Positions 1 through 64,000 of a DNA stretch of 64,000 nucleotides are shown here, in pieces. Every line of letters begins with the position of its first letter. Within the stretch, counting starts at the first letter, position 1. The notes under the pieces were generated by a model. That model had not been told where the DNA came from. It saw only the letters and a list, made by a program, of their open reading frames with translations, and searched no databases. This DNA comes from Dioscorea cayenensis subsp. rotundata (lineage: Eukaryota > Streptophyta > Magnoliopsida > Dioscoreales > Dioscoreaceae): contig NC_052489.1 of NCBI RefSeq assembly GCF_009730915.1, positions 26,901,916 through 26,965,915 of the forward strand, given 5' to 3'. The position numbers were made by a program, and so were the translations under genes.

Positions 1-369
1 TTCAAACTTGGTAGTAGCTGTCATTTCTAATTGACTTGAAGTTTCTCAGGAGTACAATTCTCGTAAAAATATATATATATATATATATATTGACTTCTTT
101 GATTAATTTTTAATGTGGATTAGAATTTCTCTTTAAACCTTAACAAATGACTTAATTAGTCTTGCTGACCTTCAAATTCATATAAATTAAAAGGCAAATA
201 TTTTCATTAATATTTTCTTATTGCTGTCAATGTCATTGCCAAACCTTAGTAAATTTTTTATTTTTTTTTTTTGAGATAATGTAGATAAAGTGAAATCATT
301 TTATCTTCTGTATAAAAGTCAATATCTTAAATATTAAATTATTATAAAGATTTGAATTTAAGATTTTTT

Positions 370-499
370 AAAATGTCTCACACTAATCTTTGTTTTCCTC
401 ACTGCTGGTGAGGGTTGACTCTTTCCTTTTACTTCCGTTTTATTTCAATAAATTTGTGATTTATCCACATTTAAATAAAAAAAAATGTCTCACACTAAT
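370..499 (+). repeat. short retroposed insertion with 18-bp TSD
   Basis: The 18-mer AAAATGTCTCACACTAAT occurs at 370-387 and again at 482-499. Between them lie 94 bp ending in an A-rich tract, with a tail close to TTTGTGATTTATCCACATTTAAATAAAA. Similar tails (TGTGGTTTATCCA followed by TTTTATTAA) occur near 8625 and 24690, so this looks like a 5'-truncated copy of a LINE- or SINE-like 3' end. The family is not recognised. Confidence 0.5.
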
Positions 500-890
500 T
501 TTTCATAATTGAGCTAATACCATTATGCTATAAGCCCTTTCGTATTCTGTATCTTTACCTTTTGCTAGTAAAAACAAATTTTATCGACAAAGAACCCTAT
601 CTAAACATAATGCCTTTATGGGCTTGGGCCTAACGAATTCATTCTTGTAAAAGCCCATATAAAATTCCCATGCTTCAACTGGAGGTGCGTGTTAGCATAT
701 TCTTATTTTATCTGGGTTTGATACTCATTTAAAAAAAATGTCTAAAGTCTCACGGAGTTGGTGGACTCAAGATAGAATAATTATTTATTTTGGATAAAAT
801 CATAAAAATGGATAAAGCCAAAACAAACAGATATAAAACAAATGGAAATGGGAGAAAGTAAACCACAAGTTGATCACATGAAACGAGAAG

Positions 891-936
<46 letters not shown>

Positions 937-945
<9 letters not shown>

Positions 946-1056
946 TTGATAAATGAGATTAGCTTAATTAAATAAGCATGATTGTCACTAAATTAGTATA
1001 TATATTTGATAAATGAGATTAGCTTAATTAAATAAGCATGATTGTCACTAAATTAG
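937..1056. repeat. perfect 60-bp tandem duplication
   Basis: Positions 937-996 and 997-1056 are identical (unit contains TTTGATAAATGAGATTAGC). The unit directly follows a (TC)n(TA)n microsatellite. Identity over 60 bp means a very recent duplication or an assembly slip. Confidence 0.9.
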
Positions 1057-1822
1057 TATTTATACTCGGTTAATATCTCTAATCACTCCAATCGGATAAC
1101 TTGCCATTTGTCAGTGGACTCCTCCAGCATGATTGTTTTTGCATCTACCAATTAATATATATATATATATATATATATATTTAATTATATCAATTTTATT
1201 AATATTATGGGGCATAGTTTTCATTAAATGATTTGTTTACATGTTACGTTTTAGAATTAAGAAATTGCAATGGATTGAATACCAGCTTAATTCATAAGAG
1301 ATTTAAACTTTGGGAAAAATATTGAGGGTTAAAACTTATTAATTCATAAATTTATTTATATACATCAGATTAACTTTAGAATTTTCAAGTCAAACCAAGT
1401 TGATTAATTCATGCAGTGGAGAGATCCAGATGTTCACGTTCATGCAATCGACATGATATGATATATACTCATAATAATAATATACATATTTATTATCTTA
1501 AATAATATTAACATATTAATATAAATATAAATATACATATATATATATATATCACTAATTAAATATAACAAGAGTAGCTAACCTAATTACAAGAAAAATT
1601 AAAAAAAAAGCTAGAGTTTGATCAACTGCTTCACAACATTCATTAGACATCACATGCTACACCAGAACACTTTCCTCATCCCTTGTTTTTTTTCACGTAA
1701 CCCCCTCTATTCTCCTCAAATTACCTAATCTACTTTTCACGTTCCTCAAAAACAGACGTGAAAATTCTGATTAGGTCCCTAGGAAAACAGAAACCCCCTT
1801 TTCTTTTTCTTTTTTTTTGTTT

Positions 1823-2296
1823 TCAGTCCAGCCGGAGAAGTCGCCGGAGATCTCTGGTTGCCGTCTGGTCAACGGCCACAACCCGTCTGGTAGAGAAGTT
1901 AGGCAGGGGAAGCGCGCTAGGAGCTGGTGCTGAAACTAAGAAGCCAGCGCCGGCGTAGATCTCCCCGGCCGTCCGGTCCTCTTTCCAGACCGTCCTCGGG
2001 ATCAGATCTGGCTCGGGCCCCAGCCGTCCGATCCCGAACACGGTGTCATCTGCCCGCCGGAACGCGTCAAGGGGTTGACCTCTCTGGAGGATCGTCACGT
2101 GTCCAGCGACGATGTGGCTCGAGGAGGTGGATTTTGAAGGTTTTGGGGAACCTTCTCGTTGCTTCTTGGGATCTGGACGAGGGGACCATGAGGGCTTTCG
2201 GGAGGACTTAGGGTTAGGGTTCCGGCGATGGAAGAGGGTTCCGGCGGGAGTCACCGGCGGCAAGCAATCTCGTGGACGGAGAACCTCGGTTCCCAT
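1823..2296 (-). CDS. PNRC-motif small protein
   Basis: Intronless frame of 157 residues. I start it at Met 2296 (MGTEVLRPRDC), because plant homologues as I recall them begin with this MGTEVLRP motif; an upstream in-frame Met at 2350 lies only 14 bp below the TATA box. Order of parts: conserved N-terminus (1-11), basic Ser/Pro-rich stretch (about 28-58), the block GRLGPEPDLIPR (about 90-101), the block EIYAGAGFLVSAPAPSALPL (about 111-130) running into PNFS, and the C-terminal ATRDLRRLLRLD. The SALPLPNFS stretch resembles the proline-rich nuclear receptor coactivator (PNRC) motif, which in animals binds the decapping factor DCP1. A role in mRNA turnover is inference only. The frame is complete. 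Confidence 0.8.
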   Translation of the reverse strand: MGTEVLRPRDCLPPVTPAGTLFHRRNPNPKSSRKPSWSPRPDPKKQREGSPKPSKSTSSSHIVAGHVTILQRGQPLDAFRRADDTVFGIGRLGPEPDLIPRTVWKEDRTAGEIYAGAGFLVSAPAPSALPLPNFSTRRVVAVDQTATRDLRRLLRLD

Positions 2297-2363
2297 TTGG
2301 ATCGATCGAAGAAGAGAGAAGAAAGAAGGGATGAATGGAGATGGGGGCAAAGAAAGAGGTGTG

Positions 2364-2371
2364 ATTTATAG
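2364..2371 (-). promoter_or_regulatory. probable TATA box of the PNRC-motif gene
   Basis: The minus strand reads CTATAAAT about 70 nt upstream of the chosen start codon (2296). This supports the inner Met, since a transcript starting some 30 nt downstream would leave the outer Met (2350) with almost no leader. Confidence 0.5.
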
Positions 2372-3375
2372 GACGGAGATGGTGACGTTCCCAATTCCCA
2401 GAAATATCCTCGATTGTACCTCGTGATCCGTGTTTACGATTAGATCGAACGATGGTGATTGAATAGGATTTGATTAAAGCCACCAGGTTGGAATGGGGTG
2501 GTCATTGACGCGTTCTGTTTGACGTGACGGTGACGGAACTGTAACGGCGTTTGGTCGGTCGGATGTCGGCGTATTATTGGTGGGGTAGGAACCTAAAAAC
2601 AAGTGAAGGTGCCTTGATGTGTCCCCACGTGGATTTATTATTTTTATTATTTTAATTATTTTTTTAAAAGATTTGAGTATCTTTGTGTTTCTTTCTTTTA
2701 TTTTTTTTGTTTGTTCCAAGGAGGAGAGACATCTTTATTTTTTTTTTAAAAAAAAAAAAAGGGAAAGAAATGTTGTTATTATGATAAGGAAAAGGTTATT
2801 ATTAATAAATAAATTAAATAAAAATGGTTGAAATTTTTAATCGGTAATTTGCTAGATTTGTTGAAATAAAAAAAAGGTTTTGGTGTGATTATGATTAAAG
2901 GCTGTGGAAAAAAAAAGGAAGAAGGGCAGGTATGATTGAATAAGAAATGGACACGTACTTGCTCCAAAGAAAAAGAAATGGCTTAAAATGAGAATATGTG
3001 ATTCCCACTCAGAAAATCCAGTTGAGGAGACCAAGTCTATCAGAACCTTTTGTTTTTTCTTTCTTTTTTTTATTTAGTATTTCTATAAAGTGGGTCCTTC
3101 AATTATTCTCTTTTAATCGAGTTTAATATTTTAAATTTGATTATTCCACAAACTTAAAAATGATATTTCCATAAAAAGAAAAAAATGTTAAATAATATAT
3201 TATTAAGACTCAATTGTCAACTCTCAATGCTCAAATGAAACTTACATGACAGAATAGGATCACATGTTAATGAATTGAATTGCAATAATCTTGCACTACT
3301 TGCAATCAAATAAGAACAATAATTAATCAATTCTGCATAATTAGCATCAACTGGAATCTCAAACTGGCAAACCTT
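2372..3375. other. promoter region and 3' flank between two minus-strand genes
   Basis: No coding potential seen. 2480-2600 is moderately GC-rich, consistent with the upstream region of the PNRC-motif gene. The rest is poly-T/poly-A rich and includes the 3' flank of the sugar transporter. Confidence 0.6.
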
Positions 3376-6300
3376 CTAAATCCTCGTATGGGGACTCATT
3401 GATGCATGAATCTCTTCCAGTGTTCGACCTTTGGTTTCAGGTACCATCTTTGCCACAAATACAACTGTTAATGCATTGATTATAGCATAGATGAAGAATG
3501 TACCTGAAAAGAAAATTGATTTAAGTGTTATTCACTGGAGTTTACTTTTAAATACAATTTAGTGCATTTAGAGTGAGAATGTGTATATATATACACAAAA
3601 ACATACAGGAAAATATAAATTACCTGCTGAATTCCAACTCATGAGGAAGTTGAAGGAATAAGAAGTACACCAAGATCCAGACCAATTCACCAAAGTCACT
3701 AAACTTCCAGCAATTCCTTTTATGTTTAGAGGGAATATCTGCAAGCAATCCATTTCACTAAGCATGAAAAATCTTCTCTTTAGTTGACAAATGATGGACT
3801 GCTTTGTCTCACCTCAGACATGATGACCCATGGAATAGCTCCCATTCCGATGGAGAAGGATCCGAGATAAGTCTGTCTCATGAAGCCAGGCACAAGAAGT
3901 TGTAATTTTTCGTCAGAAACTCTGAAGAGAAATTGTTCAACTGACTCTTTTTCACAATGAGTTTCAAAGGTTGGTGAGTTTGTTTTGTAATTCAATTAAG
4001 CAAATGCTCAAAGTGCAATACAGTATTTGTTCTATGACAATCTATATGATACTTTCTTGAAAGCCATTGTTTGCAAAGTCCACTACTACTTACCAGCATA
4101 CCAGAAACAGCAAGTATTGGAGCCCAATCAGTGTACATGTTATGGTCCTGTTTCCATAGGATGTGTCTTAGCGCTTAAACTTTAAAAAGTAGAAGCAGAA
4201 AGGTAAATACATGACAGAGGCCAATTACTTACCCTGAAATAGAATGATAAGCCAGCTTGAAAGGTGCCCAGAAATGTTCCGGATGCTGAGATCTGATATA
4301 CAACAAATACATTTATCGGAAAAGGTCCTTTTTCATTAAACTTTAATGATAATTACCATGTCCATTGGCAAGGCTTACCATAAGAAGAGGCCTTCTCCCA
4401 GTCCTATCCAGGAAAATAGCACCTAAAATTGTAACAGGTATCTGCACGATGGCAAAGCTATCACTAATAATCTTAGTCAAGTGAATCTCATAACTTCATA
4501 ATGGACTGGTAAGAAACCTGAGTAAGGCCCAACAAGATAGTCGCAAGTCTAGCCGATGAAAACCCTGTGATGGCGGGACAACAGTGAGCATATAGAATAC
4601 AGGTAGTAACTTTATTACTTTTAGGAAGAAACCATTCTACCTGCAGCTGCAAATGTTTCACTGGAATAGAATATGATTCCATTGACCCCACCAAATTGTT
4701 GGAACACCATGAGACCAACTCCTATCTGCAATCCTTAGACTTCTTTATTTATAACAATGTTGAGAAATTTCCCAGTTTCATTTAGTCATAAGGTTGGTGA
4801 GATTGCTCACAATGACAGGCCGTATATAATTCCATTGAAAGAGATCTTGAACTCGACCCTTGGGCAGAGTCTCTAAAGTATCAATGTGTTCCTGTGAGCA
4901 ATTAGAGGAATTTTCTTTTTACTTATATGTTAAAAGATTAAACAAGGCACAAGTAAATTTGCTATTGATGTTAGAGTTGAGTGCATACTTGAATCTCTTG
5001 GACCTCTGCAGAAATATCTGCATCTTTTCCTCGAAGGATTTGACATGCATCCTCAAATTCTTTGCGGCGTCCAATTTTTGCCTTAAGTTTATTGTTGGAG
5101 TTAAAGAGTTCAGCCATTCATTACATGTGCACTAATATGAGAGTGAATTACAAGCCTACCAGCCATCTAGGAGACTCTGGGATGAAGACCAGCCCAACAA
5201 GAAGAACAAAACAAGGAACAATTCCTGCACGAAGGAACTTACAGAGCATCAGTTTAACATTTATCAGACATTCCTGCACCAAATTCAAAAGCCAAACAAA
5301 ATGAAGTTCAAAATCATCACCAGTTAAGGCCAAAGTTCGCCAACTGACAAGTGCACCAATGATGAAAGCAACTGCTATTCCCACGGTTATCATCAGCTGC
5401 AGAACTAAGAATTAAACAATAAATATGTCAATAAGGAGCCACATGGTCAGTTTAGTTCCTAACCTGATTTAAGGTTGTGAGGGCTCCTCGGAGATTCTTC
5501 GGAGTAATTTCAGCAATGAATATTGGTACCTGTTCATCAACATTTATACAACACCAAATGTGCTCTTAAGTTCCAATGTTTGCATTAGAGCTTTGTGTTA
5601 ATGGGGGCATTATTATTAACATATAACTAAATAGAGTGTTCCAAAGTTCATGCAATTACTATACCACGTAGGAAAGAACTCCAATTCCATATCCTGTGGC
5701 AAACCTCCCAAGATCAAGGAGTACAGCACCCTACACAAGATGAATGTAAGCACCATGGATGAAGATCATCGCTTATTAGTCATGACAAGCATATCAACAT
5801 GCTAAAACCTGCGCAAAGTATATAGCAAGCCATCCAATGGTGCAGATAATAGCTGATGCTCTCATTGCCTGCATGAATCCAACATTTCATATCAAAAATT
5901 CTTACTAAAGATCACAATTTGCTTTCACAATTAATTACCCCCTTGCGACCGATAAAATCAGAAGTAGGACCACTGGCCACTGCACCAATCATTGCTCCAA
6001 AATTCATTAATGAACCAAACAACCCATACTGCAAAACCGAAACAGGAAAAAATTACTCAGAAATTGTTTATCCACGAAAGTCCAATCTACTCCTGTCTGC
6101 GATGATATGTAGATCCACAGAAACAAACAAAGATTAACACGTTACTTTTGGATTTTCATGCTTTTTTTTTCTCAGCAATAACGCCACATGCTTCTTAATT
6201 ATTGGATCTAAGTATTGATTTTTCCTTGTGAACATGAATTTGGACATCATTATCTTACATTTGGTCTATGAAAATGATGTTTCAGACTCAATGAGCACCA

Positions 6301-6720
6301 AAAGACAAAATTTCAGATAAAAATAAACTCTCTATCAATCAAAACAGTCCCTTCCCTACACCACACCGTCAATCGAAATCCAAGACAAACCTCAGACAGG
6401 CTCAAATCCAAATCCTTCCTGAGATCCGCCTGCGCAGGCGCAGAGAACCCGATCTACACAAACAACAACAACAAGGGCACGCAAAATCAAACAACAAAAC
6501 AAACATCATGATGAATCCAAAACAAAAAAAGGAAAAGCGAAAACGAAGTGCTTACACATGATCCAAACTCAAAGGACCCACAAACAGCGACGAAGGTGCT
6601 GAATAGAACCATGCTAACCGATTCCTTGCCCTTGCTGATGAGCGACTCCCGAGCATCATCATCATCATCACCAAGCTTGGCAATGCTCACTCCGATCTCC
6701 CCGTCTTCTCTGCTCGCCAT
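3376..6720 (-). CDS. ERD6-like monosaccharide transporter
   Basis: MFS sugar porter of the ERD6-like (ESL) subfamily, normally on the vacuole membrane, moving glucose or similar sugars out with protons. I can join 18 exons with GT-AG borders and no frame break: 6556-6720, 6391-6453, 5939-6028, 5809-5868, 5665-5730, 5464-5529, 5321-5396, 5160-5224, 4989-5081, 4811-4891, 4641-4725, 4518-4564, 4379-4441, 4233-4292, 4094-4147, 3813-3872, 3624-3738, 3376-3503; 478 residues. Family marks: [11 protein letters not shown] after TM2, PESPRWL at the end of TM6, the sugar-site motif QQFGGVNG in TM7, DRTGRRPLL between TM8 and TM9, [11 protein letters not shown] after TM12. The N-terminus carries an acidic [10 protein letters not shown] stretch with a dileucine-like LI, as in tonoplast members. 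Length and exon pattern fit the family. The substrate cannot be read from sequence. Confidence 0.95.
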
Positions 6721-6749
6721 CGCTGCTCATCGATGGAGAAGAAGAAGGG

Positions 6750-6757
6750 TTTATATA
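6750..6757 (-). promoter_or_regulatory. possible TATA box of the sugar transporter gene
   Basis: The minus strand reads TATATAAA 30 nt upstream of the ATG at 6720. If used, the 5' leader would be very short, so the true start site may lie elsewhere. Confidence 0.35.
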
Positions 6758-7032
6758 GGCCGCGATGGCGGGGTATTGTCCTGAATCAAAGCATAGAATA
6801 GCACGATCCGTGCGCTAGATGGCTGACACCTGGCATATCTAAGGGTTGAGATTGGTGGTTTCATGTCCATCGACCAATTAAGGTATTAAAGATTAAAAAT
6901 GGCTGTTTTATTCCGGAGAGGATAAAGATCAGCAAATATTTCTATATTTTTTGTGGTGAGTTATTTAGGAAATAATAGAGATTGCAATTAACTAATTAAA
7001 TAGATAATTTATTTTAAAAAATGTAAAAATTT

Positions 7033-7288
7033 AAAATAAATATTAAAAGGAATCAAGGATTAGGCCAGTAGTAACTACAGTGTAGTATGGTTGAGAAGTC
7101 TCAAGTTCAAGTCTTTCAACTTGTATTGCACTAGTCTTTGTAGGAATTATGTGGGAGGAATACCTCTCGTCCTTCCCTTTAAAGTTGCATGATAAAGAAT
7201 TTATCCTATAAAATTATTTAGGCTACAAGTACACTTCCGTATTTGCTTGATCGGGTGCTTGACGTGTTTGTCAAAAATAAATATTAAA
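7033..7288 (+). repeat. SINE-like element with 15-bp TSD
   Basis: The 15-mer AAAATAAATATTAAA flanks both sides (7033-7047 and 7274-7288). The 226-bp insert has a pol III B-box-like GTTCAAGTC near 7113 in the context GAGAAGTCTCAAGTTCAAG. A degraded relative of that context (GAGAAGTCTCGAGTTCAAA) is at about 51020. The A box is not clear. A tRNA-derived SINE is the best reading. Confidence 0.5.
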
Positions 7289-8183
7289 TTTTGTTCTTTA
7301 AGTTTTTCTTAGTAATTAAATAATGATGATGATGATTTTAAGAAACTGTTTGCGACTATCTTTGAACCATAACAACTTTTGAATAAACATCAAATTCCTT
7401 ATTATTTGCTTTTGATTTAAATATATTCTTTCATTAAAATGACAGTATTTTACCTCTAGCAAAGAGAGAAGTTGAATTATCGAATTCAATTCGGGTAAGG
7501 AAAATTATTGTTCGATTAATTTAATTTAGATCTGAATTCTGAATTAAAATGAATTTAATTAATGCTGATATATTTTTTTAAAATAATCCAACCTTCCCAT
7601 ACTGTGGAGTGATCATTGTCCTATTTGCTGGAGAAATGAGAAATCAAATAGAATGTCTTGTATTTATAGTCTTAATTTTAATTAGTCAATATAATAACTT
7701 TATAAAAATTAATTAAATGAAGTATATTTATTTTCCTTTCCAATATTGCCATATAAATAACTTTATCTTTTCAATCGAAAAATAACTTTTTTCTTTTTAG
7801 GGAAGGACTTAGAAGACAACATAAAAATAACTTTTTTTTTTTTTTGAATGAAATATTCTTTTTAAGATGCAAGAACAACATTACTCCATTTTGCAGAATA
7901 AACATTTGTCTCAAAATAAAAACATAAAAATGTAAAAATGGGATAATATAGTATTAATTAGTTTTGAAATCCTCAAGATGTAGTAGATATTATGAAAATA
8001 AAAGACCATTAATCCAAGAAATGCAACAGGTTAACATAACCACATAAACATCATTTGTTGTCACAAATTGTTAACGACAAGAATTTAATAAACCTAAAAA
8101 AATGTTTAGCATGTCATATCCAGAGACTAATCAACAAAAAAGTTAAGAGATAAGAATAACTACATAAATGCACAAATAATAGT
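7289..8183. other. AT-rich spacer, nothing recognised
   Basis: Long A/T runs, no convincing open frame, no clear terminal repeats. Confidence 0.6.
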
Positions 8184-8197
8184 TCAGGAAACATTAG

Positions 8198-8534
8198 TGA
8201 AAATATCAAGTGAAGCAAGCAATGGTATAGCTATGCAGCAAAGCAAGCAAAAACAAGAGTACATGTGAGAGGTCGGGTGTTCAAATTTCATCCATGCAAA
8301 GGATCGGGTGTTCAACTTCCGTTTCGCAAATAAACAGTATAAATAGTGTAATTTATCCACTTTATTAAGTTTTATATTGTTTTTTGTAATCCACTGAGTT
8401 TGATTCTTTGTTCTGTTTTGGATCAGGTTTTGAGGCTTTGTATGCCTACATGGTTTCGGCCTTGTAGATGTACGGCCGTTTGTCGACATCCCAGGTCCAT
8501 AAAGTTAAGTTCGGAGCGTGACAAAATATCAAGT
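8198..8534. repeat. repeat fragment with an LTR-like 3' tail
   Basis: The stretch AAAATATCAAGT occurs at about 8196 and again at about 8523, bracketing some 315 bp. The right-hand 95 bp (8425-8520: GGTTTTGAGGCTTTGTATGC, CGGCCGTTTGTC, TTCGGAGCGTGAC) match the 3' end of the 2.5 kb solo LTR at 38461-38550. It is therefore a relic of the same LTR family or an element that picked up its tail. It is a fragment and codes for nothing. Confidence 0.5.
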
Positions 8535-9086
8535 AAAAAATCTTTGATTTCATACTTAAATGAGAGCCCATAATAATTAGAGAACTATGAATCAGAATAA
8601 CAAAATAACTCAGATATAAATTTGTGGTTTATCCATTTTATTAAAAAAAAACAAAAACAAAAACAAAATAACTGAGATTGGGAGAATAACTACATGTTTT
8701 CATAACAAGAACAATCCAAGAAATCAAGAAGTAGTTACACTTGGTGTGTCTTTGTTTCTATTCATACATTCATTGTAAAAGTAACAAAGAACCAATTGAT
8801 TCTCCAAGAAAGAAGAAAAGATCAGAAGAAATGCATGATGAAGGAGATACATTTTGTCTGTACAAACAAACTCTGTACTGCCAATTCAAGATAAACTTTC
8901 CGATTACCAAAATTAATTCATCATTTGTCAGATTGAATGGAATCAAATTGATTAAGATCTACAATCCAACACTAAGCATCTAAAGAATGAATCAAAAAAG
9001 GAAAACAAAATTCAATCTTGTTTGTATAATCCATCAAGAAAGAGAAGCAAGCAAGACATAAATAAAACACCACATACCAAAGAGAA
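8535..9086. other. 3' flank of the receptor kinase gene
   Basis: AT-rich, no gene seen. 8616-8665 carries a TTTGTGGTTTATCCATTTTA tail followed by an A-rich run, like the tails at 450-485 and 24690-24725. Confidence 0.5.
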
Positions 9087-11039
9087 TCAAACCAGCGTTT
9101 GATCATCAGAATCATCACTACCATCACCAGCATCCACATTCTGAGCATTACTATCCCCGGACAAGAAAGCCTGATAACCAGCAAAACTTGACAACTGACC
9201 AGACCCACTACTACTCACCGATCTCTCGATATCATCTAAATTAGCAATAAGCGAAATTGGCCTATCAGGTATACTAGGCACAGCAACATCAACACTCTCC
9301 AAAATCTTCACAACCTGATCCATGGTTGGTCTAGCATGCAATTGAGGATGAGAAGCAAGAACAGCAACAAGAACAAACTTCTCCATAACCTCATCCGGCC
9401 CTGGCTCATTTATTCCATCCTCAATAACATCCAATGTTCTTCCATTCCTAACCAAAGACCAAGCCCAATCAGTCACTAATGATTTCTCCCCTTCACCATT
9501 GTCCACAAATGCTTTCCTACCACTCAGTAATTCAAGTAACACAACACCAAAACTATAAACATCACTCTTCTCCGTCAATTGACCATACAAAGCGTACTCC
9601 GGCGCGACATAGCCGAGAGTACCGGCCACTCTAGTGCTTACATGCGACATTCCCTCAGGCGCAAACTTTGCCAATCCGAAATCAGCCACCTTTGGTTCGA
9701 AGTTTAAATCAAGCAATATATTGCTAGCTTTTATATCTCTATGTATAATGCTCGGCTGTGCGCCGGAATGCAAGTAAGACAAACCTCTAGCAGTGCCAAC
9801 GGCAATCCTCTGCCGCAAAGGCCAGCTCAATCTCTCAGCTGTTCTGCTGAAGAGATGATCATGCAAGCTGCCATTTTTCATCAAATCACAGACTATGATC
9901 CTCTGATGTCCTTCTCTGGGAGTTGTTGCAATGCAGTAGCCTCTCAAGGCGACAAGATTCACATGGCGAACGCTCGCAATGACTTCGACTTCGTGGGCGA
10001 AGCTCTCGTCGCCGGCGGCCGAGCAGTTCTTGAATCTCTTCAAAGCCACGTCAGAGCCGTCGGCGAGGATGCCTTTGTAGACATTGCCGTAGCCGCCTCG
10101 ACCGATGATGTAATCTCTGGAGAAATTTTTGGTCGCAGCCCTAATTTCATCGAACTTGAATTTGATCAAAGTTGTGCTCGATTCAATGGATTCAAGAGCG
10201 AGACTCCTCCCGCCAGGACCGACAAAATCTTTACGTCGGCGGCGACGCCGCTGGCGCCGGCGCCGGCGGAAAAAGAACCAAACCCCGAGTACGAAAAGGA
10301 GGAGCAAGACGAGGCAAGCAGCAGCGACGCCGTAGATCCAAGAATTAGAAGAGGATGAAGAAGAAGTGGAGAAGATGGTGGAGCTGAGTTGAAAAAGGCA
10401 GGAGACGGTGCCATCGTCGGTGGGACCGAAGCGGTTGATGATGGCTGCGGTGTAGATAGTAACGAGGTCGGAGCAGGTGGTGATGTTGCCAGTGTCGGAG
10501 GAGGAGCCGGGAAAGTAGGTGCCTTGGACGGCGGCGACACTAGCGGTGCAGGCGGTGCAGGAGGGGGTGGGAACAAGGGATTGGTTGCATTTGGAGGAGT
10601 GATCCTGGAGACGAGAGGTGTTGACATGGGACTCAAAATCGGAGAGAGTGGATATGTTCATGCAAGAAGGGGTAGAGATCCATTGAGGGAGAAAGCCACA
10701 AGAAGAGGTGAGATTGAAGGAAGAGGGGAGGAGAGGGGAGATGAGGGAAGTGTAGGAGGACCAGCAGGAGAGGGAAGAGGAAGGAGGAGGTATGAAGCGG
10801 GAATTGGTGAGAAGGTACTCGGCTTCGACGAGGTGGAGGCCATGGAGAGAGTAGGTGCAGATGGCGGAGGTTTCAGTGGGGATGGAGGAAGGGGATGATT
10901 CAGCTTCTTGTATGAATTTGTTAAGGACTGTGAAGTTCAGTGGACATGGTGTTGTTGTGGTGTTCTGAGAGGAAGATGGAGGTAAGTTCAAGGATGAAGA
11001 GAGGAGAAGAAGATGGAGAAGAAGAAGAAGATGATTCAT
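9087..11039 (-). CDS. RKF3-type SPARK-domain receptor-like kinase
   Basis: Single-exon frame of 650 residues, complete. Parts in order: signal peptide (1 to about 24), Cys-rich ectodomain of the RKF3/SPARK type (about 30-225, with the repeated Cys pattern SCWSSY, SSCGFLPQW, CTAC), one membrane span (about 234-257), a very basic stop-transfer run (RRRRRQRRRRRRK), and a Ser/Thr kinase (about 305-590). Kinase marks are all present: GRGGYGNV (P-loop, 313-320), VALKRF (Lys 344), HRDIKASN (433-440), DFGLAKF (453), GTLGYVAPEY. It is expected to be an active plasma-membrane kinase. Despite the common name LRR-RLK for RKF3, no leucine-rich repeat is visible. The ligand is unknown. A Ser/Gly/Asp-rich tail ends in SDDSDDQTLV. 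Confidence 0.93.
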   Translation of the reverse strand: MNHLLLLLHLLLLSSSLNLPPSSSQNTTTTPCPLNFTVLNKFIQEAESSPSSIPTETSAICTYSLHGLHLVEAEYLLTNSRFIPPPSSSLSCWSSYTSLISPLLPSSFNLTSSCGFLPQWISTPSCMNISTLSDFESHVNTSRLQDHSSKCNQSLVPTPSCTACTASVAAVQGTYFPGSSSDTGNITTCSDLVTIYTAAIINRFGPTDDGTVSCLFQLSSTIFSTSSSSSSNSWIYGVAAACLVLLLLFVLGVWFFFRRRRRQRRRRRRKDFVGPGGRSLALESIESSTTLIKFKFDEIRAATKNFSRDYIIGRGGYGNVYKGILADGSDVALKRFKNCSAAGDESFAHEVEVIASVRHVNLVALRGYCIATTPREGHQRIIVCDLMKNGSLHDHLFSRTAERLSWPLRQRIAVGTARGLSYLHSGAQPSIIHRDIKASNILLDLNFEPKVADFGLAKFAPEGMSHVSTRVAGTLGYVAPEYALYGQLTEKSDVYSFGVVLLELLSGRKAFVDNGEGEKSLVTDWAWSLVRNGRTLDVIEDGINEPGPDEVMEKFVLVAVLASHPQLHARPTMDQVVKILESVDVAVPSIPDRPISLIANLDDIERSVSSSGSGQLSSFAGYQAFLSGDSNAQNVDAGDGSDDSDDQTLV

Positions 11040-11125
11040 TGATGACGATGATGATGGAGAGGATGAGAGAATGGCTTTGTTCAGGGATGATGGTAGTTTG
11101 GTACTGTTGATGTTATTGATGACTG

Positions 11126-11129
<4 letters not shown>

Positions 11130-11164
<35 letters not shown>
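11130..11164. repeat. (GA)n microsatellite in the receptor kinase 5' leader
   Basis: About 17 GA units lie 90-125 nt upstream of the ATG at 11039; on the gene strand this is (TC)n, a common plant 5' UTR/core promoter feature. GTATAAC on the gene strand at about 11170 could be the TATA element. Confidence 0.75.
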
Positions 11165-11167
<3 letters not shown>

Positions 11168-11176
11168 GGTTATACT

Positions 11177-12743
11177 TAGGCTTTTATTATATGTATATTA
11201 AATATATATATTTATGTGTTCATGAATATTTTGAATTGATTGCTATTATTAAAAATTTAAAAGGTTTGTACTTATTATTATTATTATTATTATTATGACT
11301 TCTTTGACAATAGAGAAGATTATGAGGGTTTTTTTTAAAAATTATTGATATGTCAATTTTTTATACGATTTTTTTTCCAGTTTATTTATTTTTATTTAAA
11401 AATTTAATTTTATTTTGTTTAAAAATTTAATTTTGGTCCGCTTATAAAATATAATTCCTGTTTATTAATTATATTTTTTTATTTAATATTATGCGTTTAT
11501 GTGTAACCAAAAAAAATTATTTAGAATGTAATATTTTTGTTTAATATTTATTGTTGATGTTTAATATCTTATTTTGTTGTTTATTATTTTGTATTTTTAT
11601 TTAAAATTATTGAAGGATATTTCTGACAAAAACATTGAAAAATAATCTATCAAATGGTGTCCAAAAAAAAAAAGGGATTTTTTTATCAAATAACTAAGTT
11701 AGCGAGATAATATGAATACTTTTTTTAAATAAATAAAGGGTAATAAATAATTTTGGTTATATTTCACAGGGGTGGCATTAAAAAAGGCCTTTTTAGTATA
11801 AGTATTGTAATGTCGATGTGTAGTAATAACTAATAAGATAGTAATCCAGGTGGTTTGTCACGTTTTGCTTCTTTTGGGGGAGTTCTTGGCAGGTTCCAAG
11901 GCCGCCACTTGTGAATTCAGGGTGGAGTTCTTGGTTGTTAGATTAGTTGGAAAATCAAATGCAAACTATTTTGGTGTGCTTGTTTTCAACTTTATCCAAC
12001 CTTGTCTATCATTATCAAACTTTCAGTCTTGAAAAACTCTGGAAAAAGGATTGTTTTGCTTTTACAAGTAATAACTTATAACTATTAATTTATAGCATTT
12101 ATAATAATAGTAATAATAATAATAATAATGTTCCGTTCATGAATTTGAGTTACTGAAGTTTTGGGTTTTAGATCCGATCAAATTAAGGATTATATTTTAA
12201 AGATAAGATAAGATCTTATTCCTTGTTTATGTTCCAATTCTCTCGCTCTCTCCTTATAAAATCTTCTTTTATTCTGACTAGAATACCCACAATAACAAGT
12301 AAAATTAAAAAATTAATCAAACAATGTCATACCACACCTTCTAATGTTCCTAGTGTTTGGCCATTTCCTAGTGGAACAGAATAAAAGGTTTAAAGCTTCA
12401 TTAATTAAACAAGTACCACCAAATTCATACATCTCATGAAGCCCAGCGCACTAAAATGGGTATCTACACTGGCACTCTGTCTCTCCGGACAGACAACCTG
12501 GAGATACTTTTTAAGCTGTTCATGTTTGTTAAAGCACAGTGTTCCTTTCTGATCTTTGAAGAAAATTCAACTACACTTTCTTTCCTGTAAATTTTCAATA
12601 ACCAAACACAAACTCTCAAGTTAAAACTCATCAATAAGAGATTGCTTGAAGCTAAACCCAAACAGATGCTTTAAGTTTAGTACTCAAAAGACAGCATAAC
12701 ACTTCAACAAGTTTGCTTTCAAGGAATATAATAAAGAGAAGCA
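11177..12743. other. divergent intergenic region with promoters on both sides
   Basis: Separates the minus-strand receptor kinase from the plus-strand peptidase. AT-rich, with (ATT)n at about 11273-11296 and (AAT)n at about 12102-12130. No coding frame is supported. Confidence 0.6.
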
Positions 12744-12750
12744 TATAAAT
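12744..12750 (+). promoter_or_regulatory. TATA box of the XCP1-like gene
   Basis: TATAAAT 39 nt upstream of the ATG at 12789. The spacing implies a very short leader and excludes the upstream in-frame ATG at 12753 as the natural start. Confidence 0.6.
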
Positions 12751-12788
12751 AAGTGTGTTTCTTGCACCTGTGGCTCAAGATACAAGTC

Positions 12789-14089
<1,301 letters not shown>

Positions 14090-14991
14090 AAGAGTGTTTT
14101 CATTAAGCTAAAACTACAATAAGAAACATGTGAGCTATTCTAAAACAAAGTGGAAGACATATCCTGTCCAGTGTCAGTAAAATAGCAGTGCAGGCAGGAA
14201 ACACTAAGCAGTAAACAAGAATGTGGTGCCACATAAACCAAACCCAACTACAAAACTACAACTATTAATTTATTTATTCTAAAGAAGAATCCTTTAACAA
14301 GGCCAGCATTCTTTGGATCCTCTATTGTCTCCTGCTAAAATAGAAATGGATGCATGCGTGAGAGACTCATTGATAACAATGATAAGATGCCAACCTTTCT
14401 TGGAACACACTGGTCCATCACTTAATCACATCACTTACCACAAATTCACTTATCATTTAGACCTTTTCTCAATTGCCATACGTGTGAAAAACAAATTAAT
14501 AATAACATATACTGACCTTCTTTTTTTAATAATAATAATAAAAAAAAAAGGAGCAAACTGCAGCATTTCCAACAGACACATCTCCAGTTCCTGCAAAAAT
14601 GAAATCAATAACAAAAATAATAAGTCTCATTAATAATCAGCATCTTTGATTCATTCATCACAAAGTGTGTGAATAATGGTAGTAATAGTACCCCAATCTC
14701 CCAGTACTTCTCCAGGCTTGACCCACAAGCCAAAATCATGAAAAGAGCACCAGGAACCATGAATGCAACACCATCGATGCGAGTATCAATCAAAGAGAAA
14801 AAGACACTCACACAAGGCTTCGTCCCCAAGACTCTCTTTTTTTGGTTTTTTTTTTTCTTTTTTTATTTCCCGCCATTAATCTCTTTCATGCTCTTCTCAC
14901 CATTTACAGCTAAGCTCTTTGTTTGAACTTTGAAGTCTTCCCATATTTCACCTTTTTCAAATACCCCCCTAGAACCTCAGTCCATCTTCCC
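14090..14991. other. intergenic region and LRR gene promoter
   Basis: No protein supported. Holds a short (AAT)n run at 14527-14540 and a long T-rich stretch (14835-14866) just upstream of the LRR gene. Confidence 0.5.
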
Positions 14992-16167
14992 ATGGCTTCC
15001 ATCCCCATCCTCTTGCTTTCCCTAAATTTCATTTCAGTCCTCGGGGTTCTCAACCCTGTCGACTTCCTTGCTCTCCAAGCAATCCGGAAATCCCTCTACG
15101 ACCTCCCCGGCTCCCGCTTCTTCGCCGCCTGGGACTTCACCGCCGACCCCTGCGCCTTCCCCGGCGTCACATGCCACAATGGCCGCGTCTCCATGCTGGC
15201 TCTCGGCGACTCTGGTGCTGGCCCCTCGCGTCTCGCCGGTCATCTAGACTCCACGGCTCTCTCCCTCCTCACCGCCCTCTCCGAGCTCTCTCTTGTCCCC
15301 GGCCGCGTCTCCGGCCCTATTCCCGCAACTCTCCCGCACTCTCTCCGCTTTCTCGCTCTCCCACGTAATCTTTTCTCCGGCTCCATCCCTTCCTCTCTCT
15401 CCTCCCTCCCCTTCCTCCAGACCCTCGACCTCAGCTCCAACCTCCTCTCCGGCCCCATCCCCCAAACTCTACCCCAAATCCGAACCCTCTCCTACCTAAG
15501 CCTCCGCCACAACCGCCTCACCGGCCCCATCCCCTCCTTCCCTTCCGGCTCGTCTCTCCTCCGCCTCGATCTCAAGCGCAACTCCCTCTCCGGCCCAATC
15601 CCGCCTCTCCCTTCTTCTCTCCGCTACCTCTCTCTCTCCAACAACCTCCTCTCCGGTCGCATCGACAAGGTCCTCCCACGACTAACCCGGCTGAACTACC
15701 TCGACCTCAGCTCGAACCGGCTCGCCGGACCGATCCCCGGCCGAATCTTCTCCTTCCCAATATCCAGTCTCCAGCTCCAGCGGAACTTCTTCTCCGGCCC
15801 CGTCCGGATGGCGGCGGGCTTTGCCGGAACACCAGTCGTGGATTTGAGCCACAACCACTTAACGGGTCGGATCCCGGCAGCGTTAGCGGGTGCGGAGGTG
15901 TTGTATCTCAATGACAATAAGTTAACCGGGGTTCTCCCGGCCGAGTTCCTGAAGGCGATGATCGAGGGCAGGATAAGGGTGTTGTACCTGCAGCGCAACT
16001 ACCTGACTGGAATGCAGGGAATGGGCCCCATCAATGGGGTGCCGGATAACACTACGTTGTGCCTCAAGTATAACTGCATGCTCCCGCCGGCCGGGGCCAA
16101 GTGTCCAAACCGCGGCGGCGCGATGAAGACGAGACCCAAGGACCAGTGCGCGCGCTTGAGGGAGTGA
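14992..16167 (+). CDS. secreted LRR-only protein
   Basis: Single exon. The open frame runs from 14923, but MASIPILLLSLN at 14992 gives a proper signal peptide, so I start there: 391 residues. After the signal (about 1-18) comes a plant LRR N-cap with a Cys pair (WDFTADPCAFPGVTC), then about ten repeats of the LxxLxLxxNxLxGPIP kind (e.g. LQTLDLSSNLLSGPIP, LSYLSLRHNRLTGPIP, LNYLDLSSNRLAGPIP), then a Cys-containing C-cap (LCLKYNCMLPP) and a basic tail. There is no membrane span and no kinase, so the product is probably apoplastic. Such proteins can act as co-receptors or wall proteins; no partner can be named. The gene is much more GC-rich than its surroundings, as is common for intronless plant LRR genes. 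Confidence 0.85.
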   Translation: MASIPILLLSLNFISVLGVLNPVDFLALQAIRKSLYDLPGSRFFAAWDFTADPCAFPGVTCHNGRVSMLALGDSGAGPSRLAGHLDSTALSLLTALSELSLVPGRVSGPIPATLPHSLRFLALPRNLFSGSIPSSLSSLPFLQTLDLSSNLLSGPIPQTLPQIRTLSYLSLRHNRLTGPIPSFPSGSSLLRLDLKRNSLSGPIPPLPSSLRYLSLSNNLLSGRIDKVLPRLTRLNYLDLSSNRLAGPIPGRIFSFPISSLQLQRNFFSGPVRMAAGFAGTPVVDLSHNHLTGRIPAALAGAEVLYLNDNKLTGVLPAEFLKAMIEGRIRVLYLQRNYLTGMQGMGPINGVPDNTTLCLKYNCMLPPAGAKCPNRGGAMKTRPKDQCARLRE

Positions 16168-16603
16168 CTGTCCTTGCTTTGAGATTCGTGTTTCACCATC
16201 ACGAGAAGATTTAAAAAAGAAAAAGAAAAAATAAATAAATAATTCAGGATTAATTCATTTCGTATTGGTTTGTTAAAGAAAGACATTTTGTAATTATTTT
16301 TGCTGGAAAAAGTGAATATAATTCTGATTTTTGCACCACATGATTGCATTGACATCACACGTGTTCAGATCACGATGCAAAACCTCAAAGGAACCAAAGA
16401 AAAACAGTGGCGGTTGGGAACCCGAGGAGAGAAGAGATAATAATGAAGAGATGAGGAATCACGGCCGTCCATTCACATGGGGTTTCGAAATTCAAACGTA
16501 GCGTTCCCTCTCCCTCTCTTTCCATGATAAAAGGAACGTCTCGCTCTCGTTTCCTTTCATTCCTCTCCATCCAAAACCCTAGCCTCATCCGAATTGCGCC
16601 TCC
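16168..16603. other. spacer and promoter of the coiled-coil gene
   Basis: 436 bp between two genes on the same strand. The last 80 bp are TC-rich (CCCTCTCCCTCTCTTTCC), typical of a plant 5' leader. No gene seen. Confidence 0.5.
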
Positions 16604-18592
16604 ATGACTAAGAAGAAGAACACCCAGACGAAGGCGGCGCCGGCGCCGGCGACGAGGTCAAGTGATGTTTCTGTGACCGAGAAGGCTATGGATTCGTCGC
16701 AGGACAAGATGGAGAACTTGAAGACACTGAATAGTATGCTCCTCAAGGAGACGGTGGAGCATCGTGGGCAGCTGGCTGACCTTCGATCCAAGCTCGACGA
16801 ACTCTCCATCGAGCATGGATTCATGTCTTCTATCGAGCACCAGGTATTTGGCGTTTCCTTTTCCAATCTCCTTCTCGATGCCTTCTCGCGCCTCGATGAT
16901 GAGGCGTGGAAGAGGGTCGGGATCGAGAAATCTCTCCATCTTAAAGAGATCAGGATTAGGGAACTTGAATGCGAGATTGTATGCCTTGTGGAACAAATGG
17001 AGGTCGTGATGAAAAATCGAGAAGAGGTGGATAGGATTCGATTGGAGCTTGGAGTTCTGGAGGTGGAGAAGAAGGAGGTTGAGCGTAGGCTGGTGGAGAA
17101 GGAGCATTTCATTGCGGAGTTGGAGGTTGGGAGTAATGCTCTTGAGAAGAACCGGAGGGAAATGGAGGTTAGATTGGGCGGAGAGATCGATGGATTGAAG
17201 AGAAGGATGGCAGAGTTGGTGAATGATGAGGAGGCGGCTAGTCGAAGGTTTGCTGAGAGGGAGCTTTACATTAAACAGCTGGACTCTGAGAAGAGTGTTC
17301 TTGAGCAAGAGAAAAAGGGGATTGAGTTGAAATTGATGGCGGAGATCGGTGAGCTGCGACAGAAGATGGCGGATAGAGAACTCTACCTTAAGTTGGTTGA
17401 GGGTGAGAAAGCAGAAATGGAGATGAGGTTCAGGGCGGAGATTGATATGGCGAAGAAAAGGATGGAGGAGATGGAGCTTTACATCAAGCAGTTGGGGGTT
17501 GCAAAGTTTTCTGCTGAGGAGGAGAAGAAGGACATGGAGGTTCATTTTGAATGGAAGATTCAGGGGATGCTTGTGGAGATGGATGGATTGAATGTGAGAA
17601 TTGCAGAGATTGGTAGTGAAAAAGAAGCATTGGAGAGAAAGGTTGCTGAGACGGAGGCAGATGCTTGTAGGTTGACACAGAGTTTTAATTCAGGGATTGA
17701 TAACTTGAAGGGAAGGATTGCAGAGCTGGAGCATTGTGTTAAGGTATTGGAAGGCGAGGGGGATTCAGCTGAGGAAGAGAAGCAAAGAATGGAAATCGGG
17801 TTTGAATTAATGAAGCGGGACATGGTGGCAAACGTAGAGGAATTGAAGCAAAGGATTGTGGCCTTTGGTAATGAAAGGCAAGTGTTTGAGAGAAAGCTTG
17901 CTGAGATGGATAGCCTTCGAGGAAGGGTCAAGGAGCTTGAGCTTTGTGTGAAGACATTGGAGAAGATTAGAGATGCAGTGGAGGAGGAGAAGAGAGACAT
18001 GAAAGAGATGTTTGAATCGAAGACACAAGTGATGGTTGCAGACATGAATTTGTTGAACAACAAAATTGCAGATATAGGTAAAGAAAAGGATGTTTTTGAG
18101 AGGAAACTGGCTGAGAAAGAGGATTATGCCAGACAATTGGAGAGGGATGGGGAAAAGATTTCCCATGGGATGAGAATGCAAATTGAGGAGCTGAAGAAAA
18201 GCAAGAGTGTCATCGAGGAAAATCTTCAGGAGCTTGAGGGGATGATAAAAAATGTACAGCTTGACAATGAAGTGAAAAATAAGAGTGTTGTTGCACTTAT
18301 GCAGGAGAAGGAGTTGATAGAGAGGAAACTAAAGGCTTCTGAGTCTAAATCCACACGGTTTCTGACAATGCTGAGGAGTATGGAAGATGAGAACATGAAT
18401 GCTGATTATGATGATATGGATGAAGAGGTCAGAAATTTCGCTGCCGAGATGAAGGTCATCAGGGATTCTTTTGAGTCTAGATTGGCAAAAGAGAAGGCGA
18501 AGAATGATAGCAAGCGATGGGGATGGGTTTACCCTGCCACTTCGACCATTGTGGCTGCCATCTCACTGGCTTATGCTGCAAGAGGACGCTGA
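16604..18592 (+). CDS. tail-anchored long coiled-coil protein
   Basis: Single exon, 662 residues, complete. A short basic, Ala/Pro-rich head (MTKKKNTQTKAAPAPA) is followed by about 580 residues of heptad-rich Glu/Lys/Leu sequence with repeated units of the form AELE..IKQLE.EKS.LE, i.e. a long coiled coil. Residues about 638-662 (WVYPATSTIVAAISLAYAA, then RGR) form one short hydrophobic segment at the very C-terminus followed by basic residues: a tail anchor for ER, Golgi or outer organelle membranes. No enzymatic domain. It resembles plant proteins loosely called myosin-heavy-chain-like or golgin-like; a tethering or scaffold role is inference. Part of the frame looks internally repeated (EELYIKQL / REELYLKLVE units near 235-330). 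Confidence 0.85.
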   Translation: MTKKKNTQTKAAPAPATRSSDVSVTEKAMDSSQDKMENLKTLNSMLLKETVEHRGQLADLRSKLDELSIEHGFMSSIEHQVFGVSFSNLLLDAFSRLDDEAWKRVGIEKSLHLKEIRIRELECEIVCLVEQMEVVMKNREEVDRIRLELGVLEVEKKEVERRLVEKEHFIAELEVGSNALEKNRREMEVRLGGEIDGLKRRMAELVNDEEAASRRFAERELYIKQLDSEKSVLEQEKKGIELKLMAEIGELRQKMADRELYLKLVEGEKAEMEMRFRAEIDMAKKRMEEMELYIKQLGVAKFSAEEEKKDMEVHFEWKIQGMLVEMDGLNVRIAEIGSEKEALERKVAETEADACRLTQSFNSGIDNLKGRIAELEHCVKVLEGEGDSAEEEKQRMEIGFELMKRDMVANVEELKQRIVAFGNERQVFERKLAEMDSLRGRVKELELCVKTLEKIRDAVEEEKRDMKEMFESKTQVMVADMNLLNNKIADIGKEKDVFERKLAEKEDYARQLERDGEKISHGMRMQIEELKKSKSVIEENLQELEGMIKNVQLDNEVKNKSVVALMQEKELIERKLKASESKSTRFLTMLRSMEDENMNADYDDMDEEVRNFAAEMKVIRDSFESRLAKEKAKNDSKRWGWVYPATSTIVAAISLAYAARGR

Positions 18593-18937
18593 TTTTTTGC
18601 TGGGCTTGCATGCGGGCAGGAGCTCTGCTCTATCGATTAGTGGGAGAATTCTGGCTTGTTCAGGTGAACACTGAAGCTCTCTTTTGTGTTGGAAGCAATA
18701 ATTGCATTGTTTTCTATGAGCTTTTAGTATGCAATTTAAGTATTTTACTATTTTTCTGATTATACTGAATGTGATTGGTAGACTGCTTGTGTCTTAGCAT
18801 CCAAATTTAGAAGAACTGAAGAAGAGCAACATATCATGATGGTGCTGTAGTTTAGTTTATGTGTACTAATGAACTGCATTCAAGTAGTGATGGACCATGG
18901 ACCTGAACCTTGTAAAATGAATTCGACTATTGATGCT
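18593..18937. other. 3' flank of the coiled-coil gene
   Basis: No further frame supported; probable 3' UTR and spacer. Confidence 0.5.
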
Positions 18938-19510
18938 GTCAATCTTGACTTGGTCACTTTAAGAAGTTTGGTTTGACGTGTAGATAGATCTTAAAACGGA
19001 TGCCCAGTCAATCTTGACTTGGTCAATTTAAGAAGTTTGGTTTGACGTGTAGATAGATCTTAAATCGGATGCATACTTAAATAGAAACTCATGGGCGTTA
19101 CTTCCTTGTGACAAATTTAGTCTGCTAGCAAACACAAGACTATTGATGCAAAAAAACCACAATGCACACACACATATATATGCATAAGGTCCTGTTTGGA
19201 TAAACCTTTTTTCTTTCTCCCAACTCCCAAAGTTAAGCCCTTCTGGGCATTTTGATTTATTTGGATAAACCTTTTTCTTTCTCCCAAGGAAGCCTTCTAA
19301 TACAAGTTAAGCACTTCTAGGTAGAACCAGTCAAAGAAGTGGTATACTATGCCTTAATTCTTTTGAGAGAATTATAAACATGTATGTTCACCATCATATT
19401 TTTCCCTTACACTTCTGGGGAAATCGATAATTATTTATATACTCCTTGATGAACAACACAAAGTTTGGGGAAATGGATATTTATTTATATACTCCTTGAT
19501 GAACAACACT
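18938..19510. repeat. three unrelated short tandem duplications in a row
   Basis: (1) 69-bp unit at 18938-19006 and 19007-19075 (GTCAATCTTGACTTGGTCA), over 90 percent alike. (2) about 65-bp unit at 19195-19259 and 19260 to about 19322 (TTTGGATAAACCTTTTTTC, then AGTTAAGC.CTTCT). (3) 50-bp unit at 19417-19466 and 19467 to about 19510 (TTATTTATATACTCCTTGAT). The three units do not resemble each other. Confidence 0.85.
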
Positions 19511-19709
19511 TGGCTTTGTGTCTTGATAAATTATTTTTATATGCTTTATTAAAAGTTATATGAGTAAACATGAGTTTTATAAATTGTATCAGCAATTACT
19601 CATCTTCTTAGTTTTAGGGAAACAGATCTGACATAAAAGTTTATATATGCAAAGAGTCCAACCCAATTAGAAGCATATGTGCCAAGCAATCATAGAAGAT
19701 GACAAAGTT

Positions 19710-20225
19710 ATTATTGTTAGATTTTATATTTTGCTACTAGTGGGCCCTTTATATGGAACTTTATATGAGAACTAGGGGTTTTTACATCGAAAAGTCTCGA
19801 GACTTAGTGACTCAACCTCTATTCCTATATATAAAGCCATTCTGATTCTATTACACAACCGAGTGTGATCTATATTTCCAACACTCCCTCAAGTTCAATC
19901 TAGCGATCGAACTTGCATGGACTTGTACACCGGGAGGTGCATTTTACTGGGGACTCTGTACACTACTTTTGTGTCTCGGAGGTCCCTACACACACATGGA
20001 GGTCATACACACGTGGACTCATGATCAGCATCGATTGGCTCCACTATATTTCTCCGATACTAGTGTTGGATTTTTATATTTTTTGCTACTAGTGGGCCCT
20101 TATATGGGCTTAGGGGTTTTACATCAAAGAGTCTCAAGACTTAGTGACTCAACCTCTATTCCTATATATAAACCCATTACAATTCTATTACACAACCGAT
20201 GTGGTACTATATTTCCAACAATTAT
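19710..20225 (+). mobile_element. TRIM-type miniature LTR element with 5-bp TSD
   Basis: Two direct repeats, 19715-19883 and 20064-20220, both running TGTT...CCAACA, flank 180 bp of noncoding inner sequence. ATTAT lies directly outside each end (19710-19714 and 20221-20225). Size (506 bp), terminal TG..CA and absence of coding space fit a terminal-repeat retrotransposon in miniature, with Copia-like ends. The two repeats differ at roughly one site in fifteen plus some short gaps, so the insertion is not recent. Confidence 0.8.
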
Positions 20226-21810
20226 TACCTATCCACATAAAATAATTGAAGAAACTAGAACTAGTTATCATGGTTGTTGTTGTTGTTATTATTATTAGTT
20301 TCTTTAGTCAATAAGACCTTCAACTTCAGAGTCTTTTCTTCTAGTAATTTGACACGTTAAAACCCCAAAATTTTCACTCGTATGAAACCGCCAGTCACCA
20401 TCTCAAACAGAGAAGCAAACCAAACCAATGAAAGTTTAACCCTAGAGTTGACAAGTCAACGCTGGTGCGTTGCATGTGAGGTTTGTTGAGGGGCAATCTC
20501 GTTTTATATTTGTCTTCACATGCAAACGCAGACACCCACACACCTGTTGTTGTCCTCATTATCTTTTCTGGAAGGACATATAAAAGCTAGATGCTCCAAG
20601 GAGAGAAACGTCTCTTCCTTGATGGTCCACGTGTCTTCTCTCTTTAGGAAAAGGTCCAAAACCCTTGTCTCTGTTCTAAAAAGACTTGAAATGCCCCTTT
20701 ATTTACTGTGGGTTATCACTTATCAGAGTTATAATTGTCATTTTAGTATTCTAGAGACCCGTTTCTTATGTAGACGCCTCTCAGTTGTCGCTTCGCGAGG
20801 GGTAGGCGCCGTTTCCCCACTTTGCAAGGGTGGTCGTTTGGATGTTTGCTGGACAATAGTGATAAACATTACTTGAATGAGTCCACAATAACCAAATGAT
20901 TTGGGTCTCTCTATGATAACGTGATTTTGTCCAGCCTTATGATATGGTCTTTGAATTATATAATATTAAACATTTATTTGTTTTATTAAATTGCTCTAAT
21001 TTTTAGACTAGTTCTATTGTGGTTATAAAAAAAATTTATTTATGGTTATGCTGAGACGCTTTGTTTGTCAACTTGTGATGTGATTTTAGAGAACTAAAAA
21101 ACCATACCAGATATTAAAGGAATAAAGATGGGTTTTCTTGTATATTACTTATTTTTGAAGATCGTTTTTGCACTTGTGTCGAAGCTTGTTAAGGTTTTTT
21201 CGTGTATATAATCATGACGTAGAAGTCTGGTATATTTGCTTCCTGTTGTCATGTTGTGTGGTTCAAATACTTTGTAGTTAAAAAAAAATAGAGAAAAATG
21301 TTTTATTAATAAAATTGTCATGTAATATAAATTTAATTATTTGACATGATAAATGGAAAACTTCTTTAGTCTTTACGACCACCAGTCACAATAACCCTTT
21401 CTTTGTTTGTTTCTTTATGTTTGCTTTCTTGTATGCTTTCTTTTCACTGCTTTGGCGCAACATTTTGTCAGTAAGTGTGTTTTAGAGAAAATCACTACTT
21501 AAGATGAGGACAAATCAGGGCACTAACAGTGAGATCACTGAGATGTGCAATCAGATTCTCTGAAAATAGAAATTAATGTCACAGTGACACTGACATATAA
21601 GAACAATAAATAATAATGCTCCATAAAAAAATGATGTTAAAATAAGTTGTAGGATGTCAATTCTCCTTGAGTAAACTATTTGGTCAGGTTGAGCATTAGA
21701 TTCCTCTGGTCTTGTAAGTTCAACATAACCTTCTTTCCCTCTATATATTTCCTCCCATCTTTTCACAATATATTTCTTTTGTCCTTTTGGACATACTTTG
21801 GTAGGAAAGC

Positions 21811-21841
<31 letters not shown>

Positions 21842-22886
21842 AGTGGCAAAGCAGAATAGAACAAGCATGACTTCATAATTCTGTGTAAAGATGATTGCTG
21901 CCTTATGTTAGTCTTTGCTTTGTCAGACAATGTAATAATTAATAAATGTTTATAAAACTAAACAATAAAACACATGTGAAGAAGCACTTGAATTATCACC
22001 TAAAGCAAAACCCTTTTTCATGTATAGTGAAAAGAAAATATCCCTCCATCAGAGTCACAGTCAAGTCTAAATTCTGAAATTGGGTTAGCGTTAGGGTTTG
22101 GTTTGAGGGAATCTAACAAAGAGGGTCAAATAAGAAACAAGGGTTTACAAGTCCCTGTCAAGAGCTATAGAACCATTGAATAAGTCCATGAAGAGTCCCT
22201 GCCTAGCCCATGTTTGGAAGCTTTACATACACTACACTCCAAAATGATGTTCCAAGGAATAATAACAAATTCTTGATTATTAAATCTCATATTTCTTTTT
22301 ATCTGAAAATTGATGACTTAGACTTAGACAAGCAAATATGGAGGAGATATTACACCCAATCTCAACCCCGGTTAATTAATGTTCGTTTGATTTTGTTACC
22401 TATGTATGTTCCACGTATTTATCATGGATGATGATGTTCCAAAATAATTATCTTTTGAGGATGATCACTCTATCAAAATCATTTTTAACACAGATAAATT
22501 TTTTTTTTTAAAAAAAAAAACCTTTTATATTCGAAGATGATCAAATATTTATTATTTATAACTTTGTAGACCTTAATATTAATTAACTTTTCATTCTTCA
22601 GTTTAACAATGTTCTCATATCTCACTTCACCATCTCCCCATCTCTCTCCCCATCTTTCTTTACACATTCTTATCCGTAGACAAAGAGATATATTCATTAA
22701 TTAATAAATACATACATGCATACACACACACACACACAATATATATATATATATATATATATATACAACCACAAACACTACAAAAACAAAACAGAAAACT
22801 TTCCTCTAAGCTAATATGTATGGTACGTTAAAACCATACATCAATAAGAACTATTATCATCATGATGATAATAATAATAATAATAA
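20226..22886. other. long spacer without a supported gene
   Basis: Several open frames of 70-118 codons occur but none shows family motifs or codon bias. 22720-22765 holds (AC)n(AT)n. Nothing else stands out. Confidence 0.6.
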
Positions 22887-24009
22887 TTAAGAAAGATGTT
22901 GATGATGATGATGATGATGATGATGAGATGAAACAACAACAACAACAAAGTTGGCAATCTGGTTCATAACCTCATGACAATGATCATTATTAGGGAGTAA
23001 GTAAAACCCAATGGTGGCCTCTTCTCTCAAAACAAGCTTCACTTCATGCCCACCATTCCTCAACCCTTCCACGTACTTCAACTGCCAGTCTCTTATCAAA
23101 TCCAATCCCGCCACCACCACCAAACTCCTCGGAAACTTAGAAACTCCGTCCAAGCTCCCACCTTTCGGCCCGAACGGGTTGCACGCCGGGTGATCCCTGT
23201 CGGCGCCGTCCGGCAAAAACGCTTTCCAGTACCAATCTCGATCTTTTATCGTCACGAAGTACTTGCCGTCCAGCCGGAGCTCCGACTCCGTGCGCTGCTC
23301 CCCGCCGAACATCGGGTTCAACAAGATGTTGCCGGAGATCGGAATCCCTGACGAGATGGCTCGAACGGCCACGTGGTGCGCGATGTTCCCGCCGGAGCTA
23401 TCCCCGGCGAGGAAAAATGGGCTGGATTTGAGCCATGACTCGGAAACGGCCCATTTAAGCGCGGCCCAACCGTCGTCGTAGGCGCAGGGGTAACGGTGCT
23501 CAGGGGAACGGCGGTAGTTAACGGAGATAATAACGGCGGGGGTGCAGTGACGGAGAAGACGGCGACAGAGGGAGTCGTATATGGCGGTGTTGACGGAGGA
23601 ATGAGCGAAGCTGCCGCCGTGAAAGAAGATGATGACGGGGAAGTTGACGACGTTATCGGAGGGACGGTAGACGCGGACGAGGAGGTTGGTGGAACGGTCA
23701 ATAAGACGATCGTAAGAGATGACGCCGTCAACAGGGACGGCGTTAGCGGGGACCTTACGGTCAAGGTACTCGTGGAGGTGACGGTCGAACGTGCCGTCAG
23801 GTCGCCGTTGCATGTTGTAAGCTAGTTTGAAGTTTGAGATCAAAACCCATGTGTTCAAAGGCACCACCTTCTGAACTTATTTGAAAATAATTCAAATTAA
23901 TAATTTAAAAACAAAAATAATTGGAAAGAAAAAATAAAGTGAAATTTTTTTTGAAACAAATAAAAAATACTCTTGATTCATTGGTGTTGAGCTCTTCACT
24001 GCCGGCCAT
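22887..24009 (-). CDS. GID1: gibberellin receptor GID1
   Basis: Soluble nuclear/cytosolic GA receptor that, on binding GA, recruits DELLA repressors for SCF-mediated breakdown. Two exons: 23971-24009 (MAGSEELNTNESR) and 22887-23870, GT-AG joined with the intron at the place typical of GID1; 340 residues. N-terminal lid VVPLNTWVLISNFKLAYN, then RRPDGTFDRHL and the alpha/beta hydrolase fold with HGG (97-99), GDSSGG (169-174, Ser 171) and the Asp in GLDLIRDW (270). The third catalytic residue, His in true carboxylesterases, is Ile (ATIGFY, 300), the mark of GID1 receptors. Complete and in frame. Odd: the last residues are VVVVVSSHHHHHHHHQHLS, made by a (GAT)n microsatellite in the coding end, in place of the usual short tail. 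Confidence 0.95.
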
Positions 24010-24112
24010 GGAGGAGGAGGAGGAGGAGGAGGAGAAGCGGATTCGGGTGGGGTTGAAGGAAACCGTTAACGTGGGACCCGATAGCAAGGTTGGTCTTCCC
24101 TAAGCTAGTTGC

Positions 24113-24122
24113 TATAAATATA
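24113..24122 (-). promoter_or_regulatory. possible TATA box of GID1
   Basis: TATAAATATA on the plus strand (TATATTTATA on the gene strand) lies 104 nt upstream of the GID1 ATG. Confidence 0.4.
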
Positions 24123-25080
24123 GAAGATTGGTTAGGGTTTTTGTAATTAAAAATAAATAAATAAATAGTTAATTAATTAATTTTTAAAAAGGGGAAAACG
24201 ACAAAAGAGGTCTGAGAGTGAGAGGGAAGAGAAACACGCGCGCAAGGCGACAAGAAAAAGACTTGGGACCTTCTCTCATAGTCATAGACTACTTCTATTA
24301 CTACTACTAAAGTATACCTTTTTTATTTTATTTTTTTTTCGTGTGTGTACTTTTTATTTATTTATTTGGATTAATTTATTAGGATGGGTTTTGGGTATGA
24401 ATGAGGTTGAAGGGATAATAATAATAATAATAATAATAAGTGAAAAGTGAGGTATTGAGATGATATAGCTTAGGATACAGCTCAGGAGTAGATGTTTTTT
24501 TTTTTGTTTAGGCATTTTTGTTTAGGCAGATCTGAGATGGTGTCTTTTGACTATTTAGATGTCTCTCTCCCTCTCTTATTATTATGTTTATTTTATTTAT
24601 TTATTTTTTTGTTATATTTTGTATTTTTTCATTTCTGATGAGAGATTTTTTTTCTTTGTATTATTATTTTTTTATTTTTTTTAATAAAATGTGGTTTATT
24701 CCACATTTATCTTAATAAAAACAACAAAAAATGGGAAGTCATGTCATGGACTTACGAGGGGGGTGGGGAGTTATGTGAACAGGTGAAAGAGGATTGCGTG
24801 TGAAACTTGGACAGGGAAAGTGTGAATGGAGGAGGGTGCTTCTTGGATTTTTTTTATTTTTATTTATTTATTTTTTTTTAATGTGGGTTGTGGTGCATCT
24901 TGAGGGGGAAATGGGGAATGGATGATGAAGATGATATCATAAATGGTTTATTAATGCTTGGTGGCTTTCTGAGGATGCAACACGTAATGTGGTTGATAGT
25001 GGGTAACGTGGCAAGCTGGAAGGTGCTAGTAGACTTGGGCGGTAAATAGGAAATAATAGAGATGCGTGTGTGTTTTTTTT
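24123..25080. other. upstream region of GID1
   Basis: No gene. Contains (AAT)n at 24416-24439 and a LINE-like tail (TGTGGTTTATTCCACA, then TTAATAAAAACAAC) at about 24690-24725. Confidence 0.5.
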
Positions 25081-25570
25081 AGGGAAAAGTAAAAAGCCCA
25101 TATAGTTCGAAATTTTCTGAAAAATAAGGAATGAGAAATTTTTCGATTACATGATATGTGGTTTTCAGGATTTGCAAAAAGGGAAAAAGCAGATTAGCGT
25201 TAACTTTTTTTCGATTTTTTAGGCGAAAATTATCTATTTATGTAAAAATCACTATGTGAGCTTTAAAAAAATAAGATTTTTTTCAACGTGATTTTTGTTT
25301 GATTTTTGGAATTTAAGTTTTTTTCTTGTTTAGTGAAATTTTTGGAAGAGAAATAAATTTTTAAAAAAATATATTTTTTATGTCATATAAGTTGATTTTT
25401 AAATAAAATGACGATTTTGTCCTTGTGAGTTAACACCGTTAATTGCTTGATAACGGTTTTTCCCTTTTTTGCAAATCTAGAAAACCACATATCATAGAAT
25501 CGAAAAAAAATTCCTCATTCCTTATTTTGCAAAACTCGAAAACCACATGAGTTTTTTTTGTACTTTTCCT
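25081..25570. mobile_element. MULE-like MITE with TIRs of about 110 bp
   Basis: The left end (GGGAAAAGTA, TAAGGAATGAGAAATTTTTC, CATGATATGTGGTTTTC, GATTTGCAAAAAGGGAAAAA) reappears inverted at the right end (25440-25570). The middle is noncoding. Both ends lie in T runs, so the target duplication cannot be read. Long TIRs and no coding part suggest a Mutator-type MITE. Confidence 0.7.
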
Positions 25571-27038
25571 TTTTTATTATTATGAAGATGATAAGTTTTT
25601 TGGTACTTGTAAATAAATAACGATGTTTTTTTATTTATTTTACCTAGTGATACTTGGTCCTTGACGTACACTTATTACTTTTTTAAAAAAAATCATAAAT
25701 AAATATTAATATCAAAGATTATTTTATAAATAAAATATTATTTTATAATATATGAATAAAATTATATTCGAAAGATTTAAAATTGTTATTAAAGGAATAT
25801 ATTTACCTAACACTTGGTTAGTTTAATGGTGAAAACACTTGACAATATATGGTATATATGGATTGAATATGAGTTTTTATAAGTTTCGTGTAGGAAGAGT
25901 GATATCTTAGGGTTGAAATGCGCAAAAAGATTTATTAGTATGATATCATTTTTGTATATGCTGTTTGTAGTAATATATATATATATATAAAGATTTAATT
26001 GATAAAAATTTGCATAAATAAAATTGATGCATTAAAACTATTTGTTGCACTAACCTAATCAATCTATAAATAAGAGAGTGACCTCCAAATATTTTATGTT
26101 AAATAATAAATAAATTGACAAACTTGATTAATGATTTTTTGTCTTATTAATATCAGGTCTATGGTATAGAGTGTTCATTTTAAGAATCGAAATTATATTA
26201 GATCTCTGATATATGCTTATCATATGTCGTAAATAAAAATAAAATATGATATTAGGTGTTAAAGTGTGTTTTATTTTATTTTATAATTTAATCTATTTAC
26301 TTTTTAGGTTATTTTATTTTTATGATATCTATGACGTGTATACTCTTATCATATGGATATATATATACATATATTTTGATAAAAATTAATTAAAACTAGA
26401 ATTAAGTATATATATGTACCATGATGTAATGCTTGAAATTTGCAATCGTAATCACCAGCTTCTCAAAGCTGGTGATAAGGATGATAAAATTATCACAAGT
26501 CAAGTCGTCTAAAGACTTGTTCTCCAATTCTTTTCCTTTTTTTTTTGAAAATTAAAGAGGCATAAGCACCTTCTTTTCTCTTTATTAATTAATATAATAG
26601 ACAGACAGAGGCTAAGCTTCTGACTTGTGACTAATGAGGATGAGAGAGGCCCACATGCAGGAACATACTGCAACCATGCCAAACTTCAAGAGCACAAACA
26701 ATAATTGAATTAGAGATAAAGCTACATAATACATTGCACCTCCCCCAGTCCCCAAGTCCTACTCAACAAAAATCCAAGATACCACATGACCCAGTTTAAC
26801 TAACCCAAAAACAATGTCTCATAATTTTATATTAGAAAAACACTGGTAATATTAATTCTGGATTGCAGGGCAATTAAATAATAAATGGAAATGCACTTCA
26901 ATAACTTAACTTTCTTATTTAAGAATAATAGTTCAAGAAGCAGTACTGGGGTACACTCAATATAATTATTCTGAATAAATTAATTTGGATATGAGACATA
27001 CATATGATCCATATGTGCTTTGTATCCCCATTTAAACT
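25571..27038. other. spacer and 3' flank of the aminotransferase gene
   Basis: AT-rich. A cluster of nested inverted repeats lies at 26451-26525 (see findings). No gene is supported. Confidence 0.5.
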
Positions 27039-27824
27039 CTAGTTTACCAGCAATCTCCTCTTGCAGAAGGATGCAATTCTCTCACCAGCTTCTCTTGCTA
27101 GCTCAGTGGGTACTCCAAAGAATATCCTCACCCAATTCTTTAATCCCAGGACACTACCTGAGTGAAGGATATGTACATCATTCATGGTTAAGATATTACA
27201 AATATAAATATATTTACAATAATATTTATTATATTACAACTTTTAACTGTGTGACATAATTAAAGAGTGTAACCTGGAAGAACCAGCACGGATTCCTCTT
27301 TCATCAAGGCCCGGGCAAAGTCCATATCATTTTCGATCCCATCAAGAAGGTCTGTTTTCACTTCAACCTGCCATGGATTTGGTTTGTTATCATGCCTCAC
27401 ACTTTTTATGATTCACTGGAGTATAGGAAAGGAGTATAATAAGAAGCCTAACCATCATAAACATGGAGGCTTGAGGCCTTGAATAACCATTGAGAGCTTC
27501 AATTTGTTCTATTTTGGTAAACAAAGTGTTTGCTGAGGACTCTAATATATTCATGACATTGTTATTGAACTCTTCACTAGAAGCTGATAACATACTAGGA
27601 ACTGCCGCCTGTGTGGGGAATTACAGATGAATATATATAGTTAACGAAGTGAGTAAATTAAGTAGTAAAGTGGACTTAAAAAACGTGAATTGTTAATTTA
27701 CCTGGATTGTGCAAGGTGGACCACAAAATATATTCATAAGCGTCTCAGTTGCCATCTTGACCTGTTACCATAATCACAAGAAATGATGATATGCATTTTA
27801 ATTGTGTCTATTTGTGTAAGGTAC

Positions 27825-27874
<50 letters not shown>

Positions 27875-30800
27875 GAAGGAAACCTGTTTGAGAGATCCAT
27901 AAGGATCAACAAAGGCTAACCATCCGATGCGCCAACCAGGAACCATCCAGCGCTTTGACAAGGAACCAATGGTGATCACAGGTGCAATATGAGCAAAAGA
28001 GGCCATCGGTACAAACTTACCACCTCCAAATACCATATGCCCATATACTTCATCTGCTATAATCGGTATATTCAAGTCTCTTGCAGTTTCAGCAATCTGA
28101 AAAAAAAAGGAGAGAAAGATTAGTTTCACTTGTGAAATTCAAAATCTTAATTAAAAAGAGATGATGCTTTAAAGAAACACAACAATATATATACTTGAAG
28201 GAGGTGGGAGGAGGAGTAGGCGACGCCGCAGGGGTTGTTAGGGGAGATGAGGACGATGCCAACAGTGTTGTGGTCAGCGAGAGCTCGGAGCTGAGAAGGG
28301 TCCAGCTCCCAGTTCTTTTCAGGGAGAAGATCATAGAAGCGAGGTTCAATGCCACTGAGGTAGCACTTAGCCTCGTACAGTGGGAAACCAGGGCGCGGGA
28401 TGAGCAGATTGGCGCCACGCCCGGTGGCCAACACCGCGGTGCACACCTGAATTGCCTGTGTGCCGCCCACCATTAGGTACACGTCCTCTTCCTTTATACC
28501 TTGCCGCACTTCCCATGACAAGTACTCTGCCACGGCCCTGTGTGTTCAAAACCATACAAGACATCAATCAAAATTAAAGGTGTTCACTCATAGACATTAT
28601 TTACTGAATCCCAACTCAATCTTATTTTCTTTTTAAGAGAAAGAAAACATGTTTTATTTAATATAGTTAGCTCACGAATGCAAACTTCGCACTCATGTGT
28701 TGATTTTTAAGCCGAAGGAGAAGGATGCTAGATATGAGGACAGACTGATTCAATCACTGAATCAAGGTAGGTAAGGCTTGATGTAATCTTAATTACATGC
28801 TAGGTTATAAAGGAGGATGACACAAATATTACTTGAAGACTCATTGTTTGGCCCTTTGGTGAACAAACTAGAGGGTTTTCTAAACTAAAAGCCATTAGAC
28901 CAAGTAATGATTAGATTAGATATTGATTAATAACTATTGAAGATGTTGACTTAGTAAACGCATCCGTACCCTTAATACAAGCGGTTCGAAACTTTTGCAC
29001 TGATAGTTGACAGCATTATTAGTGAGAATGTGCAGCATTAGGGGTGGCAAAAATTCGGGTCCGGACCCGGCCCGGTTTTAAATCTGGACAAACTTGGTAT
29101 GTCCAAACCCGGTTTATTTTAAAACCGGGTTGTCCGGATGTCCAAATTTGTCCGAATTCTATAAGTTATTTTTAAGTTCGCTCAAATATTAAATTATACA
29201 AAAATAATTTAATTCACATTAAATGCAAAAAAAAACATTAATAATCCAAAACTCAACTCAAATTATAGAAAAATCTAAGTCTTAATAGAAAACAATAGAT
29301 GTTTAAAGTTTTTAGAAGAATGGGCTTAAAACAAATGGGCCTAAGGTTGTGGGCTTTTAAAGTTTTATGGGTTAAAAGGGCCCGGTTGTCCGAATTTCTA
29401 TGTCCGGACCCGGCCCGGATTTAAATCCGGACAACCAAGCCATGTCCGGACCCGGCCCGCATTTGCAAACCTTATGTCCAAACCCTTTTTATTCCGGGCC
29501 GGACAAAACCGGGCCGGCGGGTCCGGACAGATTATTGCCACCCCTATGCAGCATGCGTAGCCTCAGCCTACCTAATTTTTAAAATATCTACATCGGTCTC
29601 TCCAACACTAGGTATTAAGATCCACCCGTGGTCCCAGTTATAGGTAGGATATAAGTTCGATGACCCTAACAGCCACAGCTCACAGCTCACCCGTGGTCCC
29701 AATTATAGGTACGATATAAGTTTCGATGATCCTAACAACCACAGCTCATAACCAAACTCACTCCTTAAATAGATCATGATGCACTGGACCGGGCCAGTGA
29801 AAATTGTACACATATATACAAGAAAGTTGATAAATTTGATCGTCATGGTGTATTGCCCCAGCTCTAAGGGATAAATCATTAGATTTTCTGTCACTACTTT
29901 GATATGCATATGACTCTCAAGCACATTTCAGATTGTCTATGTTCATGACCTATCTAAAGTTTAAGCAATAAAAAAAAACATCTAATTTAATTTAATATAT
30001 AATGACTATAAATATATGCTTAAATTGACCTTTTCAAAACAGAACACAAGCAATTGCGCATTTGGATATAACCATAATGATTAATGACGAGAGATATTTG
30101 ATAAATAATTAGAAAAAATTTCACAAGTTCTAAATACACCTTTGATCTTGATGACGTCTGTACGTCTATAATTTACCCTTAACATAAGAACTAACGAATC
30201 CCTCATTTCATACCATTAATTAGCTATCTTGTCTTATTATTTGTAAGTCTCATTCAAGGCAATAACTAATCTGTATCAAGATAATTAATTGGAGACACCC
30301 CGTGATGATACCATTAAAATAAAGTATTTTGATATCTTTCTCTATTTTCAAAATTTTATATTTATGATCAAGAGAAGGTACCACCGAAAAGGAAACATGG
30401 ATATTTTATTAATAAGATTTTCGCTTTTTTTATTACATTCTTATAACTTGTATTCCTGATTTCAAAATTAGTTTTTTAGTCACATTATTAAGAATGTATA
30501 TAAACATAATGTCATTATCTCAACGTACTTGTACTTTAACATTTATACTCTAATTTTGTGTAAATTAAGATTTAAAATAATTTTTACTAAAATAAAAATA
30601 TTTTGTAGAGAGGATTTGGTGCCAACCAATTAAAAAGTCATAGTCATATATATATATATATATATATTTATCCTCATAGAAAAAAACAAAACAAAAAGAA
30701 GACTTATTTAGTTTATTATGCACCATATATAAAGTGGTGGTTTAGTAGGACACGCAAAGCAACCTCGGTGTGGCATACACAGCCAAGGAATTAAGGAAAC

Positions 30801-32259
30801 CCATTACTAATGAAATGTCTCAGACTTCGTAAGATATTCAGGGATCTCTACAACTCAACAGTTTTGAAGTATATGTGGAAGCACATGCCACGGGATTAAC
30901 ACTATAGAGTCGCAGAAAATAAACCAATGACTTAAGTTACCAAACAAATCCATAGAACTTCTAGGATTGGTATAGCCACATCAACTCAAATGAAAGTGCC
31001 CCTTAAGAACATGTGCTGGTAGAAAATGAGAAACAAAAAGTTCATATTTCATATTTCTACACATTTCTCTTGTACGCCTCTTTGACATGCTAACTTTTAC
31101 TACAAGTTAGAGACGTCAATAATATTGACTATCCGAAGACAAACGCATAGGAGGATGCCAATTGTACAACCTCCTTTTAATATAAATATATATTTGACAA
31201 ATAAATAACAAGTGCTTTTTATTTAAATTATTATTAAAAAAATAAATAGGTATAGAAGTGCATAAATTATAATAGTTTACAGGTCTTTTACAAAAAAAAT
31301 TCTACCTTATAATTTCAAACTAGTGAAACCACTGTTTCTCTTAGGGAGAATTTTTTAGACCCACAAACATAATTGAAAAATAGTATTGAATCAAAATATA
31401 CAGTATATAAATAGTAATAAAATAATATTACTGACAGAAAGATTAAAACTTTGCTCTCCTTTAATACCCATGTGTCATACAATTCAAGTCCTACCTACTC
31501 ATGCAGACATATCATACCTACTCATGCAGGCATATCAGGATGGTCTTTGTTCATATCATGAATAAGAATCGCTTCCCATATAGTACTAAAACTAAGTCAA
31601 CTTGTCGCACAAATCCAGAAGAGATGCAACCTAGGTGCGCATAAAAACAAGATTAACCACAGTATTCACGCAATTCCTTATCTTCAAGAACGGGAATGAT
31701 GTGAATGGTGGTACAAAGAGATAGAAATTGGCAAAAATAGGCTAACATTGTCAATGAAAATGCTATCAAGAGAGATTATCACACTAAAATCCAGTGAGTC
31801 ACATTCGCTTGCTTGCGCAACACTCACGTGAATGAGAGGCGCAGAAGAGGGACAAATTCTCAACCATAGAAAATACCAATGCATCAAGGAATCCAAAGAA
31901 AAAGCGAGATCGACACGCACCTGCGAACACTAGGAAGGCCGAAGGAAGGGGCGTAGCTGATGAACTCACCGGATGAATTGGAATCCGAGAGGATTTTAAT
32001 GGCGTCCTGGCCCCGATGGAAGCAAGGGTACACGGAAGCGTCGCCGACTCCGAGTGAGACCAAGGGTTTGTCGGGGTTGACGCAGGAAAGGAGCTCTGCA
32101 ACTATGCCTCTAATTGAAGTCTTTTGCTTATTGACATGCGAATCAGACTTTCCGGCTGAGCTCTGAGTCTGTGATGAATACCTAGAATTGTTGGCCGAGA
32201 TCTGAGAGCGTTTTCACCAAGGAATTAATAGCGTTAATCCAAGAGGAAGATGACGCCAT
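27039..32259 (-). CDS. TAT: tyrosine aminotransferase (TAT/NAAT family), frame break in exon 1
   Basis: PLP-dependent class I/II aminotransferase that converts tyrosine to 4-hydroxyphenylpyruvate, feeding tocopherol and plastoquinone; the related NAAT enzymes act on nicotianamine. Seven exons: 31921-32259, 28195-28537, 27884-28096, 27702-27761, 27453-27608, 27274-27367, 27039-27157; about 430 residues. Motifs: [53 protein letters not shown], and the PLP-lysine motif [16 protein letters not shown]. Odd: exon 1 is 339 bp, but the phase of exon 2 needs 338 (mod 3). [16 protein letters not shown] reads from 32259; the conserved frame continues only if one base of the AAAA run at 32211-32214 is extra. 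An in-frame upstream ATG near 32347 meets a stop before the conserved part. A sequence error is the simplest cause. Confidence 0.9.
27827..27871. repeat. (AT)n microsatellite in an aminotransferase intron
   Basis: About 22 AT units directly beside the splice donor of the IAETARDLN exon. Confidence 0.9.
29031..29554. mobile_element. hAT MITE with 8-bp TSD, inside intron 1 of the aminotransferase
   Basis: TGCAGCAT at 29031-29038 and 29547-29554 flanks a 508-bp element (29039-29546) that begins TAGGGGTGGCAA and ends TTGCCACCCCTA, a perfect 12-bp TIR. An 8-bp TSD with a TAGGGGTGGCAA end is typical of plant hAT elements. GC-rich subterminal repeats (CGGACCCGGCCCGG and its complement, at least six times in all) lie at both ends around an AT-rich core. 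It has no coding capacity. The two target duplications are identical, which suggests a fairly young insertion. Confidence 0.88.
29623..29752. repeat. 65-bp imperfect tandem duplication
   Basis: CACCCGTGGTCCCAGTTATA at 29623 and CACCCGTGGTCCCAATTATA at 29688 begin two copies of a 65-bp unit, directly downstream of the hAT MITE in the same intron. Confidence 0.85.
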
Positions 32260-32637
32260 TGATGAACAAACTGAGAGAAAGATAGATAGATAGATATATA
32301 GAGAGAGAGAAGAAGGGAAGAGAGGCATGCCTGCGTGGTCGGCGCCATTGGAGATCAAGCTAAGCTTTTTCTCGGTTTGAACTCCGAGCTTTGGGAGTGA
32401 GATGGAGAGGCTGGGAGCGCGGTGTGCATTTTATAGGAACCCCTCTGCGATCTCGTCACTCGCTGTGTACTTACCGCATCTTGGTATTTTTATTATTTAT
32501 TATTTATTTATTTTTAAAAATAATGAAATTCTTTTGTGATACCTTGCTGCACGTGGAGAGAGGTTTGTCCATAACTTTTTAAAAATGAATTAAAAATTAA
32601 CATTATATTCCGGAGAGACAGTGGTCTTATTATTTTA

Positions 32638-33539
32638 ACAAAAATACGGATTAACTTTTTGAAAAGTCACCCAACTTTGTATCTTATTTTTAATTTAGTC
32701 AATCAACTTCAAAATATATCAAAATGATCATTCAAGTTATAAAAACTTTTACCGGGCAATCACTCGAGATTTTCTGGCACCTAGTAGTCTACGTGGCCAC
32801 CTTAAAAGCTAAGTCAGTGGCTAATGTCCACATCATCAGGCTTACATGCCTTGTCCATGTCAGATTAAGTCACTGAGTTGGCAAAACAACCTGACTCCTC
32901 AGCCATTTCTTGGTCTCCTTCTTCTCAGATTCTTCTTCTATTGCCCCAATGAAGATGACGGTGATGAAGTTCTATTCTTTGTGTAACTTTCTTCCATTTC
33001 TTCATCGCTTAACCTCATCCTCACTCCTAGCAACCGATCTCGCTCCTATGAGATGGTACGAGTATTCTCTTCGGATGATGTTTTCTATAGAAGCCTAGTT
33101 CGCCGGATTGACATCACCTACAACTCCCTCCACTCACGGCAGAGGAAAGAGGGCTCACTCCTGCACATTGGAATCAAGATGAAGAAGTTGGAGAAACTTT
33201 GATCACCAGTTCAGAAATCTCCAGAACAATGACAAGTAGAGGGTAGAGAAGAAGAATCCAAGAGGAAGAAGAAGAAGAAGAAAAGGCTGAGGTGTCGGTT
33301 GTTTTGCTGACTCAACAACTTAATTTGATGTGGACAAGCCACATAAGCTTGATGATGTGGACATCATTCGCTGACTCGGTTTCCACGTAGGCTATTGCGC
33401 ACCGAAAAATCTCGGGTGACTGTCGGGTGAAAATTTTTATAACTTGAGTGACCATTTTGATACATTTTGAAGTTGGATGACTAAAGTGAAAATAAAGCAA
33501 AGATGGGTGATTTTTCAAGAGATTAATCCACAAAAATAC
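32638..33539. mobile_element. MULE MITE with TIRs of about 250 bp and 10-bp TSD
   Basis: ACAAAAATAC at 32638-32647 and 33530-33539 flanks an 882-bp element that starts GGATTAACTTTTTGAAAAGT and ends inverted (TTTTTCAAGAGATTAATCC). Inverted similarity runs about 250 bp inward from each end (to about 32907 and from about 33283), through CAACTTCAAAATATATCAAA, ACTCGAGATTTTCTGG, and CCACATCATCA. The short middle is noncoding as far as I can see. Long TIRs with a 9-10 bp TSD mark a Mutator-type element. It sits about 390 bp upstream of the aminotransferase start and may carry promoter sequence. Confidence 0.88.
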
Positions 33540-33540
33540 C

Positions 33541-34085
33541 CAACCCCGAAATTATACTCCCATCCCCGAACCTGACCCCTAATTCGAATACGGGGAATTT
33601 TTTTTCCAATCTCTATCCTTACAGGAATTTTTCTGGTTCGAAGATTTCCCGGCCCAATTAATAAATTAAAATATTATTATTATTTAAAAAAATTATAAAA
33701 TATGTGCTAAAAAAAACCATAAATTTTTTCATAATTGAGAAACCCATTTACAAATACGACTTAACACAAAATACTAACATACACAATCACCAATAAATTA
33801 TTTGTAAAATGTTAAAAAAATTTAAAAAATGCAATATAGTTAATATAAGTTTAGAATTTTATTTAATTTTTATACCAATGTTTATCAATTATTAATAATT
33901 TGCTAAATAAATAAATATATATGGGTTTTTTTCTAATTTTTATTTAGATATATATATAATATTTAAATTAAATATTTAATATTTTGAGGCCGGAGCGGAC
34001 GGGGAGGATATTCGAGGCCTCGGCCCCGACTCCCAAAAAAATTCCCCTCTGGAATCGGGTTACCAGTCGAGACCGAGGCTAATTG
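33541..34085. repeat. degraded inverted-repeat element (hAT-like?)
   Basis: The left end is rich in CCCCGA/CGGGGAATTTTTTTT and the right end in the complement (GACTCCCAAAAAAATTCCCC, GAGACCGAGG), an imperfect inverted relation with an AT-rich core. This resembles old hAT MITEs with GGGGAATTTTT subterminal repeats. It abuts the MULE MITE to its left. No target duplication is visible. Confidence 0.35.
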
Positions 34086-34240
34086 ACATCGTTACTAGTC
34101 CGGAATAATGGGCTGAATGATGTGAATGCCTATGTTGCATCCATATCATCATACTTTCTCCCTCCTGTCTTAAAGAGAAAAATCAAAATTCATTTCATTT
34201 CTCCTTCCCAAATCTTCATCTCATTTCTAGATCTGCAAAG
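34083..34240 (+). repeat. dispersed repeat, copy 1 (inverted partner at 39068-39300)
   Basis: AATGGGCTGAATGATGTGAA, CCTGTCTTAAAGAGAAAA and TTCATTTCATTTCTC recur in inverted orientation at 39160-39275. The family is not recognised. Frames in the two copies translate alike (NGLNDV.AYV) only because the DNA is shared. Confidence 0.6.
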
Positions 34241-35220
34241 AGCTGCTAACTACGTGTTTGTTCGCCGAAGTAGAGACCGAAGGGACAGAAGTGAGAGTTG
34301 ATATGACACTTCCACTTGTTTGGTTTACTGAAATGGAGGCCAAAGTGCAGAAATGACCACTTCCAAAACTTTCCACTTCACTCTTTGATTTCGAAAAAAT
34401 TTTGGCCGAAGTGTGACTCCGGTGTTTCATTTTCGCCACGTGGTTTCATGTGGTGATTAAAATCACCCATTTTTATTTATTTATTTATTTTATTTATATT
34501 TTATTTTTTTGTGGTTTGTTATTTATTATTTTAATCTTTTATCGTTTTTATCAATTTTTTATCTTTTATCGTTTTAATTTTTAATTTTTTTAATTATTTA
34601 ATTTTTTTATTGTTTATAAAAATTTTGTTTTTAAAATTATAATATTAAATAATTATAAAGTCAACCCAACAAGGACAAAGAGATAATCTCATCCCATGAT
34701 GAAGTGGTGAGTAGAACCTCATTTTCATTATTTTTTAAATTTTCACTTTCACTGACAAAAAAAAATGGTTAATGATTTGACACTTCTGCTTTTAACCAAA
34801 CACATGGAACTAAACACTTCAACTGAAACTTTCACTTTAGTCGAGTGGCACTTCAAGGCTTCCACCACTTCGGTGGACTACTTCCAAACCAAATGCAACC
34901 TAAGCCTTGAGAGCAATTTTGCATGCTACAACAAAGTGTTTCTTTTACATCTTGTCTTCTGCAATGCCTTTGGCTCTAATTGCATTTTCCTTATTGCACT
35001 CCATTGTAATTGGTGCAATTTAATTTTAAAAAATATAACTAGATAACCGGTGTTAGATGTGAAAACTCAAAAAAAAAACACACACACACACATTTTTTGC
35101 TCTTACAAGACAAAACTGTAGTAAAAAACAAAATTACTAAGTAGCTCTTTGTATAACTAGATTGCTACTCCAATATAACCACCCAAAACTTGCTAATTCT
35201 CAAAATAAACAGAAAGGACA
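34241..35220. other. noncoding, possible further MITE
   Basis: 34310-34440 and 34770-34900 both hold CACTTC/GAAGTG-rich sequence in inverted relation (CACTTGTTTGGTTTACTGAA at the left; CTACTTCCAAACCAAATGCA at the right), suggesting an old TIR element of about 600 bp. No gene. Confidence 0.3.
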
Positions 35221-35541
35221 AGCATAAGTAGGGTTAATTTCACTCATGGCCACAAATATTTACAATTTATAACACTGTGGCCACAAAACTTTTTTTTATA
35301 ACACAAAATCCACTTAAATTTGCTCCAGTTCCACCTGTGTCCACACTGGCCTGTTTTAAGACTGTTTCTGGCGCCACATCGGCAAATTCGCCGGAAACAG
35401 CCTTAAAACAGGCCATTGTGGCCACAGGTGCAATCGGAGAAAAGTTAAATGATTTTTGTGTTATAACAAAAAGTTTTATGGCCACAGCGTTATAAAGTGC
35501 AAAAATTTGTGACCATGAATGAAATTAACCCAGTATAAGTA
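35221..35541. mobile_element. foldback MITE, near-perfect palindrome, 10-bp TSD
   Basis: The 301-bp element (35231-35531) starts GGGTTAATTTCACTCATGG and ends with its complement (CCATGAATGAAATTAACCC). The arms pair over about 140 bp each with few mismatches (CTGTTTTAAG / CTTAAAACAG near the centre). AGCATAAGTA (35221-35230) and AGTATAAGTA (35532-35541) are the target duplications with one mismatch. A MULE-type MITE is most likely. A transcript would fold into a long hairpin. Confidence 0.85.
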
Positions 35542-36052
35542 GTGATCATGATTACATCACAATTTATAATCTGAAAAACTAAAAATAATCAAAATCTCAT
35601 TGAACAACATATCTCAGTAATATGACAAAAGAACCAAATGACTATAAATCCAATTATCTTAATTTATCAAGCTTCAAGTGTCTATAGTCATTTAATTCAA
35701 TAAAAAAGTGAGGGCACAAAAATAAGAACACTGCATCCAATTTCTCTCAGCATCCATGAACCATGTTTTTAGTGTATGTTTTTTTTTTTTGATGGAAAAC
35801 ATGTCATGGAAGGAGGAAAAAAAGGGGTGCACAAGGGCTACATCAGAAAGATCAAGATAATGTGGAAAAAAATTCAAGAATCAAGAGTCACTTCACTAAG
35901 ACAGTAAGGGCACGAGAATAATGACACAAAAAACACTTCCAAATATGCCCAACAACCATGCACAAAGAAAAGCCGAACCATGTTTTCAGTGAGGACTACA
36001 TCTGAAGGCTCAAAATAATGTGAGAACAAAGCCACTCTACTTCCAAATGTGT
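35542..36052. other. AT-rich spacer
   Basis: No gene. 35715-35790 and 35895-35985 share loose similarity (GGGCACAA.AATAA, CAACCATG...AACCATGTTTT.AGTG), perhaps an old local duplication. Confidence 0.4.
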
Positions 36053-36655
36053 CATATTGTGGGCCCCACACATTTTTTTTTAATTTAATTTATTTATTTT
36101 TACATGTATGGTTGTTACGGAATAGGGGGAAAACCCCTTTTTTTTATTAATTTTTTTTTAATCTCTATATTTATTAGATTTTCAAACCCTAGCTGCCTCC
36201 ACCTCTTTGTTTCTTCTGATATAGATTCTTGTGTGGACCAAAAAAGAGAGAGATCTTGCCTCTTTCCTCTTTTTTTTGTGTGGTGCCATGGCGAGGTGAG
36301 CGCTTTTCATCAAGGGTTGTGTCGTTATTGTTGTGAGATAAGCGTTCTCATCCTAGATCTAGGGTTAAGTGATGGAATTCTTTTTATCTTCTAAATCTTG
36401 TTATTGTTTAATGTTCTTATTTAGGGATTATGCTATGTATTTGGTGGATTGATTTTTCTCATGATGAAACCGGCCATTGAAAAATAAATTTTCTATATTG
36501 ATTTGTAAAAAATTGTTGTTGCCTATGTTCATGATCACGTTCTCTGTGTTAAAAACATTATTCTTCATTTAAAAAATAATAATAATATTGCTATTATTAT
36601 TTTTGAAATTAGTGTGGAATTTAGGGTTGTTGGCGTCCCCTTTAGCACTCACAAA

Positions 36656-36727
<72 letters not shown>

Positions 36728-36995
36728 TTTTTGGATTGGATGGATGTGTTCATGCAAGTCAGGTTCTATATATATATTATATATATATTGATAGATTGTA
36801 TTGTTTCTTTTAAGAAAACTTAGTTTTAGATTCCACTGAATTTTGATGAATGGAACAAAGTTGGTTGAGGTTCTGCAGTTGGTATATATATATATATATA
36901 TATAATTGATTAATTGTTTTAGATATCGTATTTGTTTTGATTTCTTAGGGATTAGCGGAGAAGTTTTATGTATGAATAGTTAACACACACAGATT

Positions 36996-37042
<47 letters not shown>

Positions 37043-37318
37043 AAATTAGATTGTTTGATGTTTTAAGTGTTATGATAGTTAGGATAGGAATTTGATCCAC
37101 TGTATATTTATGTGTATATGTAGCATGTTTAGCGTTTTAATATATTGGAATGTACTCTTAAATATAGGGTATTCTGTGGAAGCCTAATTTCGGAGTGCTT
37201 TTAATTTTGGTGTTATTTAGTCAGGTAAGTATACCATATATAAATATCAGTACATATTTTTTTTGAATTTTGATAAATTGTCATTTTGATTTATTCACTT
37301 ATTTATTTTTGGTAATGG

Positions 37319-37371
<53 letters not shown>

Positions 37372-38555
37372 TTCAATTAAATTTTATTTAATATATATTA
37401 AAATTTTGACTGCTCATTCTTCTGACTTTCGTGAGCATGTGTGAAAAGGGTGTTGTTATTTTTTTTATTTATTTCAGATTTACAATCACATATGTTCTGA
37501 CTTATGTGAGCTTTTAGGATTTTTTTTTTTTTATATTTATTTAAATTCTTTTTCAGAAACTCCAATTACCATAATTTCTTCTAATATAGAAACTAATGAA
37601 TTATTTTGATATACTTGTTAAATATTAATTATTATTGTCACATGATTGATTAAATTTCTAAATATTGTTGTGAGACATTAGCATTATCTTAATTTGAAAT
37701 AATTGGAATTATTTTCATCAGAAAACGGGATCACCGAATTTCAGTATTACTGTGTTGACAATAATTTTGGACATACCAATATATTTTTGTATAGAAATTC
37801 ATAGTCCCCAATTAACTATGCAATAACCCTGTCACTGGGGGTTAAACATTGACCGTGTCGACACGTACTTCTGACATAGAAACTATAATTTCACATCGTT
37901 CCGTCGGTGAAAAATAACGGCTTTTGATATTCTGGCTCTGGTCACCGAGGGTAAACTTATGAGTTCTGAAATCTGACTCGAGTCACCGAGTTTAAATAAA
38001 TGAGTTATGATGTTTACTTTTGGCATTAATTGTTTAAGGGACTTATATGCTCGTTACTTTGGTAAATTAAATTTGTTTTGAATTATTTCTGATTTCTGGG
38101 TTTCTTTTGATATTATTCTGTTATGTTACATTTTGTATGTTTTTAAAGATCATTGAATATTTTGTGATCCCTATATTTTTAGTGGTTGCTTACTGGGCTC
38201 CCAACCTCATTAAGTTGTTCTCTCTCTTTCAAATCAGGAGTAGGGTTGAGTAGTGGACAGCTTAGCGGGGTCGTTGAGCAAGTTGCCTTCTAGTTCTTTA
38301 TCAACTTAATAAACTTCCTTTGTTGTGGACTTAGAACTTCTTGTCTTATGTTTAATGTCATGTGAGACACTTGTTTTTGTTTTTGTTGTATTTCGGGAAT
38401 TGTGCCTCTATGTTGCTTTTGAAAGTTAATGTCTTTGTTAAAGGTTGTTTTGTCTAGTATGAGACAGGTTTTGAGGCTTTGCCTACTTACTTAGTCATGA
38501 CTTTGTAGGTATGCGGCCGTTTATCAATGTTTCAGGTTCGGGGCGTGGCACATAT
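36053..38555 (+). mobile_element. solo LTR, about 2.5 kb, 5-bp TSD
   Basis: CATAT at 36053-36057 and 38551-38555 flanks 36058-38550, which runs TGTGGGCCCC...GGGGCGTGGCA (TG..CA ends). There is no second LTR and no inner region, so this is a solo LTR left by recombination. The GGGGCGTG(A/G)CA end is common in plant Ty3-type elements, so Ty3 (Gypsy) is likely but not proven. It carries several long (AT)n and (TTA)n arrays (36661-36723, 36882-36904, 37006-37037, 37321-37369). Identical target duplications suggest moderate age. A matching tail is at 8425-8520. Confidence 0.78.
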
Positions 38556-39067
38556 AAAAATCCTGATGCATGCTAGTTCATTGTTTAACGAAATTCTATT
38601 ACATCTTGAATAATTATTCATGTTTCCCTCTTACAGTCGAGTGATCAACAATCTCTACATACCCACAAGACACAACATAACCACATATACAATATAACAA
38701 ATGTTAACCAAAAGGCACATACACTAATTCAAGCAAATTGAAGTTACTGATCACATAAAAAGGAGAATAGGGTAAAGGGTAAAAACAGAATACGCACCTT
38801 TTTATTCCATCTTATTCTCCTTCTAAAACTTCAATCAACTGTCAAAGTTCATCAAAAGAATCACCAATAACAAACAAGCAAGAAAAATATCTCACAAAAA
38901 AGTAAGAATTGGTTTAAAAAATCACAAAAATAAAACACAAATAATAACAATGATGCATTAACTTGTCTGGTTGTGGTGGAGATAGCTGATGATCTCGAGT
39001 CAATTGGTGGCATCGACGGTGGCGTGGTGTACCAGTCTCGTCAAATGAGACGATGAGGAAGGGCTTC
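38556..39067. other. spacer
   Basis: No gene or clear element seen. Confidence 0.4.
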
Positions 39068-39300
39068 TCAGCTGCGGCGGTGCGCCGATGGTGTTAGGAG
39101 ATGCGTCGTGGAAGAGACGCTTTGGAGATATTTCGGAGAGAGAGACAAAGATTTAGAAAAGAGAAATGAAATGAGTTCTTGTTTTTTTCTCTTTAAGACA
39201 GGAGAGAGATAATGGGATGACGTGGATGTCACATAGGCATCCACGTCATTCAGCCCATTCTTTCGGATGAGCATTTCAGTCGAAATAGCATTTCTCATTT
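39068..39300 (-). repeat. dispersed repeat, copy 2 (inverted relative to 34083-34240)
   Basis: The minus strand reads AATGGGCTGAATGACGTGGA then CCTGTCTTAAAGAGAAAA, matching copy 1 at well over 70 percent by eye. Confidence 0.6.
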
Positions 39301-39629
39301 TTCTTATACATGCGTAAAAATAGTTATATTTATTAGTAAATTTATATAAATTATTTTTTATTTATTATGATAAAAAAGATTCTCTTTATAATGATAAAAT
39401 AAAAATAATTAAAAATCAAGAAAACCTCTGTCTACCTGGAGAACTTTTTAACTTTAATCGTGGAAAGATCTGAATAAATAAATAAATGTCTTATAAATAC
39501 ACATAAAACTACTAAAAAAACATATTAATGACTCTTCTTTTTCGTTGGTATGCAAGTTTTTAATATTTCAAATGAGAAGGGAGAACACACATCGCCATGT
39601 GGTTTGTATAGTAGGAGTGAGTTAGCATA

Positions 39630-40327
39630 TTTCAAATGGAAATGTACATTATAAATATTACACAAATCATAACAATCGAAAAAACTATTTCGATAGTGTA
39701 TACATACGAAAATGCAAAACAAAACAAAACCCTAGCCGAGAAATCTCCCTGCAGACTAACAAAACCCCAGCTGAGAAATCCCCCTGCAGACTTCAATATC
39801 TTCCAACAAAAAGCAGAGCACAAAACAAAACCGAAAAAAATCTTTCTGTAATGTAGCAGCTTAACATAAAACCATACTCAATACCTTAGATTGCAATCGA
39901 TGAAATGCCAACTAGTTGCATGGGGACTTCTCCTTCGAGATACCGTGGAAAGGGAAAAAGTCGATGAAATGCCAATTACAGAGGCTCACGTAGAGACAAC
40001 TCGAGACGACTGAAATGGAAAAGTCAAGACGTGAGTTGAGAAAAAGCAATTAAACGAGCTCCAATAAATTGCCTCTCGGGGTTACCCCTACGGAAAACCG
40101 CCCACTTCCTCTCAAATCGCCGAGATGGGCTGCAGTCCCACGACTCCCCCATGCAAGGGCATTTTCGTCCCAAAAAAATTTGAAACTCACTCCGCTCACA
40201 TCCGTTCTGAGGGTTTGGGGGTTTGAAAAACATAGACTTTAAAAGGAGGGGGTTTTTGGGGATTGCAAAACTAACGGGGTGTTTTTGGCAATTTTACAAA
40301 CTTAAAGGGTTTTTTTGGCAATTTCCA
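39630..40327 (-). mobile_element. fragment of a Kaonashi-type MULE terminus
   Basis: This stretch parallels 47160-47815, the terminal 650 bp of the complete element described below: ATTATAAATATTACACAAAT, CATTTCGAT..GTATACATA, CCCTAGCCGAGA.ATCTCCC, CTTCCAACAAAAA, and the terminal GGGTTTTTTTGGCAATTTCCAC. Its other end was not found, so it is a truncated sister copy. A short internal duplication (CCCTGCAGACT at about 39748 and 39782) is present only here. Confidence 0.75.
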
Positions 40328-40328
40328 C

Positions 40329-40367
<39 letters not shown>

Positions 40368-41365
40368 GCAATAATAAATTTGGACTTTCAATGAATGTTC
40401 GTTTCAAAGAGAATCCAATATCAAACTCTAAAGTTCACCTAAAATAAAGAAATAATTGTGTTAAGATATTAACTCCATATTTATATATATGTTCTTTTTA
40501 ATATGACACATTTATCGCCTATTTGTTAATAAATAAATAAAACAAAAATCAGAATTTAAATAATAAAAAAATTACAATATATCCTTCACACATATAACTT
40601 TTAAGCTAATAATTATATTAATTTAATTTAATTTAAAAGCATATATACTCTTTAAATAATAAAAATCATTAAATATGTATATATTAAAATATTTAAAATA
40701 TTAAATAGGCATTCTTTTAGGGAAATTATTTTAAATGTATGGACTAGTTATTAAAAATTAAATACATTTACACGTTGTGTGAATTCATGTTAATAAATAG
40801 TTTTATAAAAAAAATTAAATTAAAACATTGAAGTCAATCATAATCATTGAAATGTCCTTGGAAAATGAATACTCAACAACTTTTTTTAATTTTTTTAGAT
40901 ATATATTAAAATGTCATCAAAGCCTTTATATATATGGCGACAAAAGTCTAGCTAATCAAGACACCAATGCAAATAAAAAGGTTTTTATGTAAATTTAATG
41001 TTAATATTTGCTTAAAAAAAACTAGTTCTCTAAATAATTGATAATAATACAAGAAAGCTTTCTTTTTCCCACAGTTGACTGCCTTAAATGCCATCTCTTA
41101 ATTATAATTTTATACATTTCTTTTATTGTATATCATTACTAACAATTTTCATTTGTTTTTAGAAAAATTTATTCTAGTGAAAATTTATTATTATTTTATA
41201 CATTTCTTTTAGTATAATTATACAAGAAAGCTTTCTTTTATTATTATTTTCACTATAATATTTTCTTTTAATAATAATATATCTCATATTTCAAATCCCA
41301 ATCAATCCTTTCAGAAAAAAGCAATATAGTGATATAAGCACGATTTTAGTTTTTTTTAGTGTTAA

Positions 41366-41396
<31 letters not shown>

Positions 41397-41989
41397 CAAA
41401 ATTGCTTTTAATTTTATAGTTTTGGGACCATTATTGCACACGTAAATTGGTTGGTTTTGTTTTTTGTGTGCATGTAAGCATATAAACCACATATTATTTT
41501 TTTTTTGAAATAAATAAACCACATATTAATTATTAATAAATAAAAGAAGAAGAACATATAAAATTGAATTTATAACAAAATTGCTTGTCCTTCCGAAATT
41601 TTGTCATAAGTGGAAATTTAAGAATTATAATTAAATAAGTAATTATATAATTTGATATTTAAATAAATAAAAATAATTTAGAAAAAAAAAATGACAGTTT
41701 CATTTATTGAGAGATCTTTCTTTTCCTTTTTTTTTTATGAAATTGTCATTTATATATTTACAAAGGTAACTAAGAAAGAAAACCTTTAAGATAGCCTATG
41801 GACCACTTTAGATAAAAGTAATTGTAGTATGGTATTATTAAATTAATATTATTAAATAACATAACAATATACATTTCTATTATCTATACATATTATTAAA
41901 GTAGATGTATAATCTACTTCAAGAGCGTTTTAAGGAATAATTTTAATTTTTTTTTCTAACATTTAAGTTTTTATTTATATTACTTATAA
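40328..41989. other. AT-rich spacer, no gene seen
   Basis: Starts with a (TTA)n array (40329-40367). Very AT-rich, several (AT)n runs, no frame or terminal repeat recognised. Confidence 0.6.
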
Positions 41990-42254
41990 TATTAATAAGG
42001 GAAAATTACTGTTCACCCCTCGTAATTTTCAAAACTTCCCAAAAACCCCCTCCAACTTTTGCACACCCCGGACAGCCCTCCGTTATATTTTACATTCCTT
42101 TTAACCCCCCGCCGGTAAGTTGAAGTGGGTCCACGATATGAAATTCCTTTTTTTCGCCTCGCAAAAGGTGGGAAAAATAGACCCAATCATAACTTTCTTT
42201 TACGCATAGTTTTTTCAATGCCTCCTCGCTTGCTTTTTTTCTCAAACAAAGTTT

Positions 42255-42345
42255 TGAGGGCTCATATCTTGTTTCTCCTTGTTCTTGTTCTTGTTCTTGT
42301 TCTTCTTCTTCTTCTTCTTCTTCTTTTTTTCTTCTTCTCATTTGG
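42255..42345. repeat. (TTCTTG)n/(TTC)n microsatellite in the MULE
   Basis: CTTGTTCTTGTTCTTG passes into pure CTT repeats. It lies just inside the left terminus and creates spurious poly-Leu and poly-Glu frames. Confidence 0.85.
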
Positions 42346-42379
42346 TCGTATTCAATTTTAGCTCTTCCGATTAAATTAT

Positions 42380-43395
42380 GGAGAGTTTTTTTGTGCTATT
42401 GCTAGATACAACTGGGGAGGGGACGAGTGCTAATGTTCACTACCGACTTCTTGGGAATCAGTTAGAATGAAATATGTGAGCGATGGGGTCTCGATATTTC
42501 CCGTGTCGAGTGAAGTTTATCACACCCGATGGACATAAAACCAGTATGTCTCATATAAAACGAGGTTGACTTCCAGCGCATGTGTCACGTGCACTCCATC
42601 TTCAAATGTTCATTGTTGATCTTGTTGTTGGGGACGGATGATGTGGCATCGTATCCTACTGAAAACGAGTTCTTCTCGTTGTAAGTTTCTTCTCATTTAT
42701 GTTTATATAGTTGTAGAAGTTAATTATTGTTTATTATCCCTCGCCATCGCTTTACATTTATCAAGTTTCCATTTAAACACTATTGTCTCCGATTAACTTA
42801 TTAACTTATTATTTAACTTTTTTTGTTTTAACGCTTAAGATTTATGTTTATCGCTTTAAATATTTTTGTGTCTCGCTTTAAATATTGATCGTGTTCGCTT
42901 TAAACTAAAGTGTTGGCGGGAATTTCGAATCCTGGGCAACGCTTGCTCCACATCATGGCGAGCTCGAGGGTGTGGCATGCCTTCCTTCCTCATCCGATCA
43001 AGTCGAGTGTTGTCGCTGGATATCGACAATGTTTTTGAAGGCGTTGAACATTTCGTAGACGCACTTAGGAATTTTCTGCAATCAAAAAGGAATTTTCGAC
43101 TTCAAATTATCGAAGAACGAGAAACACCGAGTGATCGTGGAAGGAAGCTTCGACTTCAAAAATGGCGTATAAGGAAGCTATATTCCCCATACCCGGACAA
43201 ACGACGAGCTAATGGATGAAAAATCGCGAACTCGCGTTTGCGACTCGCGACGAGAAGGCAACCCGAGTGTCCTGAGACGAAAGAGGATCGAGTCGTAGCG
43301 TCCCGAGGTCCGCAAGTTGCGTTGTAGCCATCGCTATCGCTTTCGAGTCACAATCGCAGATCGTGGAATGAATCCATGTCGACTCAGGCATCGTG
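42380..43395 (+). pseudogene. MULE transposase relic, middle deleted
   Basis: 42378-42690 carries N-terminal remnants of a MuDR-type transposase: MESFFVLLLDTTGEGTS, then CRVKFITPDGHKTSMSHIK, then QRMCHVHSIFKC and DDVASYPTENEF. 43100-43390 carries what looks like the C-terminal part (KEAIFPIPDK-like and KRIES motifs ahead of a decayed CCHC-knuckle-like stretch). The catalytic DDE region and SWIM domain are missing, because only about 400 bp separate the two parts. Frames are broken in several places. Attribution of the N-terminal motifs comes from memory of monocot MULE proteins, not from a search. Confidence 0.6.
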
Positions 43396-46300
43396 TATAT
43401 ACTTCTTATTATTGTTTAAATATCGAACTTTATATTTAAATATATCTCTTACGTTTTAAATATTTTTATTCTCTGCTTTAACTCGTTATTTTTTTATCGC
43501 TTTAAAAATAAATTTGTATCCGCTTTAAAATGTACTAACGGGATGGTGCTAGCGGTTCCCCAGCTGCATTAATACACGATAATGTACCTCGCGGACTACA
43601 ATATCATCCAACAAGAACAGTAACCTCAAAACGAAACAGTAATGAATTTAATTGAATTTAGATACATGTACATTTACATCGACAAAAATTTGTCATGTTC
43701 TTCGGAAAAAATGAATCAATTTAAAACCGGGTTTACATTTCGAAACTATTACACCTATACAACGACTATGACCCCGCTTGCATACACTCCCTTCCCGGGT
43801 TCGCTTTTACACAAAGAAACGGAGTTTAAACAATTACATTGATATTTACACAATGAACTATATACTTAAACACCGAAAAGTGTATGTTAAACAATGAATC
43901 CGGATTATTAAAGAAAGAATCGTGTATACAAATATAGAAAGAATGACTAAGAACCCGCTTGCGAAGACTCCCCTCCTGGTCGTGATGCCGTACGCCTCCC
44001 TCCCTAAGTATGCGGGAAACATACCTTAATCGCAAATAAGGGACGTCGACCCCTGCGGTACCCAGTAGCTTCTCACCGGCGAGTAATCGCTCGATAAACC
44101 GCACGACATAGACGCCGCGATCGACACTTCCTTTTTTTCGTCGTGGGGCTTCGTTGTCGTGAACAAGCTGGGTACTATGGTCGCCGACTCGCCCAACTCC
44201 ATGTCGATACGTAGGTCGAATAGGTTCCACTGTCGAGATATACAAGTTCATATTAGAATGCCGATTATTTACCGAACACTATTACACAAAACACAAATTA
44301 TTAAAGCACTTACCATTTCTAGCGCTTTTTATCGTATTCTTCGCTGGCATGAAGAATAATGCCCGTATTCTTGTTTTTTTCATTGTCGAGGACTGACGAT
44401 ATGGAAGTGGCCACTCATAATTATCGGGAGGATGACGATGTCCACTTCACTGCAAGTTGCGCAGGCATCTCCAATCATAACCATCGTGGATTCATGTGCG
44501 TCGTCGCCTCGCTTTGACATGAACAAGGCCCGATGGCCGTGTGATGGACGCGCCTCTTATAACGATATGGCACTACGCTCATCGCTCTTTTGCAAGATAC
44601 ATACGAATGCGCCCATCACATCGCTCCCGCGACCATCTCCTTCCCCTCGAGCGTGTCGAATAGATCGCCCGTGTGGTGCCGACAGAGTCATTCTTCCACA
44701 CGCATACGGTCTGTGGTCGAACGGAACAAAAGACATGTAAACAATGTTGTAAGTATAAAATTAAACGTTAAAGTATAAACTTTAAATTCTATATTGAATG
44801 TTTAAACAGTAACGGTAATATTTAAAAGGGTATCACTTATAAGTTAAATGTTATACTCAGAATTTTTAAACGTTAACGCTCCTACTTAAATGGTAACTAA
44901 AAGCAGTTTTAAACAATATCATAAAAAAACTTCAAACTTACTTGTCCATAGGGGCGCTTGAGGAAGATCCTTATCAACTCCTCGCTCAGTACTTATCGAG
45001 GCGCGATTGATCAACGTATTTTTTTCTTCTGAATGAAGACTTTCCGAAGTTCTTCTACTTTTTTTATCGCTTCCTTTAATGGGGGACGACGGCAAAGATC
45101 AACGGGAGACACTTCCTTACATGCTTCTTGTTCTTGTGGGATCGTGTCCGCCTCGACGCGGCACGGTCGACCGTTGGTTCCACCGTGAATTCCCACTTCG
45201 CTGAGGATAGACTCAACGACCTTCTCAACCGTGAGTTCCACTAGCAGCAGATCAATGGGAGACACAACGTTGTCCGGTTGTTCTTCTTCATGGATTGTGT
45301 CCATCTTTGATGCCGTGATCGTCAGCGCCGGTTCCCACGTCAGATGCATGATGTCGTCAACACAGAGTCGACGATCTTTTCCACCGCGGCAAACTCAACG
45401 CCATCTTCAATCTCCTCCACCGTGATGGGCATGTCATCAACGTTAACAACATCAGCCGCCGATGGTCTGCCGCCGATGGTGTCGCTTATTATTTCATCGT
45501 CACCCGAGACGCGGGTGGAGACGGAGGCATTATTGTTTTCCTCTTTTTTGCAAGCTTCTTCGAATGAGGCCGTCTTTGAAGACCGAGTTGCAGTGACATC
45601 CTCGCCTAGTGCCGGCAGGGGAGCTGCCACGTTCGGGGTCGACACTGGCCGGGGAGAAGCCACGGTCGAGCGGGGTGGGGGAGGGCTTCTCGGCCTCGAC
45701 GAATACGTTTTGGCTTGAAGCGAGGGAGAACGGGCGTCCAGCGCGCAAGGAAGAGGTTGCCCTCTCATCTTGCCTTTGAGCAAGCGGTTCCGGAGCAATA
45801 GCATCCGACCGACGGTTGGCCCGAACAAATACTTCTTCATCAGCATTCGCCGGAACCAGCTCAGGAAACTAGCATGTGTAAAGCAAACAATCTTAGCGAA
45901 ATTATTTAGTTTAAACAATTAAAACTATATTTACACATGTAACTCGTATATTTAAACGTTATAACCTATTGTGTTAAACAGTAAACAAACAAATTAAACA
46001 TTAAACTAAAAGTTTAAACGGTAGTTGAACAAAGTTAAACGGTAAGTTATAATGTTAAACGATAGATGAATAAAGTTAAACGGTAAATGATATGGTTAAA
46101 CGTTAACGTCTACAGTTAAACAAAATATTTTTGAATTATTACCTCTTTTCCTTCGAGAGATGACAAACTCGTCTCTATCGTCGCTTGCTTCCGGTAAGTA
46201 TTTTCACCGTAGCACAAAGATCCTTGGGATCTTGCAGAACGGACTTTCTTTCCCGGCTCCCGGTCACCAGAAAACCAGATGTTAAGCGCCACTGCAACCC

Positions 46301-47146
46301 TTAACATACCCGGTGTTGGTCTTCTTCCCCGCAGCATCTAGATTGCGACTCGGGTAGCGGCTTGTGGTATGTCCTCCATAAGCCACTCGTGCGTCGCTTG
46401 CGCCCATGCGTAGCGCCCCCATTCCGTGTATATCATCGACATAATCAACGATCCGCTTAGGAACCGAGCAGGGAGGTATTTGGGAAGAGGATTGTACCCG
46501 TGAGGTACACCATCGTGAGTTTGGCAAAATTCTCCTCTTCTCCCTCCGTCCAACGAGTCGTCAAGAGTGCTCCCTCGATGGAGTCTCCGTGCTCTCGTGA
46601 CGTCTTCGATAAATACCTCTCTCGAAAGTCGACCGTGTTTTCTTCTTCGAAACACGATCGCCTCCCCATCGCAACGCAGCCAAGAACGATCGCCACATCT
46701 TCGGGCTCGAAAAGTCGCGATGCTTTCCCCGATCCTCGAATTTATTGGTGCGGTTATCGTATCTCGCAATGTAGAGTCAAGAAGGGCCCGCTCTTGGTAT
46801 ACGACTTCCAACTCAAGAATGTCGTGAACGGTGTTCTTTGGATGATCTCCCGATGTCGAGGGATCATGTGAACTTTCAATTCGACCCACGGTCTCCACTA
46901 CTGGGTGTCAAGTAGCATCGCCCATTAACTAGATCGACCGCCATAATCACAAGCTCGCGACAATAACAAAGCACATTGTTAAGCGGAAATGTAATTTGTT
47001 AAACGGTAAACACTCAGTTCTTAAACACTGATATCATTTTTTAAGCAGTGACGTATACTATTAAACAGAGATACAAATAATTAAACGGAGACGAACTAAC
47101 TTAAACGGTAAAGCTCATTGTTTAAACGGAGACCTCATTTTTACAA
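42730..47146. repeat. 20-21 bp periodic TTAAAC motif in all MULE noncoding blocks
   Basis: TTAAAC-like hexamers start at 45911, 45931, 45952, 45974, 45994, 46014, 46035, 46055, 46076, 46096, 46116 (intron); at 44737, 44761, 44782, 44802, 44822, 44844, 44866, 44886, 44909, 44932 (intron); at 46979, 46999, 47021, 47041, 47061, 47081, 47101, 47122, 47141 (5' block); at 43807, 43826, 43846, 43866, 43887, 43908 (3' block). The inverse motif (CGCTTTAAA) starts at 42730, 42751, 42772, 42793, 42812, 42835, 42855, 42877, 42899 and at 43415, 43435, 43455, 43477, 43501, 43524, on the transposase side. The 14 or so bases between motifs are not conserved. Coding blocks lack the pattern. Confidence 0.85.
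43945..46960 (-). pseudogene. DUF1985/Ulp1 (C48 peptidase) gene of the MULE, degraded
   Basis: Read on the minus strand. The start is probably at about 46945 (MAVDLVNGR). A DUF1985-like block lies at about 46870-46330 (KLTMVYLTGTILFPNTSL, RYAWAQATHEWLMEDIPQA), then ALNIWF and TYRKQATIETSLSSLEGKE up to the donor at 46142. Intron 45871-46142 is followed by an acidic, Ser/Thr-rich exon (45870-44942, ending RIFLKRPYGQ), intron 44711-44941, then the Ulp1-like domain: FDTLEGKEMVAGA, GAFVCILQKS, VILPIIMSGHFHIV (His motif), GSVDRGVYVVRFIERLL and VPYLRLRYVSRIL. The catalytic Cys expected in VDCGVYV is Arg. Two or three frame shifts are visible, so no active peptidase is made. Family assignment rests on motif memory. 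Confidence 0.65.
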
Positions 47147-47824
47147 CTGCAACCATATCAACTGAAAGGGTAAACGTAGATTATAAACATTACACAAAAC
47201 ACAACAATCGGAAAAACCATTTCGATCAGTATACATAGACGAAAAATGTAAAAACAAAACAAAAAAACCCTAGCCGAGACATCTCCCCTGCAGACTAACA
47301 AAAACCCCGACCGATTAATCCCCCGAAAGCTTTCAATGTCTTCCAACAAAAACAAAATCACAAACCAAAAACCGAAAAAAATGTCTCTTCGTAATGTAAT
47401 AGTTAACAAAAACCATAATGAATACCTTAGACTCGCAGTGACGAAATGCCGAATACTTGCACGGACTTCTTCTTCGAGACGCCCGGTGGAAAGGGAAGAG
47501 TGCTCGTGGGAAGAGAAGAGCTGGAGACGCAAGTTGAGCTGGAGTCGCGAGTTGAGAGAAGACAAGCAGCTGTAATGCCTAAGAAAAACCCACCCACTTC
47601 CTCTCACACCGCTGAAATGGGTGCAGCCACGACTTCCGCTAAGGGCATTTTCGTCCATAAAATTTTTAAATACACTCCGCTTTAATGCCCAGCTACGTAC
47701 TTTGGGGGTTTCAAAATCATGGAGTTGAAAAGGAAGGGGTTTTTGGGTATTCCGAAACTATGGGGGTTTGTTTGGCAATTTGGCAAAGTTGTAGGGTTTT
47801 TTTGGCAATTTCCACTATTAATAA

Positions 47825-48770
47825 TTAAAAAATATTAATTACACTTAATTATTTATACAATAAATGTTGATAAGACTTTTCAAATCCAAGATCTAAAAAG
47901 AAGTAGTTCCTATGATAAGAGTTGTTTAAATGTAAAATCTCAATGTTTCAAGAAACAATTTTAATTTTTTTTAAAATATTTAAAAATTTTATTTATATTA
48001 ATTATAATATTAATAATTAAAAAACATTAATTATATCTAATTATTTATGTAATAAATGTCACCTTAAAAAACCAAAATATAAAATAATTTTATGGTAGAA
48101 ATTATTTAATTATATTATTTTATATATGATATTACCTCAAAATTTATATCAAAATTTTAAAAATTTTGATATAAAGCTGGAGATAATGCCTTGTTATTAC
48201 TATTGTAATTGTTGTTGTTGTCGTCGTTATAAATAAATTTCATATACATCCCATCCCAAATTATAGTTTATAAATCTATGAAATTGAATAGCAGCTAGTA
48301 CCAAGATGCATGCAGTAATGATCATTCAATCTGAACTTAAGTCATGTCTTAAAAAGTAGACTACCGGTAGATGATGGATTGAGAATATTGATTACCAATG
48401 ATCATGCATCAACATAAATATTTAATTTATTAGATTTATTTATAAATTCCCTTTTTTTAATATCTTTTTAGTATATGATGACAATTTCAGCTGCCCATGT
48501 GAATATTTATTTTTCAACATGGCGGCTGCACCAACCATTAGTTGGTGGGGAAATTAGGTAAGTTAATCTAGATTTTAAGCTCCTTAATTTCTCCCTTTTT
48601 CACCTATAAATAGAGATATAAAATACATCTCTTTTGTTTGGCTTTGAAATAAAATTGACATAATTTTATTATATAAGAATTACAAATGATTATTACAGAA
48701 ATTATGACATATTTTATTATTATATAATGTATTTATTTAATAAAATAAAAAAAAAATTACAGAGACTGAC
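47825..48770. other. AT-rich spacer with the paralogous empty site
   Basis: Contains a second copy (about 47950-48065) of the AT-rich sequence into which the MULE inserted. No gene seen. Confidence 0.5.
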
Positions 48771-48960
48771 CGGTTGGTGACCGGAACGCCAGTGGACTGA
48801 TGGTCGTTGGCCGGTTGGACCACCGCCATGTCACCTGAGGCCGCCGAGCGGTAGGCGGACTATCAATGGACCGATGGTCGGTCACTGGAGGCTGCCCGGA
48901 TGACCGGTTGACCCCCCGACATGTCACTGGAGGCCGGCTAGCCGGTGGTCGAGCCGCAAG
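48771..48960. repeat. GC-rich imperfect minisatellite, unit about 90 bp
   Basis: CCGGTTGGACCACCGCCATG at 48812 and CCGGTTGACCCCCCGACATG at 48901 begin two related units containing ATGTCAC(C/T)(T/G)GAGGCC. GACCGGT, GGACCGATGGTCGG and similar words recur throughout. GC content is far above the flanks. No long open frame. Confidence 0.7.
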
Positions 48961-48963
48961 TTC

Positions 48964-49265
48964 ATGCAGCGGTATACTCGAACTGTTGATTCGCGCACGA
49001 ATACCCAGTACAAGTTTTAAAACCTGTTAATCAAAGATAGCCAGGATTTGAAAAAAAAGAGAGTAAATTTTATTACTCAAGAGAATAACTATTACAAAAC
49101 TTATCTTACTACCAAACTGATGCAGCGGTATACTCGAACTGTTGATTCACGCACGAATACCCAGTACAAGTCTTCAAAACCTGTTGATCAAAGATAGCCA
49201 GGATTTGAAAAAAAAAGAGATTAATTTTATTACTCAAGAGAATAACTATTACAAAACTTATCTTA
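48964..49265. repeat. 156-bp tandem repeat running toward the N gap
   Basis: ATGCAGCGGTATACTCGAAC begins copies at 48964 and 49120. The second copy matches the first over about 146 bp with few changes, then departs at ACTTATCTTACT. The family is not known; the sequence could be part of an LTR or a satellite. Confidence 0.85.
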
Positions 49266-49338
49266 CTCTCGCCCATAGACTTACATTAAATAGTAAAAAA
49301 ATCAAAGATATGAAAATAATCCTAAAACGGAGATAATT

Positions 49339-50338
49339 NNNNNNNNNNNNNNNNNNNNNNNNNNNNNNNNNNNNNNNNNNNNNNNNNNNNNNNNNNNNNN
49401 NNNNNNNNNNNNNNNNNNNNNNNNNNNNNNNNNNNNNNNNNNNNNNNNNNNNNNNNNNNNNNNNNNNNNNNNNNNNNNNNNNNNNNNNNNNNNNNNNNNN
49501 NNNNNNNNNNNNNNNNNNNNNNNNNNNNNNNNNNNNNNNNNNNNNNNNNNNNNNNNNNNNNNNNNNNNNNNNNNNNNNNNNNNNNNNNNNNNNNNNNNNN
49601 NNNNNNNNNNNNNNNNNNNNNNNNNNNNNNNNNNNNNNNNNNNNNNNNNNNNNNNNNNNNNNNNNNNNNNNNNNNNNNNNNNNNNNNNNNNNNNNNNNNN
49701 NNNNNNNNNNNNNNNNNNNNNNNNNNNNNNNNNNNNNNNNNNNNNNNNNNNNNNNNNNNNNNNNNNNNNNNNNNNNNNNNNNNNNNNNNNNNNNNNNNNN
49801 NNNNNNNNNNNNNNNNNNNNNNNNNNNNNNNNNNNNNNNNNNNNNNNNNNNNNNNNNNNNNNNNNNNNNNNNNNNNNNNNNNNNNNNNNNNNNNNNNNNN
49901 NNNNNNNNNNNNNNNNNNNNNNNNNNNNNNNNNNNNNNNNNNNNNNNNNNNNNNNNNNNNNNNNNNNNNNNNNNNNNNNNNNNNNNNNNNNNNNNNNNNN
50001 NNNNNNNNNNNNNNNNNNNNNNNNNNNNNNNNNNNNNNNNNNNNNNNNNNNNNNNNNNNNNNNNNNNNNNNNNNNNNNNNNNNNNNNNNNNNNNNNNNNN
50101 NNNNNNNNNNNNNNNNNNNNNNNNNNNNNNNNNNNNNNNNNNNNNNNNNNNNNNNNNNNNNNNNNNNNNNNNNNNNNNNNNNNNNNNNNNNNNNNNNNNN
50201 NNNNNNNNNNNNNNNNNNNNNNNNNNNNNNNNNNNNNNNNNNNNNNNNNNNNNNNNNNNNNNNNNNNNNNNNNNNNNNNNNNNNNNNNNNNNNNNNNNNN
50301 NNNNNNNNNNNNNNNNNNNNNNNNNNNNNNNNNNNNNN
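49339..50338. other. assembly gap, exactly 1000 N
   Basis: A round 1000-base N run is a placeholder, so the true distance is unknown. Long frames of X residues over it are not genes. Confidence 0.99.
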
Positions 50339-50795
50339 TCGTAATACAAACTGTTACAGCCATAGCGAGGAAGGCGGCATGCTAGCACATCGCGTGCCTC
50401 GACACAGTAAAATCGACACTACGACTCGTTTGAAGATGAAGTGCACTTGACAATCAGGTAAATCAATTTCATTTTCTGTTTGAGAAAGCCGATTTATATA
50501 TTTGGGTATGATAATGAGGAGAACAACAGAGATGTAATGCAACTCCTTGGCATTGTCTATCGAAACCAAGCGAAAAGCCTTTCAAAAGGTCAGCATGATG
50601 TTATTTGGCGCTTTCCTTTCCCGCATTTTCAAGGCCAAAAAATGGGGATTTGCAACATGGACCCATTTAGGTGAGCAGTGAGGGGTAAAGGGAAGTTAAA
50701 CACTATGAAGAGCTGTCCAGGGGTGTGTAAAAAGTAGGAGGGAGTTTTTGGGAAGTTTTGAAAATTACGAGGGGTGAACAGTAATTTTCCCTTTT
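50339..50795 (-). mobile_element. one end of a second, related MULE
   Basis: The complement of 50700-50795 reads GGGAAAATTACTGTTCACCC, then CTCGTAATTTTCAAAACTTC and CCAAAAACTCCCTCC, nearly identical to the left end of the 5.8 kb MULE (41999-42085). The interior resembles it weakly (GGGTCCATG). The partner end must lie in the gap or be lost. Nothing coding is visible in the 360 bp between gap and terminus. Confidence 0.75.
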
Positions 50796-52237
50796 TATTA
50801 TTATTTAGTAGTAGTAGTAGTGGTAGTGCTACAACTAAAATAAAAGTATAAAATCAAGGACGACGAAAATTGTGATAAAAAAATAATTAATTAAATATTT
50901 AAGCATCTTTTTGAATATCCATTAAATCTAATATTTAACTAATTATGTGTCACTGTAATAAATATGTTTTACTAAAGAACCAAAGTATTGTTTAGGTTTT
51001 TTTTTTTTTGGTATTTGAGAAGTCTCGAGTTCAAAATCTTTTAAGTACAATACAATAAAAATAAAAAGGTGTTTGTTTTCGTTTTGTCATAAATAAATAT
51101 GTTTTACTATATAGATTTGATTTTTATTTTAAAAATTGTATTTCTCTTAAAATAAAGATCAATTTGTAAATACCCATAAAAAATATATGTATTTAATACT
51201 TTTGTGTTTTTATGTTGGTAAAATAATGTAGACATCATGAAAATTATTTTCTAAGTTAATGCAATGTAGACTTTATAATGTTTGGCAAAATAACATATAT
51301 ATTGAGTAAGTTTTCTATAAATATCAGTAAAATAAAAAAATTCTATTAATGGTTGTCTCAATCATTGGATTTGAACCCAATAATTGTAAATCATCCAATA
51401 ATTCTATTCAAATAAACAGTAAGTTTAACCGTAATTATATATTGCCAAAATATTATTTACAGTCAAAAGTGAGAAAAATATTGTTATAAATACTGTGGAG
51501 AAATTTTTTTTAAAACCAACCAAGTACAATTCTTAGCAATTATTGTTCCTTTTATTACCGTCTCTCTCTTCACCCTTATTTTTGTTTTGCTCTTCTTTTA
51601 TCTTTTTAATATTTTTTATTCTCTTCTTTTATCTCAAAAAAAGACATATGTTGATGCGACTATAAGCAAAAAAACATATTGCCATATATTTATCAAGAAA
51701 TAAAAATTAAAAACATCGAAAAGCATTCTAGCGGGCTGACACAAATGCAAAAGATGACAAATATATGTATATATATATATATACTAAAGATTACAAATTT
51801 TTATATGTATATATACATATATGAATGCATGTATCAAGCTTAAGCTTAAGTGAAAAATAAATAAATAAATAAAAATCAACCACATACGACCATTGAAAGC
51901 ACTGCTATATAAGTGTCTGATAACTTCAATAAGTGTCCGATAACTTCAATATATAGTTATCTAATATCTTAAAATTAAAAATATATAATTTAAAAAAAAA
52001 TAAATAAATAACAAACCCAATAAGCACTAACCCGATTTGGCGCCGCCTACTTTCTATGTTTGTACTTCCTTCTTAACAAAATAGAGAACCAAATTGAAAC
52101 ACGAAACGGTTCAAACTTTGCGGCGAAAAAACCATTTGATTTTTTATTTATTTATCTATTTATTTTATATTTTTGTTTTTCAACTTCATTCTTCGATCTG
52201 GCGATCATTCCACTGAACCTTTGCTTCTTCTTCTCCG
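50796..52237. other. spacer and upstream region of the prenyl transferase gene
   Basis: AT-rich. A degraded SINE-like B-box context (GAGAAGTCTCGAGTTCAAA) lies at about 51020, related to that at 7113. No gene. Confidence 0.5.
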
Positions 52238-55200
52238 ATGATGTTTTGGAAATGGGCGTTGAGGAGTGTGAGCTCTAGAGCTCGGATTCATGGCCGTAGT
52301 CACGAGAATTTTTTCTCTACAGCGCTTTTGGGAGCTTGCTTGAGTGGAAATCCCACTGTGAAACACCACCCAAAGGTTCCTCTTTCTCTCTCTGGATTGG
52401 TATTTTTGATGATTTATTGGTTGTAATTCCTTGTCTTTGTTGCATGGATTAGTGGGTGCTTGGTTGCGGAGAAGATTGCTATTGGGGCGTGCCAAGTTTG
52501 CTTGATGTTCGGTATCAGATTCATCATGGAAGGAGCTTTGAAAAGGTGATATTTATTTTTCTTCATCGATTTGTTGATTTCATGAATGATTTGATTGAAG
52601 CTGGGAAAAGATGTATTCAAAACCCTAGCTCACATTGAGTTGATGCTGGTTATAGACTTCAGTTTTGTGATACCCTTGATTCATGCTGAGGCTTCCAGTG
52701 TTGCTATGATTTGTTAATTTTTCAAACAGGAGCCATTGGATCCTTTTTCACTGGTTGCTGATGAATTGTCACTCTTAGCAAATAGATTAAGATCAATGGT
52801 AGTTGCTGAGGTATGTGATCTTAGTGCAGTTTTAGCTTTTTCCATGAATCTATGTTAAACTATGCTGCCTTAGCTCTCTTGTGATGCTGAGGATATTACT
52901 TGCACTATTTTTTCCCGGCAGGTTCCTAAGTTGGCATCAGCTGCTGAATATTTTTTTAAAATGGGAGTGGAAGGGAAAAGATTTCGCCCTACGGTATGAA
53001 TTAAAATTTTTGTATACTTATCTTTTACTCAATTTTGTTTTGCGCTTTGTAAAAAATATGATTATCACTGGATATGACACTTTACTTTTCTTGTTAGCCA
53101 ACTTTATAAGTTTTGGTTGGTGTGTTGTCTTTGTTTGTGCAATGATAACTACTTTTTATATGCTGAAGAGTGTTGATAGCAATGTAGTCGTACTTAGTAT
53201 AGTCAATACTCAAGGAATGCATGTTAAAGCTTGGCTGACATTTATAAGGAACAAAGCAATTGCCCATTCTTCCCCATTATAAGTGGAATTATAAGTCATT
53301 TGCGGATGCAGGTCCTGTTGCTTATGGCGTCAGCTTTGAATATGCCAATACCACAATCAGCTGCTGATGAAGTGTTTGATAACCTGTCAAGGGATTTGCG
53401 TTCAAGGCAGCAGTCTATAGCAGAAATAACAGAGATGATTCATGTAATCCATTTGAACTTACTGTTGTTTGAAATTTTCTATGCCGTGAATATGCTCTAC
53501 CTTGCTTTGTTGATCACGTATATCTTGTTTTTGCATGACAGGGTGGCAAGTCTTCTCCATGATGATGTTCTGGATGATGCAGAGACTAGGCGTGGTATTG
53601 GTTCTTTAAATTTTGTCATGGGAAACAAGGTACATTATTAGTTGTAAATTTGCCTATAATTTGCCTTTTTTGTTAAAAGGGAGATCATAATGTGTTAACT
53701 TTTTGAATCAGCAAAAGCTAAGTTTTTGATATGTGAATGGCATTTTTGATATACTGAACAGTAGCATAAATAACTCCCTACGGAAGCAATAAGAAAAGGA
53801 TTAAAGATCTCAGTTTAGTTGAAGAAGTAGAATAAGGAAAAGACAAATAAATGAAGAGATTCAACAGGAGGTGACTTGTTGTCTGATTACACTCGTAGCT
53901 ATTGTTCACACTCCTGTGAGGCTACTATATAACTTGTCAAAGACAATCTTGCTCATTTAAACTAGTAGTCTCAACATTTTGTCTTGCTTGTATCTTCTGT
54001 ATTTGTTTGCATATTAATGCTAGAACTAATATTTATTTTGCTTATTTCAGCTTGCTGTTCTGGCAGGAGATTTCTTACTTTCCGGGCTTGTGTTGCGCTT
54101 GCATCTCTTAAAAACACAGAGGTGATCTCATCTTTTTCCTTTGCAAACTCTTTTACTTCAGATTGAACATTTTCAGTTGAACTTTTTCATTTTATGGGGA
54201 TAAGATATTACGAATTGGGGATGTATTTGTTGTTTATGTGGTAATTACCATTTTTATTTTGTTTATAGAATAACACGACAGCAAGATGTGCCTCACTAGT
54301 GCTAGTTGTTCACTCAGGTGATTCTGTTTATTTGTAAATCATGAATGATCAAGTTGTCCTGTCCTCAATAAATCAGAATACTATATAAATTTTAGAAAAT
54401 TTGATGCCTTTCTTGTATACTGGCCTGATTTCCACCATGCCTGCAACAAAACTTGCAAATTGTTGAATATGAGAAGAAGAAGAAGAGCGCAGTGTGGATC
54501 TTCAACCACCATACTTATTCATTGATAATAAGGGTAGACACTTGTGAAATAAAAACAAAAAATAAAAAATAACAAAACCCTGTCAGACTCAATTATTAAA
54601 AGGAGCACTCCCCAAATAGAGAATCATGCTACACATGATCTCTTGATTGGCAATATTTCTTGATTACCCTTATGCAGGTCGTATCCTTGCTGGCTACAGT
54701 TGTGGAGCATCTAGTTACTGGTGAAAGCGATGCAAAATGGCAACTACATCTGAGCAACGTTGCAGGTACATAGTTTCAGTTTATGACTGACTCATTATCT
54801 TCTAACCTTGATATCTACTTTCAGCCTTCTCACTACAGAACTGACTGGTTATTTCTTAATTTCACACTACTCTCCTATCAATGCGAACAACATTAACTTG
54901 GTTTCTAAATAGATTTTTGTTGTGCGAATATACAGCATGGAATATTATTTGCAGAAGACATACTACAAGACAGCTTCACTGATTTCAAACAGCTGCAAGG
55001 CCGTTGCCCTCCTTGCAGGACAAACTGCAGAAGTTTCAATGCTTGCTTATAACTATGGTCGAAACCTGGTTTGTTGTTTTGGTTCCAACATCTTCAACAG
55101 TATGTTTTTTTGTTCTGCTGAGGATGAAATTCACTATTGTCATGATGGTGCTTTTGATCATACCAGGGATTGGCATATCAGTTGATTGATGATGTACTTG

Positions 55201-56338
55201 ATTTCACTGGCACATCAAGTTCACTTGGGAAAGGCTCTTTGTCTGACATCCGCCATGTAATGTGCTCTGATTTTGCTCTATTCTTTGTCTATATTCTAAT
55301 TCTTTGAACCTTTGCTACTGAAGTGGAATAATTATCAAACTTAAAAAGGAAAATATTTGGCAGTGAGCATAGTAGGTTATGATCTAGTAAATTACTGGCT
55401 GAGAGTGCAGAATGAAGGCAAATTTGAAAGCCTTGTTGATAGGACTAGCATTTTAGAAAACTGTGTTCCCATTATGAGGAGGTTGAATTGTTGTATCAGT
55501 ACGTTGTGCTTCTTAGTCAAGGTCTGTTTTTTGGAGGACAGGTATTTGTGGCTTGATTTTGATGAAAAATGATACAAAGCTCCAACTTGGTATTTGGCAA
55601 TGGTCGCAATGCCTTCTCTAGTCCTTTTTCTCCAATTTCTGATATCAGGTGCTGTGACGCAACAAAGTTGAAAAATATTTGTATTTGAAAATTTTGCATT
55701 CTGTTGGTTACCGCATTATAGATTGTATATCAAGTGTAATGGAATCATCCAAATATCATGTACTGTCAATGTGTTACTGATGTTTTTAAGTAAACAGGGC
55801 ATTGTGACAGCTCAATCTTATTTTGCAATGGAAGAGTACCCTCAGTTGCGTGAAGTTGTTGACCGAGGATTTGATGACCCCACAGACGTGGATGTTGTAA
55901 AGTAGATTATGTTCATCCTATTCCCTTGCAACAACATAATATTTCAAGAAATGATTTTTGGTTCAGAATTCTAACTCGAATACATTTGTAGTATGCAATG
56001 TAACTGCTGAGGAGAGTTATTTTAAAACAATTAAATATGCATAGAAGTAATAACTGAAGTCTAAACTGCATTGCAAGGTGTTCAAGAGCTTACTTGTGCA
56101 CTAATAGTTGACAAAAAAAGAACAACAGATTACATTTTACTTGTATAAATTACAGGCCCTTGACTACTTGGGAAAGAGTCGAGGGAATTGAGAGGACTCG
56201 AGAATTGGCTGCAGAACATGCAAAGCATGCCATAGAAAGCAATCAATACTCTTCCTGAAAGCGATGACGAAGATGTTCAGATATCCAGACGAGCACTCGT
56301 AGATCTCACACACAGGGGTTCTCACAAGATCAAAATGA
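52238..56338 (+). CDS. solanesyl diphosphate synthase (SPS3/GPS1 type), many frame breaks
   Basis: Trans-long-chain prenyl diphosphate synthase making the ubiquinone side chain in mitochondria (or a plastid form). Twelve exons: 52238-52375, 52453-52545, 52730-52810, 52922-52993, 53312-53443, 53542-53629, 54051-54121, 54678-54765, 54936-55068, 55167-55256, 55798-55896, 56156-56338. N-terminal targeting-like region, then GVEGKRFRPT, the first Asp-rich motif LLHDDVLDDAETRRG, LAGDFLL, and the second LIDDVLDFTG. All splice sites are GT-AG. Relative to the family, exon 6 has one extra base (GGG 53541-53543), exon 7 lacks one (CC 54082-54083), exon 8 has two extra (AAA 54724, AAAA 54734), exon 11 has a compensated pair (about 55813, TTTT 55821), exon 12 three extra (GGG 56183, AAA 56236, GGGG 56315). 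Exon lengths confirm this. Either sequence error or a young pseudogene. Confidence 0.88.
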
Positions 56339-56593
56339 AATATGAAACACTAGACGCTGAGGCAAAGAAAACACGCACCTTTTGTCTTTCATTCATAGGA
56401 TTATTTCCTCTTTTTTCTTAATAAAAAATTGTAGTATTTATTATCCTGTTTTCCCCCCATAATTAATGTGAACCATAGGAACACAATCAAATGTAACTTA
56501 AACGACTATTTCTTTTCCACCGTAAGGCACAGTGCTCGCTTGTTATTTTGAGCCAACTCTTTCTCAGTTATTGTAATTAACATTGAGAATGTA

Positions 56594-56639
<46 letters not shown>

Positions 56640-56804
56640 GTTCCAAACTTCTTTTCAGTCCTTGTAGTGAATATTCAGAATGATACAAGAAGCATATCAA
56701 AGTATGAGTTGTTCATAGATTCACATAAACTCCAAAATCAGAGTGAAAACCAAACAGAGTAACTACTAATCACTGCACTGGAAGCACATCATGATGTAAC
56801 ATAC
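56339..56804. other. tail-to-tail spacer
   Basis: 3' flanks of two convergent genes with an (AT)n array at 56600-56637. No gene. Confidence 0.6.
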
Positions 56805-58516
56805 TCAAGACACCACCCATCTACTACTACTATCCATGTCTTCACTTGTTTCCTTGGAGTCAATCTGCAGGTCATCATCATCATCATCATCTTCTTTGGA
56901 TTCCTGATGGCTTCTGAAAGTCTCCTTTGCCCATGCAATAGCTTCATCCACCGCAGCATCCCCGGCAGCATCTCTGAACCCGGTGCCAGTTCGGTTATCA
57001 AGCTCAATGAAGTAAGAGCTGTCTGCTGCTTCTCCATCCTCCACCTCTACAACCACCTTCTCCTGTTCAAACTCAGCTCTGTTCCAATCTTGGTAGCAAG
57101 TGGGTCTGTTTGCAGTGTGATCAGGAAAAACAGAGGATATGACTGAAGAAGCGGAGCCAGAGTCAGAGTCAAAGTGAGAACAATCATCATCATTTTGAAG
57201 ATGGTTGTAGGCAATGGTATCATGGAGAAAGGTTGGATCAAGACTGGTGCTTTCTGGAGGAGAGAAGCAGCATGAGAAGCCAATATGAGACTTGGTGCTG
57301 CTCTTGCTTCTTTCATGGCTGTTAGTGAAGCAGGGCCTTGGAGGACAAGGGATGCTCAGTGTTCGGAAGCTGCTCTGTTCTCCAACTGATACCGTTGATG
57401 GTGGTGATGAGTTTTGCCGCCTTGTTGGGATTGTTATTGGCCTGCATCACAAACATAGACGAAAATTTGTTTTTTGGAAAGAGATTATTACAAAATGAGT
57501 TTTTTAAAAAAAAATAATTTTTTTTTTAAATTTGGAAATAGTAAAAGTATTTTATGGAATTTGAAATTAAAAATATATGGATTTAAATTAGCAACACCAA
57601 ACGTTGAAGAGTGGGTCTCTTTTGTGTCTTGTCAGATATTTTTCAGATTTGATTGATCACAGACAGGCGTTTGATTAATTAGATAAAATTGTGGGACTAT
57701 GAGAATTTTTTTTTTAATGAATATTCCTTGTATTTTCATTTATTTTTTAAAAAATATTATGAGGTGCTATTATATCAAATACTAGTTTAATTATCTGGAA
57801 ATTACGGAATAAATGAATATTTTAAATAAAAAAAAATATATAATGCTTTATTATTCATGAAACAATATAATGATTTTACTTTAATAATTCCAAAAATCAA
57901 ATATAGTTTCCCTCCCTCCCTTTTCCTTCCATATAAACGCCAAAAAAAATCTCTCTCTCTATATATATATTTATTTATTTATTTTAAATTTAAGATATCA
58001 TGAGGGTTAGTTAACAAAAGGCGCAGACCTGAGCTTGGAGGCGAAGGAAGAGAGCACGGCATCGTCGCCGATGTGGCGGCGGAGAGGCGGGCTCACATCC
58101 TCGGAACTCAAAACCGACGACGAAGTCGACCTAGACTTCGACTTCGATCTCGATCTCGACCTCCGATCTCCACCTCCCGATCCGAATATATCATCATAGA
58201 ACCCCTCCTCCGTCCTCAACACCCCTCCCCCACCCCTCGCCACCGGAATCATGAACGCCGGCAAGCTCCTCCCCGCCCTTGATGTCTGGAACCCGTACTC
58301 ACCCGGCCGGAAGATCTCGTCGTAGAGCGACGCTGCCGGTTGCGGGGAAAAATCTCCCGAGAATCGCCGGAGTAGGACGGTCCTCGGCGGGCCGCCGAAA
58401 ACGTCACGGAAGTCATCGGGGTTGAGGTCGCCGCTGCTCCTCGGCGGCCGGTGTTGCTCGGTGGAACGCCGACGAGGGACCACCGATCCCATCGAGATCC
58501 TCCACGATTCGTCCAT
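56805..58516 (-). CDS. JAC1/auxilin-like protein lacking the J domain
   Basis: Two exons, 58029-58516 and 56805-57441, GT-AG joined in frame, 374 residues, complete. The N-terminal half has marks of JAC1 (J-domain protein required for chloroplast accumulation response 1, auxilin-like): NPDDFRDVFGGPPRTVLL, LYDEIFRPGEY, FYDDIFGSGGGD. Then a basic Ser/Arg/Lys stretch (RRSRSRSKSKSRSTSSS), a low-complexity middle, a conserved-looking AVDEAIAWAKETFRSHQES, and an acidic (Asp)7 run. JAC1 is about 650 residues and ends in a J domain with HPD; here the frame stops at 56805 with nothing like it downstream. It may be a distinct short paralogue or a truncated gene. Function cannot be transferred without the J domain. 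Confidence 0.75.
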
Positions 58517-58529
58517 CCAACGGCTCTGC

Positions 58530-58605
58530 TTCTCTCTCTCTCTCTCTCTCGATCGATCGATCGATGAGAAGCCGGCGATTCGAGTCCAATGGAGAAATAT
58601 ATAAA
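58530..58605 (-). promoter_or_regulatory. 5' leader microsatellites and TATA box of the JAC1-like gene
   Basis: (TC)n at 58530-58550 and (GATC)n at 58551-58564 lie just upstream of the ATG. The minus strand reads TTTATATATTT at 58595-58605, about 80 nt from the ATG, a good TATA position. Confidence 0.5.
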
Positions 58606-59041
58606 GCGGCGAAAAAAATGAATTTTTTTGTTAGAAAAGTGAGGTGTTTGGTTTCGAACAGCAAAAGAGTGATTAGATTACACGTGTAAAGTTAATATTG
58701 GATAAAGACATGGGACCCATGACAACGAGAAGGAGTACAGTGTTGTAGTCGTACAGCTGAGGTGGACGAGTGGTAGCGCCCCTCACCGACCGTTATGATG
58801 AGCGTGGGGAGGAGCCACGGGCCTGAGGATCAATCAGAATCGTTGCTTCATCATGTTGCTATTTACTTATTAATTATTAATTGTTAATTATTGTCATGGA
58901 AATAAAAAACTCTAGAGTCTACAGTGGGTCCATTTTTTATCAAATTAAAATTAATTTTAAAATATATAATAAATAAATTTATAATATTTAGATTTTGAAA
59001 TCCAATAACACATAGAGAGGAGCATGTTAGTAATTTTAAAC

Positions 59042-59072
<31 letters not shown>

Positions 59073-60107
59073 TTATTTTTTTTATTAATATGTGAGTGAA
59101 TTTATTAAGGAAAAAAAAGGGGGAGAAAACAAAGCTGTGAGCATGTGAAAAGGAGCTGAATGCTGACCCCTAAGCAGACAATGCATGATGTTAGAGTGGA
59201 TGGACATTGGTCTCACACCCACCTTTTCATCACCCAAACTCAACACTCCCCCTTCTTTCCACCTTTTCAAAAAGCACCCTGTTTTTATTTTTTTCCCTTT
59301 TTTTAAAACTTTTTCATTAAAGAACAATGAGCTAGCATTTCTTTAATTAGAAGATATATATATGTACATTCCTTGATTTCTGAAACCACCAAACTCATTC
59401 TTTCATTTACTTCCCATGATTACATGAACTAATTATTATTATTAACCCTTATAGCATTTATATAAGATTTTGGCCTGCCATAACCCAGACAAATGGTTAA
59501 GTGTCCAATAGATTGTCTCCAAGGTCAATCATAAAAGAAAAGAAAGATGATCAGAACTTGCTACCCATCTCTGTAACAGTATTCCACTCTTGCTTTAAAC
59601 TTAACACTTTGCATCTACATCTACATCTGCATCTGCATCTGCATGCACACCACTATATATAATTCATGCTTTAATTATTCTCATCACACTTTGACACTTG
59701 TATGAAAAATCAGTGCCATAAAAAGAAAGAAATAGGAAATCAGAAAAGTAGGGGAATGCATGTTGAGGTTGAGTTAACTTCATGGATGAATGATTAGAGA
59801 GCTAGGGAGCATGACAGCAAATGGACATTTAGTTATTGGAAGAGAGAGTACAGACAATGAAGTCAGTACACTAAGCATATATGCAAAGGATAGAATAATA
59901 CAGCAAAGGATGAAACACCAAAGTGAAACAGAAACAAGAAGAAGATGACAGGAGAGCTTTAATGGCTTAATGGCTTATATGATATGATTGCTGCCACTTA
60001 TACCTTGTGAAACTGACTAAACGTTTCTCTAGTTTTAAACTATGACTTTACAATCCTTTTCTTTTTCCTGTAAATCATCGTGAGCTTTCTACATCCCTTT
60101 TTTTTAA

Positions 60108-60143
<36 letters not shown>

Positions 60144-61435
60144 AAGTGGGCTTATGTTTTACATGCTTGTTCCATTAATTTTTGAGATTTTACGGTCTTG
60201 TTTTTATTTTTTACTGATTATATTCTTAGCTGCAAGCTTGTCTGGTAATTTGTTTATTTCTTCATCATTTTAATCTCGAGTTTTTCCGCATATCTTTGTC
60301 TATTTTTTTAATTTCTAGTAAAGTGTAATTTATTTATTCTTATAAAAAAAATTCTAAAATATATTTGATTTGAAATGACTAAAGCCATTTAGATTTGTAT
60401 TTGAAGCTCAATTTTCAGTTAACTATTTAAAGAAATTTATAGCAAAGTCTAAAATTAAAAAATTTAAATGCACTGCCACGTGTGATCCAATGATAAACCC
60501 TCGAGTTTTGAGTTAGAAAAGTAATGAAACCAACTCTCCTATCATAAGGCTGTACTTGTTTTTAATAATAGATGAAAAGCTCTATTATACTAAATTGTTA
60601 TGTTTAAAAAATGGTACAAATAATAAATATTAAAAATAAAATAAAAATTATCAAAGTTTGTTATGAACTGTTTTTTATTATTTAGTCCAAACTAAATGTT
60701 TGAAAAGACTTAAATAAATTTGAAAACATCATCCCACTATAAAGATAACCTATATAAAAAAGTAAAAAAATAAAAAAAGTAAAAAAATTTAGTATCACCA
60801 TCTTTAAAAATAGGAGATTGGCATCTCATACCAAACAAAAAAATTGAAAAAGGTTAAAAAGTTGTTTTTCCAAATTAAGGTTGATGATGGCTAATTTAAG
60901 TTTCACAATCATTTAACAATTTTTCTAATAATTTTAATAATTTTAGATGCTATAAAATTATCAAAAGTTTTATAATTTAATAATTATTATTTTTTTACAA
61001 TATGGATAAAACCATCGATGCACATCGAATGATGAGCAGCAAATGACCCTTTTTTATGAATATAAACAGATCTAAAGCAGATCTTGGAGCCACTGTCATG
61101 ATATATGTACAATATGAGAATAGTATAGAAATCACGGGTGAACATTGTATGAACAGATGATGAGAGCGATCTTGCTGGAGGAGAGATTTGAACTCATGAC
61201 CTCCCCCTTACACTTTGATGTTATATAAACAGTACTAAACAGTACACATATTTTTTTAAAAATTTTTAAACATCAATCATATATTGGGAGGAACTTATAT
61301 GATAATTAAATATCTTATAATTAAGCTATTGTCACGGTTACTAGGTTTTAAATTACATAAGAGATGGTGAAAAAAATTAATTTTTTAAGAGAGATTGAGG
61401 TGTTAAAAATAATGGACTTAATTAATAATAAGGGA

Positions 61436-61492
<57 letters not shown>

Positions 61493-61733
61493 GAAGGAAA
61501 ATGACACATTCTTCTTCCCAACAGACAGAACATCCCACCACTTACAAGTGGCAATCAAAAAGACAACTGGAATGTCCATTCATGTTTCCACCCAGAAACT
61601 TTGCCTTATTATTTTTCTAGTGACATGTTTTCTGGTTAATTACTAGTCAGTTATGCATGTTTATTTCATGTACACACACACACACTATATAGACAAGTAT
61701 TTCAACATCATGCATTGAAGGGTCATAAAAGTT

Positions 61734-61799
<66 letters not shown>

Positions 61800-62636
61800 T
61801 AAGGTAACAACGAACATCCCTACACATATCAAATACTCCACTATATTTTAAAAGAAAAAAAGTTAAAATTTAATTTTTTATGTGAAAACTAATCGCTCAA
61901 TCAAGGGTCTATATCATATCAGAGTGGTGGCAATTAACTTATTTTAGTGGTTGATTTTTTAATTATTTTATTATTTGCTATTCCTTTGGCACGATTTAAC
62001 TATGAGTAATATTAGCTTAGATAAGTTATGATTATGAAATGCATTTATTTACAAGAAAACACAATTTTTTTATTTTCTTAAAATAATAATGATAGGGATA
62101 AAGTTAAAAGGCATAAATGAGAACAACATGAGTAAATATTAGATAAATTCTTATTCATGGAAGAGTTTACCATATAATTTTTTATTATTTTATTTAATAA
62201 ATAAATACATTAAGATAGTTTAAATTTTAAATATGATAGATAAAATTCCACATATATCAGTGATAAAAGGTAAAGCATGGCATAAAAAAATTATCATAAG
62301 ATAAATTTGTAGTACAAAAATTTATACTTAAAACTAGGATAATAAGTTATTTATATTTTAAGGAATAGAAGCATATTCCTTCCCTTATTCACATTTTTTA
62401 TATCTTGGGCCTCAACCTATATAACTATCGAGCCCATTCTGAAGCCCATCTTGAAATGTGATCCACGGCTATAGTCTTAACACGTGGGAAAATCTCAACC
62501 ATTCAAATTCGCACAAATTCCATCACGGAACACGAATTTCAACGCGATTCGAGAGAATCCCCCGGTCATCGCGCTTCTATATATATATATATATATATAT
62601 AGTTCTTCTTCTCCGGCATCTTCCCATCATCGCGCA
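58606..62636. other. long AT-rich spacer
   Basis: No gene supported. Holds several microsatellites: (ATT)n at 59045-59073 and 60110-60141, a (CATCTA/CATCTG)n hexamer run at 59612-59643, (AAT)n at 61437-61491, and (AT)n at 61737-61796. A single open frame of 68-80 codons here and there is poly-Leu or poly-Ile/Tyr from these arrays. Confidence 0.65.
61737..61796. repeat. (AT)n microsatellite, 60 bp
   Basis: Thirty uninterrupted AT units. Confidence 0.95.
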
Positions 62637-64000
62637 ATGGAGAACGGGAACATCTTCGAGGTCGATCTCGCGAGCAATGGCAGCTCTTCGTCCCTGATCT
62701 TCCTCGGCACTGGGTGTTCCAGCGCTGTCCCCAACGCCCGTTGCCTCATTCAGCCATCCGATCCCCCCTGCGAGGTCTGCTCTCAGGCCCTCTCCGTCCC
62801 TCCTGAGAGAAACCCTAACTACAGGTGATGTGATCGTTTCTTCCTATGATCCTGTCTCATTCTTTCGGTTAGATTTTTGTTTTTTTTTTTGGTTCTTGTT
62901 TTTTTGGAGATCTTTGATTCCAGTGATTATTGTGTAGATCTTGGTCAGAGGTGACACTTTTATCAATGAGCTATGGAATTTTATGAATGATGAAATCTGG
63001 AAGTTCGTGAACTCTTAAAAATGTTTTTCATGTGTTTTTGGAGAATTTGATGATGGATTTCAACGTTTTCTTTTGGAATTTTGAGTGTCGGTGTGATGCA
63101 TGATTTAGTTGTCCTCCATTTTGTATGAATTACGTATCATTTAGCTGAATTTCTTTGTTTTTTTTTTGTCTAGAGCCCCTTCTCATTGCTCTACTAAGAC
63201 ATTATATATATATTGGTTACCAATTTCAAAAATAGATATTTACCGACCGTGGAGATAGAAGACATTTTGATCTCCTGTATCACTGTGCAAAAGTTATGTA
63301 ATGAACCTCTTGGAGAATGATTGAATTGCTTTTTCTTGCTGATGTTCTTCTCTTGACAGTTATTTGGCTTTATTTTTGTAGGTGCAATACTTCCCTTTTG
63401 ATCGATTATTGTCATGGTGACGTGCACAAGTATATTCTAATTGATGTTGGAAAGACATTTAGAGAGCAAGTTCTTCGATGGTTTACTTACCATAAGATCC
63501 CATGTGTTGATTCTGTGAGTCTTACATCATATATATATATATATATATGTTCTGTTCTATGTGTTAATATACTAGACTTGTTCTCTTATATCATGATCTC
63601 ATTCACTGGAAGCAAGCAAAAGGTGTTAATTTTAATTTTCATGTAGATAAGTTTGTGCTTATCTACAAAATTGTAATAATTAAGACAGTTCCTTTTACTC
63701 AAATTATTTTATTACATTTAGATTATATTGACACATGAGCATGCGGATGCTGTTCTTGGTCTGGATGATATTCGTGTAGTACAACCATTTAGTCCAACAA
63801 ACGATATTGAACCGACTCCCATCTACCTCACTCAATTTGCAATGGACAGGTATTTTCCTATCCTTGTTTGTGTTCCGATCGAGTTAATCTACTTTTTTGT
63901 TCATCAATGTTCACTTGAAATTTTGAAGGAAGACATTCATTACAAGAAATAACATAGGATTCTGGAATTTCTCTTCTTCTTGGTGAAATGTTTGGTGGCA
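62637..64000 (+). CDS. metallo-beta-lactamase-fold hydrolase, 5' part
   Basis: Runs off the right edge. Exons seen: 62637-62824, 63382-63514, 63722-63849, joined in frame with GT-AG borders. The product begins MENGNIFEVDL and has the strand SLIFLGTGCSSAVPNARC, a Cys pair (PPCEVC), RCNTSLLIDY, and the metal-binding motif ILTHEHADAVLGLDDIR (HxHxD). This matches the plant family near Arabidopsis At1g30300 and yeast C777.06c, related to PhnP and tRNase Z folds. The exact substrate is not established to my knowledge. An (AT)n run (62578-62601) sits 36 bp before the ATG. The start at 62637 follows from the TC-rich leader and the conserved beginning. Confidence 0.85.

What the first reader, a model, noticed from the sequence alone, without database searches (positions are those of the whole stretch)
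42730..47146. Introns of a MULE built from a strand-aware ~20.5-bp periodic TTTAA motif
Six separate noncoding blocks of the 5.8 kb MULE carry a TTAAAC-type hexamer at almost constant 20-21 bp steps. In the intron at 45871-46142, eleven successive starts are 20, 21, 22, 20, 20, 21, 20, 21, 20 and 20 bp apart; in the 5' block eight steps are 20, 22, 20, 20, 20, 20, 21, 19. The bases between are not conserved, so this is not an ordinary tandem repeat. On the Ulp1 side the plus strand reads TTAAAC(G), on the transposase side CGCTTTAAA: in the sense of each gene it is always GTTTAA/CTTTAA, and the switch falls between the two convergent genes (43545-43800). Coding exons lack it. Two helical turns per step would put every motif on one DNA face. 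It may be a binding array, a splicing or anti-silencing signal, or the seed from which introns grew. I know of no description.
Basis: seen in the sequence. Interest (0 to 1): 0.85.

Follow-up and report, generated by a model that had tools for sequence, protein, structure and literature searches.

The report
Fixed-step motif arrays in plant transposons
A family of plant jumping genes carries a short DNA word repeated about every 20 bases through its non-coding parts, probably docking sites that let its own protein keep the host from silencing it; related families keep the step but use a different word.

Summary
In the 5.8-kb element, 26 TTAAA pairs lie 19-23 bp apart; shuffles give a mean of 0.24 and at most 3. 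The word mostly runs in gene sense, reverses between the two sides and nearly avoids coding sequence. Only two of six blocks are supported introns; no transposase was found.

Genome-wide, three GTTTAA at steps 19-22 match 16,076 times (backwards control 33), at steps 24-27 only 11 times (control 26).

Sister copies encode a plant mobile domain/DUF1985 and an Ulp1 protease, the make-up of VANC/KIU anti-silencing MULEs.

Of 10 fetched DUF1985 loci, three keep GTTTAA/TTTAA, three have TGTGTA at the same step and places, four have no array. Between families, cores are better conserved than spacers.

Best reading: target arrays of the elements' own VANC-type protein, a published kind in Arabidopsis. 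The pitch of about two helical turns, kept while the word changes, is not described in what I could read; Sasaki 2022 and all supplements were unavailable. Binding and demethylation are inferred. The window copy is broken.

The parts
41999..47815 (.). MULE-like element, window copy of a large family
   Evidence: flanked by the exact 9-bp repeat TATTAATAA (41990-41998 and 47816-47824); ends GGGAAAATTAC / GTGGAAATTGC; 1670 (right end) and 2022 (exon) first-look candidates genome-wide, not confirmed one by one, best 40 scored each
42773..42903 (+). array A, 7 sites, steps 20,20,22,21,22,22
43416..43528 (+). array B, 6 sites, steps 20,20,22,24,23
43826..43911 (-). array C, 4 sites 3' of the Ulp1 gene, steps 21,21,40
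44761..44912 (-). array D, 8 sites in intron 2, steps 23,20,22,22,20,20,21
45911..46119 (-). array E, 10 sites in intron 1, steps 20,20,21,20,21,20,20,22,41
46979..47125 (-). array F, 8 sites upstream of the first PMD exon, steps 21,20,20,20,20,22,20
46143..46944 (-). exon with plant mobile domain / DUF1985, broken in this copy; start at a putative ATG
   Evidence: open in sister copy L017: PMD 55.6 bits (cut-off 34.9), DUF1985 33.9 (cut-off 35.1); window copy only with frames joined by eye and X at joints: PMD 22.6, below cut-off
45869..46142 (-). intron 1
   Evidence: GT 47 of 47 and AG 46 of 46 mapped loci, some loci held twice
44942..45868 (-). linker exon, proline-rich, broken in this copy
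   Evidence: 318-aa open frame in L017 2654-3607 without a domain above cut-off
44711..44941 (-). intron 2
   Evidence: GT 42 of 43, AG 16 of 17
44314..44710 (-). Ulp1 exon 1 (histidine side), broken in this copy
   Evidence: with exon 2, in sister copy L032: Peptidase_C48 35.3 bits, cut-off 20.7
44230..44313 (-). intron 3, short, without an array
   Evidence: GT 18 of 18, AG 13 of 18
43950..44229 (-). Ulp1 exon 2 (end approximate); catalytic-cysteine codon changed here and in some other copies, kept in others
42912..43404 (+). plus-strand remnant, identity unknown, ends approximate
   Evidence: no convincing Pfam domain in the piece 42860-43216

Best explanation
The arrays are target sites of the element's own VANC-type protein, a plant mobile domain/DUF1985 module joined to an Ulp1 protease (the KIU form of VANC). 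The protein reads a short word, roughly TTNYYGTKTAW, in a form that differs between families (CCGTTTAA here, CTGTGTAT in a related clade). It needs many words in one orientation, about two helical turns apart, so that neighbouring molecules bind on nearly one face of the DNA. Binding across the non-coding parts removes silencing marks, so that the family can be transcribed and move. SHOWN: the arrays, their pitch, prevailing orientation and non-coding place; genome-wide specificity of the pitch for GTTTAA; the domains in sister copies; a second word at the same pitch in a related clade; cores better conserved than spacers. INFERRED from Arabidopsis VANC work: binding by this protein and demethylation. 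INFERRED without direct evidence: cooperative binding on one face.
For: PMD/DUF1985 in L017 and DUF1985 over its cut-off in 5 of 6 related proteins tested; Peptidase_C48 in L032. PMC5735166 (parts 1-3 of 6 read): VANC21 sits in introns, intergenic and terminal non-coding regions on a 9-base word arrayed in one orientation at high density; VANC6 uses another word in tandem repeats. PMC13317346 (passages): VANC genes with Ulp1 (KIU) recognise motifs in non-coding regions of KIU VANDALs and hypomethylate them. The same anatomy here. Pitch: 16,076 matches at steps 19-22 against 11 at 24-27. A second word at the same pitch, places and orientation in a clade 37-51% identical in protein. Changed cells: cores 13 of 322, spacer A/T letters 138 of 680, p=3e-13; with spacer divergence halved p=8e-4. 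Several length differences between families are whole units of 20-22 bp.
Against: No binding, methylation or expression data. Four of 10 fetched DUF1985 loci show no array within about 0.7-0.8 kb (two of the four are 95% alike). By position, 0 of the 9 DUF1985 loci on C1 and on C2 below 16.3 Mb lies within 10 kb of a TGTGTA array listed, so most listed TGTGTA arrays belong to elements whose proteins I have not seen (only 150 of 455 DUF1985 candidates were scored). Only 1 of 10 top MULE-transposase hits in that stretch lies within 10 kb of one. Within the family burst, cores are not clearly better conserved than A/T sites with A/T neighbours (p=0.065), and a rank test of TTTAA against spacer A/T gave p=0.46. 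Between families, one of four single comparisons is not significant as it stands (p=0.13) and three are not with spacer divergence halved; cells of related sequences are not independent. All six blocks could be transcribed, so a role in RNA is open.
Confidence: 0.7

Rival explanations
1. RNA-level signal: the words act in the transcripts of the two sides (intron recognition, retention, RNA-protein binding), which is why they run in gene sense.
For: Sense orientation on both sides; at least two blocks are introns with conserved splice sites; the other four could be transcribed non-coding sequence.
Against: A pitch near two turns of double-stranded DNA has no obvious meaning in RNA (inference); intron 3 has no array and keeps its donor site in 18 of 18 copies; the Arabidopsis counterpart binds double-stranded DNA (PMC5735166).
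Confidence: 0.11
2. Transposase-binding repeats, like the subterminal repeats of Ac/Ds or CACTA elements: the array helps a transposase assemble on the element.
For: The plus strand of the Ulp1 side often reads TTAAACGG, which contains AAACGG, the Ac transposase site (recalled; the listing shows 8 occurrences of AAACGG in PMC3260210, which I did not open).
Against: Array sites lie from 774 to 5126 bp of a 5817-bp element, not at its ends; orientation follows the genes; no transposase was found in this family; the duplication is 9 bp, not the 8 bp of hAT elements (recalled).
Confidence: 0.08
3. Neutral relic of tandem duplication: a 20-bp seed expanded and decayed without function.
For: A 41-bp unit in intron 1 at 80%; neighbouring spacers slightly alike (0.38 against 0.30 expected); whole-unit length differences between families; weak core conservation within the burst.
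Against: Cores better conserved than spacers between families; coding sequence spared and one prevailing orientation per side; the word changed while the pitch stayed.
Confidence: 0.08
4. Nucleosome or DNA-bend signal: periodic A/T words set curvature or exclude nucleosomes.
For: A/T-rich core at about two helical turns.
Against: The words are specific, asymmetric and contain a conserved G, which a bend signal would not need (inference).
Confidence: 0.03

Closest known systems
VANC21 and VANC6 target arrays of Arabidopsis VANDAL MULEs (PMC5735166)
   Same: short word in one orientation at high density in introns, intergenic and terminal non-coding parts; word differs between families; the element encodes a DUF1985 protein; tandem units gained and lost (read)
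   Different: words here are CCGTTTAA / CGCTTTAA and CTGTGTAT, not YAGTATTAY or AGTTGTCC/AC; a fixed 20-21-bp pitch is not mentioned in the parts read, and the words interval, spaced, periodic and 20 bp do not occur in the main text; orientation here reverses with the gene side
KIU-carrying VANDALs / Kaonashi (KI) MULEs: VANC with an Ulp1 domain (PMC13317346 and PMC2528002, passages only)
   Same: PMD/DUF1985 and Ulp1 in one MULE gene; Ulp1 gene opposite in direction to the other coding side
   Different: no transposase found in this family; another host plant; binding not tested. The functional claim in the review rests on its reference 61, which I take to be Sasaki 2022; I have not seen it
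Ac/Ds subterminal AAACGG repeats (recalled)
   Same: multiple short words, one of which is contained in TTAAACGG
   Different: position, orientation rule, superfamily and length of the target duplication

Membership tests
KIU/VANC-type MULE | DUF1985 (or the related PMD) domain in the element's gene | tested here: met
   DUF1985 cut-off 35.1: L072 37.2, L067 41.7, L068 40.0, L066 44.2, L070 39.9 over it, L071 20.9 under it; L017, same family as the window, 33.9, with PMD 55.6 over its cut-off of 34.9. The window's own copy is broken
KIU/VANC-type MULE | Ulp1 (C48) peptidase domain in the same gene | tested here: met
   sister copy L032, two exons joined at the predicted splice site by eye, 35.3 bits, cut-off 20.7; exon 2 of L027 alone 20.6. 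Window pieces and both L017 exons alone gave no C48 match. Met for the family, not for the window copy. Ulp1 was not looked for in the other families, whose loci are too short
KIU/VANC-type MULE | 9-bp target site duplication | tested here: met
   exact in the window; of 19 copies with both ends mapped, 7 exact and directly at the ends (L019, L022, L024, L026, L027, L029, L032) and 4 with one mismatch (L016, L017, L018, L028); the rest unclear in A/T-rich flanks
KIU/VANC-type MULE | MULE (mudrA) transposase in the autonomous element | tested here: not met
   none in the plus-strand pieces tested of the window and L017; the family looks non-autonomous. Full elements of the other families were not fetched
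KIU/VANC-type MULE | no long terminal inverted repeats (KI-MULEs are described as non-TIR in PMC2528002) | tested here: inconclusive
   no ungapped inverted pair of 18 nt or more joins the two ends, but the outermost bases are alike
VANC target array | words in one orientation, dense, in non-coding regions | tested here: met
VANC target array | word differs between related families | tested here: met
   GTTTAA/TTTAA in L066, L072, L073; TGTGTA in L065, L067, L068
VANC target array | bound by the element's VANC, causing loss of DNA methylation | not testable with these tools
   needs protein and methylation data
Ac/Ds-type subterminal transposase sites | sites confined to the ends | tested here: not met
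   array sites from 774 to 5126 bp of a 5817-bp element

The most novel reading that the evidence does not exclude
VANC/KIU proteins read a fixed-pitch ruler: words in one orientation every two helical turns, so that the protein assembles along one face of the DNA. The pitch is the invariant of the system and the word is the part that evolves between families, which is how each family keeps its own anti-silencing without touching the others.
Probability: 0.4. Interest if true: 0.85.

Novelty: new variant of a known kind. Interest (0 to 1): 0.68.

Why it matters
Hosaka et al. call it enigmatic how one VANC protein recognises long targets so specifically and could still change targets (PMC5735166). 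A pitch that stays while the word changes suggests an answer that can be tested in vitro with synthetic arrays of altered spacing. It also offers a simple way to look for such elements and their words in other plant genomes: any word repeated at 20-21 bp with free spacers.

Tried and rejected
Searches with the window's own broken pieces, single or joined, gave nothing over a cut-off (only weak matches). One joined variant hit PMD and DUF1985 but carried a few residues that I had typed at the joints and that are not in the sequence; I discard it and rely on exons of sister copies. AlphaFold on L072 gave mean pLDDT 53, too low for a fold search, which I did not run. Viral contigs with the pattern (5) hold other repeats. 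Methylation decay as the cause of CG/TG alternation in the core (13 CG, 12 TG, 2 CA of 30 minus-side sites) is doubtful: the two decay products are unequal and exons keep CpG o/e 1.15-1.53. A TGTGTA off-period control and a narrower TGTGTATA listing did not complete, nor a four-word TGTGTA pattern; for TGTGTA only the backwards control and the local bands stand, and some listed TGTGTA matches are TG/TA microsatellites.

Papers. PMC5735166: parts 1-3 of 6 and a word look-up. PMC10398659: outline, introduction, passages. PMC13317346 and PMC2528002: passages. All others: listings only. A DOI that I recalled for Sasaki 2022 (EMBO J) is not held; supplements were closed. That the pitch is undescribed rests on the searches in one open-access library and on the look-ups.
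Full report
Check. The element at 41999-47815 is flanked by an exact 9-bp repeat, TATTAATAA. Within it TTAAA occurs 44 times and 26 pairs lie 19-23 bp apart, against a mean of 0.24 and a maximum of 3 in 300 dinucleotide shuffles. From the 51 TTAA in six blocks I picked 43 in chains; 35 of their 37 steps are under 30 bp and average 20.94 bp, sd 1.09. The minus-side sites read about TTACCGTTTAA, with the G in 25 of 30; the 13 plus-side sites about TTTCGCTTTAA. Cores with CG are 6:0 in gene sense on the plus side and 14:1 on the minus side; the wider set of cores gives 8:2 and 27:7. The one CG exception is CGCTTTAA near the right end. TTAAA occurs 0 times in 2862 bp of coding stretches and 40 times in 1100 bp of array blocks. 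In a scan of the whole window for 6-mers of at least three different letters repeated four times at a step of 15-60 bp (plus or minus 1), every hit lies in arrays E and F.

What the genes are. In this copy the minus-strand gene is broken by frameshifts, and searches with its pieces fail. The genome that holds the window (584 Mb, 2249 contigs, unnamed; a plant by inference) has 2022 first-look candidates for the first exon; the best 40 were scored and, beside the window itself, are 90-94% identical. I fetched 20 loci at length; L025 holds only the right end. L017 has the first exon open; it matches plant mobile domain at 55.6 bits (cut-off 34.9) and DUF1985 at 33.9 (cut-off 35.1). L032, its two Ulp1 exons joined over the predicted intron, matches Peptidase_C48 at 35.3 bits (cut-off 20.7). 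The two Ulp1 exons of L017 gave no match on their own. The catalytic-cysteine codon is changed in the window and some other copies and kept in others. Splice sites: intron 1 GT 47 of 47 and AG 46 of 46; intron 2 GT 42 of 43 and AG 16 of 17; intron 3, which has no array, GT 18 of 18 and AG 13 of 18 (counts include loci held twice). No transposase was found in the plus-strand pieces tested.

Within the family. Sixteen to 48 loci could be mapped per block (some held twice). Most keep the words at steps of 20-24 bp or multiples; some have lost words (L027 and L029 keep only two TTAAA in F). Block lengths differ by about one unit at most, for instance 310-327 in E, 224-236 in F, 211-238 in A. So the arrays were already in the ancestor of the burst and have hardly turned over since. 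Core TTAA columns vary less than other A/T columns of the arrays (0.011 against 0.037, p=2e-4) but not clearly less than A/T columns with A/T neighbours (0.020, p=0.065, eight duplicate loci removed). A rank test of TTTAA against spacer A/T gave p=0.46. Within the burst the evidence for selection is therefore weak.

Across families. The DUF1985 profile has 455 first-look candidates in the genome, 150 scored. I fetched 1.8 kb around 10 of the 150, chosen by hand for diversity. Three (L066, L072, L073; 76-91% alike in protein, 79-87% to L017) carry GTTTAA, in places TTTAA after another base, at 20-22 bp both upstream of the exon and in the following intron. Three (L065, L067, L068; 76-81% alike, 37-51% to the former and L017) lack that array and carry TGTGTA, in the setting TT.YTGTGTATA, at 20-23 bp or twice that, in the same two places and in gene sense. 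Four (L064, L069, L070, L071; 39-55% to the first clade) show no array; L069 and L070 are near copies of each other. A test in which any 5-mer may win gives 4-11 pairs at 19-23 bp in the six, against at most 3 in 100 shuffles each, and 1-2 pairs in the four, no more than shuffles. In other step bands the six and the window give 1-3 pairs, except at twice the step (39-43 bp), where they give 2-11. In both words TT stands five and four bases before the first G, so they look like two forms of one word, TTNYYGTKTAW, in the same register; this reading is mine.

Conservation between families. With L072 as reference, core letters agree in 93% (5' block) and 98% (intron) of cells, spacer A/T letters in 78% and 76%, exon letters in 87% (A/T only: 90%). 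With L068 as reference in the second clade the cores agree in 97% and 97%, spacer A/T letters in 87% and 81%. Summed, 13 of 322 core cells differ against 138 of 680 spacer cells (p=3e-13; counts rebuilt from rounded fractions). Choosing perfect cores in the reference favours this result. Halving the spacer divergence to allow for it leaves p=8e-4 overall, with only the clade-1 intron significant on its own; the clade-2 5' block is not significant either way. Cells of related sequences are not independent. Several length differences are whole units of 20-22 bp, but not all.

Genome-wide. Three GTTTAA at steps of 19-22 bp match 16,076 times, the backwards control 33 times. At steps of 24-27 bp the count is 11, control 26. 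These matches overlap within arrays and come in part from the many copies of one family, so they are not independent events. Three TGTGTA at 19-22 bp match 1,596 times, control 139; of 120 distinct spacers in 74 rows that I copied out of the list, 102 are 14 nt long. Two listed TGTGTA loci show the strand reversal within about 6 kb (C1:4975966-4981228, C1:14047943-14053138). The off-period control for TGTGTA did not complete. By position, 0 of the 9 DUF1985 loci and 1 of the 10 MULE-transposase hits in the stretch covered by that list (C1, and C2 to 16.3 Mb) lie within 10 kb of a listed TGTGTA array. So the proteins that go with most TGTGTA arrays are unknown to me; the link between array and DUF1985 gene rests on the six fetched loci and the window family.

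Mechanism. Arabidopsis VANDAL elements encode VANC, a DUF1985 protein that binds a short word, arrayed in one orientation at high density in introns, intergenic and terminal non-coding regions, and strips DNA methylation from its own family; a related VANC uses another word (PMC5735166). Some VANCs carry an Ulp1 domain (KIU) and act on KIU elements (PMC13317346, passages). Domain make-up, location, orientation and word change here match that system. What is added is the pitch: nearly constant, about two turns of B-DNA, with largely free spacers, and kept while the word changed. Cooperative binding on one face is the simplest reading of such a pitch, but nothing here shows binding. A role in RNA cannot be excluded, since all six blocks could be transcribed. 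Novelty is claimed only against the searches listed; the sources most likely to mention spacing, Sasaki 2022 and the Hosaka supplement, were out of reach.

Noticed in passing
L014-L033, e.g. around window 44060-44180: Copies differ by many single-base insertions and deletions, many of them at CG, TG and CA sites, as if both alleles of a C/T site had been written (seen by eye); this may be a consensus artefact of the assembly and may exaggerate the frameshifts.
   Followed up: no
window 43577 and 45582: The three sister copies looked at (L017, L020, L028) carry about 310-320 bp and 135-170 bp that the window copy lacks; the first stretch holds more minus-sense TTAAAC words.
   Followed up: partly
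L030, L031: The plus-strand side differs from the other copies and contains a stretch similar to array E in reverse orientation.
   Followed up: no
L064, L069, L070, L071: DUF1985 loci without a detectable array in the 1.8 kb fetched, although their proteins are about as close to the GTTTAA clade as those of the TGTGTA clade are.
   Followed up: partly
window, minus-side cores: The CG of the core alternates with TG (13 CG, 12 TG, 2 CA of 30); the inequality of TG and CA speaks against simple methylation decay.
   Followed up: partly
L001-L005: Viral contigs matching the GTTTAA pattern: L002-L004 are plain tandem repeats with conserved spacers; L001 and L005 are other repetitive stretches.
   Followed up: yes
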